Origin: Sphingobacteriales bacterium
Lineage (GTDB): Bacteria; Bacteroidota; Bacteroidia; Sphingobacteriales; Sphingobacteriaceae
Direction: 5' to 3'
Assembly (NCBI GenBank): GCA_004294495.1
Contig: REAS01000043.1
Span: 1 to 64,000, forward strand
Length of the DNA: 64,000 nucleotides
Position 1 is the first letter of the stretch, and each line of letters starts with the position of its first letter. Shown piece after piece: positions 1 through 64,000 of the stretch. The position numbers and the translations under genes were made by a program. The notes beneath the pieces were generated by a model, which ran no database searches, was not told where the DNA came from, and was given only the letters and a program-made list of their open reading frames with translations.

Positions 1-121
1 TATTTTTCTACCGAAAAAACAAATGAAAATATAGTGAAATTTAGTCGAAATTTGACATTTGTTTAGGCGTTTGGGACGAAATTATACAAGTTGGGTTAAG
101 ATAAAAGGGAATTAAAATAGG

Positions 122-350
122 AACCTGAGTTCGATTGTTAATTATAATATAAATTACTGTTTATCAATATTATAAACTATTTTTTGCGTTAACGATCGCA
201 GCGGCATCCTTTTTTTATCCCCCTAGCCCCCAAAGGGGGAATACGGTAAAATCCCCCCTTTGGGGGTTAGGGGGAAAAAAGATAGAGCGAAGAGCGTGTT
301 AAAACGCCCTAATCATTACAAAAACAACATTTATTAATCGAACTCAGGTT
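122..350 (+). repeat. MITE-like element, copy 1
   Basis: 14-bp perfect TIRs AACCTGAGTTCGAT (122-135) and ATCGAACTCAGGTT (337-350); flanked by AGG/AGG (119-121, 351-353); internal GCGTTAACGATCGCAGCGGCATCC and GTGTTAAAACGCC blocks shared with copies 2 and 3; no ORF inside. Confidence 0.85.
219..274. repeat. GC-rich hairpin at the centre of repeat copy 1
   Basis: CCCCCTAGCCCCCAAAGGGGGA (219-240) is nearly the reverse complement of TCCCCCCTTTGGGGGTTAGGGGG (252-274). Confidence 0.8.
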
Positions 351-419
351 AGGATAATCTTTTTTAAGAAATATAAAACCTATAGTTATTGTTTAACAAT
401 TTGTGTTACCAAACATTTA

Positions 420-1334
420 TCAAAGCTTAATCCCCCTTAAAAAATCGGTAATAGCCATTCTTTTTTTACCTTCTAGCTGTACATCTTTAAGTAAAATGTG
501 ACCATTATTAGTTGCAAACTTTAAAAATGTTTTACCGTCTGTAAGGTAATTTCCGGGTAATATGTTTGGTGTAATGTCTTCTTTTTCAGCTTCAAAAATC
601 TTTAATACTTTCTCATTAATATGTGTAAAAGCCGTTGGAAAAGGACTTAAACCACGTATTAAATTATGCACTTGAGTGTTGGTATTGTCCCAATTTATTA
701 AACAGTTTTCTTTAAATATTTTGGGTGCGTGTTTTAAATCTTTTACATCAAATATATCTTGTGCTTGTTCTTCGAAATTGCCCGTTTCAATAGCTTTTAC
801 GGTTTTTACTATTAAAGTTGCACCAATTTCCATCAATTCATCATGAAGCTGCCCTGCTGTAGTATTATCGGTAATAGCCACTTTTTCTAAAAATAAAATA
901 TTGCCCGTATCTATTTCTTGCTGTAATAAAAAGGTAGTTACACCACTTTCTTTTTCACCATTAATTATAGCCCAATTAATAGGTGCTGCACCGCGGTATT
1001 GCGGTAACAACGAACCATGAAGATTTATAGTACCTTTTGCAGGCATTGCCCAAACAACTTGAGGCAACATTCTAAAAGCTACCACAATTTGCACATCGGC
1101 ATTTAAAGCCTTTAGTTGAGCTAAAAAATCGGGGTGCTTTAGTTTTTCGGGCTGTAACACGTTTAAATTATTATCGGTAGCAAAAATTTTTACAGCCGAT
1201 TGATTAATTTTTTGGCCTCTACCAGCAGGTTTATCGGGTGCCGTTACCACACCAACAATATTATAACTAGCTTGCATTAAAGCCTTTAACGATGCCACAG
1301 CGAATGGTGGCGTACCCATAAATACAATTCTCAT
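420..1334 (-). CDS. fmt: methionyl-tRNA formyltransferase
   Basis: 304 aa; MRIVFMGTPPFAV start, HGSLLPQYRGAAPINWAI motif. Confidence 0.97.
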   Translation of the reverse strand: MRIVFMGTPPFAVASLKALMQASYNIVGVVTAPDKPAGRGQKINQSAVKIFATDNNLNVLQPEKLKHPDFLAQLKALNADVQIVVAFRMLPQVVWAMPAKGTINLHGSLLPQYRGAAPINWAIINGEKESGVTTFLLQQEIDTGNILFLEKVAITDNTTAGQLHDELMEIGATLIVKTVKAIETGNFEEQAQDIFDVKDLKHAPKIFKENCLINWDNTNTQVHNLIRGLSPFPTAFTHINEKVLKIFEAEKEDITPNILPGNYLTDGKTFLKFATNNGHILLKDVQLEGKKRMAITDFLRGIKL

Positions 1335-1352
1335 TTTTTTATTACTAAATTT

Positions 1353-2570
1353 TTACGGGTACAATAAATATGTTTTGCGCATTGTTTTATATGCTGTTAA
1401 TTGCGGTTGCCAAGTAGCTCTAATTTCCTTTTCTGTATTGCCATTTTTTATTTGTTGAATAAGTTGTGCATTGCCAGCAAGTTTATTAAAAAATGGATTA
1501 AAAAAGTTTTCCTTATCAGGATATTGCTGATAAATTTTTATGAATAATGCTAAATCTATTCGCTTACTATTTCTAATTATATCGGGATTGGTATTTCTAA
1601 AATCAATACCATAACAGAGTTGATTTTCGAGCGGTGGTTTTTTACTCATACCTACAATACTCGATGGCGTAAAACTAAAATTATAAGTAGATTTTAATAA
1701 GGGATGCCCAATCACTTGGAACGGATAAAGTGTACCTCTACCCATACTAACTACAGTTCCTTCAAACAAACATAAACTTGGGTATAAGTATATTGCCAAG
1801 TTATTTGGCAAATTTGGGCTTGGTTTTACAGGTAAAATATACGGCATCCAATGGTTGTAATTGGTGTTTTTTATGACTTGCAATTTGCATTGTACGCCAT
1901 TTTTTAACCATTTTTGCCCGTTTACCATTAGCGCAAATTCGCCCATTGTAAGTCCGTGTGCAATAGGTATTGGGTTTGCACCTACACCACTTTTAAAGGC
2001 TAGGTCTAAAATTGGCCCATCAATTAAATTGCCATTTGGATTAGGGCGGTCTAAAACTAGTAAGCTTACACCAGCATCGGCGCAAGCCTGCATTACTTTA
2101 AAAAGAGTGATAGAATAAGTGTAAAACCTTGCTCCAACATCTTGTATATCAAACATTAAAATATCTATGTTTTTTAAATCATCCTTGCTTGGTGCTTCTT
2201 TTGCGCCGTAAAGCGATATAACCGGAATGCCTGTTTTTTCATCTACATTATTATTTACTTTTTCGCCGGCATCGGCATTGCCTCTAAAACCATGTTCGGG
2301 GCCAAAAATAGTTGTTATGTTTACACCGAGTTTTTTTAAGGTATCAACAAGTGACACACCGTTTATTTGGGCAGTTTGGTTTACCAATAAGGCTACTTTT
2401 TTATTTGCCAATATTGGCAAATATTTTGCAGTTTGGCTTGCACCAGCGCTAATAATTTTAGGCTGTTTAAGCTTAATGTTTTGTTTAGGTTCATTTTGAT
2501 TAATGCCTTTTGCATTGCAGTTGTATCCTAAAAAAGGTGTTAAAAGCAAAATCCAAATTATTTTTTTCAT
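1353..2570 (-). CDS. DUF1343 family protein (NamZ-like exo-beta-N-acetylmuramidase)
   Basis: 405 aa; signal-like N-terminus, KKVALLVNQTA, FGPEHGFRG, FDIQDVGARFYTY motifs typical of DUF1343. Confidence 0.85.
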   Translation of the reverse strand: MKKIIWILLLTPFLGYNCNAKGINQNEPKQNIKLKQPKIISAGASQTAKYLPILANKKVALLVNQTAQINGVSLVDTLKKLGVNITTIFGPEHGFRGNADAGEKVNNNVDEKTGIPVISLYGAKEAPSKDDLKNIDILMFDIQDVGARFYTYSITLFKVMQACADAGVSLLVLDRPNPNGNLIDGPILDLAFKSGVGANPIPIAHGLTMGEFALMVNGQKWLKNGVQCKLQVIKNTNYNHWMPYILPVKPSPNLPNNLAIYLYPSLCLFEGTVVSMGRGTLYPFQVIGHPLLKSTYNFSFTPSSIVGMSKKPPLENQLCYGIDFRNTNPDIIRNSKRIDLALFIKIYQQYPDKENFFNPFFNKLAGNAQLIQQIKNGNTEKEIRATWQPQLTAYKTMRKTYLLYP

Positions 2571-2653
2571 AACAAAAATTTTAATTGCGTTTACATGCTT
2601 GTGGTTTTTTAAACAATTGCATATTTGTATTTGTACAAAATAAACAAAACAAT

Positions 2654-3874
2654 TTGAATTTAGCCTTATTTATAGCCAAACGGATTTCGATAAACTCGGA
2701 ACGAACTTTTTCTAAACTAATTGTACGCATTGCTGTGGTGGGTATTATGCTGGGCGTTGCGGTTATGTTGCTTTCTATAGCTGTTGTAAAAGGTTTTAAA
2801 AGTGAAATTAGAGAGAAAATTAGGGGCTTTAATGGCGATATAGAATTATTAAAATACGATTTAAATGCATCTGCCGAAAATTCGCCCTTTGTACTAAATA
2901 CCAATTCGTTAAAATCGGTACAAAAAAACACTAATGTATTTAGCGTTGCACCTTTTGCAAATAAACCTGGAATTATAAAAACCCAAAACGAGGTAGAAGG
3001 GGTTGTTTTTAAAGGTATAGATGTTAACTATAATTCCCAGTATTTAAAGGCTATTTTACTAAGCGGCAATTTAATAAACTTTAAGGTTTCGCTTAACGCG
3101 GATAAACAAATTTTAATATCGCAACTGTTAGCTAACCGTTTAAATTTAAAAGTGGGCGACGATTTTTTGATGTATTTTATGCAAGAATCGTTACGTAAAC
3201 GCAAGTTTAAAATTGTAGGTATATACAGTACTGATGTGGAAGATATTGATAAAACCTACGTTATAGGGAGTATTAATGTAGTTAAAAAAATCAATAAATG
3301 GCAAGCTAACCAAGTTGGTGGCTTCGAGATTAGAATAAATAATTTTGAAAATTTGGAGTCCGTTGCATTGCAAATAGCCAATTTATTGTCTCCCGAAATT
3401 AAGATAATGAGCGTTGTAGAACTTTACCCATCAATTTTTGATTGGTTAGCATTATTAGATGTAAATACAAGGGTGATTTTAATTCTGATGTTAATTGTAG
3501 CTACCATAAACATGATTTCGGCTTTGTTGATTATGATTTTAGAACGAACAAATATGATTGGTTTGCTAAAAGCCTTCGGCCAAACTAATTGGGGTGTGCG
3601 TAAAATATTTATGTATAATGCCTTATACCTAATTAGTTTAGGTATGCTATTAGGAAATATTATTGGCTTAGGTTTAGGCTTTTTACAACAGCAAACGCAT
3701 GTATTAAAATTAGACGCCGCCACATATTATATGAGTTTTGTGCCTATAGAAATTAATTTTTTAGATGCGCTTTTAATAAACGCAGGGACGCTTTTAGTAT
3801 GCCTTTTGGTGTTGTTGGTTCCCAGCATGTTGGTTAGTAAAATATCACCAATTAAGGCAATTGCGTTTAAATAA
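2654..3874 (+). CDS. ABC transporter permease, LolC/LolE (FtsX-like) family
   Basis: Track ORF begins at 2585, but homology-like sequence starts at TTG 2654 (MNLALFIAKRIS...); four-TM FtsX-like layout, ends in SPIKAIAFK. Confidence 0.85.
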   Translation: MNLALFIAKRISINSERTFSKLIVRIAVVGIMLGVAVMLLSIAVVKGFKSEIREKIRGFNGDIELLKYDLNASAENSPFVLNTNSLKSVQKNTNVFSVAPFANKPGIIKTQNEVEGVVFKGIDVNYNSQYLKAILLSGNLINFKVSLNADKQILISQLLANRLNLKVGDDFLMYFMQESLRKRKFKIVGIYSTDVEDIDKTYVIGSINVVKKINKWQANQVGGFEIRINNFENLESVALQIANLLSPEIKIMSVVELYPSIFDWLALLDVNTRVILILMLIVATINMISALLIMILERTNMIGLLKAFGQTNWGVRKIFMYNALYLISLGMLLGNIIGLGLGFLQQQTHVLKLDAATYYMSFVPIEINFLDALLINAGTLLVCLLVLLVPSMLVSKISPIKAIAFK

Positions 3875-3917
3875 TTTTATTTAAATTAATCTAGATTTTT
3901 AGAGTGCCAATATCTTA

Positions 3918-5441
3918 CTAAAAATAAGCAATATTAGATGGTAAACTTTCGTTTTTTAGCCTATCTAAAGTGGTAACTACGTATTTGTATTTTATTTTTA
4001 GGTTTGCGCTTACATCAAGCCAATTTAAAGTTGGTGTGTAAAAAATGGCTTTAATGTTTTCGGTGTATTCTAAATCTATTTCTTCGTCTTCTGCAAACCT
4101 ATATACCACAAAGCCATAAGCTATTTCATTATCTTTAGCTAAAGTAGGAAGCTGCCAATTTAGTTGTGTACCCAATGTAACATTGCTAGCAACCAAATTT
4201 TGAGGGGCATTGGGTTTTATACTATCAAGCCAAGGCATTGTGGGGGGCAATGCTGCAAACCGATAATAATTTTTTATTAAAGTATCGGCAACGCCTAAAG
4301 GGTTTTTGGTTAACGATTTTGAACTAAAAAAAACACTTCCACTAATATTTTCATTTTCCCTAATATAGGCAATTTGTTTACTCAACTGTGCCGGGTTTCG
4401 CCAACTTAAATCTTTGGTTGCATTTATGCGGTATGCACCATGCCCAATGTACATATTACGACCATAAGCATTATTTCCCCACCAATCGGCAAGGTTTGCA
4501 AAAGGAGCGGCTTTGGTACTAAATGACCAATAAAGTTGTGGGTTTAAATAATCGACCCAGCCGTTTTTAATCCATTTTCTAGAGTCGGCATAAATTTCGT
4601 AATAAGAATCGCCCCCCCTAGTATCAGACCCTTCAATGTCTTGAGCTTTATTTTTCCAAATCCCAAAAGGACTAATACCAAATTTTACAAAACTTTTATG
4701 TGTATGTATGCTATCATTTAAAGCGTGAATTAATGTATCCACATTATTTCGTCGCCAATCTTTAATATTATTAATGCCGTGGTTGTTTAAAATATAGGTT
4801 TCGGTATCGTTTATAAATTGGCCTTTTATGGCATAAGGGTAAAAATAATCGTCGAAGTGTATACCATCAACATCATAAAAATCAACCACGTTCAATATAA
4901 TTTTTATAATATACGCCCTTACATCGGGCAAACCAGGGTTAAATAATTTTTTGCCTTCGTAGGTAAAAAACCATTCGGGCTTTTGTTTGGTAACATGGTT
5001 GGCTATAGTTTTGGCAGAATTACTATCAAAAGTTGCTCGATATGGGTTAAACCAAGCATGAAACTCAATCGCTCTCTTATGGCATTCTTCGATAGCAAAA
5101 GCCAAAGGGTCGTAAAATGGAGCAGGGCAAACACCCTGTTTGCCACTTAAAAATTGCGACCAAGGTTCGTTGCAATTGGGATAAAAAGCATCTGCCCCTG
5201 GTCTAACCTGAAACATTATTGCATTTATACCCTGTTTTTTATGGGAATTTAAAATCTTAATTAATTCATTTTTTTGTTCTTGGGTGCTTAAGCCCTGTCT
5301 GCTTGGCCAATCTATATTAGCAACTGTTGCTAGCCAAACCCCTCTAAATTCTCTTTTTGGCATTATCGAATCTTGGGCAAATGCGGTATAGTTGTTAAGT
5401 AAATTTAATATGGAAATTACGTAGATGAAAATAAACTTCAT
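3918..5441 (-). CDS. GH10-like (DUF187/GHL10) family glycoside hydrolase-type lipoprotein/secreted protein
   Basis: 507 aa; FRGVWLATVANIDWPS, HAWFNPYR, DGIHFDDYFYPY motifs; signal peptide. Confidence 0.88.
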   Translation of the reverse strand: MKFIFIYVISILNLLNNYTAFAQDSIMPKREFRGVWLATVANIDWPSRQGLSTQEQKNELIKILNSHKKQGINAIMFQVRPGADAFYPNCNEPWSQFLSGKQGVCPAPFYDPLAFAIEECHKRAIEFHAWFNPYRATFDSNSAKTIANHVTKQKPEWFFTYEGKKLFNPGLPDVRAYIIKIILNVVDFYDVDGIHFDDYFYPYAIKGQFINDTETYILNNHGINNIKDWRRNNVDTLIHALNDSIHTHKSFVKFGISPFGIWKNKAQDIEGSDTRGGDSYYEIYADSRKWIKNGWVDYLNPQLYWSFSTKAAPFANLADWWGNNAYGRNMYIGHGAYRINATKDLSWRNPAQLSKQIAYIRENENISGSVFFSSKSLTKNPLGVADTLIKNYYRFAALPPTMPWLDSIKPNAPQNLVASNVTLGTQLNWQLPTLAKDNEIAYGFVVYRFAEDEEIDLEYTENIKAIFYTPTLNWLDVSANLKIKYKYVVTTLDRLKNESLPSNIAYF

Positions 5442-5468
5442 TTATAATTGAATTGATAAATATTAATT

Positions 5469-5480
5469 ACAAAGGTAAAC
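5469..5480 (-). promoter_or_regulatory. Bacteroidota -7-like element (TAnnTTTG) upstream of the GHL10 gene
   Basis: Reverse strand reads TTTACCTTTGTA just upstream of the start at 5441. Confidence 0.4.
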
Positions 5481-5702
5481 ATTAACGTATAACACCCTTT
5501 TTTTATTTTGTTTTACAATCTCTTTGTTTTTATGTAATATTTTTGTTACTATTGATAATAAATTTGTTGTTTTATTGTTATAGAAATTAACATTAATATT
5601 TAAAAATCTTTAGATTGTTTGATTGCTTAAAAATAATGTTATATACTTACCAAATTAATTTACCTATAACTTAAAATATCGTTAACTCAAAAAATTAAAA
5701 AA

Positions 5703-6605
5703 ATGGATAATCAAGAACAAAAGAGAAAAGACAATAACAAAATTTATTTTTTAATTGCAGTTATTGTAGCATTATTGGGAACAAGTGTTTATTTGTTTTT
5801 ACAAAAAAACAAAACCGAGGAACAAATAGTAACAGTTACCGATGAACGTACTGCTTTACAAACCGATTTAGAAAAATTAGAAACCGAATTAGAACAGGCA
5901 AATAGTGTAAATACTAAAACTACCGAAGAATTAAACAGTAAAGATGAACAGTTAAAATCTAAAATTGCCGAACTAAAACAGTCGCTAGCAAATGGTACAT
6001 TAACTAAAAGCCAACTATCTAAAACTAGAGCCGAATTGCAAAATTTACGCAATATGATTTCTAAATACACTACCGATATTGAGGATTTGCAAAAGCAAAA
6101 TGCGGTTTTAACGGTAGAAAGAGATAGTTTAAAAACAACAGTTTCAAATGCGTACAAACAAGCACAAGAAATGGCTCGTAAAAACGACTCGTTAGATACA
6201 CGTGTAAAAGCAGGTGCTAAGCTTAAAACTGGAGGAGTTAGCATTGCTACTTTTAAAATAAAAAGTAGTGGAAAAGAAGTTGATGCAGACAAAGCATCAA
6301 CAGTTAAAAAAATAAAAATTAATTTTTCTGTGCCTTCTAATCCAATTGCCGAAAAAGGAATGCATGATGTTTATGTAAGGTTACTAGACCCAACTAATAC
6401 CTTAATTACAGGCGAAAACGGAACTTTTAATGCCGATGGTCAAGATTTACAATACACTTATAAAACATCAATTGATTATAATGGCGATGGTAAAAGTTAT
6501 GTGGTTGATTGGGTTAATAAAGGAGTTTTTGTGCCTGGAAGTTATACTGTAATTTTATATGCTGATGGCAGCACAATGGGAAAAGGAACTTTTAGTTTAA
6601 GATAA
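5703..6605 (+). CDS. membrane-anchored coiled-coil protein of unknown function
   Basis: 300 aa; one N-terminal TM segment, long E/K/L/Q-rich coiled coil, C-terminal beta-rich domain. Confidence 0.8.
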   Translation: MDNQEQKRKDNNKIYFLIAVIVALLGTSVYLFLQKNKTEEQIVTVTDERTALQTDLEKLETELEQANSVNTKTTEELNSKDEQLKSKIAELKQSLANGTLTKSQLSKTRAELQNLRNMISKYTTDIEDLQKQNAVLTVERDSLKTTVSNAYKQAQEMARKNDSLDTRVKAGAKLKTGGVSIATFKIKSSGKEVDADKASTVKKIKINFSVPSNPIAEKGMHDVYVRLLDPTNTLITGENGTFNADGQDLQYTYKTSIDYNGDGKSYVVDWVNKGVFVPGSYTVILYADGSTMGKGTFSLR

Positions 6606-6628
6606 TTAATTGATAAATAAAATATTAA

Positions 6629-6663
6629 AAAGCAGCATTGAGAAATTAATGCTGCTTTTTTTT
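6629..6663 (+). terminator. rho-independent terminator
   Basis: AGCAGCATT...AATGCTGCT stem followed by a T run. Confidence 0.8.
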
Positions 6664-6788
6664 GCAATAATTTTAAATTTTCAACTTCATTCTCTGATTA
6701 ATTTAAATCATTTCAAAAATCAAATTTTTTTATATTTTTGAAGAATATTTTAATAAATACGTAAAATTTAATCCTTTTTATTACACCT

Positions 6789-7904
6789 ATGAAAAAAATT
6801 GCATTAATTACTGGAATAACAGGTCAAGACGGCGCCTACCTTACCGAACTCTTACTCTCTAAAGATTATATTGTACATGGTATTAAAAGAAGAAGTTCTT
6901 TGTTTAATACCGATCGTATAGACCATTTATACCAAGACCCACATGATGAAGACCAAAGATTGTTTTTGCATTATGGCGATTTAAGCGATAGTACCAACTT
7001 AATACGTATTATACAACAAGTACAACCCGATGAAATTTACAATTTAGGCGCTATGAGCCACGTAAAAGTAAGTTTTGATACTCCAGAATACACTGCAAAT
7101 GCCGATGGGATTGGAACTTTACGTTTGTTAGAAGCCATACGTATTTTAGGTCTCGAGAAAAAAACAAAGATTTACCAAGCATCAACATCCGAGTTATATG
7201 GTTTAGTACAAGCTGTACCACAATCAGAAACTACCCCATTTTACCCGCGGTCGCCTTACGCTGTAGCAAAAATGTACGCCTACTGGATAACCGTAAACTA
7301 CCGCGAAGCGTATGGAATTTACGCTTGTAACGGTATTTTGTTTAATCACGAAAGCCCATTACGTGGCGAAACCTTTGTTACCCGTAAAATAACTCGAGCA
7401 ACTTCTAAAATTGCAATGGGTTTACAAGATAAACTTTACCTAGGTAATTTAGATGCGCAAAGAGATTGGGGCCATGCCAAAGATTATGTAGAAGCAATGT
7501 ATTTAATTTTACAGCAAGAAACCCCCGAAGATTACGTAATTGCAACTGGCGTAACTACACGCGTTAGAGAGTTTGTAAGTATGGCTTTCGCCGAAGTGGG
7601 TATTCTAATAGAATTTAATGGAACCGCAGCCGATGAAAAAGGCTATGTTGCGGCTTGTAATCACCCCGATTTTCAAATTGAAATAGGTAAAGAAGTTGTT
7701 GCCGTTGACCCTGCTTATTTTAGACCAACCGAAGTTGATTTATTGGTAGGCGACCCCACAAAATCAAACACCAAACTAGGTTGGACACCTAAATACGATT
7801 TAAAAATGTTGGTTGAAGACATGATGCACCACGATGTTAACCATTTCCGTAAAGAAAAACTGTTGAAAGAATACGGTTATTCAATTAAAAACCAATTCGA
7901 ATAA
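6789..7904 (+). CDS. gmd: GDP-mannose 4,6-dehydratase
   Basis: 371 aa; [53 protein letters not shown]. Confidence 0.97.
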
Positions 7905-7916
7905 TCGTATTTACAC

Positions 7917-8843
7917 ATGGAAAAAAAAGCTAAAATTTATATAGCTGGCCACCGAGGGATGGTTGGTTCGGCAATATACCGTAAATTAAAAAATGAAGGT
8001 TTTACACAATTACTAACTCGCACTTCATCAGAGTTGGATTTACGAAATCAGCAACAAGTAAATCTTTTTTTTGAACAAGAAAAACCCAAGTACGTTTTTT
8101 TAGCAGCAGCAAAAGTTGGTGGTATTGTAGCCAATAATACTTACCGAGCCGATTTTTTGTACGAAAACCTACAAATACAAAACAACGTAATACACGCTAG
8201 CTACGTTAATGCTATAACTAAATTAATGTTTTTAGGATCTAGTTGCATATATCCGAAAATGGCACCTCAACCTTTAAAAGAAGAATACCTTTTAACAGGA
8301 TTGTTAGAACCCACCAACGAACCGTATGCTATTGCAAAAATTGCGGGTATTAAAATGTGCGATGCTTACCGAGAGCAATATGGTTGTAATTTCATTTCGG
8401 TAATGCCAACCAATTTGTATGGATATAATGACAATTACCACCCACAAAATTCACATGTATTGCCTGCTTTAATTCGTCGTTTTCACGAAGCAAAACACCA
8501 AAAATTATCGGAAGTGGTAATTTGGGGAACAGGTGCGCCAATGCGTGAATTTTTATTTGCCGATGATTTGGCCGAAGCATGTTATTATTTAATGCAAAGC
8601 TACAACGAAGCTGGTTTGGTTAATATTGGCACCGGTACAGATGTTTCAATAAAAGATTTAGCGCTGTTGGTTAAACAAATTGTTGGTTTTACAGGCGATA
8701 TTAATTTTGATACCAGCAAACCCGATGGAACGCCACGTAAACTAATGGATGTTAGTAAATTAACTTATTTAGGCTGGCAATACACCACGCATTTAAAAGA
8801 GGGCATAGCATTGGCTTACGCCGATTTTATTAGTAAACAATAA
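7917..8843 (+). CDS. fcl: GDP-L-fucose synthase
   Basis: 308 aa; [53 protein letters not shown]. Confidence 0.97.
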
Positions 8844-9307
8844 GGGTAAATTACTCAAATTTAACTTGAAAATAATATCCTAAATTTTAATCAAAAATAA
8901 ATAAACTCTAACCAACTACATTGTGAAAATCAAAATTTACAAATCATAGTTCGATTGTTTATTTATCTCAATTAAATGCTAATCAACTTTTATTAGTACT
9001 TTTTCCTGTATGCAAAATGGTGTATCGTTTTTGCTAAGCCTTGCCCATACTCCAAAGTAAAAACAATTTTGAGATGTAAAAAAACACTTCCTTTAAACTT
9101 TTTGCGGGTAAACCTAAACGTATATTACTACCTAAAGGTACGCATAAACCCCAACAAACTTATCAAGAGTTATTAAAAAAAAAATATTACTCTAACTAAA
9201 CTAGCTAGTAAAATTAAATATTACTTAAAATTTTATAATCTCACTTGGTATGTATAAATTTAGAATTTTTGCAAGCGTAACTTGTATAAATTTTTTGAGC
9301 AACACCA

Positions 9308-12205
9308 ATGTTAAGAGTAGAAAATGATAAACCCTGCAAACTGGTTTATTCGCTAGCAAAACACGAGTATTTAGGCTATTTAATTGAACCGCATGTGGTG
9401 CAGTTAAACCATAATGGCGATTTTTCTTTTTCGCACCAACGCCTATTTAGCAATACAGCTACCGAGTTTTTGCACCTGTTAGATGCAACCGACATTAAAC
9501 TTATTAAACTTTTAGAAGACGTTGAACAGGATGCCGTAATAAAAAAATACTACAAAAAACTAATTAGACCCTTAGAGTTTTTTAGTAAAATTTGGGACGA
9601 AAAGCTATACGATTCTATAAGACCTAAAATTGAAAGAAAATTAAAAGATGCCCTATTGTTAATTAAAGATAAAGAACTTTATTTAATGAGCAAAGAAGGT
9701 TGGCCTGTTGAAAAACAGGTTTTTATAGCTAAAGACCCTGCCACCATTCTGTTTCATTTTAGGCGTAACGAAACCGAAACTCGCTACTTTCCAACAATAA
9801 AATACCAAGAAAACCGTATTGATTTTATGTTTAAAGAGGCGCAGGTAATTTTAAACCAACCGGCTCATTTATTACTCGAAAACACGCTTTACCATTTCGA
9901 AGACGATTTAGAAGGGAAAAAATTGCTTCCTTTTTTAAACAAGCGTTATATATCTATACCAAAATCATCGGAAGAAACCTACTTTACAAAATTTATAGCC
10001 CCATTAATAGAAAAACACCACGTTTACGCCGAAGGGTTTACCATTAATACCGAAAAATATGATGCCACACCTATTTTAAAAGTGGTTTTTAATGCCAATG
10101 GTCCATCAGAAATTCAATTGTATTTTAAATATAACAACTATGTTTTTGCTGCCGGCGGCGAACGACAAGTTACCGTTAGGATGGAGCGAAATGGCGACGA
10201 TTATGCTTTTCATCGCATTAAACGATCGTTAACTTGGGAAAAAAACAAGCTAAACGAGGTATTGGATTTAGGTTTAGAAACCAACAGTTTGCTGTATGTG
10301 CATTTGCAGGTAAAGGATGTTTCTGATAATGTTACCGAACAATCGTTCTCGGTTTTTGATTGGATAAGCGACCATCACCAACAATTGGTAGATATGGGGT
10401 TCGAGTTTGAGCAAGATAGCTCGGCAAAAAAATATGTTTTGGGCGGCTCAAAAATAGATCTTGAGTTTAAAGAACGTAACGACTGGTTTGATATTGAAGC
10501 CACTGTACAATTTGGCTCATACCGTATACCTTTTATACAGTTACGCAATCATATTTTAAATAAAAAGCGAGAATTTGTTTTGCCCAATGGCGATATTGCC
10601 ATAATACCCGAAAAATGGTTTGCACAATATGCCAACTTACTTAGTTTTACCGAAGGCACCCATAACTTACAGCTTAAAAAACACCACGTTGGCTTAATTT
10701 ACGATTTTGCAGATAGCCAGTTGGCAACCGTTACTATGGATAGAAAATTACAAAAACTATCCGACTTTGAAGATATTGACCCCATACTGCCACCCACAGA
10801 TTTTGTTGGCGAGTTGCGCCCTTACCAAAAAGCAGGGTACGATTGGTTTCACTTTCTACAAAAATATAACTTTGGTGGCTGCCTTGCCGATGATATGGGG
10901 CTAGGCAAAACCATACAAACACTAGCCTTACTGCAAAAAGAAAAAGAAGTGAATAGTTTATTGGGGGTGCACCCAACATCGTTAATTGTAATGCCAACAT
11001 CGCTAATTTACAATTGGTTAAACGAAGCAAAAAAGTTTACTCCCAGCCTAAATTTATATGTGCATACGGGCACTTTACGAAACAAAAGCACAGCATTTTT
11101 TACCCAATACGATGTTGTAATTACCACCTATGGCATTACCCGTGTTGATATTGATTTGCTACACGAAACTTATTTTAACTATGTTATTTTAGACGAAAGC
11201 CAAAACATAAAAAACCCAAGCTCAAAATCGTTTAAAGCAGTAAAACAATTACGGTCTAAATTTAAACTCATACTATCGGGTACACCTGTAGAAAATACCG
11301 TAAACGATTTATGGACCCAAATGAGTTTTATAAACCCAGGTTTATTAGGTACGCAAAAGTTTTTTTATAAAGATTTTGTGGAACCTATTGAGAAGAAAAA
11401 AGACGATGATAAAGCCCAGCGTTTGCAAACTTTAATAAAACCTTTTGTAATGCGACGTACTAAAGAACAGGTTGCTACCGAGTTGCCGCCAAAAACTGAA
11501 ACACTGTTTTATTGTAAAATGACCGAAGCCCAGGCCGAGTATTATGAAAAAATAAAATCGGAATACCGTAACGAAATTTTAAAGGCTTTAGAAAATGGCA
11601 CTTACCACAAAAGCCCCATTCAAATGTTGCAAGGCTTAACCAAATTGCGCCAAATTGCCAATCACCCAATTATGGCTAATGAAGATTACGAAGGCGACTC
11701 GGGAAAGTTTGAAGACGTAATACACAAACTACAAAGTGTGGTAGAAGGCGGACATAAAGTTTTGATTTTTTCGCAGTTTGTAAAACAACTTGCCATTTAC
11801 CGCAAATATTTTGATGCAAACCATACCCAATATTCGTATTTAGATGGAGCAACACAAAACAGAGGAGTTGTGGTTGAGGATTTTAAGAATGACGAACAAA
11901 AGAAAATATTTTTAATTTCGATTAAAGCCGGAGGTGTTGGTTTAAACCTTACCGAAGCGGATTATGTGTTTATTTTGGACCCGTGGTGGAACCCTGCAGT
12001 TGAGCAACAAGCCATCGACAGAACTCACCGTATAGGGCAAACTAAAAATGTTTTTATATACAAGTTTATTGCCAAAGATACTGTAGAAGAAAAAATACTT
12101 GCCCTGCAAAATCGTAAATTACGGGTTGCACAATCGTTAATAACAACCGAAGAAAGTTTTTTTAAATCGTTAACCGATAGCGATATTAAAGATATTTTAG
12201 GCTAA
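9308..12205 (+). CDS. SNF2-family DEAD/DEAH-box helicase
   Basis: 965 aa; LRPYQKAGYDWFHFLQ, DDMGLGKTIQTLALL, LDESQNIKNP, SGTPVENTVNDLW, FILDPWWNPAVEQQAIDRTHRIGQ. Confidence 0.96.
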   Translation: MLRVENDKPCKLVYSLAKHEYLGYLIEPHVVQLNHNGDFSFSHQRLFSNTATEFLHLLDATDIKLIKLLEDVEQDAVIKKYYKKLIRPLEFFSKIWDEKLYDSIRPKIERKLKDALLLIKDKELYLMSKEGWPVEKQVFIAKDPATILFHFRRNETETRYFPTIKYQENRIDFMFKEAQVILNQPAHLLLENTLYHFEDDLEGKKLLPFLNKRYISIPKSSEETYFTKFIAPLIEKHHVYAEGFTINTEKYDATPILKVVFNANGPSEIQLYFKYNNYVFAAGGERQVTVRMERNGDDYAFHRIKRSLTWEKNKLNEVLDLGLETNSLLYVHLQVKDVSDNVTEQSFSVFDWISDHHQQLVDMGFEFEQDSSAKKYVLGGSKIDLEFKERNDWFDIEATVQFGSYRIPFIQLRNHILNKKREFVLPNGDIAIIPEKWFAQYANLLSFTEGTHNLQLKKHHVGLIYDFADSQLATVTMDRKLQKLSDFEDIDPILPPTDFVGELRPYQKAGYDWFHFLQKYNFGGCLADDMGLGKTIQTLALLQKEKEVNSLLGVHPTSLIVMPTSLIYNWLNEAKKFTPSLNLYVHTGTLRNKSTAFFTQYDVVITTYGITRVDIDLLHETYFNYVILDESQNIKNPSSKSFKAVKQLRSKFKLILSGTPVENTVNDLWTQMSFINPGLLGTQKFFYKDFVEPIEKKKDDDKAQRLQTLIKPFVMRRTKEQVATELPPKTETLFYCKMTEAQAEYYEKIKSEYRNEILKALENGTYHKSPIQMLQGLTKLRQIANHPIMANEDYEGDSGKFEDVIHKLQSVVEGGHKVLIFSQFVKQLAIYRKYFDANHTQYSYLDGATQNRGVVVEDFKNDEQKKIFLISIKAGGVGLNLTEADYVFILDPWWNPAVEQQAIDRTHRIGQTKNVFIYKFIAKDTVEEKILALQNRKLRVAQSLITTEESFFKSLTDSDIKDILG

Positions 12206-12347
12206 ATTATTAACAAATGAATTTGCTTGTTCATAAAATTTTGGTATAATAAAATATATAAATTAAAAAAACATCGAAACAATAAAGAATTTAAAATCTT
12301 ACGCCCCAATTAAATATGGTTTAAAATGGCTATTTATAAGTAGTGTT

Positions 12348-13523
12348 TTGGGCATTTTTGTGGGTTTGGCATCGGCTGGGTTTTTAGTATCGTTAAATTG
12401 GGTAACTCAAATCCGCGAAAGCAACTTATGGCTAATTGCATTTTTGCCTGTTGGTGGTTTTGCAATAGGTTTATTTTATCATTATTATGGAAAAACGGTT
12501 GTAAGTGGCAACAATTTATTAATAGAAACCATATACAAACCCCAACAAATTGTACCATTTAAAATGGCCCCTTTTGTTTATTTATGTACATTGTTAACTC
12601 ATATTTTAGGGGGAAGTGCCGGCAGAGAGGGAACAGCTTTGCAAATGGCTGGGGCTATTGCTTATCAGTTTGTTAAACCATTTAAACTTACGCAAAGCGA
12701 TATACAAATTTTAATTATTGCAGCGGTAGCCGCTGGTTTTGGGTCGGTATTTGGTACCCCAATAGCAGGTGCAGTTTTTGGGTTAGAAATTGCTTTAATT
12801 AAAAAAATTAATTACGCTGCCATTTTACCTGCTTTTGCTTCTTCTATAATTGCAAATTTGGTTTGTAACCTTTTGCCAGTAAACCATACCCATTACCACG
12901 TAGATTATGTACCGCCAATTTCTTTTATAACCATTTTTTACAGCATAATTGCGGGTATTGCTTTCGGTTTATGTGCAGCAAGTTTTAGCAAAATAATGCA
13001 TTGGGCAACTTTAAAATTTAAGTTAATTATAAAGTATGCCCCGTTAAGGCCAGTATTTGGAGGTATTTTAATTGCATTGGCTGTTTGGGCAATGGGCAAT
13101 ACCACATTTATAGGTTTGGGTTTACCTACAATATCATTAGCTTTTGGGCAGCCGCTACCTGTTTATTACTTTGCTTTAAAAATGGTTTTTACCATCATTA
13201 CCTTATCGGCGGGGTTTAAAGGGGGCGAAGTAACCCCTTTATTTTTTATTGGGGCATTGCTGGGAAATGCTTTGTTTTTTTTTATTCCCTTACCTTTAGC
13301 ACTTTTGGCGGCTATGGGTTTTGTAGCCGTTTTTGCCGGTGCAGCAAATACACCTTTGGCTTGTATAATAATGGCTATCGAGCTTTTTGGAATGCAAAGT
13401 GTAGTTTATATAGTTATTACTTGTGCTGTAGCTTTTTTAATATCGGGCAATACAGGCATTTATATTTCACAAAAGCCTAATGGAATTAAACTATGGGTTT
13501 ATAAGCTTTTTTCTAGGTGTTGA
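12348..13523 (+). CDS. voltage-gated chloride channel (CLC) family protein
   Basis: 391 aa; GGSAGREGTALQM, GFGSVFGTPIAGAVFGLE, GFKGGEVTPLFFIGALLGN. Track start is TTG; the frame is open upstream to 12267 without an ATG. Confidence 0.92.
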   Translation: MGIFVGLASAGFLVSLNWVTQIRESNLWLIAFLPVGGFAIGLFYHYYGKTVVSGNNLLIETIYKPQQIVPFKMAPFVYLCTLLTHILGGSAGREGTALQMAGAIAYQFVKPFKLTQSDIQILIIAAVAAGFGSVFGTPIAGAVFGLEIALIKKINYAAILPAFASSIIANLVCNLLPVNHTHYHVDYVPPISFITIFYSIIAGIAFGLCAASFSKIMHWATLKFKLIIKYAPLRPVFGGILIALAVWAMGNTTFIGLGLPTISLAFGQPLPVYYFALKMVFTIITLSAGFKGGEVTPLFFIGALLGNALFFFIPLPLALLAAMGFVAVFAGAANTPLACIIMAIELFGMQSVVYIVITCAVAFLISGNTGIYISQKPNGIKLWVYKLFSRC

Positions 13524-13826
13524 TTTTGGTTAAATTAGCTTGAAGTAATTAGAATTATTTAAAAAGTTTGGGAGGATTAATTCTGTGGAAACGGGGGAGT
13601 TAAATTTTTAATATGGTTGCATTTTTTAAAATTAGCTAGGTGTAAAAACGGTTACTACAAACATGATATGGCTTAATATAATTTATTTTTAAAAGCCAGT
13701 TTCAACTTAAATACAGAAAGTTAATGATGTTAGTTTATCAGCAGATGCCCTACCCTTTAGCATAAGTTTTATAAATTTAATTTACTATTAGTATATTCGC
13801 AAGCTATTTTATAAAGCCTAAAAACA

Positions 13827-15605
13827 ATGCATAGAACCCATACCTGCGGCCAATTAACCCTAAGCCAACTAAATCAACAAGTTACCCTAAGTGGATGGGT
13901 GCAAAAATCACGTGATTTAGGTGGCACCACTTTTATTGATATGAGAGACAGGTACGGCATTACACAACTGGTTATAAACTCAGACGATGATGAAACCTTG
14001 CGCACAAAATCGCGTGAGCTAGGTAGAGAGTTTGTAATAAAAGTAGTTGGGCAGGTGGTTGAACGATCGAACAAAAACCCAAAAATTAGTACTGGCGATA
14101 TAGAAATTAGAGTTTCGAATCTAGAAATTTTAAACCCCGCAAAATTACCGCCTTTTATGATTGAGGACGAAACCGACGGTGGCGAAGAGCTACGTATGAA
14201 ATACCGCTACCTTGATTTACGCCGTAACCCAGTACGCAACAACCTTATTTTGCGCCATAAAATGGCCCAAGAAATTAGAAAATATTTAGATGCTCAAGAT
14301 TTTTTAGAAGTAGAAACTCCGGTTCTTATAAAATCTACCCCAGAAGGTGCCAGAGATTTTGTGGTACCTAGCCGCATGAATGCTGGCGAATTTTACGCCT
14401 TACCACAATCGCCACAAACATTTAAGCAATTGTTAATGGTATCCGGCTTCGACCGTTATTTTCAGATTGTAAAATGTTTTAGAGACGAAGATTTAAGAGC
14501 CGACCGCCAGCCCGAGTTTACGCAAATAGATTGTGAAATGGCTTTTATAGAGCAAGAAGATATTTTAAACTTATTTGAAGGCTTAACTCGCCACATGTTT
14601 AAAACCATTAAAGGTTTAGAGTTTAATGATTTCCCTAGAATGCTTTACGCGGATGCAATGCGTTTATATGGTAGCGATAAGCCTGATATACGTTTTGGGA
14701 TGGAGTTTGTAGAACTAAAAAACAATACCTTACCCAAGAACCAGCAACCTCAGACTTGGAAAAGCGAAAACGAATTTCCAGTTTTTGCCAATGCTCAAAT
14801 GGTAGTTGGTATAAATGCCAAAGCTTGTGCACATTATACCCGTAAACAGTTAGATGAATTAACCGATTTTGTAAAACGCCAACAAATTGGTGCAACAGGT
14901 TTAATTTATATGCGCCATAACGATGATGGTAGTATAAAATCATCGGTTGATAAATTTTATACCGAGCTGGAACTTAAAAACTGGGCAATTGCATTTAACA
15001 GCCAACCTGGCGATTTGTTGTTAATTATGGCCGGCCAAAAAGATAAAGTGCGTAAACAACTAAACGAATTGCGTTTAGAAATGGGTAACCGTTTAGCATT
15101 ACGAGATAAAAATAAATTTGCCCCACTTTGGGTAATCGATTTCCCTTTGTTAGAATGGGATGAAGAAAGCGAACGCTACCACGCTATGCACCACCCTTTT
15201 ACATCGCCAAAGCCAGAAGATATTGACATGTTAGACACTAACCCCGGCGAAGTTAGAGCTAATGCGTACGATTTAGTTATAAACGGTACCGAAATTGGTG
15301 GCGGTTCCATCCGTATTCACGATAAAACGCTACAATCCTTAATGTTTAAACATTTAGGCTTCACGCCTGATGAAGCGCAAAAACAATTTGGTTTCTTGCT
15401 AGAAGCTTTTGAGTATGGCGCACCTCCACACGGTGGTATAGCCTTTGGGTTTGATAGGTTGGTTTCTATTTTTGCTGGTTTAGATTCTATTCGTGATGTT
15501 ATTGCTTTCCCAAAAAACAACTCGGGACGAGATGTGATGATAGATTCTCCATCAACCATCGATGAAAAGCAAATGAAAGAGTTGAGTATTAAAACAGTTT
15601 TATAA
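13827..15605 (+). CDS. aspS: aspartyl-tRNA synthetase
   Basis: 592 aa; [10 protein letters not shown], class II motifs [17 protein letters not shown]. Confidence 0.98.
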
Positions 15606-15962
15606 ATTCAAAAGTAAAAAATCAAAAAATTGAACCGTGGATAGTTTAATATTACCTTTTCGTTTTTTGAATTTTTAACAAATAAATGCTTCCCTTGGTT
15701 TGTGCGCCACAAACTAAAAGATGCATTTGGCAATTCGATAAATAGCCATTTTTGCGTAATTCCTCACGATTTGACTTACCTTTGTGTCTTTTTTACTGGA
15801 AACACTTGCGATTTAAGTTTCATACTATTTTTGGGTTTGCCTCTAATAATTTACATCCTACAAATGTACCGTTCTAAAAACTATTCTTTTTGCTTGCCCA
15901 ACGCCCTATACGCAATCCTCTCTAATTAAATACACGAATATAATAGCCTCCTTTAACCTTAT

Positions 15963-16190
15963 AACCTGAGTTCGATTATTAAGATATAGTATAATTAGCT
16001 GTAAACCAATGGTATTTACGATTTTAAAGCGTTAACGGTGGCAGCGGCATCCTTTTTTTTCGCCGAAACTCTCCCTTCGGGGGTTGGGGGGATAGAAAAG
16101 TAAAAAAAAGATATAGCGGACGGCGTGTTAAAACGCCCAAATCATAATCAAAACTATAGTGAACAATGTTTTATTAATCGAACTCAGGTT
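15963..16190 (+). repeat. MITE-like element, copy 2
   Basis: Same 14-bp TIRs (15963-15976, 16177-16190); flanked by TAT/TAT (15960-15962, 16191-16193); shared GCGTTAACG...GCAGCGGCATCC and GTGTTAAAACGCCC blocks. Confidence 0.85.
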
Positions 16191-16408
16191 TATTCTAACC
16201 TATGTATTATCCATTTGTTTTACACTTTTACTGTAAAACAATTTCAAGACAAAACATCCAAATAATGTGATAGATTAATTTTAAAAAATAATTGATTTGG
16301 TGTCATATTTGTTTAAGCTATTTATAAATTCGTATTATTTAAATTTTGTATTGCTGTTAAATCATAATTTTTCTAAATATCTTTGCTAGGCTGTCTCAAA
16401 TATAATCT

Positions 16409-17728
16409 ATGAAAAATATATTTTATTTACTTTTTTTTGTTCTGATATTATTTACGGGATGTGCTATAAATAAGAAGTCTTTTGTGGCATCAACCATACA
16501 AAACGGCTTAAATTCTACACTTTTTAAACAACACCAAGTTGGGTTTTCATTGTATGATTTAAGCACACAAACTACAATATTTGCACAAGACGCAAACAAA
16601 CATTTTATACCCGCATCAAACACAAAATTACTAACCTTTTACGCAGGTTTATGTGCACTTGGTGATTCGGTTGCAACCATAAAATACCAAATAATTGGCG
16701 ATTCGTTGCTAATTTGGCCTCAAGCCGATCCATCTTTTCTACACCCAAATTTCACAAAACAGCCCGCTTTCGATTTCCTGAAAAATAGTAATAAAGAAAC
16801 CTATTTAGTAAGAGGAACTTATGCAGGTCAGAAATTTGGACAAGCTTGGGCTTGGGATGATTATAATGATTATTATGCCACCCAAATTACCGAGTTACCA
16901 CTCTACGGCAATATGGTTTATTTGAGCCTTAACAATAATAAAATTAAATTACAACCCGATTTAGTTGCAAATTTTTTAAGCGACACCACATACAATCCTT
17001 TGCTTAAGGTTGCGCAACGAGAAGTTTATAACAACAACCTTGTTTTTCCCACCAAACCCGACTCGGCTTTTAAACAAAAAATACCTTTAAATTTAGATAG
17101 TAAAACCACATTAATTTTACTTTCTGATACATTGTTAGCAACAGGCCAGGTAACCAAAACCCTCAAAACATTACCTTTTAGAAAAACTCCGCAAACAGCA
17201 AAAACTATTTATACCACCCCGGCCGATACTCTATTTAAACAAATGTTGCAACCCAGCGATAATTTTATTGCCGAACAATTATTGATGACTATTGCGTACA
17301 AAAACAATTTAGAACCTAACCAAGGGGCTGTTATTAAATATATAAAAGATAATTTTTTAACAACTTTACCCGATACTTTACAATGGGTTGATGGTTCGGG
17401 TCTTTCACGTATAAATTTAAATACACCACAAAATTTTATCCAATTATTAAACCTCATTTACAGTAAGGCTGGCGAAAAAAGAACTTTTGAGTTATTAAGT
17501 GCAGGTGGAATTAACGGTACTTTAAAAACCCAATTTAAAGGCAATACTTGTTTTGTTTATGCAAAAACGGGCACATTATCAAACAACTATTGCCTAAGCG
17601 GATTTTTAATAGGAAATAGTGGTAAACGTTACGCTTTTTCGTTTATGAATAATAACTACACCCTGCCTGGTAAACAAATTAAACAAGCTGTTGAACAATT
17701 TATCACTCAAATTCAACTAGTTTTATAG
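16409..17728 (+). CDS. D-alanyl-D-alanine carboxypeptidase/endopeptidase (peptidase S13, PBP4-like)
   Basis: 439 aa; lipoprotein-like N-terminus, PASNTKLLTFYAGL (SxxK), DGSGLSRINLNTP, AKTGTLSNNYCLSGF (KTG). Confidence 0.9.
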   Translation: MKNIFYLLFFVLILFTGCAINKKSFVASTIQNGLNSTLFKQHQVGFSLYDLSTQTTIFAQDANKHFIPASNTKLLTFYAGLCALGDSVATIKYQIIGDSLLIWPQADPSFLHPNFTKQPAFDFLKNSNKETYLVRGTYAGQKFGQAWAWDDYNDYYATQITELPLYGNMVYLSLNNNKIKLQPDLVANFLSDTTYNPLLKVAQREVYNNNLVFPTKPDSAFKQKIPLNLDSKTTLILLSDTLLATGQVTKTLKTLPFRKTPQTAKTIYTTPADTLFKQMLQPSDNFIAEQLLMTIAYKNNLEPNQGAVIKYIKDNFLTTLPDTLQWVDGSGLSRINLNTPQNFIQLLNLIYSKAGEKRTFELLSAGGINGTLKTQFKGNTCFVYAKTGTLSNNYCLSGFLIGNSGKRYAFSFMNNNYTLPGKQIKQAVEQFITQIQLVL

Positions 17729-18469
17729 GCCTTTATTTCTATCGGCGTAACCAAAAACTTTTTGTAATAAAGCACTATTTCTCGCATTAATATTGTTCCG
17801 TATTTTTAACTCTTCTTGGGCAATCTCGGTAAATAAACCATCAATTGCTTTTTGAGTTACATAGTTTTCTAAATTTGGATTTACAGGTGTTACAAACGGA
17901 ATTTGATTGTATTTGTTAACTACATCTGCCCAATATCGCGTTGCACCAACTTTGGCTAAACTTGCCTTTATAATGGGGTTAAATTTGTTTTGTAATTGTG
18001 TGTTGGTTACTTTTTTAAAATATTGTGTGGCGGCGACATTCTGGTTGCTTAATAAAATATTGCTAGCATCGGCAATAGTCATTTGTTTAATGGCAGCAAT
18101 AAAAATGGGTTTTGCCTCTAAAGCTGCATCTTCTGCGGCTCGGTTAATACTTAAAATTACATTGTCGGCAAGTGAATTTAAGCCTAACGATCTCAGTGTC
18201 TTTTCTGCTTTTTGCGCCTCCGTGGGGAACAATATTTTAATTGCTAAATTTCCTAAATACCCATCTTTTGATGCTAATTTTTCGGAACTTAGGTTAGTAC
18301 CTACTTCTAAAGCTTGTTTTAACGCCAAGCCAATTTCGGCAGTTGTTGGATTTATCAAACCCGATTGGTTAATTATGGTGCCGGCTTGGTTTAAGGTTTC
18401 GCAACTAGTAAATACTAATAACACGAGTGCAAATGCAGATTTTACAAATAGGTTAGGAGTTCTTTTCAT
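17723..18469 (-). CDS. DUF4197 family protein
   Basis: 248 aa; lipoprotein signal, EIGLALKQALEVGTNLSSEKLASKDGYLGN and KILFP motifs. Confidence 0.8.
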   Translation of the reverse strand: MKRTPNLFVKSAFALVLLVFTSCETLNQAGTIINQSGLINPTTAEIGLALKQALEVGTNLSSEKLASKDGYLGNLAIKILFPTEAQKAEKTLRSLGLNSLADNVILSINRAAEDAALEAKPIFIAAIKQMTIADASNILLSNQNVAATQYFKKVTNTQLQNKFNPIIKASLAKVGATRYWADVVNKYNQIPFVTPVNPNLENYVTQKAIDGLFTEIAQEELKIRNNINARNSALLQKVFGYADRNKGL

Positions 18470-18510
18470 TCTGATGTTTTATTGAATTATGATTTTAAAT
18501 TAAAAGTTAA

Positions 18511-18975
18511 TTAATACTCCAAAGGCACAATTGGCTCTTTTTTATTGGTACTCATAATCATCATGGTTTGAAAAGTTTTAACTACCGATATTTTACTTAT
18601 TTTTTGCATAATTAACTGTTCGTAAGTTTTGATATCTTTTACATAGGCCTTTAAAATAAAATCGCACTGGCCGGTTACATGGTGGCATTCGGTAATTTCT
18701 TTAATGGCATTAATTTCCTCTAAAAATATTTGTATTGTATCGTTTTGATGAAAATCTAACGAAACCTGTATAAAAGTTTTTATACCTAAGCCCAGTTTTT
18801 CTTCATCTACCAAAGCGTGGTAGCTCTTAATATAGCCTAAATGCTCAAGTTTTCGCACTCGCTCAAGCGTAGGCGCTGGCGATAAGCCAATATTTTGCGA
18901 TAACTGAAGATTGGTTATTCTTCCGTTTTCTTGCATTATTTTTAAAATATTTAAATCTATTTTATCAATTTCCAT
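18511..18975 (-). CDS. Lrp/AsnC family transcriptional regulator
   Basis: 154 aa; IDLNILKIMQENGRITNLQLSQNIGLSPAPTLERVRKLEHLGYI. Confidence 0.95.
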   Translation of the reverse strand: MEIDKIDLNILKIMQENGRITNLQLSQNIGLSPAPTLERVRKLEHLGYIKSYHALVDEEKLGLGIKTFIQVSLDFHQNDTIQIFLEEINAIKEITECHHVTGQCDFILKAYVKDIKTYEQLIMQKISKISVVKTFQTMMIMSTNKKEPIVPLEY

Positions 18976-19066
18976 AATCGTAATATATTACCCAAATTTA
19001 ACTTTTTAATGCAAAAACCAAATTTAATTTTATAAAAGAGTGTAAATTATTTTAATAATTTTTTAA

Positions 19067-19100
19067 AATATAATTTTTAGATTAACCTAAAAATTATATT
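19067..19100. promoter_or_regulatory. 34-bp palindrome, putative operator of the downstream MntR/DtxR-like regulator
   Basis: AATATAATTTTTAGATT|AACCTAAAAATTATATT; 16 of 17 positions symmetric; abuts a TAgcTTTG -7-like element (19100-19107). Confidence 0.7.
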
Positions 19101-19125
19101 AGCTTTGTGAATAAGCACTTTTATC

Positions 19126-19785
19126 ATGTTAGCAACCTCATTTACAGAAGAAAATTACCTAAAAACAATTTTTCATTTAAGCACTCCTCAAACGGTTGCG
19201 GTAAATACCAATGCCATTGCCGATGTATTAAAAACAAAAGCAGCATCGGTAACTGATATGCTTAAAAAGCTTGCCGAAAAAGATTTTATAAATTACGTAA
19301 AATATCAAGGCGTAACTTTAACCCCAAAAGGCAACCAAACCGCATTAAATATTATTAGAAAGCACCGTTTGTGGGAGGTATTTTTGGTTGATAAATTAAA
19401 TTTTAAGTGGGATGAGGTACATGATTTAGCCGAAGACTTAGAACATATTAACTCCACCAAACTTATTAATAGTTTAGATGAGTTTTTAGGGTTTCCGAAA
19501 TTTGACCCACACGGAGACCCAATACCCGACAAAAACGGAGTTTTAAACGAACCTGCACTTTTACCTGTCTCTAAAATGAAAATTAACCAAACAGGTATTA
19601 TTAGTGGAGTAAGAGAGCACACAAGCGTTTTTTTAAATTATTTAGAAAAAGTAGGATTAGTTTTAGGTAAAAAAATACTTATTAAAGAAACCATAGAGTT
19701 TGATGGCTCGGTAATTATAGATATTGATGGCAAAGCGCAAACCATAAGCCGCGATGTAGCAAAAAATTTACTTACAGCCGTATGA
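19126..19785 (+). CDS. metal-dependent transcriptional regulator, DtxR/MntR family
   Basis: 219 aa; EENYLKTIFHL, AIADVLKTKAASVTDMLKKLAEKDFINYVKYQGVTLTPKG; C-terminal FeoA-like region. Confidence 0.92.
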   Translation: MLATSFTEENYLKTIFHLSTPQTVAVNTNAIADVLKTKAASVTDMLKKLAEKDFINYVKYQGVTLTPKGNQTALNIIRKHRLWEVFLVDKLNFKWDEVHDLAEDLEHINSTKLINSLDEFLGFPKFDPHGDPIPDKNGVLNEPALLPVSKMKINQTGIISGVREHTSVFLNYLEKVGLVLGKKILIKETIEFDGSVIIDIDGKAQTISRDVAKNLLTAV

Positions 19786-21656
19786 AAGGTATAAGCCCAC
19801 AATCGTTAAGCGAAGTTTTTGCATCCGTTGAAACCAATAAAAAAAAAGGCTGGAAAAAAATATTTGCCTTTATAGGCCCAGCCTATTTAGTTAGCGTAGG
19901 TTATATGGATCCAGGGAATTGGGCTACAGATATTGCCGGAGGTTCGCAATTTGGTTACCAATTAATTTGGGTTTTGTTAATGTCTAATCTAATTGCTTTA
20001 TTATTACAATCGTTAAGTGCCCGTTTGGGGATTGTAAGAGGGCTTGATTTGGCACAAGCATCAAAAACCGAATATCCAAATTGGGCAAATATTCCGCTGT
20101 ATGTTTTAGCGCAAATTGCCATTATAGCTTGCGATTTGGCCGAAATTATTGGTATGGCCATTGGCTTAAATTTACTTTTTGGCTTGCCTTTAATTTGGGG
20201 AATTGTGATTACAGTTTTCGATACGTTATTGTTGCTTTTTTTATTAAAACGTGGCATGCGTACCATGGAACGGTTTATTGTTTCAATGGTGTTTATAATT
20301 GGGATAGCTTTTTTGGTTGAAATGTTTATAGTAAGCCCGGTTTATACCGATGTTTTAAAAGGGTTTTTACCTACAGCATTAAACAACCAAGCGTTGTACA
20401 TTGCTATAGGAATAATTGGGGCAACGGTTATGCCGCATAACCTTTATCTCCACTCGTCGTTGGTGCAAACCCGTAAAATAGAACGCACACCTAAAGGAAT
20501 AAAAGAAGCTTTAAAATTTAACTTTATTGATACCACCATTGCGCTAAACTTGGCTTTTTTGGTAAACTCGGCTATACTAATTTTAGCCGCTGCCGCATTT
20601 TATGTTAACGGACATTACCAAGTGGCCGAAATACAAGATGCTTACCGACTGCTCGAAAAAATATTTGGTAAAGCGGCTCCCACCCTTTTTGCAATTGCGT
20701 TAATAGCATCGGGGCAAAGCTCAACCATTACTGGTACTTTAGCGGGCCAAATTGTTATGGAAGGGCATTTAAATTTACGTATCGAGCCTTGGCTTAGAAG
20801 GTTAATAACTCGTTTACTAGCCATAATTCCAGCATTTTGCACTATTTTGTTTTTTGGAGACAGTGCTTTGGGAAGCCTGCTAATTTTATCGCAAGTGGTG
20901 TTAAGTTTGCAATTGGGTTTTGCCATTATTCCTTTAATTCATTTTAACTCCGATAAAAAATTAATGGATGAATTTGCCATAAAATTGTGGGTAAAAATAT
21001 TAGCCTGGCTAAGTGCATTAATAATTATTGGCTTAAATATAAAGTTGGTTTTTAGTCAAATTACCATTTGGATTACAACAGCAGGTAGCTATACTTTTTT
21101 AATTTATTTAGTGGTTATTCCAATAGCGGTAGCTTGCTTTGCACTATTAATTTATGTGTTTATAAAGCCGTTTTTAAAACAAAATACCACTTTAAAAAAA
21201 CAATTGCCACACGGCGAAGCATTGTACATACATACCGAGCGTAAAATTGAATATAAAAACATTGGTATTACAATTGATTTTTCGGGTAACGATGAAAAAG
21301 TAATAAATAACGCACTAAACCAAGGCGGTAAAATTGCACTATATACTTTTATACACATTGTTGAAACCGCTGGCGCTACCTACCACGGCAATAAAGTTAT
21401 GGACAGGGAAACCCAACTAGACGAAACCAACATTAAAAAATACACCACAAACTTGACAAATATGGGCTATCTAAGCCACTATAAAATAGGTTACGGCAGC
21501 ACAGCATCGGCTATAGCCAAAATTGTAGAAATCAATAAAATTGATTTATTAGTAATGGGCGCACATGGGCATAAGGGTTTTAAAGATATTATTTTTGGCC
21601 AAACTGTTGATGCTGTACGGCATAAAATTAAAGTGCCCGTATTAATTGTGAATTGA
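19782..21656 (+). CDS. mntH: Nramp family divalent metal transporter fused to a C-terminal UspA domain
   Basis: 624 aa; YMDPGNWATDIAGGSQFGY and GATVMPHNLYLHSSLVQTR Nramp motifs; C-terminus LLVMGAHGHKGFKDIIFGQTVDAVRHKIKVPVLIVN; overlaps the upstream CDS by 4 bp. Confidence 0.92.
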   Translation: MKGISPQSLSEVFASVETNKKKGWKKIFAFIGPAYLVSVGYMDPGNWATDIAGGSQFGYQLIWVLLMSNLIALLLQSLSARLGIVRGLDLAQASKTEYPNWANIPLYVLAQIAIIACDLAEIIGMAIGLNLLFGLPLIWGIVITVFDTLLLLFLLKRGMRTMERFIVSMVFIIGIAFLVEMFIVSPVYTDVLKGFLPTALNNQALYIAIGIIGATVMPHNLYLHSSLVQTRKIERTPKGIKEALKFNFIDTTIALNLAFLVNSAILILAAAAFYVNGHYQVAEIQDAYRLLEKIFGKAAPTLFAIALIASGQSSTITGTLAGQIVMEGHLNLRIEPWLRRLITRLLAIIPAFCTILFFGDSALGSLLILSQVVLSLQLGFAIIPLIHFNSDKKLMDEFAIKLWVKILAWLSALIIIGLNIKLVFSQITIWITTAGSYTFLIYLVVIPIAVACFALLIYVFIKPFLKQNTTLKKQLPHGEALYIHTERKIEYKNIGITIDFSGNDEKVINNALNQGGKIALYTFIHIVETAGATYHGNKVMDRETQLDETNIKKYTTNLTNMGYLSHYKIGYGSTASAIAKIVEINKIDLLVMGAHGHKGFKDIIFGQTVDAVRHKIKVPVLIVN

Positions 21657-21733
21657 TTATTTAAGCTAATTTAATTTTTGTTACAAGATAAAATCCACAC
21701 TTAAAAACAAGTTCTTCGTTAGCTTAAAATCAT

Positions 21734-22801
21734 TTAAATTTTATTTGGATACCATTTCCTTTTAAACCAAAAAGCAACGTTAACTAACAATATTAATGCG
21801 GGTACTTCTACTAAAGGTCCAACAACTCCTGCAAAAGCTTGCCCACTATTTATGCCAAATACACCAATGGCTACCGCAATTGCTAACTCAAAATTATTAC
21901 CTGTTGCTGTAAATGCAATGGCAGTGTTTTTAGAATAATCTACACCCATTTTTTTACCGATGATGAAGCTTATTAAAAACATGACGATAAAATAAATTAC
22001 CAACGGTATTGCAATTTTTACCACATCAAAAGGAATTTGTACAATCATTTTCCCTTTTAAACTAAACATTAAAACTATGGTAAAAAGCAAGGCAATTAAA
22101 GTTATTGGCGATACTACAGGCAAGTATTTATTGTTAAACCAATCTAACCCTTTTAATTTTATAAGTACAACACGACTTACAATTGCTGAAAAAAAAGGAA
22201 TACCCAAATAAATTAAAACACTTTTGGCTATTTCCCATATTCCAATGTTTAATGCTATACTTTTAATACCAAAATATGGAGGCAAAAAAGTGATAAACAA
22301 CCAAGCATAAACACTATAAAAAAATATCTGAAAAATGCTATTAAGTGCTACCAAACCTGCTGCATATTCTCTATTTCCATCGGCTAATTCGTTCCAAACT
22401 ATTACCATTGCTATACACCTTGCAATTCCTATCAAAATTAATCCCATCATATATTCTGGCTGATTATGAAAGAATATAATTGCCAAAAAAAACACTAATG
22501 TAGGGCCAATAACCCAGTTAAGTAATAGCGAGACACTTAATATTTTGGTGTTTTTAAATACTTCCCCCATTTTCTCAAACCTAACTTTTGCCAAGGGCGG
22601 ATACATCATTAATATTAACCCAATGGCCAATGGAATGTTGGTGCTACCACTTGAAAATGAATTTATATAATGTGATGAGTTTGTGAAAAAATATCCAATT
22701 CCTACCCCAATAAACATGGCAATAAAAATCCATAATGTTAAAAAACGATCTAGAAAACTTAGATTTTTTCTTTGTGCTGGGTTACAGTTTATCGCACTCA
22801 T
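21734..22801 (-). CDS. arsB: ACR3 family arsenite efflux transporter
   Basis: 355 aa; [68 protein letters not shown]. Confidence 0.93.
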
Positions 22802-22854
22802 GATTTTATTGGTTTATGTTTAATTTATACTGGTCTTAAGTTGGATTAAGATAA

Positions 22855-23466
22855 TTAGGGTTTGATTAAAGAAAAAGCATACAAGCATTCCATCGCAATT
22901 TGATTGCTGCGTTCGGTATATTTTTCGTTTTGTAGCACCGTATTGTCATAAGCTTTTGGATCAAAATATGTAGTGCCAATTCGCAAATCGCAGCCTGCAA
23001 TAAAAGGGCAGTTTTCATCGGCATCGCCACAAGTCATTACTGCTACAAAATTTTCTTTAGGCAAACTATCACTGTCAATTGTTTTAGAGAAACAAATACT
23101 CGATTTGCTCTCCCCAAAAGTTACTTCATATATAGGATTGTTAGATTCGTCTTTTTTTTCAACCTCAAAACCTGCCGAAAAAAGAGCGTTAATGGCGTTT
23201 AAATTAAATGCAGTTGCTTCTGTACCCGCCGAAAATGTATTAATATTAAAGCCGTAAAAATCGGCAGCAACTTTTGCCCAAACTTGCCCTAAATGGCTCC
23301 TACGCGAATTGTGTGTACACACGTATACCAAGTTAATTTCTTTATTTAAGTTTAATTTTCCTTGAATATTTTCCGCTAGTTTTTCAAGCAATACTTTTCT
23401 ATCTGCACTAATTTCTTTAAAATTTTTGCTAATAATTTCGCAACGATTTTTAATGTCTGGGTTCAT
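22855..23466 (-). CDS. low-molecular-weight PTP-like arsenate reductase
   Basis: 203 aa; VYVCTHNSRRSHLGQVWA, VMTCGDADENCPFIAG; in ars operon. Confidence 0.85.
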   Translation of the reverse strand: MNPDIKNRCEIISKNFKEISADRKVLLEKLAENIQGKLNLNKEINLVYVCTHNSRRSHLGQVWAKVAADFYGFNINTFSAGTEATAFNLNAINALFSAGFEVEKKDESNNPIYEVTFGESKSSICFSKTIDSDSLPKENFVAVMTCGDADENCPFIAGCDLRIGTTYFDPKAYDNTVLQNEKYTERSNQIAMECLYAFSLIKP

Positions 23467-23491
23467 AATAATATGATTTTTTTAGAAAATT

Positions 23492-23953
23492 TTAGCAACA
23501 ACCGCCACCTGGGGTACAATTGTTTGGGGTTATTACTGTTTGCATTTTTTGTTTTTCGGGTATAATACCACATGCATCGCTTGCCAAGCAAGCGGTTTGT
23601 TTTGGCACTAATTCAAAGTCTGTTCCATTGAAATCTAAATCATATTTACCAATAGTTTCGGATTGATATTCGACTTCAATTTCTAAATCGCCAATGCCTA
23701 ACTTGGCTTCCGATAGGGCAATAATGTTTAAAAGTTTTTATGGCTTTAAGCGATGCTCGAAATCGTTGGCATCCCATAACTGAAAGTTTACTACTTTCTC
23801 TATACGCTCCACACCGCCACAATCTATAAAGTGCTTAGTAACCAAACCAACTTCGGTAACATGAAAATGTTGGGGAACATAATCACCTGTTGACAATTTA
23901 AAATTTACAGCCTCGGCTGTTGAAAGATGTTTTTTAATTTCCGATAATTTCAT
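23492..23953 (-). pseudogene. DUF6428-like ars-operon protein interrupted by an in-frame TAA
   Basis: MKLSEIKKHLST...FEHRLKP-TAA-KLLNIIALSEAKLGIGDLEIEVEYQSETIGKYDLDFNGTDFELVPKQTACLASDACGIIPEKQKMQTVITPNNCTPGGGCC*. Stop at 23738-23740; same frame continues to TAA at 23492-23494. Confidence 0.8.
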
Positions 23954-23970
23954 ATTTTTTGCTTTTCAGG

Positions 23971-24303
23971 TTAACAACAATTACTTTTTTTCATTTCTAA
24001 TTTGCCCGTAATGTTTCCGAAATAAGATTGCAAAATGTTAAACGCTTTTTCGTTAATGCAGTAACAAATAGTGTTTCCTTCAATTTCGCCTTTTATAAGA
24101 CCGGCATTTTTTAATTCTTTTAAATGTTGCGAAACAGTAGGTTGCGCCAAGGGCAATTCGTTTACAATGTCGCCACAAATGCAAGTTTCTACGTTTAATA
24201 AATATTCCATAATGGCAATACGAGCAGGATGACCTAATGCTTTTGCAAGTGTGGCAATTTGGTTTTGCTTGTCGCTATAATGTTCAGTATTTGTGGCCCC
24301 CAT
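23971..24303 (-). CDS. arsR: ArsR family transcriptional regulator
   Basis: 110 aa; ALGHPARIAIMEYLLNVETCICGDIVNELPLAQPTVSQHLKELKNAGLI; C-terminal CC. Confidence 0.93.
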   Translation of the reverse strand: MGATNTEHYSDKQNQIATLAKALGHPARIAIMEYLLNVETCICGDIVNELPLAQPTVSQHLKELKNAGLIKGEIEGNTICYCINEKAFNILQSYFGNITGKLEMKKSNCC

Positions 24304-24313
24304 ACAGTAATTT

Positions 24314-24327
24314 AATATTGCAATATT
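24314..24327. promoter_or_regulatory. perfect 14-bp palindrome, putative ArsR operator
   Basis: AATATTGCAATATT, 10 bp upstream of the arsR start. Confidence 0.5.
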
Positions 24328-24380
24328 ACGATATATAAATTTAATAATGAAACAAATTTTATAGCAAATGTTTTTATGTA

Positions 24381-24394
24381 AACCTGAGTTCGAT
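24381..24394 (+). repeat. solo MITE-like terminal repeat
   Basis: AACCTGAGTTCGAT, 27 bp before the first end of copy 3. Confidence 0.75.
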
Positions 24395-24421
24395 ATCAGA
24401 TGATTTTTATATTTTAGTAAT

Positions 24422-24634
24422 AACCTGAGTTCGATTAATAAATGTTGTTTTTGTAATGATTAGGGCGTTTAAACACGCTCTTCGCTCTATCTTTTTTTAT
24501 TTATCTATACCCCCGCCCCCCGAAGGGGGAGTTTCGGCGTAAAAAAAGGATGCCGCTGCGATCGTTAACGCAAAAAATAGTTTATAACATTGATAAACAG
24601 TAATTTATACTATAAATAACAATCGAACTCAGGT
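24422..24634 (-). repeat. MITE-like element, copy 3 (inverted)
   Basis: TIRs AACCTGAGTTCGAT (24422-24435) and ATCGAACTCAGGT (24622-24634); reverse complement closely matches copy 1 outside the GC-rich centre. Confidence 0.85.
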
Positions 24635-24663
24635 AAATAATTAAGGCAAAGGGTAAATTAGAA

Positions 24664-25274
24664 TAGCGATACGCAAACAACTTGGTTTTTCGAAACATAA
24701 CCTAAAAAGTACAGTTAACATTTGGATAAATGCGATACCTTCTCACCAAAGCCCACGCAGCAAAAATACTTAAAGGTTGTGCACACACTTTATCACCAAC
24801 GGCTACATATCTATGAGGCTAAAAAACTTTAGGTATACCATCGAATAAACCGAACCACGTTAAAAGAGATGGACATCAAGCTTTTGGCAAAGCCACTCGG
24901 AAGACCATCGGCGTTAAAGAAAGAATTCGTAAGACTAGAAAAAAAATCCGAAAGAAAGTAAGTTTGGACAAGCAAAAAAAGGCTATGGTTTAGTTAACAT
25001 AAAAGTTCTTTAAAACTCACCTGCGAATCTTGGATTTGCAAGCATCTTTATGGTGCTTAGCCTTGGCAAACTGGCGTAGATGGAAAAATTTAGCAATTAT
25101 TTTTGGGTAGTTATTTAGCGAAAATATGAAGTATCTGCTTTAAATTATTGAAACGAAAAAAGATAGACTAACGTTGTGGTATGCTTGGTTTACACCACAA
25201 ACCAATATAAATTGGTGTTAATGTATGAGTTTTCTGCAGACCATAATTATCGTAATTGTTTGTTAGGGAATTAA
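24664..25274 (+). pseudogene. decayed, internally deleted IS1182/IS5-like DDE transposase
   Basis: Fragments across frames: AIRKQLGF; LKVVHTLYHQRLHIYEAKKL*VYHRINR; TTLKEMDIKLLAKPLGRPSALKKE; KFGQAKKGYGLVNIKVL*NSPANLGFASIFMVLSLGKLA*M; EFSADHNYRN. These resemble the order of IS1182-like transposases, with the catalytic middle missing. Confidence 0.65.
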
Positions 25275-25478
25275 ATAATATTACCAGCTTAAACTAACGA
25301 AAATTAGATAAAACAAACCTTACTAAACCACGAAATTATAACAACAGGATGTTGTAAGTCAGTTTAGTTTGTAAACTTTTCTTGATACAAATTAAATTTA
25401 AAAGCCCTCGCAATTATCCTGAAATTTTATTCTTAATTTAATAGAGTAGTTAACTAGTTTATGCTTAATTTTCTAAAA

Positions 25479-26729
25479 TTAATTGTTCGCCAATTCATCT
25501 AAACTTTTATGCACAAAAGCTTTAGTTTTTAACCATGTAATACCCACAACACTTAACGTTACGCAACCACCAAAAACTATAGCGGGTACAGTACCCATTA
25601 AACGAGCGGTTAAGCCCGACTCGAACTGCCCAATCTCATTTGATGAACCTATAAACATAGAGTTTACCGCCGAAACTCTACCCCGCATTTCATCGGGCGT
25701 AAGCATTTGCAATAATGTAGAACGAATAATTACACTCACGCTATCAAAGCCACCCTCTAAAACTAAAAACATGATAGAAAGGTAATAGCTGCGAGATAAA
25801 CCGAAGCCAATTATACAAATACCAAAACCTGTAATGGCAATTAGTAAGTTGCGCCAAGGCTTGTTCATAGGCGAAAATCTTGTCATGGCAAACATAGTAA
25901 CTACAGCCCCAATGGCTGGTGCAGCTCGCATAAAACCAAATTCTTGAGCACCAACATTTAATACTTCTCGGGCAACAACAGGTATTAAAGCAACAGCACC
26001 TCCAAAAAATACAGAAAACAAATCAAGACTTAGTGCGCCAACAATAATTTTATTTTTAAAAACAAATTTTAATCCTTCGCTTAAACTTTCATAAATATTT
26101 GTGCTGGGAACAAATACGGGAGGCCGTCTTTTAATAAAAAAAACACAGCCTAAAGAAAACAACATAAAAACTAAAACTAATATAAACGAATGATTTAACC
26201 CTGCAAAACCGTACATTAAACCTCCTAAAGCTGGCCCAATAATTGAACCTGTTTGCCAGATAGAACTGTTCCATGTAGACGAATTGGCGTAGTGCTCTCG
26301 TTTTATAATCATACTCATTAACGAAAAAGCGGCAGGTGCATAAAATCCTCGGGCTAACCCAATAATAAATATAATTACATAAATTAATAACACTAGTTTT
26401 AGCGTACCTAATTGCGTTGCAATTTGTGGCAGTGTAATAAAGTACAACAATGCCGACGCTATAAGCATAACCGCTAAAACCCAACGTAGTAAAAGTGCTC
26501 TATCGGCTTTATCGGCAATATAGCCACTGTAAAGTGCAATGCCTATGGCAGGTAAAGCTTCGGCCAAGCCAATTAAACCTAACGATAATGGATTTTTTGT
26601 AATACTGTAAACATACCAACCAATTATTACAGCCTGCACTTGATAGGCAAGGGTTAAAAAAAATCGCATGGATAAAAAAAATCTAAATTCGGGGTAGCTA
26701 AGGGCAATATATGGCTGCTTTTTTAACAT
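25479..26729 (-). CDS. MFS transporter
   Basis: 416 aa; 10-12 TM segments, GYIADKADRALLLRW, DEMRGRVSAVNSMFIGSSNEIGQFESG. Confidence 0.9.
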   Translation of the reverse strand: MLKKQPYIALSYPEFRFFLSMRFFLTLAYQVQAVIIGWYVYSITKNPLSLGLIGLAEALPAIGIALYSGYIADKADRALLLRWVLAVMLIASALLYFITLPQIATQLGTLKLVLLIYVIIFIIGLARGFYAPAAFSLMSMIIKREHYANSSTWNSSIWQTGSIIGPALGGLMYGFAGLNHSFILVLVFMLFSLGCVFFIKRRPPVFVPSTNIYESLSEGLKFVFKNKIIVGALSLDLFSVFFGGAVALIPVVAREVLNVGAQEFGFMRAAPAIGAVVTMFAMTRFSPMNKPWRNLLIAITGFGICIIGFGLSRSYYLSIMFLVLEGGFDSVSVIIRSTLLQMLTPDEMRGRVSAVNSMFIGSSNEIGQFESGLTARLMGTVPAIVFGGCVTLSVVGITWLKTKAFVHKSLDELANN

Positions 26730-26736
26730 AATTTTT

Positions 26737-28842
26737 TTACGATATTTTGTCTAAAGTTATACCAGTTTTTGTTTGTATAAAATAGTTTTTAATTAATTCG
26801 TTTTTAGGATTTTTTAAATCTGGGTCTTCCTCAAAAAGTTGAATAACCGTATTGCGAGCTTCCATTAATATTTGCTGGTCGAGAGCTAAATCAGCAATTT
26901 TTAAATCCAAAACACCGCTTTGTTCTTTGCCCTCAATATTACCGGGCCCACGTAATTGCAAATCTATTTCCGAAATTTTAAAACCATCTTGAGTTTGCAC
27001 CATTGTTTGTAATCGTGTACGCCCATCTTTGGTTAATTTTTGAGACGACATTAAGATACAAAACGAATAATCGGCGCCACGGCCAACCCTACCCCTCAAT
27101 TGGTGCAATTGCGAAAGACCAAAACGTTCGGCGTTTTCAATAACCATTACGGTAGCGTTGGGCACATTTACGCCAACTTCTATAACTGTTGTGGCAACCA
27201 TAATTTGAGTTTCGCCTTTTACAAAACGCTGCATTTCAAACTCTTTATCTTTAGCTTTCATTTGCCCGTGTACAATACTAATTTTGTATTGAGGCAATGG
27301 AAATTCGGTAGCAATAACTTCGCAACCTTCTAATAAGTTTTTAAGATCGAGGGTTGCGCTTTCTTTTATTAAAGGATAAACCACATAAACTTGCCTGCCT
27401 TTAGCAATCTCTTGTTGCATTAACCCAAACTTGCGTAACCTTTGGTTTTCGTACAAATGCAAAGTTTCTATGGGTTTTCTACCGGCGGGGAGTTCATCTA
27501 TTACCGAAACATCTAAATCACCATAAAGTGTCATGGCTAATGTACGCGGAATTGGCGTTGCTGTCATTACCAAAATATGTGGCGGTATGATATTTTTACG
27601 CCAAAGTTTGGCTCTTTGCTCAACACCAAAACGGTGTTGTTCGTCTATTACCGCTAAACCCAGATTTTTAAAAACCACAGGGTCTTCTATTAAAGCATGT
27701 GTACCTATTAAAATATTAAGTTGGCCTGATAAAAGTTGTTGGTGTAAAATTCGACGCTCTTTTGTTTTGGTTGATCCAGTAAGCAAGGCAATATTTACAA
27801 AATCATTTTTTAACAATGCTTTTAAAGAATGGTAATGTTGAGTTGCTAAAATTTCTGTTGGTGCCATTAAACAAGTTTGGTAACCATTATCTATTGCCAA
27901 AAGCATTACCATTAAAGCAACCACGGTTTTTCCAGATCCTACATCGCCTTGCACTAAACGGTTCATTTGTATGCCCTTTTGTGTATCTAATCTTATTTCC
28001 TTAATTACTCTTTTCTGGGCATCTGTAAGTGTAAAAGGCAATAAGTTATGAAAAAAATAGGTAAATTTATCTCCAACCTTAGTAAATACATTTCCTTTAA
28101 ATTTTTGCGTACGTAAAAGTTTGGTACGCAAAAGCTTTAGCTGAATAAAAAATAACTCCTCGAATTTTAAAGTATTAGTAGCAAATTTTAAAGTTTGAGA
28201 ATTAATCGGAAAATGGATATTTTTTAAAGCATCAACCGAATGGTATAAGTGGTATTTATCGGTAATATATTGAGGTAAAACATTATTTATATGTGGCAAA
28301 CTTTGTTGTAAAAGTGTGGCAATAATCTTTTGTATACCTTTCGAGTCTAAACCAAATATTTTAAGCTTTTCGGTCGATGAATAAACTGGTTGTAAAGTTA
28401 GGTTACCATAATTAGGATTGGTAGATTGGTAAAGCTCTAACTCGGGGTGTGTAATTTGCTTTTTACCATTAAAAAACGAAACTTTTCCAAAAATGACATA
28501 AAGACTATTAGGTTGCAAGTTTTTTTCTATCCATTTAATAGATTGAAACCAAACCAATTCAATATTTCCAGTATCATCGTTTGCTTGTGCAACTAAACGT
28601 TTGGCACTCTTTTCCCCTATAACTTCAACCGATTTTAAACGTACAATAATCTGAATAAGAGACAAATTATCTACAATTTCATTTATTTTATAAAATTTTG
28701 TTCTGTCGATATATCTAAATGGATAGTGACTCAGTAAATCGTAATAAACAAAAATACCCAGTTCCTTTCTTAATAAATCGGCCCGTTGTGGCCCAACTCC
28801 TTTTAAAAATTCGACAGGTGTTTTTAAAAACGGTATTTCCAA
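26737..28842 (-). CDS. recG: ATP-dependent DNA helicase RecG
   Basis: 701 aa; GVGPQRADLLRKELGI, LVQGDVGSGKTVVAL, VIDEQHRFGVEQR, MTATPIPRTLAMTLYGDLDVS, QLHQLRGRVGRG. Confidence 0.97.
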   Translation of the reverse strand: MEIPFLKTPVEFLKGVGPQRADLLRKELGIFVYYDLLSHYPFRYIDRTKFYKINEIVDNLSLIQIIVRLKSVEVIGEKSAKRLVAQANDDTGNIELVWFQSIKWIEKNLQPNSLYVIFGKVSFFNGKKQITHPELELYQSTNPNYGNLTLQPVYSSTEKLKIFGLDSKGIQKIIATLLQQSLPHINNVLPQYITDKYHLYHSVDALKNIHFPINSQTLKFATNTLKFEELFFIQLKLLRTKLLRTQKFKGNVFTKVGDKFTYFFHNLLPFTLTDAQKRVIKEIRLDTQKGIQMNRLVQGDVGSGKTVVALMVMLLAIDNGYQTCLMAPTEILATQHYHSLKALLKNDFVNIALLTGSTKTKERRILHQQLLSGQLNILIGTHALIEDPVVFKNLGLAVIDEQHRFGVEQRAKLWRKNIIPPHILVMTATPIPRTLAMTLYGDLDVSVIDELPAGRKPIETLHLYENQRLRKFGLMQQEIAKGRQVYVVYPLIKESATLDLKNLLEGCEVIATEFPLPQYKISIVHGQMKAKDKEFEMQRFVKGETQIMVATTVIEVGVNVPNATVMVIENAERFGLSQLHQLRGRVGRGADYSFCILMSSQKLTKDGRTRLQTMVQTQDGFKISEIDLQLRGPGNIEGKEQSGVLDLKIADLALDQQILMEARNTVIQLFEEDPDLKNPKNELIKNYFIQTKTGITLDKIS

Positions 28843-28849
28843 AATTAAG

Positions 28850-29764
28850 CTAGCTTAAGGTTTCGTTTTTTTTTGAAAAAATCTCAAACAAAATATCCCG
28901 ATTAAATAATATTGCTAAAAAAAATAATATTGCATAAAAAACCAGTTGTTGCTGGGTAATTTGCTCTTTATAATATAATGTAGCTATCGAAAAAGATATT
29001 ATTGGGTTGATATAAATAGAAATACCAATAGTTGATGATGGTAAACCCTCTAAAGCATATAAGCTTAAAAGTAAAGGAACAATTGTAAAAAAAATAGATA
29101 TTACTGAAACATTCCCCCAAAAAGTAATATCCTTAGGTGTTAAATAAGATTGATAAAAGTAAAAGGGTAGCAATAAAAGCAACGCAATAAAAAGCTGTAA
29201 ACCAAGCATAATTAAATTATCAACTTGCTTTATAAATTTTTGTATAATTAAAAACAATGCGTAAGATAAAGCTATCATAAACGACCACATAATTTCTTCA
29301 AAGGAACCTGTTGCTAAACCAACTATACAAAAAAATGCTAAAGCCAAAGCAACATACTTAATGTTGGTTAACGGTTCTTTTAATAATAGTTTACCACCTA
29401 ATGCTGTAACAAGCGGGCAAAGTAAATAGGCAAAAGCGCATGCTTTTAAACTAATATGGTTTATTACATATATAAAAGTGAGCCAATTAAGGGTAATTAG
29501 CACCGCCGATATAAAAATTAAAAACAATATTTTATTTCGATAATTTTTATCTAATGATTTAATGGTTAAAAAATTAGTAATTAATACTTTCCTTTTATAC
29601 ACAACCGAAATTGCACAAACCATTAAAAAGGCTATAACTACACGCCAAGTAAGTATTTGGTAGGCCGTATATAATTTTAATGCCCTTAATGGAAAAACCA
29701 TAAAACCCCATAATGCGCCTGCAGAAAGTATTGCAATAAGGTGTGAAGGTTTTTGCGATTTCAA
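28850..29764 (-). CDS. EamA/RarD-like drug/metabolite transporter family protein
   Basis: 304 aa, about 10 TM segments; ALWGFMVFPLRAL, FIYVINHISLKACAFAYLLCPLVTALGG. Confidence 0.85.
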   Translation of the reverse strand: MKSQKPSHLIAILSAGALWGFMVFPLRALKLYTAYQILTWRVVIAFLMVCAISVVYKRKVLITNFLTIKSLDKNYRNKILFLIFISAVLITLNWLTFIYVINHISLKACAFAYLLCPLVTALGGKLLLKEPLTNIKYVALALAFFCIVGLATGSFEEIMWSFMIALSYALFLIIQKFIKQVDNLIMLGLQLFIALLLLLPFYFYQSYLTPKDITFWGNVSVISIFFTIVPLLLSLYALEGLPSSTIGISIYINPIISFSIATLYYKEQITQQQLVFYAILFFLAILFNRDILFEIFSKKNETLS

Positions 29765-29766
29765 AT

Positions 29767-30144
29767 TTATTTTATGGCTATTGCCGATATTTCGACATTT
29801 ACATTTTTTGGTAGCGTTTTTACCGCTACTGTTTCGCGAGCGGCGTAATTGGAACTAAAGAAAGTACCATAAACTTGATTTACTTTAGCAAAATCATCCA
29901 TATTGGTTAAAAATATAGTAGTTTTTACAACATTTTCGCACTCCATATCAGCAGCTTGTAATACTGCTTGTAGGTTTTGCAATACCTGTGTAGTTTCTAC
30001 TTCAATTGTTTGGGTTACTAAATTACCGCTTTGTGGGTTTATAGCAATTTGCCCCGAAATATATAAAGTATTACCAGCCAGAACGGCTTGGCTGTATGGA
30101 CCAATTGGTAGTGGGGCGTTTGCTGTTAAAATTATTTTTTTCAT
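29767..30144 (-). CDS. RidA family protein
   Basis: 125 aa; APLPIGPYSQAVLAGNTLYISGQI, VVKTTIFLTNMDDFAKVNQVYGTFF. Confidence 0.95.
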   Translation of the reverse strand: MKKIILTANAPLPIGPYSQAVLAGNTLYISGQIAINPQSGNLVTQTIEVETTQVLQNLQAVLQAADMECENVVKTTIFLTNMDDFAKVNQVYGTFFSSNYAARETVAVKTLPKNVNVEISAIAIK

Positions 30145-30147
30145 GTG

Positions 30148-30291
30148 CTATTTCTTAAGTATAAACCAGTCAATTAGTTTCCAAACTATACCACCTAAAA
30201 ACATTAAAATAGCAACGCGATTTATCCAGTGCATAACTTTAAGATTAAAATTGGTTGGCCTATTAGGATCTGATTTTCTAAAAAAATACAT
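30148..30291 (-). CDS. small membrane protein (DUF6728-like by recall)
   Basis: 47 aa MYFFRKSDPNRPTNFNLKVMHWINRVAILMFLGGIVWKLIDWFILKK; not in the ORF track; stop 3 bp before the RidA start. Confidence 0.75.
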   Translation of the reverse strand: MYFFRKSDPNRPTNFNLKVMHWINRVAILMFLGGIVWKLIDWFILKK

Positions 30292-30308
30292 AACAGTAAA
30301 GGTATAAA

Positions 30309-30344
30309 TAAAAAAAGAGCCTCGAACAATCGAGACTCTTTTTT
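30309..30344. terminator. bidirectional hairpin terminator
   Basis: AAAAAAGAG(C)CTCGA ACAA TCGAG(A)CTCTTTTTT. Confidence 0.7.
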
Positions 30345-30362
30345 AAAAGTTAAATTTTAAAA

Positions 30363-31823
30363 TTATTTTTTGAACTCAACTCTACGGTTAAGCATACGAC
30401 CTTCTTCGGTATCGTTTGATGCAATTGGACGAGTTTCACCATAACCTTTCACAATTACTTTCTTTGAATCTACTCCTGCGTTAACTAAATATGTTTTAAC
30501 AGCAGTTGCTCTATCAATTGATAACTGCATGTTATATTCAGAAGTACCTTCAATTGAAGCGTGACCAGCTAAACCCATTTTGGCAGATTTCGATGCGTTT
30601 AACATTGAAACCATTCTGTCTAAAGTTGCATAAGATGCTGTTTTAAGTACACTTGAATTAAATTCGAATTGTATATTATCTTTTGAAGTAGCGACACCAC
30701 CTGCAGTTTCAGTTCCTTCAGCAACAGGACAACCGTTTAATTCGGTAGTACCTTTTTCTGTTGGACAAGTATCTTTGTAATCAGGAATACCATCACCATC
30801 TGTATCTAATATACGACCGCTAGCATCAACAGCTGCACCAGCTGGAGTGTTGTTGTCTTTATCAAACTGATCTGCAACACCATCTCCATCAGTATCTTTT
30901 TTCAAATCAGTTACCGCTTGCTCAACATTAGTAACCCGGCCTTTTAGAGCTTCAACTTCTTGACGTAATGCAGGATCTTTTAATTCATCATACATCATTG
31001 CAATTGGGTTAACGTAGTTTAAGTCTGGCTTAGTTTTATTACCTATAACAAACTCTAAACCACCACGGTAAACAGAAAATTTATCTAAGTTACTTTTAGC
31101 GTAGTAACCATCAAAGTTATCGGCATCAATAAATTTCATATCGTATCCTAGATCTAAACTAACAATTTCTGATAATCTAAATTTAAAGCCTAAACCAACA
31201 GGAACGTAAGTAGCTTTCATGTATTCGTTATTTTTGTCGTCACCGTACTTACCTTTAAAATCAGCAGCTGGAGTACCATCGCCTTTTTTGTAAGATTCGT
31301 ATAATTTAACGTTGTAAGCCATGTAACCAAAACCTGCAGTAACATAAAATTTTGCAGCGTTAGTTCTTTTAATAAAATCAAAAGTAAAAACGTTTAAAAC
31401 TCCACTTAAATTTACATCGTAACCAACTTCAGTTTTAGCCGTACTCAAAGGTACGCCTGGCGCCCAAGATGAGAAAAATGGTTGTTGCTTATTGTAAGCA
31501 ATAACTTCACCTCTTGCAATATTAGCTTGAATACCAAAAGTGTTTGATAATTGCTTTCTTAGGTTAATGCCATAATACAATCCAAATGTAGCATCACCCA
31601 ATTTTTGGTTTGCACCTAAATCGTTTCTGCCACCTAATAATACACCAGGTGCAGTTGCGCCACCAAATACACCAACTGTCATGGTTCTAAATTGTTTTCT
31701 TCCGCCAAAGGTTTTCGCAGAAGTTGTAGTTGTTGTCATCGTAGAATCTTGTGCGTTTGCTGCAATAGCAAAAGCAGTAACCAACGATAGGGCAACTGTT
31801 TTCTTTAATGTAGAGTAATTCAT
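30363..31823 (-). CDS. OmpA family outer membrane protein with thrombospondin type 3-like repeats
   Basis: 486 aa; beta-barrel N-terminus, DTDGDGVADQFDKD / DTDGDGIPDYKDTCPTEKG, C-terminal OmpA domain ending NRRVEFKK. Confidence 0.93.
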   Translation of the reverse strand: MNYSTLKKTVALSLVTAFAIAANAQDSTMTTTTTSAKTFGGRKQFRTMTVGVFGGATAPGVLLGGRNDLGANQKLGDATFGLYYGINLRKQLSNTFGIQANIARGEVIAYNKQQPFFSSWAPGVPLSTAKTEVGYDVNLSGVLNVFTFDFIKRTNAAKFYVTAGFGYMAYNVKLYESYKKGDGTPAADFKGKYGDDKNNEYMKATYVPVGLGFKFRLSEIVSLDLGYDMKFIDADNFDGYYAKSNLDKFSVYRGGLEFVIGNKTKPDLNYVNPIAMMYDELKDPALRQEVEALKGRVTNVEQAVTDLKKDTDGDGVADQFDKDNNTPAGAAVDASGRILDTDGDGIPDYKDTCPTEKGTTELNGCPVAEGTETAGGVATSKDNIQFEFNSSVLKTASYATLDRMVSMLNASKSAKMGLAGHASIEGTSEYNMQLSIDRATAVKTYLVNAGVDSKKVIVKGYGETRPIASNDTEEGRMLNRRVEFKK

Positions 31824-31984
31824 AATTTTTTTTTTAGGGTTAAAATTTCTAATTGCTTTAAATTTTTTTGTAAAAATAATTTTTAAGTTTGATTTTTACA
31901 AATAAAACAAACTTCATTCCAAAAATAATTATACAAATATGTAATTTTTTTAATCATTTCACAATAATTATTAAAAACTTTAAA

Positions 31985-33280
31985 ATGAAATATAAACCAA
32001 TAGATAATAAATTATTTATAAATAATCGAAAAAAATTCAGTAAAAACCTACAAAACAGTTCGTTATGTTTAATAAATTCTAATTACGAGTACTTAAAAAG
32101 TGGAGACCAAGGGTTTGGTTTTAAACAAAATGTTGATTTATTTTATTTAACAGGTATAGACCAAGCTGAAACAATTTTGTTGCTTTTCCCTAATTTTTAT
32201 AATAAAACTTATCATGAAGTGCTGTTTATTAAGTACACAAGTGTAGAAATTTCGCTTTGGGAGGGCAATAAATTAACACTTGATGAAGCTAAATTAAAAT
32301 CGGGTATCGAAACTGTGTTATGGATTTCGGATTTTGACAACATTTTAGCTTCATTAGTAAATTATGCGTACAATATTTATTTAAATACAAATGAAAACGA
32401 CCGAAATCAAGCAGGATTGATAGATGGTAACCTAAAATTTATAACAGAAATTAAACAAAAATACCCTTTACATAATTTTTTAAGGGCAGCGCCTATTTTT
32501 AAACAGTTGCGGGCAATAAAATCAGAAACCGAGGTTGACTTAATTATAACTGCCTGCAACATTACCAAAGATGCTTTTAATAAAGTTTTAAAATGCGTTA
32601 AACCCAACATTACCGAATACGAAATTGAGGCAGAAATAATTTATGAGTTTATAAAACAAAGAGCAACTGGGCATGCTTATTCTCCAATTATAGCATCGGG
32701 CAAAAATGCGTGTATATTACATTACAACGATAATAACCAGATTTGTAAAGATGGTGATGTGATTTTAATGGATTTTGGCGCCGAGTATGCAAATTATAAT
32801 GCTGATTTAAGTAGAAGCATCCCGGTAAACGGAAAATTTACTAAACGACAAAAAAATGTTTATAAATCCGTATTGAATGTAATGAACGAAGCAAAAAAAA
32901 TGTTAGTAGCTGGTACCGTTTGGTCGCAATATCAAGAAGAAGTAGGTAAAATAATGACACATGAATTAATAAATCTAAATTTATTAACCAAACACGATGT
33001 TGAAAAACAAGACCCTAAAATGCCCGCTTATAAAAAATATTTTATGCATGGCACCTCGCACCATTTAGGTTTAGATGTACACGATTTAGCCAGCCGCTGC
33101 CAACCTTTTGCCGTAGGTAACATTTTAACTTGTGAGCCAGGTATTTATATTTTAGAAGAAAATTTAGGTATAAGATTAGAAAACAACATATTAATAACTG
33201 AAGATGGCCCTTTAGACCTTATGGCTAATATACCTATTGAAATTGATGAAATTGAAACATTAATGAATGCTAAAATTTAG
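31985..33280 (+). CDS. Xaa-Pro aminopeptidase (M24B family)
   Basis: ATG 31985 preferred over the track start at 31889; GHAYSPIIASGKNACILHY, LMDFGAEYANYNADLSRSIPVNGKF, HGTSHHLGLDVHD. Confidence 0.92.
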   Translation: MKYKPIDNKLFINNRKKFSKNLQNSSLCLINSNYEYLKSGDQGFGFKQNVDLFYLTGIDQAETILLLFPNFYNKTYHEVLFIKYTSVEISLWEGNKLTLDEAKLKSGIETVLWISDFDNILASLVNYAYNIYLNTNENDRNQAGLIDGNLKFITEIKQKYPLHNFLRAAPIFKQLRAIKSETEVDLIITACNITKDAFNKVLKCVKPNITEYEIEAEIIYEFIKQRATGHAYSPIIASGKNACILHYNDNNQICKDGDVILMDFGAEYANYNADLSRSIPVNGKFTKRQKNVYKSVLNVMNEAKKMLVAGTVWSQYQEEVGKIMTHELINLNLLTKHDVEKQDPKMPAYKKYFMHGTSHHLGLDVHDLASRCQPFAVGNILTCEPGIYILEENLGIRLENNILITEDGPLDLMANIPIEIDEIETLMNAKI

Positions 33281-33481
33281 TATAGCTGCATTTAATGCCT
33301 CATTAAAAATAAATTTGCTTTTTTTAGAAAAAAAAATCTTCAATTTATCTGTTATAAAACAACAACTTAGTTTCTAATTTATATATGCTATCCTATTATA
33401 AAAAAACAAAGCAATTAATTAATTGTATTTTTACAGTAAATAAGAATTGTTTACATTGCCAAATTATAAATTGCACAATTA

Positions 33482-35413
33482 ATGGAAGTACAAGCAGGTA
33501 AATTATTGTCAGAAATAATATTCCCTTCCGATTTAAAAAAATTTAAAGCAGAAGAATTAAAAGCTGTTTGCGACGAATTGCGACAATACATTATTGATGT
33601 TGTATCGGTAAATGGTGGGCATTTTGGCGCAAGCTTAGGCGTGGTTGAACTTACGGTTGCATTGCACTATGTATTAAATACACCCTACGACCAATTAATT
33701 TGGGATGTGGGACATCAAGCTTATGGGCATAAAATTTTAACGGGCAGGCGAGCTCAGTTTCATACCAACCGGTTGTACAAAGGCTTAAGTGGTTTTCCAA
33801 AAAGAAGCGAAAGCGAATACGATACTTTTGGTGTTGGCCATTCTTCAACTTCTATATCAGCCGCTTTGGGTATGGCAGTAGCCTCTCAACTTAAAGGAGA
33901 AAAAAACAAACAACATGTAGCCGTTATTGGCGATGGCGCAATGACAGCCGGCTTAGCTTTTGAAGCAATGAACCATGCAGGTATAGAAAACTCTAACCTA
34001 TTGGTAATTTTGAACGACAATTGCATGTCTATTGACCCTAACGTTGGTGCGCTTAAAGAATATTTAACCGATATAACTACAAGTAAATCATACAACCGTT
34101 TTCGGGATGATGTTTCGTCGGTATTAAGTAAAATATCGGAACTTGGGCCAAACGCTCACGAATTGGTAAAAAAAATTGAAAAAAGTATTAAAGGTACCAT
34201 CCTTAAAAAAAGTAACTTATTTGAGTCGTTAAAATTTAGATATTTTGGACCTATTGATGGCCATGATGTAGAACATTTAGTAAAAGTTATTAACGATTTA
34301 AAACAGATACCCGGCCCTAAACTTTTACACTGCGTTACTGTAAAAGGTAAAGGTTATGCATTGGCAGAGAAAGACCAAACCAAATGGCATGCTCCAGGTT
34401 TATTTGATAAAATTACAGGTGAAATCAAAAAAACTGTTTCAACAAAATTGCAACCACCAAAATATCAAGATGTTTTTGGGCATACAATGGTTGAACTTGC
34501 CGAAAAAAATTTAAAAATTGTGGGTATTACACCAGCTATGCCCTCAGGCTGTTCATTAAATATAATGATGAAAGCAATGGCTCATAGAGCTTTTGATGTA
34601 GGTATTGCAGAGCAGCATGCGGTAACTTTTTCGGCTGGCTTAGCAACACAAGGTATGGTACCCTTTTGTAATATTTACTCAACTTTTATGCAACGGGCTT
34701 ACGACCAAGTTATACATGATGTTGCACTACAAAAATTGCCTGTAATATTTTGTTTAGACAGGGCTGGTATGGCTGGTGCAGATGGCCCAACACATCATGG
34801 CGCATATGATATTGCATTTTTTAGATGTATACCGAATATGATAGTTTCGGCTCCGATGAACGAAGAGGAATTAAGAAATTTGATGTACACGGCACAATTA
34901 GAGCCTTTACCTGGGTCTTTTTCTATTCGTTATCCACGCGGAAATGGTGTTTTAACAGATTGGCGACGAGAGTTTAAAGCTATAGAAATTGGTACCGCTC
35001 GTAAAATATGTGATGGAGAAGATATTGCCATATTATCGCTAGGGCATATAGGAAATGAAGTAGTAAATGCTTGCAAAGATTTAAACACCGAAGGTTACCA
35101 CCCCGCACATTACGATATGCGCTTTGCAAAGCCTTTAGATGAAAAATTACTACATCATATTTTTAGTAATTTTAAATCGGTATTAACCGTAGAAGATGGC
35201 TGTTTACAAGGCGGTATAGGATCGGCTATTGTTGAATTTATGGCCGATAACAATTATAAAACCCAGGTAAAAAGATTAGGAATTCCAGATGCAATTATTG
35301 AACATGGCGAACAAAGCGAATTATGGGCTGAGTGTGGCTACGATACAAAATCTATTCAAGCAGCTGTAAAATCATTAGTTAGCCCAAGAGTTACTAATAG
35401 TTTAGTTGGGTAA
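33482..35413 (+). CDS. dxs: 1-deoxy-D-xylulose-5-phosphate synthase
   Basis: 643 aa; GGHFGASLGVVELTVALHYV, IGDGAMTAGLAFEAMNHAG, DVGIAEQHAVTFSAGLA. Confidence 0.97.
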   Translation: MEVQAGKLLSEIIFPSDLKKFKAEELKAVCDELRQYIIDVVSVNGGHFGASLGVVELTVALHYVLNTPYDQLIWDVGHQAYGHKILTGRRAQFHTNRLYKGLSGFPKRSESEYDTFGVGHSSTSISAALGMAVASQLKGEKNKQHVAVIGDGAMTAGLAFEAMNHAGIENSNLLVILNDNCMSIDPNVGALKEYLTDITTSKSYNRFRDDVSSVLSKISELGPNAHELVKKIEKSIKGTILKKSNLFESLKFRYFGPIDGHDVEHLVKVINDLKQIPGPKLLHCVTVKGKGYALAEKDQTKWHAPGLFDKITGEIKKTVSTKLQPPKYQDVFGHTMVELAEKNLKIVGITPAMPSGCSLNIMMKAMAHRAFDVGIAEQHAVTFSAGLATQGMVPFCNIYSTFMQRAYDQVIHDVALQKLPVIFCLDRAGMAGADGPTHHGAYDIAFFRCIPNMIVSAPMNEEELRNLMYTAQLEPLPGSFSIRYPRGNGVLTDWRREFKAIEIGTARKICDGEDIAILSLGHIGNEVVNACKDLNTEGYHPAHYDMRFAKPLDEKLLHHIFSNFKSVLTVEDGCLQGGIGSAIVEFMADNNYKTQVKRLGIPDAIIEHGEQSELWAECGYDTKSIQAAVKSLVSPRVTNSLVG

Positions 35414-35423
35414 AACAATAAAA

Positions 35424-36491
35424 TTAACTAAATTTTAAGCTGTGCATTTTCTTATAAAAAGCTATGGTTTGATTAAAATGATTATCCCAATTGTACATTT
35501 TTGCTCTTACTAAACCTTTGTTAATTAACGCATTTTTAAAATCTAAGTTATTTAATGATAATATAGCCTCTACAAATGCTTTGGTGTTTTTGGGGTCGTC
35601 AATTAGTATTGCGGCATCGCCAGCAACTTCAACAATTGCTTTAGTTGCACAAGATATTACCACACAACCGGCTTTCATAGCCTCTAGAACGGGCATTCCA
35701 AAACCCTCGTAGTAAGTTGGGTAAAATAAGCAATAAGCATTATTGTAAAGTTGATTTAACACATCGGTTTTTACCTCTTTCATGTAAGAATACCTATTGC
35801 CTATTTTATTTTTAATAATAGCTATTTCGTTTAATTGCAGGTTATCACCACCAATTATTAAAAGTTCAAAATCGGGCAATTGAGCCATAGCGTCTAAACA
35901 TATATTAAAGTTTTTGTAATCTTTTCGTCCACCAATAAAAATTATTTGTTTTTTAGTGGTTAAGATTTTATTTTCATTACAAAAAAAACTTTCGGAACAG
36001 CCGTGATAAATAACCACAGTTTTAAGCGGGTTAATATTTGGATAATGAGCTAATAAGCTGTTCAATGTAGTTTGTGAAACGCAAATTATTCCATCGGCTT
36101 TTTTTATTGCTGCCGATTGTAAAATAATTTTAAGCTTTCGGCGCAAGCCTGTAATCATTCCCATTTCGCCAGCTAAATCGTGTAGAGTAATAATATTACA
36201 AATATTTTTTTGCAAGCTAACCCTAAAGTAACTAGAGTGATAAATGCTTTTTGAAGGCAATATGTTCAGCAATGGTAAAATACGTGAGATTTTTAGGGGT
36301 ATTTTAAACTCCCATTTTACTTTTTTATGCCACCGCAAATTGTTACTTAATATACATTTGTTATCTGTACGTTTAAGAAGGGTAACATCAAGATCTGATT
36401 GGTTTATATGGCTTAAAAATTCGGCCCAATAAACCGAGATACCGCCAACAGTTTGCAAAGAGAATATGATGTCATCTAAAAATATGGGCAT
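35424..36491 (-). CDS. glycosyltransferase family 4 protein
   Basis: 355 aa; IIFIGGRKDYKNFN, PTYYEGFGMPVLEAMKAGCVVI. Confidence 0.92.
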   Translation of the reverse strand: MPIFLDDIIFSLQTVGGISVYWAEFLSHINQSDLDVTLLKRTDNKCILSNNLRWHKKVKWEFKIPLKISRILPLLNILPSKSIYHSSYFRVSLQKNICNIITLHDLAGEMGMITGLRRKLKIILQSAAIKKADGIICVSQTTLNSLLAHYPNINPLKTVVIYHGCSESFFCNENKILTTKKQIIFIGGRKDYKNFNICLDAMAQLPDFELLIIGGDNLQLNEIAIIKNKIGNRYSYMKEVKTDVLNQLYNNAYCLFYPTYYEGFGMPVLEAMKAGCVVISCATKAIVEVAGDAAILIDDPKNTKAFVEAILSLNNLDFKNALINKGLVRAKMYNWDNHFNQTIAFYKKMHSLKFS

Positions 36492-36555
36492 TATAAATTT
36501 GTATTTGAAAATCGGAAATTGAATTTAACAACTTAATAAAACATTGGTTGAATAG

Positions 36556-37833
36556 CTATATACTTGTAATGAGTTGAATAAAATTATTTGCAACAGTTTC
36601 TCGTGTAACAATGGTATTTGCTGGTCGTTCAACAATTAAACTTTCCTTATTTATATGTTTTAACCAAAGGGAATTTAAAAATGCCAAAGTTTGATTTACC
36701 GAATTACAAACTTTACCAGCTTTGTTGGTTGTAATACTTTCGGCTAAATCACCATAATCAGAAACGGGCAATAAAATTGCTTTTTTAAAAGCCAAATATT
36801 CGGCTTGTTTAGAAGTAATTACACCAGAATTTGCACCATATTTTAAATGCAAAAAACAACTGGCATTACACATATAGTTTAACATTTGTACTTTGGTTTG
36901 GCGTGGTGTTATTGTAGTAATTGCTGTTAGATTATAACTATGCAAAATTTTTTGAAGCTTTAGATTACCGCCTGCACCTAAAAAAAATAGGTTAATTGTA
37001 GAAGTATTTTTATCGCTAATAAAAATTTTGAGGGCTTCAAAAAAAACTAGATTATTGAGCTGTATATTATACAATGTGCCAGCATAAACAATATTAAAAT
37101 TTGTAGGGGTTGGATTTATTAAACCTTCGTTAACATTAATATTACTTCCATTAGGTAAAACAAAAATTTTATTCTGATTTTTTTTTGGAAAAAAGTTTTT
37201 TAAACTGATGGAAACTGTGGTTATTAAATTTGCTTTTTCTAACAATTTAAGTTCATAATTGCGTTTAAAAAATTTTTTAAGTTTATGTACTAATACCGAG
37301 CCATCAATAGGTGCAAACCCAAAAGTGTAAGGGTCTCGGTAATCTAATACAAGTTTGTAGTTCAAGTTTCTAGCTAAATTATCGGCAATTGCCCATATCC
37401 CAAAAGGCCCGCCACAGGCAATAATATATCCATTTTTAATTTGTAAACTTTTTAAACTATCTAATAAACTTTGGGTATTTGTTGGCGTAAAAATATCATT
37501 ACCATAAACAATTTGATGTAGCCATAATAATGGTTTGACGTATTTACGGTTTTTGGCATTTGCTAGTTTAAAAAATACCGATTGTATGCGATTTAAATTG
37601 GGCTTAATCGTTATTAAATAGTTTTTGTAAACATTTGAAATAGATTTATCGTCTACATCGGATTCATCTACACCTAAAAATAAGTTTGCCGATGGTGGAA
37701 ATTGAAAATTTATAATTTTAATGTGTTGGTAGTGAAGTTTAAAAGCATAAATAAAACTTTTAAACCGCTCTATTGATGTTCTATTACCATCAATATGTGG
37801 CAGCAATAAAACAATGCAATGTGTATTATTCAT
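36556..37833 (-). CDS. glycosyltransferase-like protein
   Basis: 425 aa; VLDYRDPYTFG, FVLPNGSNINVNEG, IVYAGTLYNIQ, SKQAEYLAFKKAILLPVSDYGD. Confidence 0.75.
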   Translation of the reverse strand: MNNTHCIVLLLPHIDGNRTSIERFKSFIYAFKLHYQHIKIINFQFPPSANLFLGVDESDVDDKSISNVYKNYLITIKPNLNRIQSVFFKLANAKNRKYVKPLLWLHQIVYGNDIFTPTNTQSLLDSLKSLQIKNGYIIACGGPFGIWAIADNLARNLNYKLVLDYRDPYTFGFAPIDGSVLVHKLKKFFKRNYELKLLEKANLITTVSISLKNFFPKKNQNKIFVLPNGSNINVNEGLINPTPTNFNIVYAGTLYNIQLNNLVFFEALKIFISDKNTSTINLFFLGAGGNLKLQKILHSYNLTAITTITPRQTKVQMLNYMCNASCFLHLKYGANSGVITSKQAEYLAFKKAILLPVSDYGDLAESITTNKAGKVCNSVNQTLAFLNSLWLKHINKESLIVERPANTIVTRETVANNFIQLITSI

Positions 37834-37858
37834 TAACTTATAAAAGCAAGTTTATAAA

Positions 37859-39508
37859 TTAAAAATCATAATATAAATTTCTAAAGCTGCTGCGTATACC
37901 AAAAGTTAACCATTTTGTTTGATTAGAAGCTAATGTGTTGCTTTCGTTTCGGATTACAGCGCCTAGCTCTAACCTTAAGTTATATTTAGGGTTTAATAGG
38001 TATGATACTCTTCCGTCTAAATACAATAAATCTGTTTTTAAGCCTTGAGCGATACGTTGACCAGAACCATCTGTTTGCCCAGGGTGTACAACAGCTGTAT
38101 TGTAGGGTTTAAAAATATCTTTTCCATAATTTTGTCCGTTAATGTCATTTCCATAAATGCCATAATTAAGCTTACCAAAGAAGTCAATTTTATCAATACT
38201 GTAACTTAAAATAGAGACGAATTCTCTGAAATTTGCGCCAAATGGATGCGCTAATGGTTCAGAAAAATGGGCATAGTTACCAATTGAAGTGGTTTTAGAT
38301 TCGGCATAAGGCCTAGAAGTATATGTAAAAGGTCTTGCAGTATTATACTCAAGTAAATAATTTAATCTTTCTACATTTAATAAATTCGCACCTCTAATGC
38401 CTATTTGTGCGCCCCATTTGTTACGAACACTTCCCTTATTCGAAAAAAAGTTTTTTGCTTCTAACTCATCTAAAATAAATTGCCCATACAAAGTTGCACC
38501 TGCCGAAACTTTATATTTTGATGTAAAACCTACCAATGCGTTATCGGGCGAACCATTATTTCGCTCTATAGGTCGTAAAAAAATAAAGGGATTAATATAT
38601 GTTGGGTCGAAGCCTCTTGAGTTACCTAAATCGTCTTTATCAGCCCAAATTATGGCGTCAAAGAAGCCAAATGATAAACGATTATTTACATTCCAATCTA
38701 AATAATGAAAAACTCCTCCTTTTTTTCTAAACCCAGTATCGTAGGATAACCGAGTTGCCCGAGTATCTTGCATACTCGTCCAAATTGCCGAGTATTGTAC
38801 ATTACCTATGTTTGCAGTTATTTTAAAAAGTGGGTAGTTTGCGGCAAAATCAGAAAGCAACATTGATCGGTATCCATCTCCAATAAATATTTTGTCTTGC
38901 CCTAAAGTAAAATTAACGTATTTGTTAGGACTGTAAGATGCAATGGCAGTTACGTAAGAGTAATCGGGATTATTATTTGTTTTTGTTGCATAACCATTAT
39001 TTAAACCTTGCCCGGGAATAACATTTGTTTTTTTGATATAATCTTGCAAATATTGAGGAACGGATGCTTGGTTTTCGTATGCGCTGGTATAGAAAGAGAA
39101 CTTTTTACCAATTGTGCCTCCAAATTGAAACCCTTTAGAATCTTGCCAAGTAGTTTTGTTTGAGGCAATATCTCGACCTATTGAGTAATCTGGTAAATAA
39201 TCCCCATAAAATGTAAAATCTTTATTGTTAACTTGTATTAAATGTTGCAAACGTACAACCCGGCGAATCCACGATCTTTTTCTTGTTTCGGCACCAATAT
39301 TATAAAAAGAATCTAATGGAGCTTTTAGAAGCGAATCATCGGCAAAATAAGGTTTTAACGACGAATGAAATCTTGTATTTGGATTATAAACATATTTATC
39401 AAATTTTTGATAAAATTGAAATGAATAAGGTTGATAAACGTTTGGCGTTTGTGCTTTAGCACTAAATGCAGTTAATAAAAATATAAAGAGTAGATATTTT
39501 TTAATCAT
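37859..39508 (-). CDS. capsule assembly Wzi-like / RemB-like outer membrane beta-barrel protein
   Basis: 549 aa; signal peptide, FTLGQDKIFIGDGYRSMLLSDFAANYPLFKI, barrel-like alternating pattern. Confidence 0.7.
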   Translation of the reverse strand: MIKKYLLFIFLLTAFSAKAQTPNVYQPYSFQFYQKFDKYVYNPNTRFHSSLKPYFADDSLLKAPLDSFYNIGAETRKRSWIRRVVRLQHLIQVNNKDFTFYGDYLPDYSIGRDIASNKTTWQDSKGFQFGGTIGKKFSFYTSAYENQASVPQYLQDYIKKTNVIPGQGLNNGYATKTNNNPDYSYVTAIASYSPNKYVNFTLGQDKIFIGDGYRSMLLSDFAANYPLFKITANIGNVQYSAIWTSMQDTRATRLSYDTGFRKKGGVFHYLDWNVNNRLSFGFFDAIIWADKDDLGNSRGFDPTYINPFIFLRPIERNNGSPDNALVGFTSKYKVSAGATLYGQFILDELEAKNFFSNKGSVRNKWGAQIGIRGANLLNVERLNYLLEYNTARPFTYTSRPYAESKTTSIGNYAHFSEPLAHPFGANFREFVSILSYSIDKIDFFGKLNYGIYGNDINGQNYGKDIFKPYNTAVVHPGQTDGSGQRIAQGLKTDLLYLDGRVSYLLNPKYNLRLELGAVIRNESNTLASNQTKWLTFGIRSSFRNLYYDF

Positions 39509-39516
39509 TTGGAAAA

Positions 39517-41463
39517 CTAATTAAGTGTTAATAACTGAATATCAAGCTCTTCGTAAACCGAATTGTTGCTTTTATACTCGGGTACAATATGCTTCATTTT
39601 TTTCACCACTGCAACATCTTGATATAAATTTGCTAATTCTAATAATTTATCAATTTCTTTAGAAACTTGGTTAAAACAATATGCTCTAACTTTAGCAATC
39701 ATAATTTTTTGATGGTGTGTGGGTACAGTGTTTTCTAAATCGTTAAGTAATTCTTCGTACAACTTTTCGCCCGGTCTTAAGCCCGTAAATTCAATAGCAA
39801 TATCTTGCTCGGGTACTAAACCAGATAAACGAATCATTTTTCTTGCTAATTCAACAATTTTAACAGATTTACCCATGTCAAAAATAAAAATTTCGCCACC
39901 CTGACCCATTGCACCAGCTTCTAGAACTAATTTACAAGCTTCGGGTATAGTCATAAAAAAACGGGTTATTTCTGAATGAGTTACCGTAACTGGCCCTCCT
40001 TTTTGAATTTGCGCTTTAAACCTTGGTATAACCGAACCATTTGAGCCTAAAACATTACCAAAACGAGTGGTTATAAATTTAGTTTTACTCCCAGTCTCTT
40101 TACCGTTTAAATGGCTTAAACCATTATTATAAACAACATTGCTTTTTTTAAACGAATCAAATAAAGATTGTACATAAATTTCGGCAATGCGTTTTGATGC
40201 GCCCATAACATTGGTTGGGTTTACCGCTTTATCTGTGCTTACCATAACAAATTTGCGAACCAAAAATTTAACGGATAAATCGGCAATCACTTTGGTTCCT
40301 AAAACATTTGTTCTAATTGCTTCTGATGGATTGTTTTCCATCATTGGTACATGTTTATACGCTGCGGCGTGATAAACAAAATGTGGTTTAAACGCTTCAA
40401 AAAGCATTTTCATTCTATCGTAGTTTCTAACATCACCAATAAAAACAGTAATGTTGTTTTCAACATTTAAATCATGTAATTCTAACTGTAATTCGTGTAA
40501 AGCACTTTCGGCAACATCATTTAATATTATAAGTTGTGGCTTATACTTAACCAACTGATGTACCATTTCTCTACCAATTGAGCCAGCTGCACCAGTAACT
40601 AAAACACGTGTTCCGCAAATTTGGGCTTCTATAGTTTTTTCATCTATTTCTATAGCTTGGCGTTCTAATAAATCCTCAATATTTATATTTTGTATTTGAG
40701 TTGCTTTAAAATGCCCATTTATCCAGTTACGCATTGGTGGTACATTTAAAACCTTAACATTATGGTCTAAACAAATATCAACAATTTTATTTTTTCGTTC
40801 TACCGATAAGTTGGGAGTTGCCAGCACTAAATCATGTACCCCTTCTTCTTCTACTATTTTTATAAGATTAGATGAGTGATAAATTTTTACGTTATCAACC
40901 ACTTTACCCGCCTTTCTTTCATCGTCATCTACAAATGCTATAACATTCATGTTAACATCTGCATCATGATCTAAAGTTCTTTTAGTAGCAATACCTGTTT
41001 CACCTGCACCATAAACTATAACTTTTCTTTTATCTATTTTAAGATTTTTAATATACATGAAAAAGTACTTTACTAAAATACGATACGTTATTAAAAGTAA
41101 AAAAGAACATAATCCGTTAATTACTAATATCATAGTTGATATTATTTGAACTTTATAAAAACCAAATAAGTATAAATTGGTTATAAATAAAAATCCGTTA
41201 CTTATAATTATAGCTAATAAAATACGGAAACTATCTTGGGATGATGTATAGCGAACAATGCCCGCATAAGTTTTAACGTTAAAAAACACTAACGAATTTA
41301 TAACCGTAATAATAAAAAGATTACGGTTTAACTCTTCAAAATTTATTAAGTTGATATCAAAGTTTGATTTTATAAAATAGGCAAGTAAAAGGGATGATGT
41401 GCTAATAAAAAGATCGATAGAAAAAATAATCCATCTTGGCAAAATATTTATTTTACTGAACAT
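39517..41463 (-). CDS. membrane-bound nucleoside-diphosphate-sugar epimerase/dehydratase (CapD/WbpM/PglF-like)
   Basis: 648 aa; N-terminal TM segments, VTGAAGSIGREMVHQL, AAYKHVPMMENNPSEAI, STDKAVNPTNVMGASKR. Confidence 0.93.
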   Translation of the reverse strand: MFSKINILPRWIIFSIDLFISTSSLLLAYFIKSNFDINLINFEELNRNLFIITVINSLVFFNVKTYAGIVRYTSSQDSFRILLAIIISNGFLFITNLYLFGFYKVQIISTMILVINGLCSFLLLITYRILVKYFFMYIKNLKIDKRKVIVYGAGETGIATKRTLDHDADVNMNVIAFVDDDERKAGKVVDNVKIYHSSNLIKIVEEEGVHDLVLATPNLSVERKNKIVDICLDHNVKVLNVPPMRNWINGHFKATQIQNINIEDLLERQAIEIDEKTIEAQICGTRVLVTGAAGSIGREMVHQLVKYKPQLIILNDVAESALHELQLELHDLNVENNITVFIGDVRNYDRMKMLFEAFKPHFVYHAAAYKHVPMMENNPSEAIRTNVLGTKVIADLSVKFLVRKFVMVSTDKAVNPTNVMGASKRIAEIYVQSLFDSFKKSNVVYNNGLSHLNGKETGSKTKFITTRFGNVLGSNGSVIPRFKAQIQKGGPVTVTHSEITRFFMTIPEACKLVLEAGAMGQGGEIFIFDMGKSVKIVELARKMIRLSGLVPEQDIAIEFTGLRPGEKLYEELLNDLENTVPTHHQKIMIAKVRAYCFNQVSKEIDKLLELANLYQDVAVVKKMKHIVPEYKSNNSVYEELDIQLLTLN

Positions 41464-41665
41464 AATTTAGCTAGGTATAGTGTCACAAATATAATTAAAT
41501 ATGTAACAATTTAATTTATGCTTGAATAAAAGGCAAACAACTTAATGTGGTGAACCCTGTTGGTTTGGGTTTACAATATAAAGTAGTAATTATACAGTTT
41601 TTAATTTCCTGTTACAAATTAATAAGTATAATTAATAAAAAGATTATTTTTAAGTATTTGTGTTA

Positions 41666-42409
41666 TTAATTTGCTATTAAAACAATATAAGGAGATAAAA
41701 ATTTATTTTCTACTCGTATTATTCTAGTTAAAATTTTTCCGAAGAGCCAAATAGCTTTTACCATATTTTGTACCCATTTTGGTTTTTCTGATTTATTTTC
41801 TAACCAGGTACTAAAGCCACCATAATAAAACGTTTGCACATTTTTTAAGCCTAACTCTTTGGCTGTTGCCGATAGTAAATCTAAATCCATACAATCTATA
41901 TAATGTTTATTGTAGTTTTCTGGGTCGAATGATTTTTGAACCCAACCATTTACACCTTTAAAGTTTGGCAATGTTATAAATAATGTTCCATTCTGATTTA
42001 AAAACTCTAAATGTTTGGCAATTATATTCTTGGTGTCTAAAAAATGTTCTATTAAACCAAAAGAACTTACTAAATCGTACTTTTTTAACGGTTTATATTT
42101 AAATAAATCTGCTTCAATAATATCAATATCGGTAATAGCCAAATTGTTAAAAACCAATACATCTTCTATAATTTGAGGATGTATAAAATAATCGAAAAGG
42201 GTAGCTTTTAAAGCAAAATATTTTTTTAAAAATACCGAATAATAGCCCGGAAAGCCCCCCAGCTCTATTACCGATTTTATGCCTCGTTGCTTAATAATAT
42301 CACTTAATAGAGGCGCAAAAGTATAATTAGGGTTGATTTTTACAATTAAGTTTTTTTTTGATTCCCAAAAGTTTTTCCAAAAATTATTGTCGGTTAGCTG
42401 GTTATTCAT
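41666..42409 (-). CDS. class I SAM-dependent methyltransferase
   Basis: 247 aa; VIELGGFPGYYSVFLKKYF, YDLVSSFGLIEHFLD, GTLFITLPNFKG. Confidence 0.85.
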   Translation of the reverse strand: MNNQLTDNNFWKNFWESKKNLIVKINPNYTFAPLLSDIIKQRGIKSVIELGGFPGYYSVFLKKYFALKATLFDYFIHPQIIEDVLVFNNLAITDIDIIEADLFKYKPLKKYDLVSSFGLIEHFLDTKNIIAKHLEFLNQNGTLFITLPNFKGVNGWVQKSFDPENYNKHYIDCMDLDLLSATAKELGLKNVQTFYYGGFSTWLENKSEKPKWVQNMVKAIWLFGKILTRIIRVENKFLSPYIVLIAN

Positions 42410-42416
42410 TTTTAAT

Positions 42417-42914
42417 TTATACTAATATTCTTGCAGGGTTGCCAACTACGGTACAATTATCGGGTATATTTTTAACTATCACGGTGCCGGCACCAATTTT
42501 TACGTTATTACCTATTGTAATATCCCCAATAATACAAACATTTGCGCCAATATCAACATAGTTTCCAATTTTGGGGCAAGCGATAAAACTTCCATCTTTT
42601 AAAATTTTATGGCCAATGGTGGTGCTGTTTCTTAAAATACAATAATTGCCAATTTGCACTCCTTGATTGATTACCAAAGCTTGACCATGATAAATTATTA
42701 AGCCTTTACCCACTTTTGTTTTTCGAGGTAACTCTATCCCTAAAAACCATTCTACAAAAACGTGGTAAAAACCTAAATAAACACATATTAACAATGCAAT
42801 AGCAATGTGCTTATTGGCTAACTGTGCAAGTCTGAACATAAAAAGCACCATTTTTGCTTTTAAATTCCCTTTGTTTTGTTTTTGGTCTTGAGTTAAAAAA
42901 GCAACTACTCCCAT
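42417..42914 (-). CDS. serine acetyltransferase-like hexapeptide-repeat transferase
   Basis: 165 aa; GLIIYHGQALVINQGVQIGNYCILRNSTTIGHK, hexapeptide repeats, VVGNPARILV. Confidence 0.88.
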   Translation of the reverse strand: MGVVAFLTQDQKQNKGNLKAKMVLFMFRLAQLANKHIAIALLICVYLGFYHVFVEWFLGIELPRKTKVGKGLIIYHGQALVINQGVQIGNYCILRNSTTIGHKILKDGSFIACPKIGNYVDIGANVCIIGDITIGNNVKIGAGTVIVKNIPDNCTVVGNPARILV

Positions 42915-42984
42915 TATGTATTTAAAAAATTTATATAATTACCTGCATTTTTAATAATTTGCAAGATATTAACAATTATACTTT

Positions 42985-44265
42985 TTGAAAGCACCTATAC
43001 AAAATTTAATACAAGTAACTTTAATAAACACTGCCGACACTGGCGGCGGGGCAGCAGTTGCATGTACAAGATTGCTTAAAGCATTAGCAGGCAAGGTAAA
43101 TGTGCAAATGTTGGTTCAATACAAAAAAAATAATGCGCCCGAAATTATATCAATACTAAAAACCAAGTTTGAGTTTTTAGGGGCAAGACTAAACTTTTTG
43201 TACGAACGCTTGCCCTTTATTGCCTTTTATGAGAAAAACAAACAGGTGCGGTTTGCATTTTCCACAGCTAATGTGGGTACCAATATTTCTAAAAACAATA
43301 TAATTAAAGAAGCTGATGTTTTACATATACACTGGATAAACAGTGGGTTTTTGTCGATAAAAAACCTGAACCAACTTTTTAATTTAAGAAAACCAATTGT
43401 GTTTACCTTACACGATATGTGGGCTTTTACAGGTGGCTGCCATTATGCGGGCGAGTGTAAAAATTTTATTGAAAATTGCGGTGCTTGTAAATTTTTAAGA
43501 AACCCAAGCATTAATGATATTTCTAAAAAAGGCTGGCTATCAAAAAACAATCTTTACCAACAAAACAACAGAATAGTTTTTGTAGCTTGTAGCAATTGGA
43601 TGGCACAGATGGCTAAACAGAGCAGTTTATTAGCAGGTGCTAGAATAGAAATCATACCAAACCCAATTGATACTTTAATTTATAAACCATTAAATAAAAT
43701 TAAAATTAGAGAAAAATGGGGATTTAAAGTAGATGCTACACTTATTATATTTGGTGCGGCAAACATCAACGATAAGCGTAAAGGTATTGCTTACTTAATT
43801 GATGCTTTACAAATTTTAAAAGATAAATTCCCAAGCCATAAACTTCAAATTGTACTTTTTGGTAAAAATAATTTACTAGATGTTTCGCAATTCCCCTTCC
43901 CCACAAAAAACTTATCAATAATAACTGCCGAACAAGATTTAGTAGAAATTTATAACCTTGCCGATGTTTTTGTGCTACCATCGTTAGAAGATAATTTACC
44001 CAATATGGTAATGGAAGCTATGGCTTGTGGTGTTCCTGTTGTTGCCTTTAACCAAGGCGGAATACCCGAAATGATAGACCATAAACAAAACGGGTATGTT
44101 GCACAATACCAATCTGCCAATGATTTTGCACAAGGAATAAACTGGGTTTTATCTAAGGATGCTGATTTGCTTAAAAATAAGGCAAGGCAAAAAGTACTTG
44201 ATAATTATTCGGAAACAATGGTTGCGCAAAAGTATATTCAAGTTTACCAATCGTTACAAAATTAA
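42985..44265 (+). CDS. glycosyltransferase family 4 protein
   Basis: 426 aa; TADTGGGAAVACTRLLKAL, LHIHWINSGFLS, FVLPSLEDNLPNMVMEAMACGVPVVAFNQGGIPEMI; TTG start. Confidence 0.93.
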   Translation: MKAPIQNLIQVTLINTADTGGGAAVACTRLLKALAGKVNVQMLVQYKKNNAPEIISILKTKFEFLGARLNFLYERLPFIAFYEKNKQVRFAFSTANVGTNISKNNIIKEADVLHIHWINSGFLSIKNLNQLFNLRKPIVFTLHDMWAFTGGCHYAGECKNFIENCGACKFLRNPSINDISKKGWLSKNNLYQQNNRIVFVACSNWMAQMAKQSSLLAGARIEIIPNPIDTLIYKPLNKIKIREKWGFKVDATLIIFGAANINDKRKGIAYLIDALQILKDKFPSHKLQIVLFGKNNLLDVSQFPFPTKNLSIITAEQDLVEIYNLADVFVLPSLEDNLPNMVMEAMACGVPVVAFNQGGIPEMIDHKQNGYVAQYQSANDFAQGINWVLSKDADLLKNKARQKVLDNYSETMVAQKYIQVYQSLQN

Positions 44266-44270
44266 AACCT

Positions 44271-45020
44271 ATGGAAAACCCTGTTTTAACCGTAATAACA
44301 GTTGTTTATAATAATGTGGAACACATTGAACGAACATTAATATCGGTAATAAACCAAACCTACAAAAATATAGAGTACATAGTTATTGATGGTGCAAGTA
44401 CCGATGGGACTTTAGAAATAATTAACCAATACAGTAATAAAATAGCTACCATAATATCAGAAAAAGACGATGGCATTTACTACGCCATGAATAAAGGTTT
44501 GGCGTTAGCTAAAGGAAATTATGTTTTGTTTATGAACTCGGGCGATGAGATATTTGAACCCGCCACAGTTGAAAAAATATTTATATTGCCTTACGCAGAT
44601 ATTTATTACGGCGAAACATTAATGATTAATGATAATTTAGAAATACTTGGCCAACGCCGTCATAAATCTCCAACAAAATTAACCTTAAACAGTTTTAAAT
44701 ATGGCATGAGTGTAAGTCACCAAGCTATTTACATTAACACACAATTACTACAACCATATAATACTAATTTTAAACTAAGTGCCGATATTGATTGGATTTT
44801 AAACGCAATAAAAAAATCTAAAACTATAAGCAATACCAATATGTATGTTGCAAAATATTTGGTAGGTGGTATGTCTAAAACCAAACATTGGCAAAGCCTA
44901 AAAGAGCGATTTTTGATATTTAAAACCTATTATGGTTTATTGCCAACCCTGTTTAACCACACCATAATTGCTTTTAAATTAAGTGTGTACTGGTTAAAAA
45001 ATAAAAGAACAAACGATTAA
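44271..45020 (+). CDS. glycosyltransferase family 2 protein
   Basis: 249 aa; LTVITVVYNNVEHIERTLISVINQTYKNIEYIVIDGASTDGT. Confidence 0.93.
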   Translation: MENPVLTVITVVYNNVEHIERTLISVINQTYKNIEYIVIDGASTDGTLEIINQYSNKIATIISEKDDGIYYAMNKGLALAKGNYVLFMNSGDEIFEPATVEKIFILPYADIYYGETLMINDNLEILGQRRHKSPTKLTLNSFKYGMSVSHQAIYINTQLLQPYNTNFKLSADIDWILNAIKKSKTISNTNMYVAKYLVGGMSKTKHWQSLKERFLIFKTYYGLLPTLFNHTIIAFKLSVYWLKNKRTND

Positions 45021-45076
45021 TAATACCATGTAAATTAATACTATTGCTGTAAGTTGTAGAATCAATAAAACAAAAA

Positions 45077-45100
45077 AACCGCCATTATAAACGGCGGTTA
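45077..45100 (+). terminator. hairpin terminator-like stem
   Basis: AACCGCC...GGCGGTT flanked by A and T tracts. Confidence 0.6.
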
Positions 45101-45126
45101 TTTGTTATACGCTATATTTACCTTTA

Positions 45127-45245
45127 ATAGTAGCACAATTTTAGCCACCTAAACCCGGGTGAAATGGCAGCCCCTTTTTTTTCAAAAGGGCTATAATGTA
45201 ACACGGGAGGGAATTTGGTTAAGTGCTACAACTGTGCTTTACTAA
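45127..45245. repeat. palindromic structured intergenic element
   Basis: Outer pairing GTAGCAC/GTGCTAC and inner 10-bp perfect stem AGCCCCTTTT...AAAAGGGGCT. Confidence 0.55.
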
Positions 45246-45252
45246 TAAAAAA

Positions 45253-46524
45253 TTAACCTATTACGGTGCCGTTTGGTATTACTGCATTTTTTTTAATTAC
45301 TACAATACCATCTTTTGCGGTGTAGGTATCGTAATCACCTTCTTTTATGTGTGCGCCACCGGTGATAGTTACATTATTGCCTATAAAGCAGTTTTTATCT
45401 AAAATAGCATTTTTAATTATGCAATTTTCACCAATACCTGTTAGTGGTTTTTGCGATTGGCGCAAACCTTCTATTTCTTCAATGGTTTGGTAATAATCGC
45501 TACCCATTATGTAACAATTTGATACGATGGTGTTATGCCCAATACGTGACCTTATACCTACTACACAGCGGGTTAACTCTTTTGCATGGATAATACAACC
45601 GTCGGATATAATGGTGTTTGTTAATATTGTACCCGATACTTTTGAGGGTGGCAACATTCGAGCTCTACTATATATAGGAGATTGGTCGAACAGGTTAAAT
45701 TTTGGTACATCATCGGTTAAGCCTAGGTTAGCTTCAAAAAACGAATCAATATTACCAATATCTGTCCAGTAACCTTCAAATTGGTAGCTTAAAATTTTGT
45801 TTATGCCAATAGCTTCGGGTATAATTTCGCCTCCAAAATCATGACGGAGATTACCTTCCAACATATCAATCAAAATTTTGCGGTTAAATAAATAAATACC
45901 CATTGATGCTAGGTGAATGCGATTTTGAGCCTGCATTTCTTCGCCCGTATCAGATACCCAATCTTTCAACAATGCTGCGGCGGGTTTCTCAATAAACGAT
46001 GTTATTTCTAAATCGTCGTTGGCTTTTAAAATACCAAAACTGGTTGCATCTTTTGCGTTTACAGGTATTGTTGCAATGGTAATATCGGCATTGCGGGCAA
46101 TATGCCTATCAACCATTTCGCTAAAATCCATTTGGTAAAGTTGGTCTCCTGATAGGATAAGCACATACTCAAACTCGTGTTGTTTTAAGTGGTGCAAACT
46201 TTGCCTTACGGCATCGGCAGTACCTTGATACCAACCTTTGTTATCTGGAGTTTGTTCGGCAGCTAAAATATCAACAAAAGCATCAGTAAAAACGCTAAAA
46301 TGGTAGGTGTTTTTAATGTGTTTGTTTAGCGATGCTGAGTTAAACTGGGTTAAAACAAAAATACGTTTTAAGCCAGAGTTTATACAGTTAGAAATGGGAA
46401 TATCAACCAACCTGTATTTACCGGCAATAGGTACTGCGGGTTTAGAGCGGCTGGCGGTTAACGGAAAAAGGCGTGAGCCTTGGCCACCTCCAAGAATAAT
46501 GGAGATTACTTTTTCTGATTTCAT
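45253..46524 (-). CDS. glgC: glucose-1-phosphate adenylyltransferase
   Basis: 423 aa; ILGGGQGSRLFPLTASRSKPAVPIAGKYRLVDIPISNCINSG. Confidence 0.97.
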   Translation of the reverse strand: MKSEKVISIILGGGQGSRLFPLTASRSKPAVPIAGKYRLVDIPISNCINSGLKRIFVLTQFNSASLNKHIKNTYHFSVFTDAFVDILAAEQTPDNKGWYQGTADAVRQSLHHLKQHEFEYVLILSGDQLYQMDFSEMVDRHIARNADITIATIPVNAKDATSFGILKANDDLEITSFIEKPAAALLKDWVSDTGEEMQAQNRIHLASMGIYLFNRKILIDMLEGNLRHDFGGEIIPEAIGINKILSYQFEGYWTDIGNIDSFFEANLGLTDDVPKFNLFDQSPIYSRARMLPPSKVSGTILTNTIISDGCIIHAKELTRCVVGIRSRIGHNTIVSNCYIMGSDYYQTIEEIEGLRQSQKPLTGIGENCIIKNAILDKNCFIGNNVTITGGAHIKEGDYDTYTAKDGIVVIKKNAVIPNGTVIG

Positions 46525-47942
46525 ATTGTGGTTTTTAAGCGGTTATATAATTGTATGTATTGGCTGGCCGATTGGGCCCAAGAGAAATTTAAACCCATTG
46601 CTTTCTTTCGTAAAGCGGCTGTTTTTTTGGTATTGGTGTAAAGTGTTATTGCCCGTTGTATGGCGTGGCTAACATCTTCGTTATTAGTGTTTTGAAAGCG
46701 AATTCCGTATCCTTCTTCTTCTTCTTCAAAATCTATTACAGTATCTTTTAAACCGCCAGTGCTACGTACAACTGGTATGGTTCCATATTTTAAGGCGTAG
46801 AGTTGGTTTAGGCCGCAGGGTTCAACCCTTGATGGCATTAAAATAAAATCGGCAGCGGCATAAATACGGTGCGATAGTTGCTCATCGTATCCTATAAAAA
46901 CATTGAAATTTTCGGATTTTGGGATAGCTGCCAACGCTTCTTCGATATACTTTTCGCCCGAGCCTAATACTAAAAAACTTACCTGCCCTTTAAATTGTTC
47001 TAAACAACTGCTAAATACTTGGGGTAAAATATCGGCTCCTTTTTCTAAAACCAAACGGCCTATAAAGGTAATTAAGGGTTTGCTATCATCTAACCCAAAC
47101 TGAGCACAAAGGTCTTTTTTATTGGCTTCTTTACCTTTTTTTTGTGTAGTAATGGTGTAATTGTGGGGTATCATTGTATCGGTTTTTGTATCCCAAACAT
47201 CGGTATCAATACCGTTAATAATACCTAAACCTTTATAGCTTTCCATCTCAAACAAGTGCTCTAAGTTATTTGAGTTTATTTTAAGTTCCTCTAAATAACC
47301 GGGCGACACAGTTGTGTAAACAGTACAGCATTTTACTGCTGTTGCCAGCGAGTTTATGCAACCGGCCCAATCTAACAAGCCTGTTTTACTGGCATCTACT
47401 TGGGGTAGGTAGTAAAATTTATCCCACCCAAACCAGCCTTGGTATTGTGCATTGTGTATGGTTAAAACGGTAGGTGTATTACGCAACGAATCGAACCTTG
47501 AAGAAAAATTTACTAAAAATGGTACTAAACCGCTATGATGATCGTGACAATGAAAAACATCAACTTTTATTTGTTGTGCAATTACCCACTCTAATACCGA
47601 AATTTGGTAGGCTATAAATTGCTCTATTTCATCGGGATAGCAGTAAACATCGGGCCTATCTATTAACCCGGGTATTTTTATTAGATATAATTCAAAACCT
47701 AAAACGTTGCTGGTTTCTTTTAAAACTTCGAAGTTAAAACCACGATTTCCCAAGTTAGATTGGCCATTATATACCGTTTCAAAAGTGTGGGTTTGGGTAA
47801 ATTTTTTATCGTAAAATGGTAAAACTACTTTGGCATCAACGCCTTTTTGTACCAAATATTTAGGTAATGCGCCAACAACATCGCCTAAGCCGCCAACTTT
47901 GGCAACTGGGTAACACTCGGCACTTAGGTGAAAAACTGTCAT
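46521..47942 (-). CDS. glgA: glycogen synthase (GT5)
   Basis: 473 aa; SAECYPVAKVGGLGDVVGALPKYL, HCHDHHSGLVP, PSRVEPCGLNQLYALKYGTIPVVRSTGGLKDTV. Confidence 0.95.
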   Translation of the reverse strand: MTVFHLSAECYPVAKVGGLGDVVGALPKYLVQKGVDAKVVLPFYDKKFTQTHTFETVYNGQSNLGNRGFNFEVLKETSNVLGFELYLIKIPGLIDRPDVYCYPDEIEQFIAYQISVLEWVIAQQIKVDVFHCHDHHSGLVPFLVNFSSRFDSLRNTPTVLTIHNAQYQGWFGWDKFYYLPQVDASKTGLLDWAGCINSLATAVKCCTVYTTVSPGYLEELKINSNNLEHLFEMESYKGLGIINGIDTDVWDTKTDTMIPHNYTITTQKKGKEANKKDLCAQFGLDDSKPLITFIGRLVLEKGADILPQVFSSCLEQFKGQVSFLVLGSGEKYIEEALAAIPKSENFNVFIGYDEQLSHRIYAAADFILMPSRVEPCGLNQLYALKYGTIPVVRSTGGLKDTVIDFEEEEEGYGIRFQNTNNEDVSHAIQRAITLYTNTKKTAALRKKAMGLNFSWAQSASQYIQLYNRLKTTI

Positions 47943-48419
47943 TAATAATTTGGTTTGATTGGGTACATATATAACAATAAAGTTTTGAACAAAATATTAA
48001 AAATATAATTTTCTCTTATTTTTTGCTTATTTGTAACAAGCCTAAATGTTTTTTTTAAATTGACTATTTTTTTGCCATTAATGTTGTGGTTTTTGTATTA
48101 TCGTTTTACTAAATAAAACCCTATTTGTACTTTATTACCCTAAAATATTTATAAAGTTTTAACTCTGACAATATATTTTTTAAGTTTTATCAATAGCAAA
48201 ACATATTTGAAAATATTTATAGTATAAGGCTTAATTCTGCTTATATAAAAGTGAGTAAGGCAAATTAAGGAAATGGTAAATAATTTATGCGCTTAAAATG
48301 TACAAATACAATAATTGCGTTTAAATACATTTTTTGTTATCCTTTTTTCCAACTAAATTTGAAGCACTTACTTAAAATTAATTGTTTAGTTTTTTGTTAA
48401 TTTTTAAGGAGCAAAAAAA

Positions 48420-49412
48420 ATGAAAATCTTATTTGCAATACAAGGTACAGGCAACGGACACATTAGCCGAGCCCGAGAAATTATTCCATACCTGCAACAA
48501 CACGGCGAAGTTGATATACTTATAAGTGGCACCCAAGCCGATGTTAGCCTTACCCAACCTGTAAAATATCGGTTTCATGGCTTTAGTTTTGTTTTTGGCA
48601 AAAATGGAGGGGTAAACCACTGGCAAACATTTAAAATTATAAAATTATGGCAGTTTTGGAAAGATATGAATAGCATACCTTTAAGCGATTACAATTTAAT
48701 TGTAAACGATTTTGAACCTTTAACTGCTTGGGCTTGCAAATTAAAAAAGGTAAAAAGCGTATCGTTAAGTCACCAAGCATCATTTGTTTCAGCAAACACA
48801 CCAAAGCCTATAAAAGATGGGCCAAAATACGCTCAACTAATTTTAAAATATTACGCACCAACTAGCCATCATATTGGTTTCCATTTTAAGGCTTACGCCG
48901 ATTTTATTCACACACCTGTAATACGGTCTCAAATTAGAAACCTTGTACCACAAAATTTAGGTCATTACACCGTATATTTACCAGCAATTGACGATAAAAA
49001 ACTTTTAAAACACTTGCATGCTTTACCAAATATACAATGGCAAGTATTTAGCAAACACCAAAAAACGCCCTATCAATACGCCAACGTAAAAATAAATGCT
49101 ATTAATAACGAAGCATTTAATACCAGTTTAGCAAATTGCGAAGGTTTGTTAACAGGCGGTGGTTTTGAAGGCCCTGCCGAAGCTTTATTTTTAGGTAAAA
49201 AACTATTGATGGTACCCATGACCAACCAGTACGAGCAGGAATGCAATGCCGAAGCGGCCCGCCTTATGGGTGTAACTGTTGTAACTAGAATAAACAGACA
49301 CTTTGCAGGTAAACTAAAGCTTTGGGTGGCAAACAAAAACAAAGTAGCTGTAAATTTTATTGACGAAACAGAAGCTATTGTAGCGAATATGGTAAAAAAA
49401 TACGCCGAGTAG
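48420..49412 (+). CDS. glycosyltransferase family protein (MurG/UGT-like, Glyco_trans_1_3 type)
   Basis: 330 aa; MKILFAIQGTGNGHISRAREI, GLLTGGGFEGPAEALFLGKKLLMVPMTNQYEQECNA. Confidence 0.85.
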   Translation: MKILFAIQGTGNGHISRAREIIPYLQQHGEVDILISGTQADVSLTQPVKYRFHGFSFVFGKNGGVNHWQTFKIIKLWQFWKDMNSIPLSDYNLIVNDFEPLTAWACKLKKVKSVSLSHQASFVSANTPKPIKDGPKYAQLILKYYAPTSHHIGFHFKAYADFIHTPVIRSQIRNLVPQNLGHYTVYLPAIDDKKLLKHLHALPNIQWQVFSKHQKTPYQYANVKINAINNEAFNTSLANCEGLLTGGGFEGPAEALFLGKKLLMVPMTNQYEQECNAEAARLMGVTVVTRINRHFAGKLKLWVANKNKVAVNFIDETEAIVANMVKKYAE

Positions 49413-49450
49413 TTTGGTGCGAATTTGTTAAAAACTAAAAATCCAACCAA

Positions 49451-50146
49451 TTGAAAAACAAAAAACACATTTTTTTTGACTTAGACCATACCATTTGGGA
49501 TTTTGATAAAAATGCCGAAGAAACCCTTTTCGAGTTATACAATAATTATCAACTTAAAAATTTAGGATTAAACTCGGTAGATGTTTTTGTAGAAACCTAC
49601 ACACAAAATAACCATGGTTTATGGTTAGATTATCATTTAGGGAAAATTAGTAAAGCTGTTTTAAGAGAAACTCGCTTTAAAAAAACATTTATCGACTTAG
49701 GGCTTTCGCCCGAACTTATTCCCGAAAATTTTGAAGAAGATTATGTTACTATTTGCCCAACAAAAACCAATTTGTTTGAGGGAGCACATAAAACTTTAGC
49801 TTATTTAAAAGAGAAATACCATTTACACCTTATATCAAACGGGTTTAAAGAAAGTACTGAGTATAAGGTAAAAAATACTGCTTTAACACCTTATTTTAAA
49901 AACGTAATCATATCTGAAGTGGTAGGTATAAATAAACCCGATAAAGCTATTTTTGAATATGCCCTAAATAAAGCTGGCGGTAAAATCAGCGAAAGCGTAA
50001 TGATAGGCGATAGCATAGAAGCCGATATACGTGGCGCAATGAGTTTTGGTATGGATGCAATTTTTTTTAACCCCAATAAATTAGACAAACCCACGGATGT
50101 AGTTTTCGAAATTTATAGCTTAAACGAACTACAAGAAAGGTTGTAA
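49451..50146 (+). CDS. YjjG-family HAD hydrolase (noncanonical pyrimidine nucleotidase-like)
   Basis: 231 aa; IFFDLDHTIWDFDKNAEETL, LISNGFKESTEYKV, MIGDSIEADIRGAMSFGMDAIFFN. Confidence 0.9.
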   Translation: MKNKKHIFFDLDHTIWDFDKNAEETLFELYNNYQLKNLGLNSVDVFVETYTQNNHGLWLDYHLGKISKAVLRETRFKKTFIDLGLSPELIPENFEEDYVTICPTKTNLFEGAHKTLAYLKEKYHLHLISNGFKESTEYKVKNTALTPYFKNVIISEVVGINKPDKAIFEYALNKAGGKISESVMIGDSIEADIRGAMSFGMDAIFFNPNKLDKPTDVVFEIYSLNELQERL

Positions 50147-50244
50147 GTTATTAACAATAAAAGCATTACCAACAGCACTATAATTTAATACCAACTTAAC
50201 ATTTAAGATATTTTAAGTATACAAATTTGTAAAACTCAAAAATT

Positions 50245-50352
50245 ATGGTATCCGATTTTTTTTATCTTTCAATTGTTGCCATATTACTAATGGTAATTGC
50301 TGCTTTTTATTTTAGTCCTTTCGATTTTACTATTGAAGAAGAAAGAGATTAA
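50245..50352 (+). CDS. putative 35-aa single-TM microprotein
   Basis: MVSDFFYLSIVAILLMVIAAFYFSPFDFTIEEERD; ATG to TAA, not in the ORF track. Confidence 0.45.
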   Translation: MVSDFFYLSIVAILLMVIAAFYFSPFDFTIEEERD

Positions 50353-50435
50353 CCAAAAAACAAAGCTAACTAACAATAGGCTGCCAAACATTTGCCTACT
50401 AAAATTAAACTTCTTGAATTTTAACATCTAAATAT

Positions 50436-51284
50436 ATGCCAAAACGCGAAGTTGATATTGTTGTAATATCCGATGTGCATTTAGGCACTTACGGTTGCCA
50501 TGCAAAAGAGTTATTAAAATACCTAAAAAGTATAAAACCCAAAATGGTTATACTTAATGGCGATATTATTGATATTTGGCAGTTTAGCAAAAGATATTTT
50601 CCTGAGGCACACACCAAAGTCATCCGCCGCATATTAAAATTTGTTACCGATGGAGTGCCTGTGTATTATTTAACAGGCAATCACGACGAAATGCTACGTA
50701 AGTTTGCCGATTTTAATATGGGCGGCTTTCAGTTACTTAATAAATTGGTATTAAACCTTGGTGGTAAAAAAGCTTGGTTTTTTCATGGTGATGTTTTTGA
50801 TGTTACCATGCAACACTCTAAATGGCTAGCAAAATTAGGTGCTGTGGGTTACGATACATTGATAATAATTAACAGTATGGTTAACTGGTTTTTAACTAAA
50901 TTAGGTCGGGAAAAATTTTCTTTCTCGCAACACATAAAAGCCAGTGTAAAAGAAGCTGTAAAATTTATAAACCAGTTTGAGCAAACCGCTGCCGAACTGG
51001 CAATAGAAAAAGGGTATTCGTTTGTAATTTGTGGCCACATTCACCATGCCGAGATAAGAGAAATAATAACCGAAAAAGGCAGTGTTACCTACCTTAACTC
51101 GGGCGACTGGGTTGAAAGTTTAACATCATTGGAATATCACAATAAAGAATGGCAAATTTATAAATACAATCCCCAAGATTATTTGCAGGTTGTAGAAGAT
51201 GATGACAGTACCGATTCGGAAAATCTTGATTTGAAATTAGATGTTAATGAACTTTTTAAAAAATTTACCCAAGAGGTAGCGTAA
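50436..51284 (+). CDS. UDP-2,3-diacylglucosamine diphosphatase-like metallophosphoesterase
   Basis: 282 aa; VVISDVHLGTYG, LNGDIIDIWQF, LTGNHDEML, ICGHIHHAEI. Confidence 0.9.
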   Translation: MPKREVDIVVISDVHLGTYGCHAKELLKYLKSIKPKMVILNGDIIDIWQFSKRYFPEAHTKVIRRILKFVTDGVPVYYLTGNHDEMLRKFADFNMGGFQLLNKLVLNLGGKKAWFFHGDVFDVTMQHSKWLAKLGAVGYDTLIIINSMVNWFLTKLGREKFSFSQHIKASVKEAVKFINQFEQTAAELAIEKGYSFVICGHIHHAEIREIITEKGSVTYLNSGDWVESLTSLEYHNKEWQIYKYNPQDYLQVVEDDDSTDSENLDLKLDVNELFKKFTQEVA

Positions 51285-51588
51285 AATCTAATTAAAATAA
51301 AAAAATATCTGACCAGTTTAATACTTCGAAAAAAACTTAAACGCTGTAAAGTTTTTCCGTTTAAAATCTTTAGCTTAGTTACTACATCTTAAGTAGAGCA
51401 TATTTAGAAATAAAAAAAGTTTTATAAGCTACTCGCACATCAAAACAAACCCAAATAACAAAAAGTTAGTTTAATTTGGTTGTGGTACGATTTTTAATCT
51501 ACAATTAAATAGATAGGTATATATGTTAAATTATATTGATAATTAACAATTATTTAGCACAACATCTTTAAAATTAAAATTCTATTGT

Positions 51589-53427
51589 ATGAAAAAAATT
51601 TTGCTTTGGGTTATTGGTATTATATCTGTATTAATAATTACATTTTTTGTAGCAACTTTTTATGTTAAAAACAATTGGAAACCTTTGCTTGAGCAGCAAC
51701 TAAAAAGTGCAATTTTAAACTCTACCGATAGTTTGTATAGCATAAGCTACAAAAGCATTGATGTTAACCCATTAAGTGGCAATTTAAAGTTAGTTGAATT
51801 TAAATTAACACCCAATTTAAAGGTATATAACAAGCTAGTGGCATTACAAAAGGCACCCAATAATTTATTCCAACTTAATGTTGATAAGCTAGTTATTACA
51901 AAAGCAAATGCAAAAAAAGCAGTTGCCGAAAAAAAATTGAATATAGAAACAATAGAAATTAACCATCCACAACTTACCATAACTAATAAACGCCAAAGCT
52001 ATAACGATACCCTTTCTAAAGTAAAAAGCAATAAAACACTTTTTCAACTCATTAAAAATATTTTTGAAGAAGTGCAAGTAGGCAAAATAATGCTAAATGA
52101 TATTGATTTTACTCACATTAATAGCAACAAGAATAAAACAAAAAAAACTGCTATAAAAAATTTAAATATCTCTATAACCGATATTTTAGTGGATTCAATA
52201 TCTCAAAACGACTCTTCTAGGCTTTATTATACCAAAAGTATAGATATAAAATTAGAAGGATACAAAATTGCCACACCCGATAGTTTGTATTTTGTTAATG
52301 TTGATAGTTTAAATTTCTCGAGTTCTAAAAATATTTTAACTGTTAGCAAATTTAAATTAGAACCCCGTATGGGTGCAAATGCATTTTACCGAAAGGTTAA
52401 TTATGCTAAAGATTATTTTAATTTAACATTTAATAAATTGGTTTTTAGAAACATAGATTTTGATTTGTTTTTAAAACAACAAAAATTTAAAGCCGAAACC
52501 TTTAATATAACTAAAGCAAATATATCAGTTTACAATAATAACGCTTACCCCAAAAAACTGAACGATAAAACAGGCCGTTTTCCGCACCAACAGTTGTTAA
52601 AAGTGCCTTTAGAAATGAACATTTCAAAAATAAATTTGGCAAACGTAAACATTAGCTATACCGAGTACGATGCGGCAAGCAAAGAAACCGGTAAAATAAC
52701 TTTTAATAATACACGAGGCACAATTTATAATGTTACCAATAACGAAAACGATTTGGCTAAAAACAGTGTAATGGTAGCCAAATTACAATCTAACATTTTA
52801 AATAAAGCGCCACTAGATTTAACTTTTAAGTTTTTTATGAAAAGTAAAATTGGTGCATTTTCTTATGTGGGGGCTGTTGGTGCATTTGACGGCCGCATAG
52901 CCAACCAAATTGTAAGACCACTAGGTATGGCCGAAATTAAATCGTTAACTGTAAAAAAATTAGCTTTTAATGTAAATGCAAATCAATATAAAGCAAAAGG
53001 TAAAATGCGGTTTACTTATGCTAATTTAAAAGTCAACGTTTTAAAATTAGATACTAATGGAAAAATAAAAAAAATGGGTTTTATATCTAAATTAGCTAAC
53101 ATCTTTATTATTAGAACCGATAATCCAAATAATACTGGCGAATTTATAGCCGGAAATATTGCTTACTTGCGACCTAAAACAACTTCTTTTTTTAGTTTTT
53201 TATGGAAATCTTTGTTTATGGGCATCAAAGAAAGTGTGGGTGTAAACAAAGAAAAAGAAAAAAGTATAAATAAAAGCAGCGCTGCCATACAAAACTTATT
53301 AAGCAATATTAAAAACACCATGGATACTATAAAAAAACGTAGGGCCGAACGAAAAGAAAACAGAGAAATACGAAAACTTGAAAAGCAGCAACTAAAAATT
53401 GATACTACTAAAATTATAACGAAATAA
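51589..53427 (+). CDS. AsmA/DUF748-like membrane-anchored protein of unknown function
   Basis: 612 aa; N-terminal TM, repetitive beta-rich region, DFTHINSNKNK, basic C-terminus. Confidence 0.6.
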   Translation: MKKILLWVIGIISVLIITFFVATFYVKNNWKPLLEQQLKSAILNSTDSLYSISYKSIDVNPLSGNLKLVEFKLTPNLKVYNKLVALQKAPNNLFQLNVDKLVITKANAKKAVAEKKLNIETIEINHPQLTITNKRQSYNDTLSKVKSNKTLFQLIKNIFEEVQVGKIMLNDIDFTHINSNKNKTKKTAIKNLNISITDILVDSISQNDSSRLYYTKSIDIKLEGYKIATPDSLYFVNVDSLNFSSSKNILTVSKFKLEPRMGANAFYRKVNYAKDYFNLTFNKLVFRNIDFDLFLKQQKFKAETFNITKANISVYNNNAYPKKLNDKTGRFPHQQLLKVPLEMNISKINLANVNISYTEYDAASKETGKITFNNTRGTIYNVTNNENDLAKNSVMVAKLQSNILNKAPLDLTFKFFMKSKIGAFSYVGAVGAFDGRIANQIVRPLGMAEIKSLTVKKLAFNVNANQYKAKGKMRFTYANLKVNVLKLDTNGKIKKMGFISKLANIFIIRTDNPNNTGEFIAGNIAYLRPKTTSFFSFLWKSLFMGIKESVGVNKEKEKSINKSSAAIQNLLSNIKNTMDTIKKRRAERKENREIRKLEKQQLKIDTTKIITK

Positions 53428-53466
53428 ATTTTTACAAAATTATACCATCAATACGCATCAATTTTA

Positions 53467-53474
53467 TATTTTTG
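53467..53474 (+). promoter_or_regulatory. TAnnTTTG -7-like element
   Basis: TATTTTTG 28 bp upstream of ATG 53502. Confidence 0.4.
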
Positions 53475-53501
53475 CTGCTACAAAATAAATTAAATTTTTT
53501 T

Positions 53502-53687
53502 ATGGTAAACGCAAATAACCCAGCTCACATTCGCACAATTATTTTAGGCTTATTTATTACTTTATTTGGTGTTTACATTAAGCAAATTATACAGCACAAT
53601 ACACTAGTTGATATTGCAGGCTGGATAATTACCTTTTTAGGTGCAGGTGTTTCTATAGCTGGTGTTTTTAAAATATTAAAAGACTAA
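53502..53687 (+). CDS. small membrane protein of unknown function
   Basis: MVNANNPAHIRTIILGLFITLFGVYIKQII...; ATG 53502 preferred over track start 53472; two TM segments. Confidence 0.7.
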   Translation: MVNANNPAHIRTIILGLFITLFGVYIKQIIQHNTLVDIAGWIITFLGAGVSIAGVFKILKD

Positions 53688-53839
53688 AAAGCTTTTTAAT
53701 AGCCTTACTACTTTAAATTTAAAAACCCCAAAGTTGGTTTTTAAAACTCAAAGTACTTAAAATAATAATAGCTTGCCGTGTAATTTATTATTTAATTCCA
53801 CTACTGTATCTTATTTAAAATTATTTAAATATTGATATT

Positions 53840-54454
53840 TTAATTTATTAGAATTTCTTTGTCTAATGCCATTGTCCATTCGTTAAATAGTTGGTTTTCA
53901 AATTTTAAGGCAATAGCAGCGTGGGTTTCCCAATCAAGCGAAAACTCCTTTAATTGAGCCAGCATTTCTTCTAAATGCCCCTCCTCTTCTAAAATAATTG
54001 ATTTTACAGTTACTTTACTGCCCGCATTATCTAATGCACTTTGGTATATAGGGTACAACTCATCGGCCCTTACCTCTATTGCGTAAGTAACCAATAAATA
54101 AGCGGTAAACTTTAATTTAGATCCTGTTAACCCCAATTGTTTTTTTAAGTATTTACACACCAAAACATCTAAAACCGCTAAATAATATTTGCTACTTGCG
54201 GGGCTAATTAAGTATTGATTTTGGTAATTAGGACACAAATTTTCGCCAAGTTTAGCAATTTGCTTTTTTAAATAATAGGCATGACGGTGCTCTTCGGCGG
54301 CGTGTTTTAAAATAATAAGATTTACATTCTCTTTATCTTCAGATGCCGATATTTTGCGAGCACCTGCATTTTCCATAAACGACAAAGTATTTAACCACTT
54401 TGCGTGGATGCTGGGATTATTAACTATGGTATTAATGGTGTTGGTAAAATTCAT
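53840..54454 (-). CDS. ferritin-like (putative diiron) protein
   Basis: 204 aa, all-alpha; two ExxH-type motifs HAAEEHRHAYY and LEEEGHLEEML plus EVRADE; 1 bp downstream of bioA. Confidence 0.65.
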   Translation of the reverse strand: MNFTNTINTIVNNPSIHAKWLNTLSFMENAGARKISASEDKENVNLIILKHAAEEHRHAYYLKKQIAKLGENLCPNYQNQYLISPASSKYYLAVLDVLVCKYLKKQLGLTGSKLKFTAYLLVTYAIEVRADELYPIYQSALDNAGSKVTVKSIILEEEGHLEEMLAQLKEFSLDWETHAAIALKFENQLFNEWTMALDKEILIN

Positions 54455-54455
54455 A

Positions 54456-55721
54456 TTAAAATGTTTCGAGTGCTAGCTCTATTTGTTGGTAAATATACTC
54501 AAGGTCGGTTTGCGTAATGCAATATGGTGGTAAAATATAAACGATATTTCCTAAAGGCCTTAGAATTATGTTCTTACTCATAAAAAAATCGTAAAGTTGA
54601 TTTCTTAAATCGCTAAAATAAGATGTACTGGTATTATTTTGCCACTCCAAAGCTAAAATTGTACCGGTTTGCCGCACATTTTTAAGTTTAGCATGTTTTT
54701 CAATTTTAGATTTAAATGCGGCATGTTGGGCTGTAATTCTTTCTATATTTTGCATAGTTTGGGGCAGCATTAGCAAATCCCAACTTGCCAATGCCGATGC
54801 ACAAGCAACGGGGTTTGCGGTAAAAGAATGCCCGTGAAAAAGAGTTTTTAATTTATCGTCCGATAAAAAAGCGTTATACACATTTTGTGTGCAAGTGGTT
54901 AAACCTAATGGCATTGTACCGCCTGTTATGCCTTTAGAAAAACACATTATATCGGGTTTATTTAATAGGTGGTCAGTAGCAAAAAGTTTGCCTGTACGGC
55001 CAAAACCCGTCATCACCTCGTCTGCAATGGTTAGTATATTTTCTTGATTACAGTGGGCAATTAATTGGTCTAAATATTTTGCCTCGTACATAAGCATACC
55101 ACTTGCGCCTTGCACTAAAGGTTCAAAAATAAAGCAGGCTAAATCTTGTTTGTGTTTAGTTATTTGAGCTTTAAGCGACTCTAAATTATCGTTGTTTGGC
55201 GTGGGTATAAAAATCACATCAAATAAAAGTGCGGTAAATGGGTCGGTAAAAGCACTTCGGCCACTTACAGCCATTGCCCCAAAAGTATCGCCGTGGTAGG
55301 CGTTTTCGAAAGCTAAAATTTTTAACCGCTTTGTATCTTGGTTGTTCCAAAATTGCAAGCTCATTTTTAAAGCTACTTCTACAGCTGTTGAGCCGTTATC
55401 GGTATAAAAAACCTTACTTTGATTTGGAGGCAAAATACTCAAAATTTTTTGAGCCAATTCTACAGCTGGTTTGTGTGTAAAACCTGCAAAAATACAGTGT
55501 TCAAGAGTTTGTAATTGCTCAAAAACTTTTTGTGCTATATAATGGTGAGCGTGACCGTGTATGTTTACCCACCAAGATGATATGGCATCAATAAGCTTTA
55601 CACCCTCTTCTGTTATTAGGTAAGCGCCTTCCCCTTTTACAATTCCAATGGGTAATGGTGCGGTTTGCATTTGGGTATATGGGTGCCAAATTACAGCCTG
55701 GTCTTGTTGGGCTAAAGTCAT
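54456..55721 (-). CDS. bioA: adenosylmethionine-8-amino-7-oxononanoate aminotransferase
   Basis: 421 aa; IWHPYTQMQTAPLPI, DAISSWWVNIHGH, ADEVMTGFGRTGKLFA, PDIMCFSKGITGGTMPLG. Confidence 0.95.
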   Translation of the reverse strand: MTLAQQDQAVIWHPYTQMQTAPLPIGIVKGEGAYLITEEGVKLIDAISSWWVNIHGHAHHYIAQKVFEQLQTLEHCIFAGFTHKPAVELAQKILSILPPNQSKVFYTDNGSTAVEVALKMSLQFWNNQDTKRLKILAFENAYHGDTFGAMAVSGRSAFTDPFTALLFDVIFIPTPNNDNLESLKAQITKHKQDLACFIFEPLVQGASGMLMYEAKYLDQLIAHCNQENILTIADEVMTGFGRTGKLFATDHLLNKPDIMCFSKGITGGTMPLGLTTCTQNVYNAFLSDDKLKTLFHGHSFTANPVACASALASWDLLMLPQTMQNIERITAQHAAFKSKIEKHAKLKNVRQTGTILALEWQNNTSTSYFSDLRNQLYDFFMSKNIILRPLGNIVYILPPYCITQTDLEYIYQQIELALETF

Positions 55722-55918
55722 TTACTAATGCAGTTTGAGTTTAATAATAAATAATATGCTAAGTTAACTGTTTCGCACTATAAGCATTTAACTATCTAAT
55801 CTTAATTTGGTTTTAAAAAAATTTTGGCTGATTTTAAATTTTAAAAAATAAAAGTTTGGCATACTAAAAATTTAGAAAACTTAAACTGTGTTTTAATCGT
55901 TAGTAAAAATAAAAAACA

Positions 55919-56560
55919 ATGAAAAATTTAATTTTTAGTTTATTGGCATTGATGTTCTTATCCTGCCAAAGTAATGGCCAAAACAAACCACAAAAAGATT
56001 TGAAATTAGGCCTAAATCCGCCCAAAGGGAAAGCAGTTGCCGCATTTGCCGAAGGTTGTTTTTGGTGTAGCGAGCATATTTTTGAAGCTGTTGTAGGGGT
56101 AGATTCGGCAGTATCTGGCTATGCAGGCGGCAACACTATAAATCCCACCTACAATTTAGTTAACACCGAAACTACTGGCCATGCCGAAACTATTTTAGTT
56201 TATTACAATCCTAAAGTAATATCGTACAAAGAATTAATAACTGTATTTTTTTCATCTCACGACCCTACCACAAAAGATCAACAAGGGCCTGATAGGGGTT
56301 CATCGTACCGATCTATTTTATTTTACCAAAACCCCGTCGAAAAAGAAATAGCTATGCAAGAGATACGTGATATTTCTAAATCTAACCAATTTGAAAAAGC
56401 AATTACCACCGATTTACAGCAATTAAACGCTTTTTACAAAGCCGAAGATTATCATCAAGATTATATTAAGAATGATATTAGCAACCCATACGTTAAAAAT
56501 GTATCAATACCAAGGTTTAATAAATTTAAGAAAATCTATAAAGGCAAGTTAAAGAATTAA
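55919..56560 (+). CDS. msrA: peptide-methionine (S)-S-oxide reductase
   Basis: 213 aa; AAFAEGCFWCSEHIFEAVVGV, SGYAGG, SSHDPTTKDQQGPDRGSSYRS. Confidence 0.97.
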   Translation: MKNLIFSLLALMFLSCQSNGQNKPQKDLKLGLNPPKGKAVAAFAEGCFWCSEHIFEAVVGVDSAVSGYAGGNTINPTYNLVNTETTGHAETILVYYNPKVISYKELITVFFSSHDPTTKDQQGPDRGSSYRSILFYQNPVEKEIAMQEIRDISKSNQFEKAITTDLQQLNAFYKAEDYHQDYIKNDISNPYVKNVSIPRFNKFKKIYKGKLKN

Positions 56561-56581
56561 ATTTGTGTGAAAAATAATGTC

Positions 56582-56619
56582 AAAAAAACCGCTGCCTTTA
56601 TTTAAGCAGCGGTTTTTTT
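56582..56619. terminator. bidirectional terminator between convergent msrA and glyA
   Basis: AAAAAAACCGCTGC...GCAGCGGTTTTTTT. Confidence 0.85.
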
Positions 56620-56633
56620 AATGGTTAAAATCT

Positions 56634-57911
56634 TTAATCTTTCTTATACAATGGGTGTTTTGCCATCATATCATTAACGTTTTTACGTATTTCATCCAGA
56701 CGTACATCGTTATCGTGATTAATAATTGCATCATCAATAAACTCTACAATTTTTACCATGTGTTTTTCTTTTAAGCCACGGGTGCTTATTGCGGCTGTAC
56801 CTACACGTATGCCCGATGTTACAAAAGGTGAACGGGTATCAAACGGTACCATGTTTTTATTTACCGTTATATCGGCTTTGCCTAAAGCCTCTTCTGCTGC
56901 TTTGCCTGATATATTTTTGTTTGTTAAATCAATCAACATCAAATGATTATCGGTGCCGCCCGAAATTAATGTATAACCACGCATTACAAATTCTTTAGCC
57001 ATAGCATCTGCATTTTTTTTCACTTGCAAAATGTATTTCATGTATCCGTCGCTTAAAGCTTCACCAAATGCAATAGCTTTAGCAGCAATAATATGCTCCA
57101 ATGGGCCACCTTGTATGCCCGGGAAAACAGCAGAATCTAACAATGCCGACATCATTCTTAACTCACCTTTAGGATTTTTTATGCCAAATGGATTCTCAAA
57201 ATCTTTACCTAACATAATTAAACCGCCACGTGGCCCACGCAAAGTTTTGTGTGTGGTTGTAGTAACAATATGGCAGTGCGGTAGTGGGTCCTTTAGCAAA
57301 CCGCGGGCAATTAAACCCGAAGGGTGCGAAATATCGGCTAGTACAATTGCGCCAATTTTATCGGCCACAGCTCTAATAAATTCATAGTCCCAATCTCTAG
57401 AATATGCTGATGCACCACAAATTATCATTTTTGGCTTTTCGGCAAGGGCAACTTGTTCTAATTGGTTATAATCTATTAAGCCGGTTTCTTTATCTACTCC
57501 GTAAAAAAAAGGCTTATAATATTTTCCCGAAAAATTAACTGGTGAACCGTGTGTTAAATGACCCCCATGTGATAAATCAAAACCTAAAATCTTATCGCCA
57601 GGTTTTAAAACAGCTAAAAAAACAGCTGCATTGGCCTGTGCGCCCGAGTGCGGTTGTACGTTTGCCCACTCTGCATTAAATAATTTTTTTGCCCTTTCAA
57701 TTGCGATATTTTCAATCTCATCAACCACTTCGCACCCGCCATAATAACGTTTTCCGGGTAAGCCTTCGGCATATTTATTAGTTAAAACCGAACCTGCCGC
57801 TTTCATAACCTGCTCGCTAACAAAGTTTTCTGATGCTATTAATTCTATTCCGTTTTCTTGGCGGTTTTCTTCTTCCTCTATAAGGTTAAAAATAATTTTG
57901 TCTTTTTTCAT
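56634..57911 (-). CDS. glyA: serine hydroxymethyltransferase
   Basis: 425 aa; [52 protein letters not shown]. Confidence 0.97.
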
Positions 57912-58050
57912 TTAAATATTAAAAAGCTGGTATTAAAAAATTGTTATCTATTTTATATAAAATTTGTAGATTGCGCAATAAACCGAAGAGCAATCTTTTT
58001 AAAAGCTATAAAATTAGCTAAAAAAATAATATATTATAGTAAAACGCATA

Positions 58051-59073
58051 ATGAATAAGATTCAGTTTGTTATAATTGGCGTTGGCCGCATTGGTACTAA
58101 GTACAGTAAAATAATTAGCGAAAACCCTAATGCGGAACTTATTGCTGCTGTTGATGTAGATTTTAGTAAAAGAAAAGCAATACCTAATTTGGTGCCTTTT
58201 TTTACTAATATTATTGATTTTTTAGATTCGGGCATTAAAGCCGATATGGTTTGCGTTTGTACACCTAACGGGTTACATGCGGTACACACAATTACTTTTT
58301 TAAGTGCGGGATTCCACGTAATTTGCGAGAAACCTATTGCCTTACACCTTGCCGATGGGCAAAAAATGTTAACGGCCGAAGTGGCATCGGGTAAAAGAGT
58401 TTTTGCAGTAATGCAAAACAGATACAGCCCAGTTTCTATTTGGTTAAAGAAACTAATTGACGCTAAAAAACTAGGGGAAATAAAATTTATACAAATTAAC
58501 TGTTTTTGGAATCGTAGCCAACAATATTATACCGAAGCCCCATGGCGAGCTACTTTAGAATTAGGTGGCGGCCCATTATTTACTCAGTTTTCTCATTTTG
58601 TTGATTTGATGATTTGGCTAACAGGCCAACCAAAAAACATTGTTGCCGAAAGTTTTAACTTAAATAATGAAATTAAGACAGAATTTAACGATAGCGGCAC
58701 CATAAAATTTAATTTAGAAAATGGCGGCATTGGCACTTTTAACTATACCAATGCAGCTTTTGAAAGAAATGTAGAAAGTAGCCTAACTATAATTGCAACC
58801 AAAGGAAACATTAAAGTTGGTGGCCAATACATGGAGAAATTAGAGTACGTTAATTTAGAAAAAAGCACACAGATACCTGTTTTTAATAAAGTTACAAACG
58901 CTAACGACTACCAATTTTATCAAGGATCTTTAGATAAACATGATGAATTTTTAGCCAACGTTATACATTGTTTACATAACAATTTGCCACCCGAAGTAGG
59001 TATTGATGATGGGATGAAAATTGTAAGTTTTATTGAAGAGGCAATGCAAGCGGCCGAATATAAAAATTATTAA
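58051..59073 (+). CDS. Gfo/Idh/MocA family oxidoreductase
   Basis: 340 aa; FVIIGVGRIGTKYSKII, VCTPNGLHAVHTITFLSAGFHVICEKPIAL. Confidence 0.93.
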   Translation: MNKIQFVIIGVGRIGTKYSKIISENPNAELIAAVDVDFSKRKAIPNLVPFFTNIIDFLDSGIKADMVCVCTPNGLHAVHTITFLSAGFHVICEKPIALHLADGQKMLTAEVASGKRVFAVMQNRYSPVSIWLKKLIDAKKLGEIKFIQINCFWNRSQQYYTEAPWRATLELGGGPLFTQFSHFVDLMIWLTGQPKNIVAESFNLNNEIKTEFNDSGTIKFNLENGGIGTFNYTNAAFERNVESSLTIIATKGNIKVGGQYMEKLEYVNLEKSTQIPVFNKVTNANDYQFYQGSLDKHDEFLANVIHCLHNNLPPEVGIDDGMKIVSFIEEAMQAAEYKNY

Positions 59074-59809
59074 AGCCTAAACCAATTTCGATAGCAACTA
59101 GGCTTTCTTGTACCATTTCTAACACAGCTAAAAAACTGTAAACCAATTCAACCTTTGTTTTTGTACTGTATTTAATTTGTTGATAGCTTAGTTTTTGGTT
59201 TATGGCCATTAATTGTTTAATAGTTTCTTTTTGCTGAGCAATAGTAAACTGGTGTTGCTGCACAATGTGCTTATGTTCAACTGCTTGTTCGTTATATTTG
59301 TTTACTAAATTTTTATAAATTTTTAACAGCTTATAAATATCGAAACTTAACACTTCATCTGTGTATTTTCCTACAGTTGTAGTTGCTAATTCAATATCAT
59401 AAGCAATATTGCCCCGTTTTACTTGTTGGCTACGGCTTTCCTCAAATAATTTTAAACTTTGGGCTTGTTGTTTGGTAAGTTTGTATGCAATTAAACGGTT
59501 TATTAATTCTTCTTCGGTTATACCGTTTTCTTCTCCATCATCAACATGTTGAATAGGCAATAAAGTTTTTGCTTTTATTCGCATTAGGGTAGCTGCAACC
59601 AAAATAAAATCGGAAGCTACTTCTACATTTAAGGCAGTTAGCTGGTTTATGTAATCTAAAAAATCGTTGGTTATTTTGGCAATGGGTATGGAATGTATTT
59701 CAAGTTCGTCTCGTTCAATAAAAAACAACAATAAATCAAAAGGGCCATCAAATTGAGGTAAGTGTATTTCGAAGTTTGTTTGGGGCATTTGAAAATTACT
59801 ATTAACCAA
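59030..59809 (-). CDS. scpA: segregation and condensation protein A
   Basis: 259 aa; FEIHLPQFDGPFDLLLFFIERDELEIHSIPIAKITNDFLDYI. Confidence 0.93.
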   Translation of the reverse strand: MVNSNFQMPQTNFEIHLPQFDGPFDLLLFFIERDELEIHSIPIAKITNDFLDYINQLTALNVEVASDFILVAATLMRIKAKTLLPIQHVDDGEENGITEEELINRLIAYKLTKQQAQSLKLFEESRSQQVKRGNIAYDIELATTTVGKYTDEVLSFDIYKLLKIYKNLVNKYNEQAVEHKHIVQQHQFTIAQQKETIKQLMAINQKLSYQQIKYSTKTKVELVYSFLAVLEMVQESLVAIEIGLGFNNFYIRPLALPLQ

Positions 59810-59908
59810 CTAAAAGCTACATTAAAAAACGACTTAATAAATAGAACAAATTAAAATGGTTTAATTTGTTCTATTTTATTTGTGAGTAAAAAATCGGCAA
59901 TAGTAAAA

Positions 59909-61543
59909 CTACTTATTCTTCGATTTTTCGCCTTGCAACAACTCCCAACGTTTTAACTCCTCGGGGTCAACATTGCGTTTTATACTGGTTTCGGCTGGTG
60001 GTGTTAACTCAAAATACTGTACCTCGCCTGGTTTTAAATTAAAGTTTAGTATGGCGGTTTTATTATTAGCACTTAATGTATTAAACGAGTAAGCGGGTTC
60101 CGAGTGTGCTTTTAACAACTCAAACTGAGTTGGGGTAAGATTTTGTGGCCTACCCATTATTTGCCAAGTTTCCCAAGGGCTACCGTGGCCAATGCCAATG
60201 GTAGTTTGTATAACATTTAAAGCACTATCTAAGCCAGAAGGTATTTGTACGCTTCCGTTCCAGTTTTTTTGGTCTTTAACTTCAGGAAAATTTTGGTTCC
60301 ACAATAAAACTTTAGTTATAGATTGTTCTTTAACCACAAAGCAACCAGCACCTAAAGGTAAAGCGACTTTTGGCGTTACAGTCATAATATCGCCAGTTAA
60401 TTTTCGTAAAATTTTAAATGAATTAAATGATGCTTTCGGTAAACCATGTATACTTATCAAACCATAAGTGCTTGAAAACGGGCTATGCGGAATACCTCCT
60501 TCATCAAAAATATCGCTAACAACCCAATAAGCTAAGCTTTTTGCGGCGTTATCTAGCTCTAAGCAATTTCTTGCTATGAATGATGCTGCATATAAATTAT
60601 CTACATAAATATTATCGCCCCAAGTAATTTGATTTGCTGTGGCTGCGGTTTGGGTGTTCCACTCGGTCCAGTGAATTTCTAAGTTTGGTTTTTCTGATTT
60701 TCTAACCACACCTTCGACTTCTCTTACTGTGGCTGAAAAAAAATCGCCAATTCGGTGTGGACTTCCCACTCTATCGGGGTATTGCACCTGCTCGTCTTGT
60801 GGGTATAAATGGGTTGATACAAAATCTAAGGGTAAGTTATTTTTGGTAGTGTAAGTAATAATTTCTTTCACCCAGTTTCCTTTTGATGATGCTGGTCCAC
60901 CTATTCGAATTTGAGCATCCACTTTCTTTACAGCGAATGCCGATGCTTTGTAAAGTTCCCAATAATCGGCCTGTGTGCCGCCCCAAAAACCACCTAAATT
61001 AGGTTCGTTCCAAACCTCAAAATACCAACTTCTAACCTCATCAATACCATAACGCTCAACTAAATGACGAGTAAAAGATTCAACTAAAAACCCCCACTCT
61101 TCGTTTGATTTTGGAGGTGTAACATTCATATTGTAGTTAAACATAGTTTGCGCACCCGATGCCATAACTTTTGGCATTGGGTTAAGTTCTACAAAAGGTT
61201 TAATACCCAATTTTAGTAGGGCATCGTAAACTTGGTCAACCTCATGCCATTGAAAAACAAGTTTTCCTGTTTTTTCGTTGCGTTGTACCACCTTCATTTC
61301 ATCATCAAAAATAGCGTGAAAACGGCAAAAACGGTAACCCATAACTTTTTGGGCATAAGCTAGATGTTCTAAAATATCTGCTCGTAATAAATTATTTGCT
61401 CTTCCAACAGCAATTATGTTTCTCCATGGCATAGTTAATTGTTTGCTGGTAGCTGCTGGCTGCACTTTTATTACACTATTTTGTGCGTTGGTATTAACGT
61501 TAATACAAACAAATAGTAGGGCTATTAAAAAATATCTTTTCAT
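59909..61543 (-). CDS. glycoside hydrolase family 39-like protein
   Basis: Signal peptide from M 61543; YGIDEVRSWYFEVWNEPNLGGFWGG acid/base motif, WTEWN motif. Confidence 0.87.
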   Translation of the reverse strand: MKRYFLIALLFVCINVNTNAQNSVIKVQPAATSKQLTMPWRNIIAVGRANNLLRADILEHLAYAQKVMGYRFCRFHAIFDDEMKVVQRNEKTGKLVFQWHEVDQVYDALLKLGIKPFVELNPMPKVMASGAQTMFNYNMNVTPPKSNEEWGFLVESFTRHLVERYGIDEVRSWYFEVWNEPNLGGFWGGTQADYWELYKASAFAVKKVDAQIRIGGPASSKGNWVKEIITYTTKNNLPLDFVSTHLYPQDEQVQYPDRVGSPHRIGDFFSATVREVEGVVRKSEKPNLEIHWTEWNTQTAATANQITWGDNIYVDNLYAASFIARNCLELDNAAKSLAYWVVSDIFDEGGIPHSPFSSTYGLISIHGLPKASFNSFKILRKLTGDIMTVTPKVALPLGAGCFVVKEQSITKVLLWNQNFPEVKDQKNWNGSVQIPSGLDSALNVIQTTIGIGHGSPWETWQIMGRPQNLTPTQFELLKAHSEPAYSFNTLSANNKTAILNFNLKPGEVQYFELTPPAETSIKRNVDPEELKRWELLQGEKSKNK

Positions 61544-61712
61544 TTTACGTTTAAATTGGTACACAATAATAAGGCAATATTTTGGTTTGTTTAAGGTTTA
61601 ATTTATGTTGGTAAAAAAAAGTTCCCACTAATTATATTTTAAATTTTCAACACATATTAAAAGTGTATGATACATAGCAAAAATTCAGTAAAATGTAGTT
61701 AACAATAAAGCC

Positions 61713-62417
61713 TTAAACTTTATTTAAATAATTTACCTCAAAGCAAGCTGCCAAAGCAGCGGTTTCGGTACGTAAGCGGCTATTTCCTAAACTAATTGGG
61801 ACAAAGCCATTTTGTAATGCTCCATTAATTTCGGTTTGAGAAAAATCGCCTTCGGGCCCAATTAAAATCAAATACTTTTGGTATTTCGCAAATCCACTTT
61901 CTATATTTTGTTTTGTATTTTGGTGGCAGTGAGCAATAAATTTAGCATCCGCCGTGGCGATATTTAAAAAATTTGCAAATGTAATTGCTTCATTTAATTT
62001 AGGATGATATGCTTTTAACGATTGCTTTACAGCCGAGGTAATAATTTTATTAGACCGTTCAATTTTAATTTCTTTACGTTCCGAGTGTTCACAAATTATA
62101 GGTGTAATTTCATCAACACCAATTTCGGTTGCTTTCTCTAAAAACCACTCGAAACGTTCTATATTTTTGGTAGGCGCAACTGCAATATGTAAATAATGGT
62201 TTCGTTTACCAAATTGTTGTTGATGGTTTATGATACTTAAAATAGTTCTTTTTGGATGATCGTTGGTTACTTTGGCTAAATATAAACCACCTTTACCATC
62301 TACCAAATTTACTTCGTCATTAATTTTTAGGCGTAAAACTTTTATACAATGTTTACTTTCTTCTTCGCTTAGTTGGTAAATATTAGAATTTATATCAGGA
62401 GTATAAAAAAGGTGCAT
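61713..62417 (-). CDS. rsmE: 16S rRNA m3U1498 methyltransferase
   Basis: 234 aa; HCIKVLRLKINDEV, KATEIGVDEITPIICEHSERKE, LIGPEGDFSQTEI, LGNSRLRTETAALAA. Confidence 0.93.
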   Translation of the reverse strand: MHLFYTPDINSNIYQLSEEESKHCIKVLRLKINDEVNLVDGKGGLYLAKVTNDHPKRTILSIINHQQQFGKRNHYLHIAVAPTKNIERFEWFLEKATEIGVDEITPIICEHSERKEIKIERSNKIITSAVKQSLKAYHPKLNEAITFANFLNIATADAKFIAHCHQNTKQNIESGFAKYQKYLILIGPEGDFSQTEINGALQNGFVPISLGNSRLRTETAALAACFEVNYLNKV

Positions 62418-62520
62418 TTAGCTGTATGTGTTAGTTATTTGAAATAATACTTATGCTTAAATTAATATAAAACCCTTGATTTAATATTAATTTATACCAC
62501 TAAATTAAACAATAAATCAA

Positions 62521-62557
62521 AAAAAAAGCTTTCCTAAATATTAGAAAAGCTTTTTTT
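62521..62557. terminator. hairpin terminator downstream of the gldJ-like gene
   Basis: AAAAAAAGCTTT...AAAGCTTTTTTT. Confidence 0.7.
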
Positions 62558-62575
62558 AAATATTGTAACATAGTA

Positions 62576-64000
62576 CTATTTGCCTACTTTACTTCTTTTC
62601 TTCTTAAATTTTGGTGTATCATTAGGATCAATTTGAGGATCTCCTACACTACTCATTGCACAACGAAAACCAATCTCTGATGTTGACTCTCCTTGGTCTA
62701 AAAACCTTCTAGTTCCAGGATTTAACCAGTATGCTCTATCATTCCACGATCCACCTTTGAAAACTTTAGATCTATCGCTAACCATTGTTATACGACCATA
62801 CAAATCTAAATTTTGTGGATCTAAAGCACCACGTTGATCTGCTTTGAAAGTAACTTTTTGTAGAGCCATTAAAGTATCTTTAGGTTCTGGTGTTGCAGGG
62901 CTTTCAGTTGATTGACTTGGAAATCTAGCACTTTGACTTAAATAATCGTCTTTTTTTCCAGATTTCGCAGCTTCTTGCATGGGTATATTTGTGCTTCCCA
63001 TGGTTTGAATTTTTCCTTGAGTATCATACACATTATTTTTAAAGTTGTTACCTCTAAAAGGCGCAAAATCTTCAGTTTCGTTAAAAGAAAGTTGACGGTA
63101 AGTGTCATAAACCCATTCGTTTACATTACCAGCCATATTGTACAAACCAAAATCATTTGGTAAATATTTTTTAACTGGTGCAGTTATATCGGCAGCATCA
63201 TTTAAATATCCTGCCACACCCATATTATCACCAGCACCTAATTTAAAGTTAGCGTAAATTTGTCCACGAGTTTTTCTATCAGGAGATCTAACACCTAAAC
63301 CATACCATGGGTAAACTTTGTTATTATTAATATTGCTTTGGCTCATGTTTCCTAACAGCGCTAAAGCAGCATATTCCCACTCCGCTTCGGTTGGTAACCT
63401 ATATTTACCTGGCGTAAACACTCCATCTTCAATTTTAGCAAACCTTCCTTTATTGGCTGTGCCACTTTTACCACTTTTACCAGCAGCAGCAGTTTGTTGG
63501 GCATTCATATTTTTTGGTGCAGCTTTACCAATATCGTTATATTGACCTTGTAAATATAAGTCTAAATCAAACGGTTGAGTATTTGCAGCAGAACCTTTGC
63601 TAGCAGTTTTGTTAGAAGTTCCTTTTTTACCGTTACCTGCAGTTGCCGATGAGTATGCTTTCCAATCATTCATAATTCCTTTTGTACGCAAAGCATTTTC
63701 ATTTACCATATTGGTTCTCCATTGGCAATAAGATACTGCTTGGTCCCAAGTAACACCAACAACCGGATATTCTCTATAAGCTGGGTGTCTTAAATAATTG
63801 TTTACATAAGGTTCGTTAAACCCTAATGGGCTTCGCCAAACTAAAGTATCTGGTAATGCTTCATAATACCATCTTTGGTCTTTAGCAACCTGTACTGTCC
63901 AAGTTAAGTATTCTAACCAGTCTAAATTAGAAACTTCTGTTTCATCCATGTAAAAAGTTGCAACAGTTACCCTTCTTTTTGGTGCCGAATAATCGTATCC
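62576..64000 (-). CDS. gldJ: gliding motility lipoprotein GldJ-like (formylglycine-generating-enzyme fold), 5' truncated by window edge
   Basis: The frame stays open from 63949 to 64000 (GYDYSAPKRRVTVATFYMDETEVSNLDWLEYL...); YPVVGVTWDQAVSYCQWRT, YRLPTEAEWEYAA, GNVNEWVYDTY, FKGGSWNDRAYWLNPGTRRF. Confidence 0.85.
   Translation of the reverse strand, partial: GYDYSAPKRRVTVATFYMDETEVSNLDWLEYLTWTVQVAKDQRWYYEALPDTLVWRSPLGFNEPYVNNYLRHPAYREYPVVGVTWDQAVSYCQWRTNMVNENALRTKGIMNDWKAYSSATAGNGKKGTSNKTASKGSAANTQPFDLDLYLQGQYNDIGKAAPKNMNAQQTAAAGKSGKSGTANKGRFAKIEDGVFTPGKYRLPTEAEWEYAALALLGNMSQSNINNNKVYPWYGLGVRSPDRKTRGQIYANFKLGAGDNMGVAGYLNDAADITAPVKKYLPNDFGLYNMAGNVNEWVYDTYRQLSFNETEDFAPFRGNNFKNNVYDTQGKIQTMGSTNIPMQEAAKSGKKDDYLSQSARFPSQSTESPATPEPKDTLMALQKVTFKADQRGALDPQNLDLYGRITMVSDRSKVFKGGSWNDRAYWLNPGTRRFLDQGESTSEIGFRCAMSSVGDPQIDPNDTPKFKKKRSKVGK

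What the first reader, a model, noticed from the sequence alone, without database searches (positions are those of the whole stretch)
122..350. A three-copy MITE-like repeat family with 14-bp TIRs AACCTGAGTTCGAT, no coding capacity, and apparent 3-bp target duplications
Copies at 122-350 (+), 15963-16190 (+) and 24422-24634 (-) share TIRs, subterminal blocks (GCGTTAACG..GCAGCGGCATCC and GTGTTAAAACGCC) and total length. Copies 1 and 2 are flanked by AGG/AGG and TAT/TAT, as expected for transposition with a 3-bp duplication. The two halves are also imperfectly complementary beyond the TIRs, so a transcript or ssDNA could fold into one long hairpin. Three copies in 64 kb suggests a high genomic copy number. 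No transposase with these ends is visible here.
Basis: partly seen in the sequence, partly recalled or inferred. Interest (0 to 1): 0.75.

Follow-up and report, generated by a model that had tools for sequence, protein, structure and literature searches.

The report
IS982-type MITE carrying Flavo-1 hairpin
The repeats are real short mobile DNA elements moved by a common bacterial jumping gene (IS982 family), and their core is Flavo-1, a conserved hairpin long catalogued as a small RNA of unknown function, which here behaves like a dispersed DNA repeat.

Summary
Observation confirmed.

The genome (2.38 Mb) holds 48 exact TIRs and at least 41 full-length copies; 27 of 41 carry exact 3-bp duplications (shuffled mean 4.1, maximum 12 in 5000). 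The missing transposase is IS982-family. Nine full-length IS982 copies with identical TIRs and 3-bp duplications occur in three congeners. In this genome seven contigs break inside IS982 ends, one set in frame with the transposase C-terminus.

This genome has at least 110 Flavo-1 matches. Flavo-1 is also abundant in congeners with no exact TIR, so it is a separate repeat that the MITE captured. Its arms covary (71 of 75 standard pairs).

IS110-family elements insert site-specifically into Flavo-1 here and in two congeners, as IS621 does into REPs. Flavo-1 therefore looks REP-like rather than like an sRNA gene (inference). How bare Flavo-1 copies spread is unresolved.

The MITE is of a known kind (compare the Cardinium IS982 MITE). 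The Flavo-1 core and IS110 addressing appear new.

The parts
122..350 (+). MITE copy 1 (229 bp)
   Evidence: TIRs exact at both ends; MITE profile 203.9 bits
119..121 (.). target duplication AGG, left of copy 1
   Evidence: sequence
351..353 (.). target duplication AGG, right of copy 1
   Evidence: sequence
122..135 (+). left TIR AACCTGAGTTCGAT
337..350 (-). right TIR
181..305 (+). Flavo-1 (RF01705) core of copy 1; apical part 218-275 is a nested CCCCCTAGCCCCCAAAGGGGG palindrome
   Evidence: cmscan 46.8 bits, gathering 42, E 6e-07; fold
15963..16190 (+). MITE copy 2 (228 bp)
   Evidence: TIRs exact; profile 217.0 bits
15960..15962 (.). target duplication TAT, left of copy 2
16191..16193 (.). 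target duplication TAT, right of copy 2
16024..16134 (+). Flavo-1 core of copy 2 (just below gathering score)
   Evidence: 40.4 bits, E 3.1e-07 in whole-genome search
24422..24635 (-). MITE copy 3 (214 bp); outermost TIR base at 24635 is T
   Evidence: profile 241.8 bits
24636..24638 (.). target duplication ATT, 5' of copy 3 on its own strand
24419..24421 (.). target duplication ATT, 3' of copy 3 on its own strand
24467..24576 (-). Flavo-1 core of copy 3
   Evidence: cmscan 47.7 bits, E 3.4e-07
24381..24394 (+). solo TIR 27 bp beyond copy 3, perhaps a relic of an older nested copy
   Evidence: exact match

Best explanation
The three repeats are members of a non-autonomous MITE family mobilised in trans by an IS982-family (DDE) transposase. 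The enzyme recognises the AACCTGAGTTCGAT ends, cuts them and inserts the element into AT-rich intergenic targets, leaving 3-bp duplications. The family arose when IS982 ends came to flank a resident Flavo-1 hairpin, which now forms its core, and it has since amplified to at least 41 full-length copies. Shown here: ends, duplications, copy number, autonomous partner with the same ends, Flavo-1 core, and Flavo-1 existing without the ends. Inferred: trans-mobilisation, the direction of capture, and that the hairpin is kept as a structured DNA or RNA rather than as an sRNA gene.
For: Copy number 48 TIRs, control 0. 41 full-length copies, 27 with 3-bp duplications; with at most 1 TIR mismatch 14 of 17; adjacent 2-, 4- and 5-bp matches only 7, 3 and 0. 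The best copy pairs are 96-98% identical, so some copies are young. Nine of nine full-length IS982 copies in G013, G003 and G004 have identical TIRs and 3-bp duplications; Tnp hits NF033520 IS982 E 4.7e-80 and PF13612. In this genome C5, C16, C105 and C111 end in the IS982 left end and C50, C129 and C134 in its right end, which translates to LIAYSFFPKKPSIKYETQKTNQVSLFY* and matches the G003 element at 80%, E 6e-16. IS982 loci across Bacteroidota carry the same TIR; 51 have both ends and 21 of these a 3-bp duplication. Flavo-1 core. Flavo-1 without TIRs: G007, G009, G017 and G050 have 0 exact TIRs but at least 65, 65, 65 and 32 Flavo-1. Arm covariation. An occupied site after an rsmB-like gene is unoccupied in G015.
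Against: No intact IS982 gene is in the held assembly; its presence is inferred from contig ends. The empty site is supported by homology across the junction on one side only (about 12 bp), because the other neighbour gene is not syntenic. No transposition was observed. 14 of 41 copies lack an exact duplication, as expected for decayed ends but also compatible with recombination.
Confidence: 0.92

Rival explanations
1. Flavo-1 is a trans-acting sRNA gene family that dispersed by duplication, and the IS982 TIRs are incidental neighbours.
For: Rfam files it as 'Gene; sRNA'; arms covary, so the structure is maintained.
Against: At least 110 copies in 2.4 Mb, no strand or gene-context preference. 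In F. psychrophilum hits lie indistinctly sense or antisense of transcripts and many are untranscribed (PMC9723704). Copies are interrupted by IS110.
Confidence: 0.07
2. Flavo-1 is itself mobilised as a REP by a RAYT (Y1) transposase, and the IS982 ends were added secondarily in this lineage.
For: High copy, extragenic, hairpin, present in all 17 congeners; RAYT genes (PF01797) are common in the genus.
Against: Only 3 of 20 RAYT loci have a Flavo-1 within 1.5 kb, roughly what copy density alone predicts; RAYT genes are not flanked by it. For the MITE copies IS982 TIRs and duplications suffice.
Confidence: 0.12
3. The element is a bidirectional transcription terminator or insulator kept for the host, not a parasite.
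For: Strong hairpin flanked by T and A runs; all checked copies are intergenic.
Against: No enrichment between convergent genes: full-length MITEs 9 tandem, 5 divergent, 2 convergent. Decay of many ends and interruption by IS110 indicate weak constraint.
Confidence: 0.1

Closest known systems
MITECca01 of Cardinium cOegib (PMC9769881)
   Same: About 240-bp, non-coding, high-copy MITE with the ends of an IS982-family element (ISCca4), mostly intergenic.
   Different: Described there as a deletion derivative of its parental IS; here the interior is a separately dispersed Flavo-1 hairpin.
IS982 family insertion sequences
   Same: Same TIR AACCTGAGTTCGAT and 3-bp duplication as full-length members in Bacteroidota.
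   Different: No transposase; homology to the own-genome IS982 ends stops about 20 bp inside each end.
Flavo-1 RNA, RF01705 (Weinberg 2010, PMC2864571)
   Same: Core matches over all 76 model positions; arms covary.
   Different: Catalogued as a structured RNA/sRNA; here it is the body of a transposable element and a dispersed repeat.
REP elements as IS110/IS621 targets (Choi 2003; Tobes and Pareja 2006, cited in PMC11208160)
   Same: High-copy extragenic palindrome used as a sequence-specific landing site by IS110-family elements.
   Different: No RAYT association found; different sequence, so far seen in Bacteroidota.

Membership tests
MITE | short, non-coding, terminal inverted repeats | tested here: met
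   172-289 bp, 14-bp TIRs
MITE | target-site duplications of the parent's length | tested here: met
   27 of 41 exact 3-bp, shuffle maximum 12; parent IS982 9 of 9 3-bp
MITE | autonomous element with the same ends, in the genome or its relatives | tested here: met
   full-length in G003, G004, G013; contig-end evidence in own genome
MITE | high copy number | tested here: met
   48 TIRs, 41 full-length copies
MITE | unoccupied orthologous sites | tested here: inconclusive
   G015 is unoccupied after the rsmB-like gene, but only about 12 bp of homology on one side; the aspS site is not syntenic in relatives
MITE | demonstrated trans-mobilisation | not testable with these tools
   needs a transposition assay
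IS982 family (for the partner) | IS982-type DDE transposase | tested here: met
   NF033520 268.7 bits against cut-off 130; PF13612 242 bits
Flavo-1 (RF01705) | score at or above gathering cut-off, full model | tested here: met
   copies 1 and 3 above 42 bits; copy 2 at 40.4 bits, just below
Flavo-1 (RF01705) | compensatory base changes in the arms | tested here: met
   71 of 75 standard pairs, shuffle mean 31.5; G-C, T-A, C-G and A-T all seen; 75 rows, 48 distinct
REP/RAYT system | repeats flank a RAYT gene | tested here: not met
   3 of 20 RAYT loci have one within 1.5 kb
sRNA gene | discrete transcript | not testable with these tools
   no RNA-seq held; F. psychrophilum data argue against

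The most novel reading that the evidence does not exclude
Flavo-1 is not an RNA gene but the REP-like extragenic palindrome of Flavobacteriia. Different mobile elements exploit it independently: IS982 MITEs take it as their body, and IS110 elements carry bridge RNAs addressed to it. A parallel exists in congener G002, where the IS982 MITE core and the IS110 target are both the other common repeat (CATTGCGAGG..GAAGCAATC).
Probability: 0.45. Interest if true: 0.66.

Novelty: new variant of a known kind. Interest (0 to 1): 0.52.

Why it matters
Flavo-1 is listed among the most abundant bacterial sRNA families (PMC9029176), yet no function for it turned up in the papers found here since its description in 2010. 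Showing that it is a dispersed hairpin spread inside an IS982 MITE in one lineage, and used as an address by IS110 elements, would explain why transcriptomics found it in either orientation or untranscribed. It suggests that genome annotations calling each copy an sRNA gene should be revised. It also makes testable how a MITE acquires a resident palindrome, and offers natural IS110 guide-target pairs in Bacteroidota.

Tried and rejected
RAYT/REP mobilisation: Flavo-1 does not flank RAYT genes. Terminator or insulator role: no convergent-gene enrichment. Search of the own genome for the IS982 domain: none in the assembly, explained by contig ends. Empty site for copy 2 via aspS: synteny is lost even in the closest congeners. 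Exact TIR + Flavo-1 pattern in GTDB r220 contigs: no hit, with the own genome possibly left out, so the combination may be restricted to this lineage. The viral-contig scan gave no answer. A first regular-expression attempt at the covariation count found nothing because the pattern was too strict and was replaced. IS110 guide matching was convincing only for the G005 element; G011 and G002 gave 6-7 nt left-target matches, which shuffles reach in about 6-12% of cases.

Full report
OBSERVATION. The three copies are present as described, with small corrections. Copy 3 spans 24422-24635 on the minus strand; its outermost TIR base is T. It too has a 3-bp duplication, ATT. In the whole genome (192 contigs; the window is contig C162) the TIR occurs 48 times, against 0 for the reversed-pattern control. 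A profile built from six copies and run over all own-genome loci fetched gave 41 full-length copies of 172-289 bp. About a dozen more are cut by contig ends, by an inserted IS or by loss of one end. Exact 3-bp duplications flank 27 of 41 copies (14 of 17 when both TIRs have at most one mismatch). Re-pairing the flanks at random gives a mean of 4.1 and a maximum of 12 in 5000. Matches of 2, 4 and 5 bp are 7, 3 and 0. Some copies are 96-98% identical, others about 80%, so the family has both young and old members.

THE TRANSPOSASE. Congeners G013 (seven copies, 1010 and 1036 bp), G003 and G004 carry full-length elements with the identical TIR, all nine with 3-bp duplications. Their ORFs are IS982-family transposases (NF033520, E 4.7e-80; PF13612). 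The held assembly of the window's genome has no PF13612 match. However, four contigs end about 98 bp inside one end of an IS982 and three inside the other. The latter reads LIAYSFFPKKPSIKYETQKTNQVSLFY*, the transposase C-terminus, and matches the G003 element at 80%. The autonomous element is therefore most likely present in several copies and was lost from the assembly as a collapsed repeat. Across Bacteroidota and a few other genomes, 51 IS982 loci carry this TIR (up to 3 mismatches) at both ends and 21 of them a 3-bp duplication. Homology between the MITE and the own-genome IS982 ends stops about 20 bp inside each end.

THE CORE. Flavo-1 is a 2010 computational RNA candidate (PMC2864571). 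A transcriptome study of F. psychrophilum found it in either orientation and often untranscribed, without a clue to function (PMC9723704). The window's genome has at least 110 matches, 92 above cut-off, and only 150 of 580 candidates were scored. All 17 congeners searched have it. In G007, G009, G017 and G050 it is abundant although the exact TIR is absent from those genomes; the copies read from G007, G017 and G050 are bare hairpins of roughly 70-120 bp. Stand-alone copies of the same subfamily in the window's genome match the MITE profile mainly over positions 57-193, without the ends. So Flavo-1 is a separate repeat and the MITE is a composite. The hairpin is maintained: at one arm position G-C, T-A, C-G and A-T pairs all occur, 71 of 75 standard against 31.5 expected after shuffling. 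At the next position T-A and C-G account for 75 of 75. The 75 rows include some copies twice; 48 arm pairs are distinct. Quasi-palindrome repair could also produce such covariation, so this does not prove selection on an RNA.

CONTEXT. Copies checked lie between genes, without enrichment between convergent genes and without strand preference. One copy lies directly after the stop codon of an rsmB-like gene; in G015 the orthologous sequence runs through the insertion point without the element. The other neighbour is not syntenic, so this is a one-sided empty site.

IS110 TARGETS FLAVO-1. Seven contigs of this genome end in the same sequence joined to Flavo-1 at the same point in the 5' foot (GC^GT^TAACG), and two show the opposite junction; the core dinucleotide GT is present on both sides. 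A decayed copy in G005 shows the element's ORF beginning ..FTIIAGIDVSKLKLDMS, the IS110-family N-terminus (read by eye from the sequence; identification from known IS110 motifs, no profile run on it). Its 5' non-coding end contains CCGTCGTTAA, a 10-nt match to the Flavo-1 target of the MITE (0 of 1000 dinucleotide shuffles reach it), as expected of a bridge RNA guide. A different IS110 in G011 (two copies, 99.5% identical, found by PF02371) sits in two different Flavo-1 copies at the 3' foot with core CT. In G002 an IS110 inserts in the CATTGCGAGG repeat, and the same repeat forms the core of that genome's IS982 MITE (L051). IS110-family insertion into REPs is known (IS621; cited in PMC11208160). 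This is the main reason I read Flavo-1 as REP-like.

VERDICT. A MITE of the IS982 family is a known kind (Cardinium MITECca01, PMC9769881). What appears new is that its body is a catalogued RNA family, and that this family is a shared resource for unrelated mobile elements; four papers in the library name Flavo-1 by accession and three by name, and none of those read links it to mobile elements. How bare Flavo-1 spreads remains open; a RAYT link was tested and not supported.

Noticed in passing
G000 contigs C109, C154, C159, C170, C172, C178, C190 (right junctions) and C8, C138 (left junctions); G005 L208: An IS110-family element inserts at one exact point in the 5' foot of Flavo-1 (core GT); its 5' non-coding end carries a 10-nt guide-like match to the target.
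   Followed up: partly
G011 loci L193 and L199: A second, different IS110 (391 aa) sits in two different Flavo-1 copies at the 3' foot, core CT.
   Followed up: partly
G002 loci L051, L198, L201, L204-L206: In G002 both the IS982 MITE core and the IS110 target are the CATTGCGAGG..GAAGCAATC repeat rather than Flavo-1.
   Followed up: partly
window 24381-24394: Solo TIR 27 bp beyond MITE copy 3, perhaps the remnant of an older copy.
   Followed up: no
window 218-275 and L007, L030, L080, L084, L090: Apical loops and arms of Flavo-1 hold further nested palindromes (CCCCCTTCGGGGG types, CTGCCTGCCGGCAGGCAG, AATTGCGGTTGGCTTAAGCCAACCGCAATT), as if Flavo-1 were a hot spot for other small palindromic repeats.
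   Followed up: no
own-genome Flavo-1 groups b, c and d, e.g. L060, L089, L108: Flavo-1 falls into several subfamilies with different conserved 3' tails, such as GCGGGACTATCGGCCGCCA..TTTTCAAAA and AGCTGGTACAAATTGAGTT..GTTGCTTCAAA; their mode of spread is unknown.
   Followed up: partly
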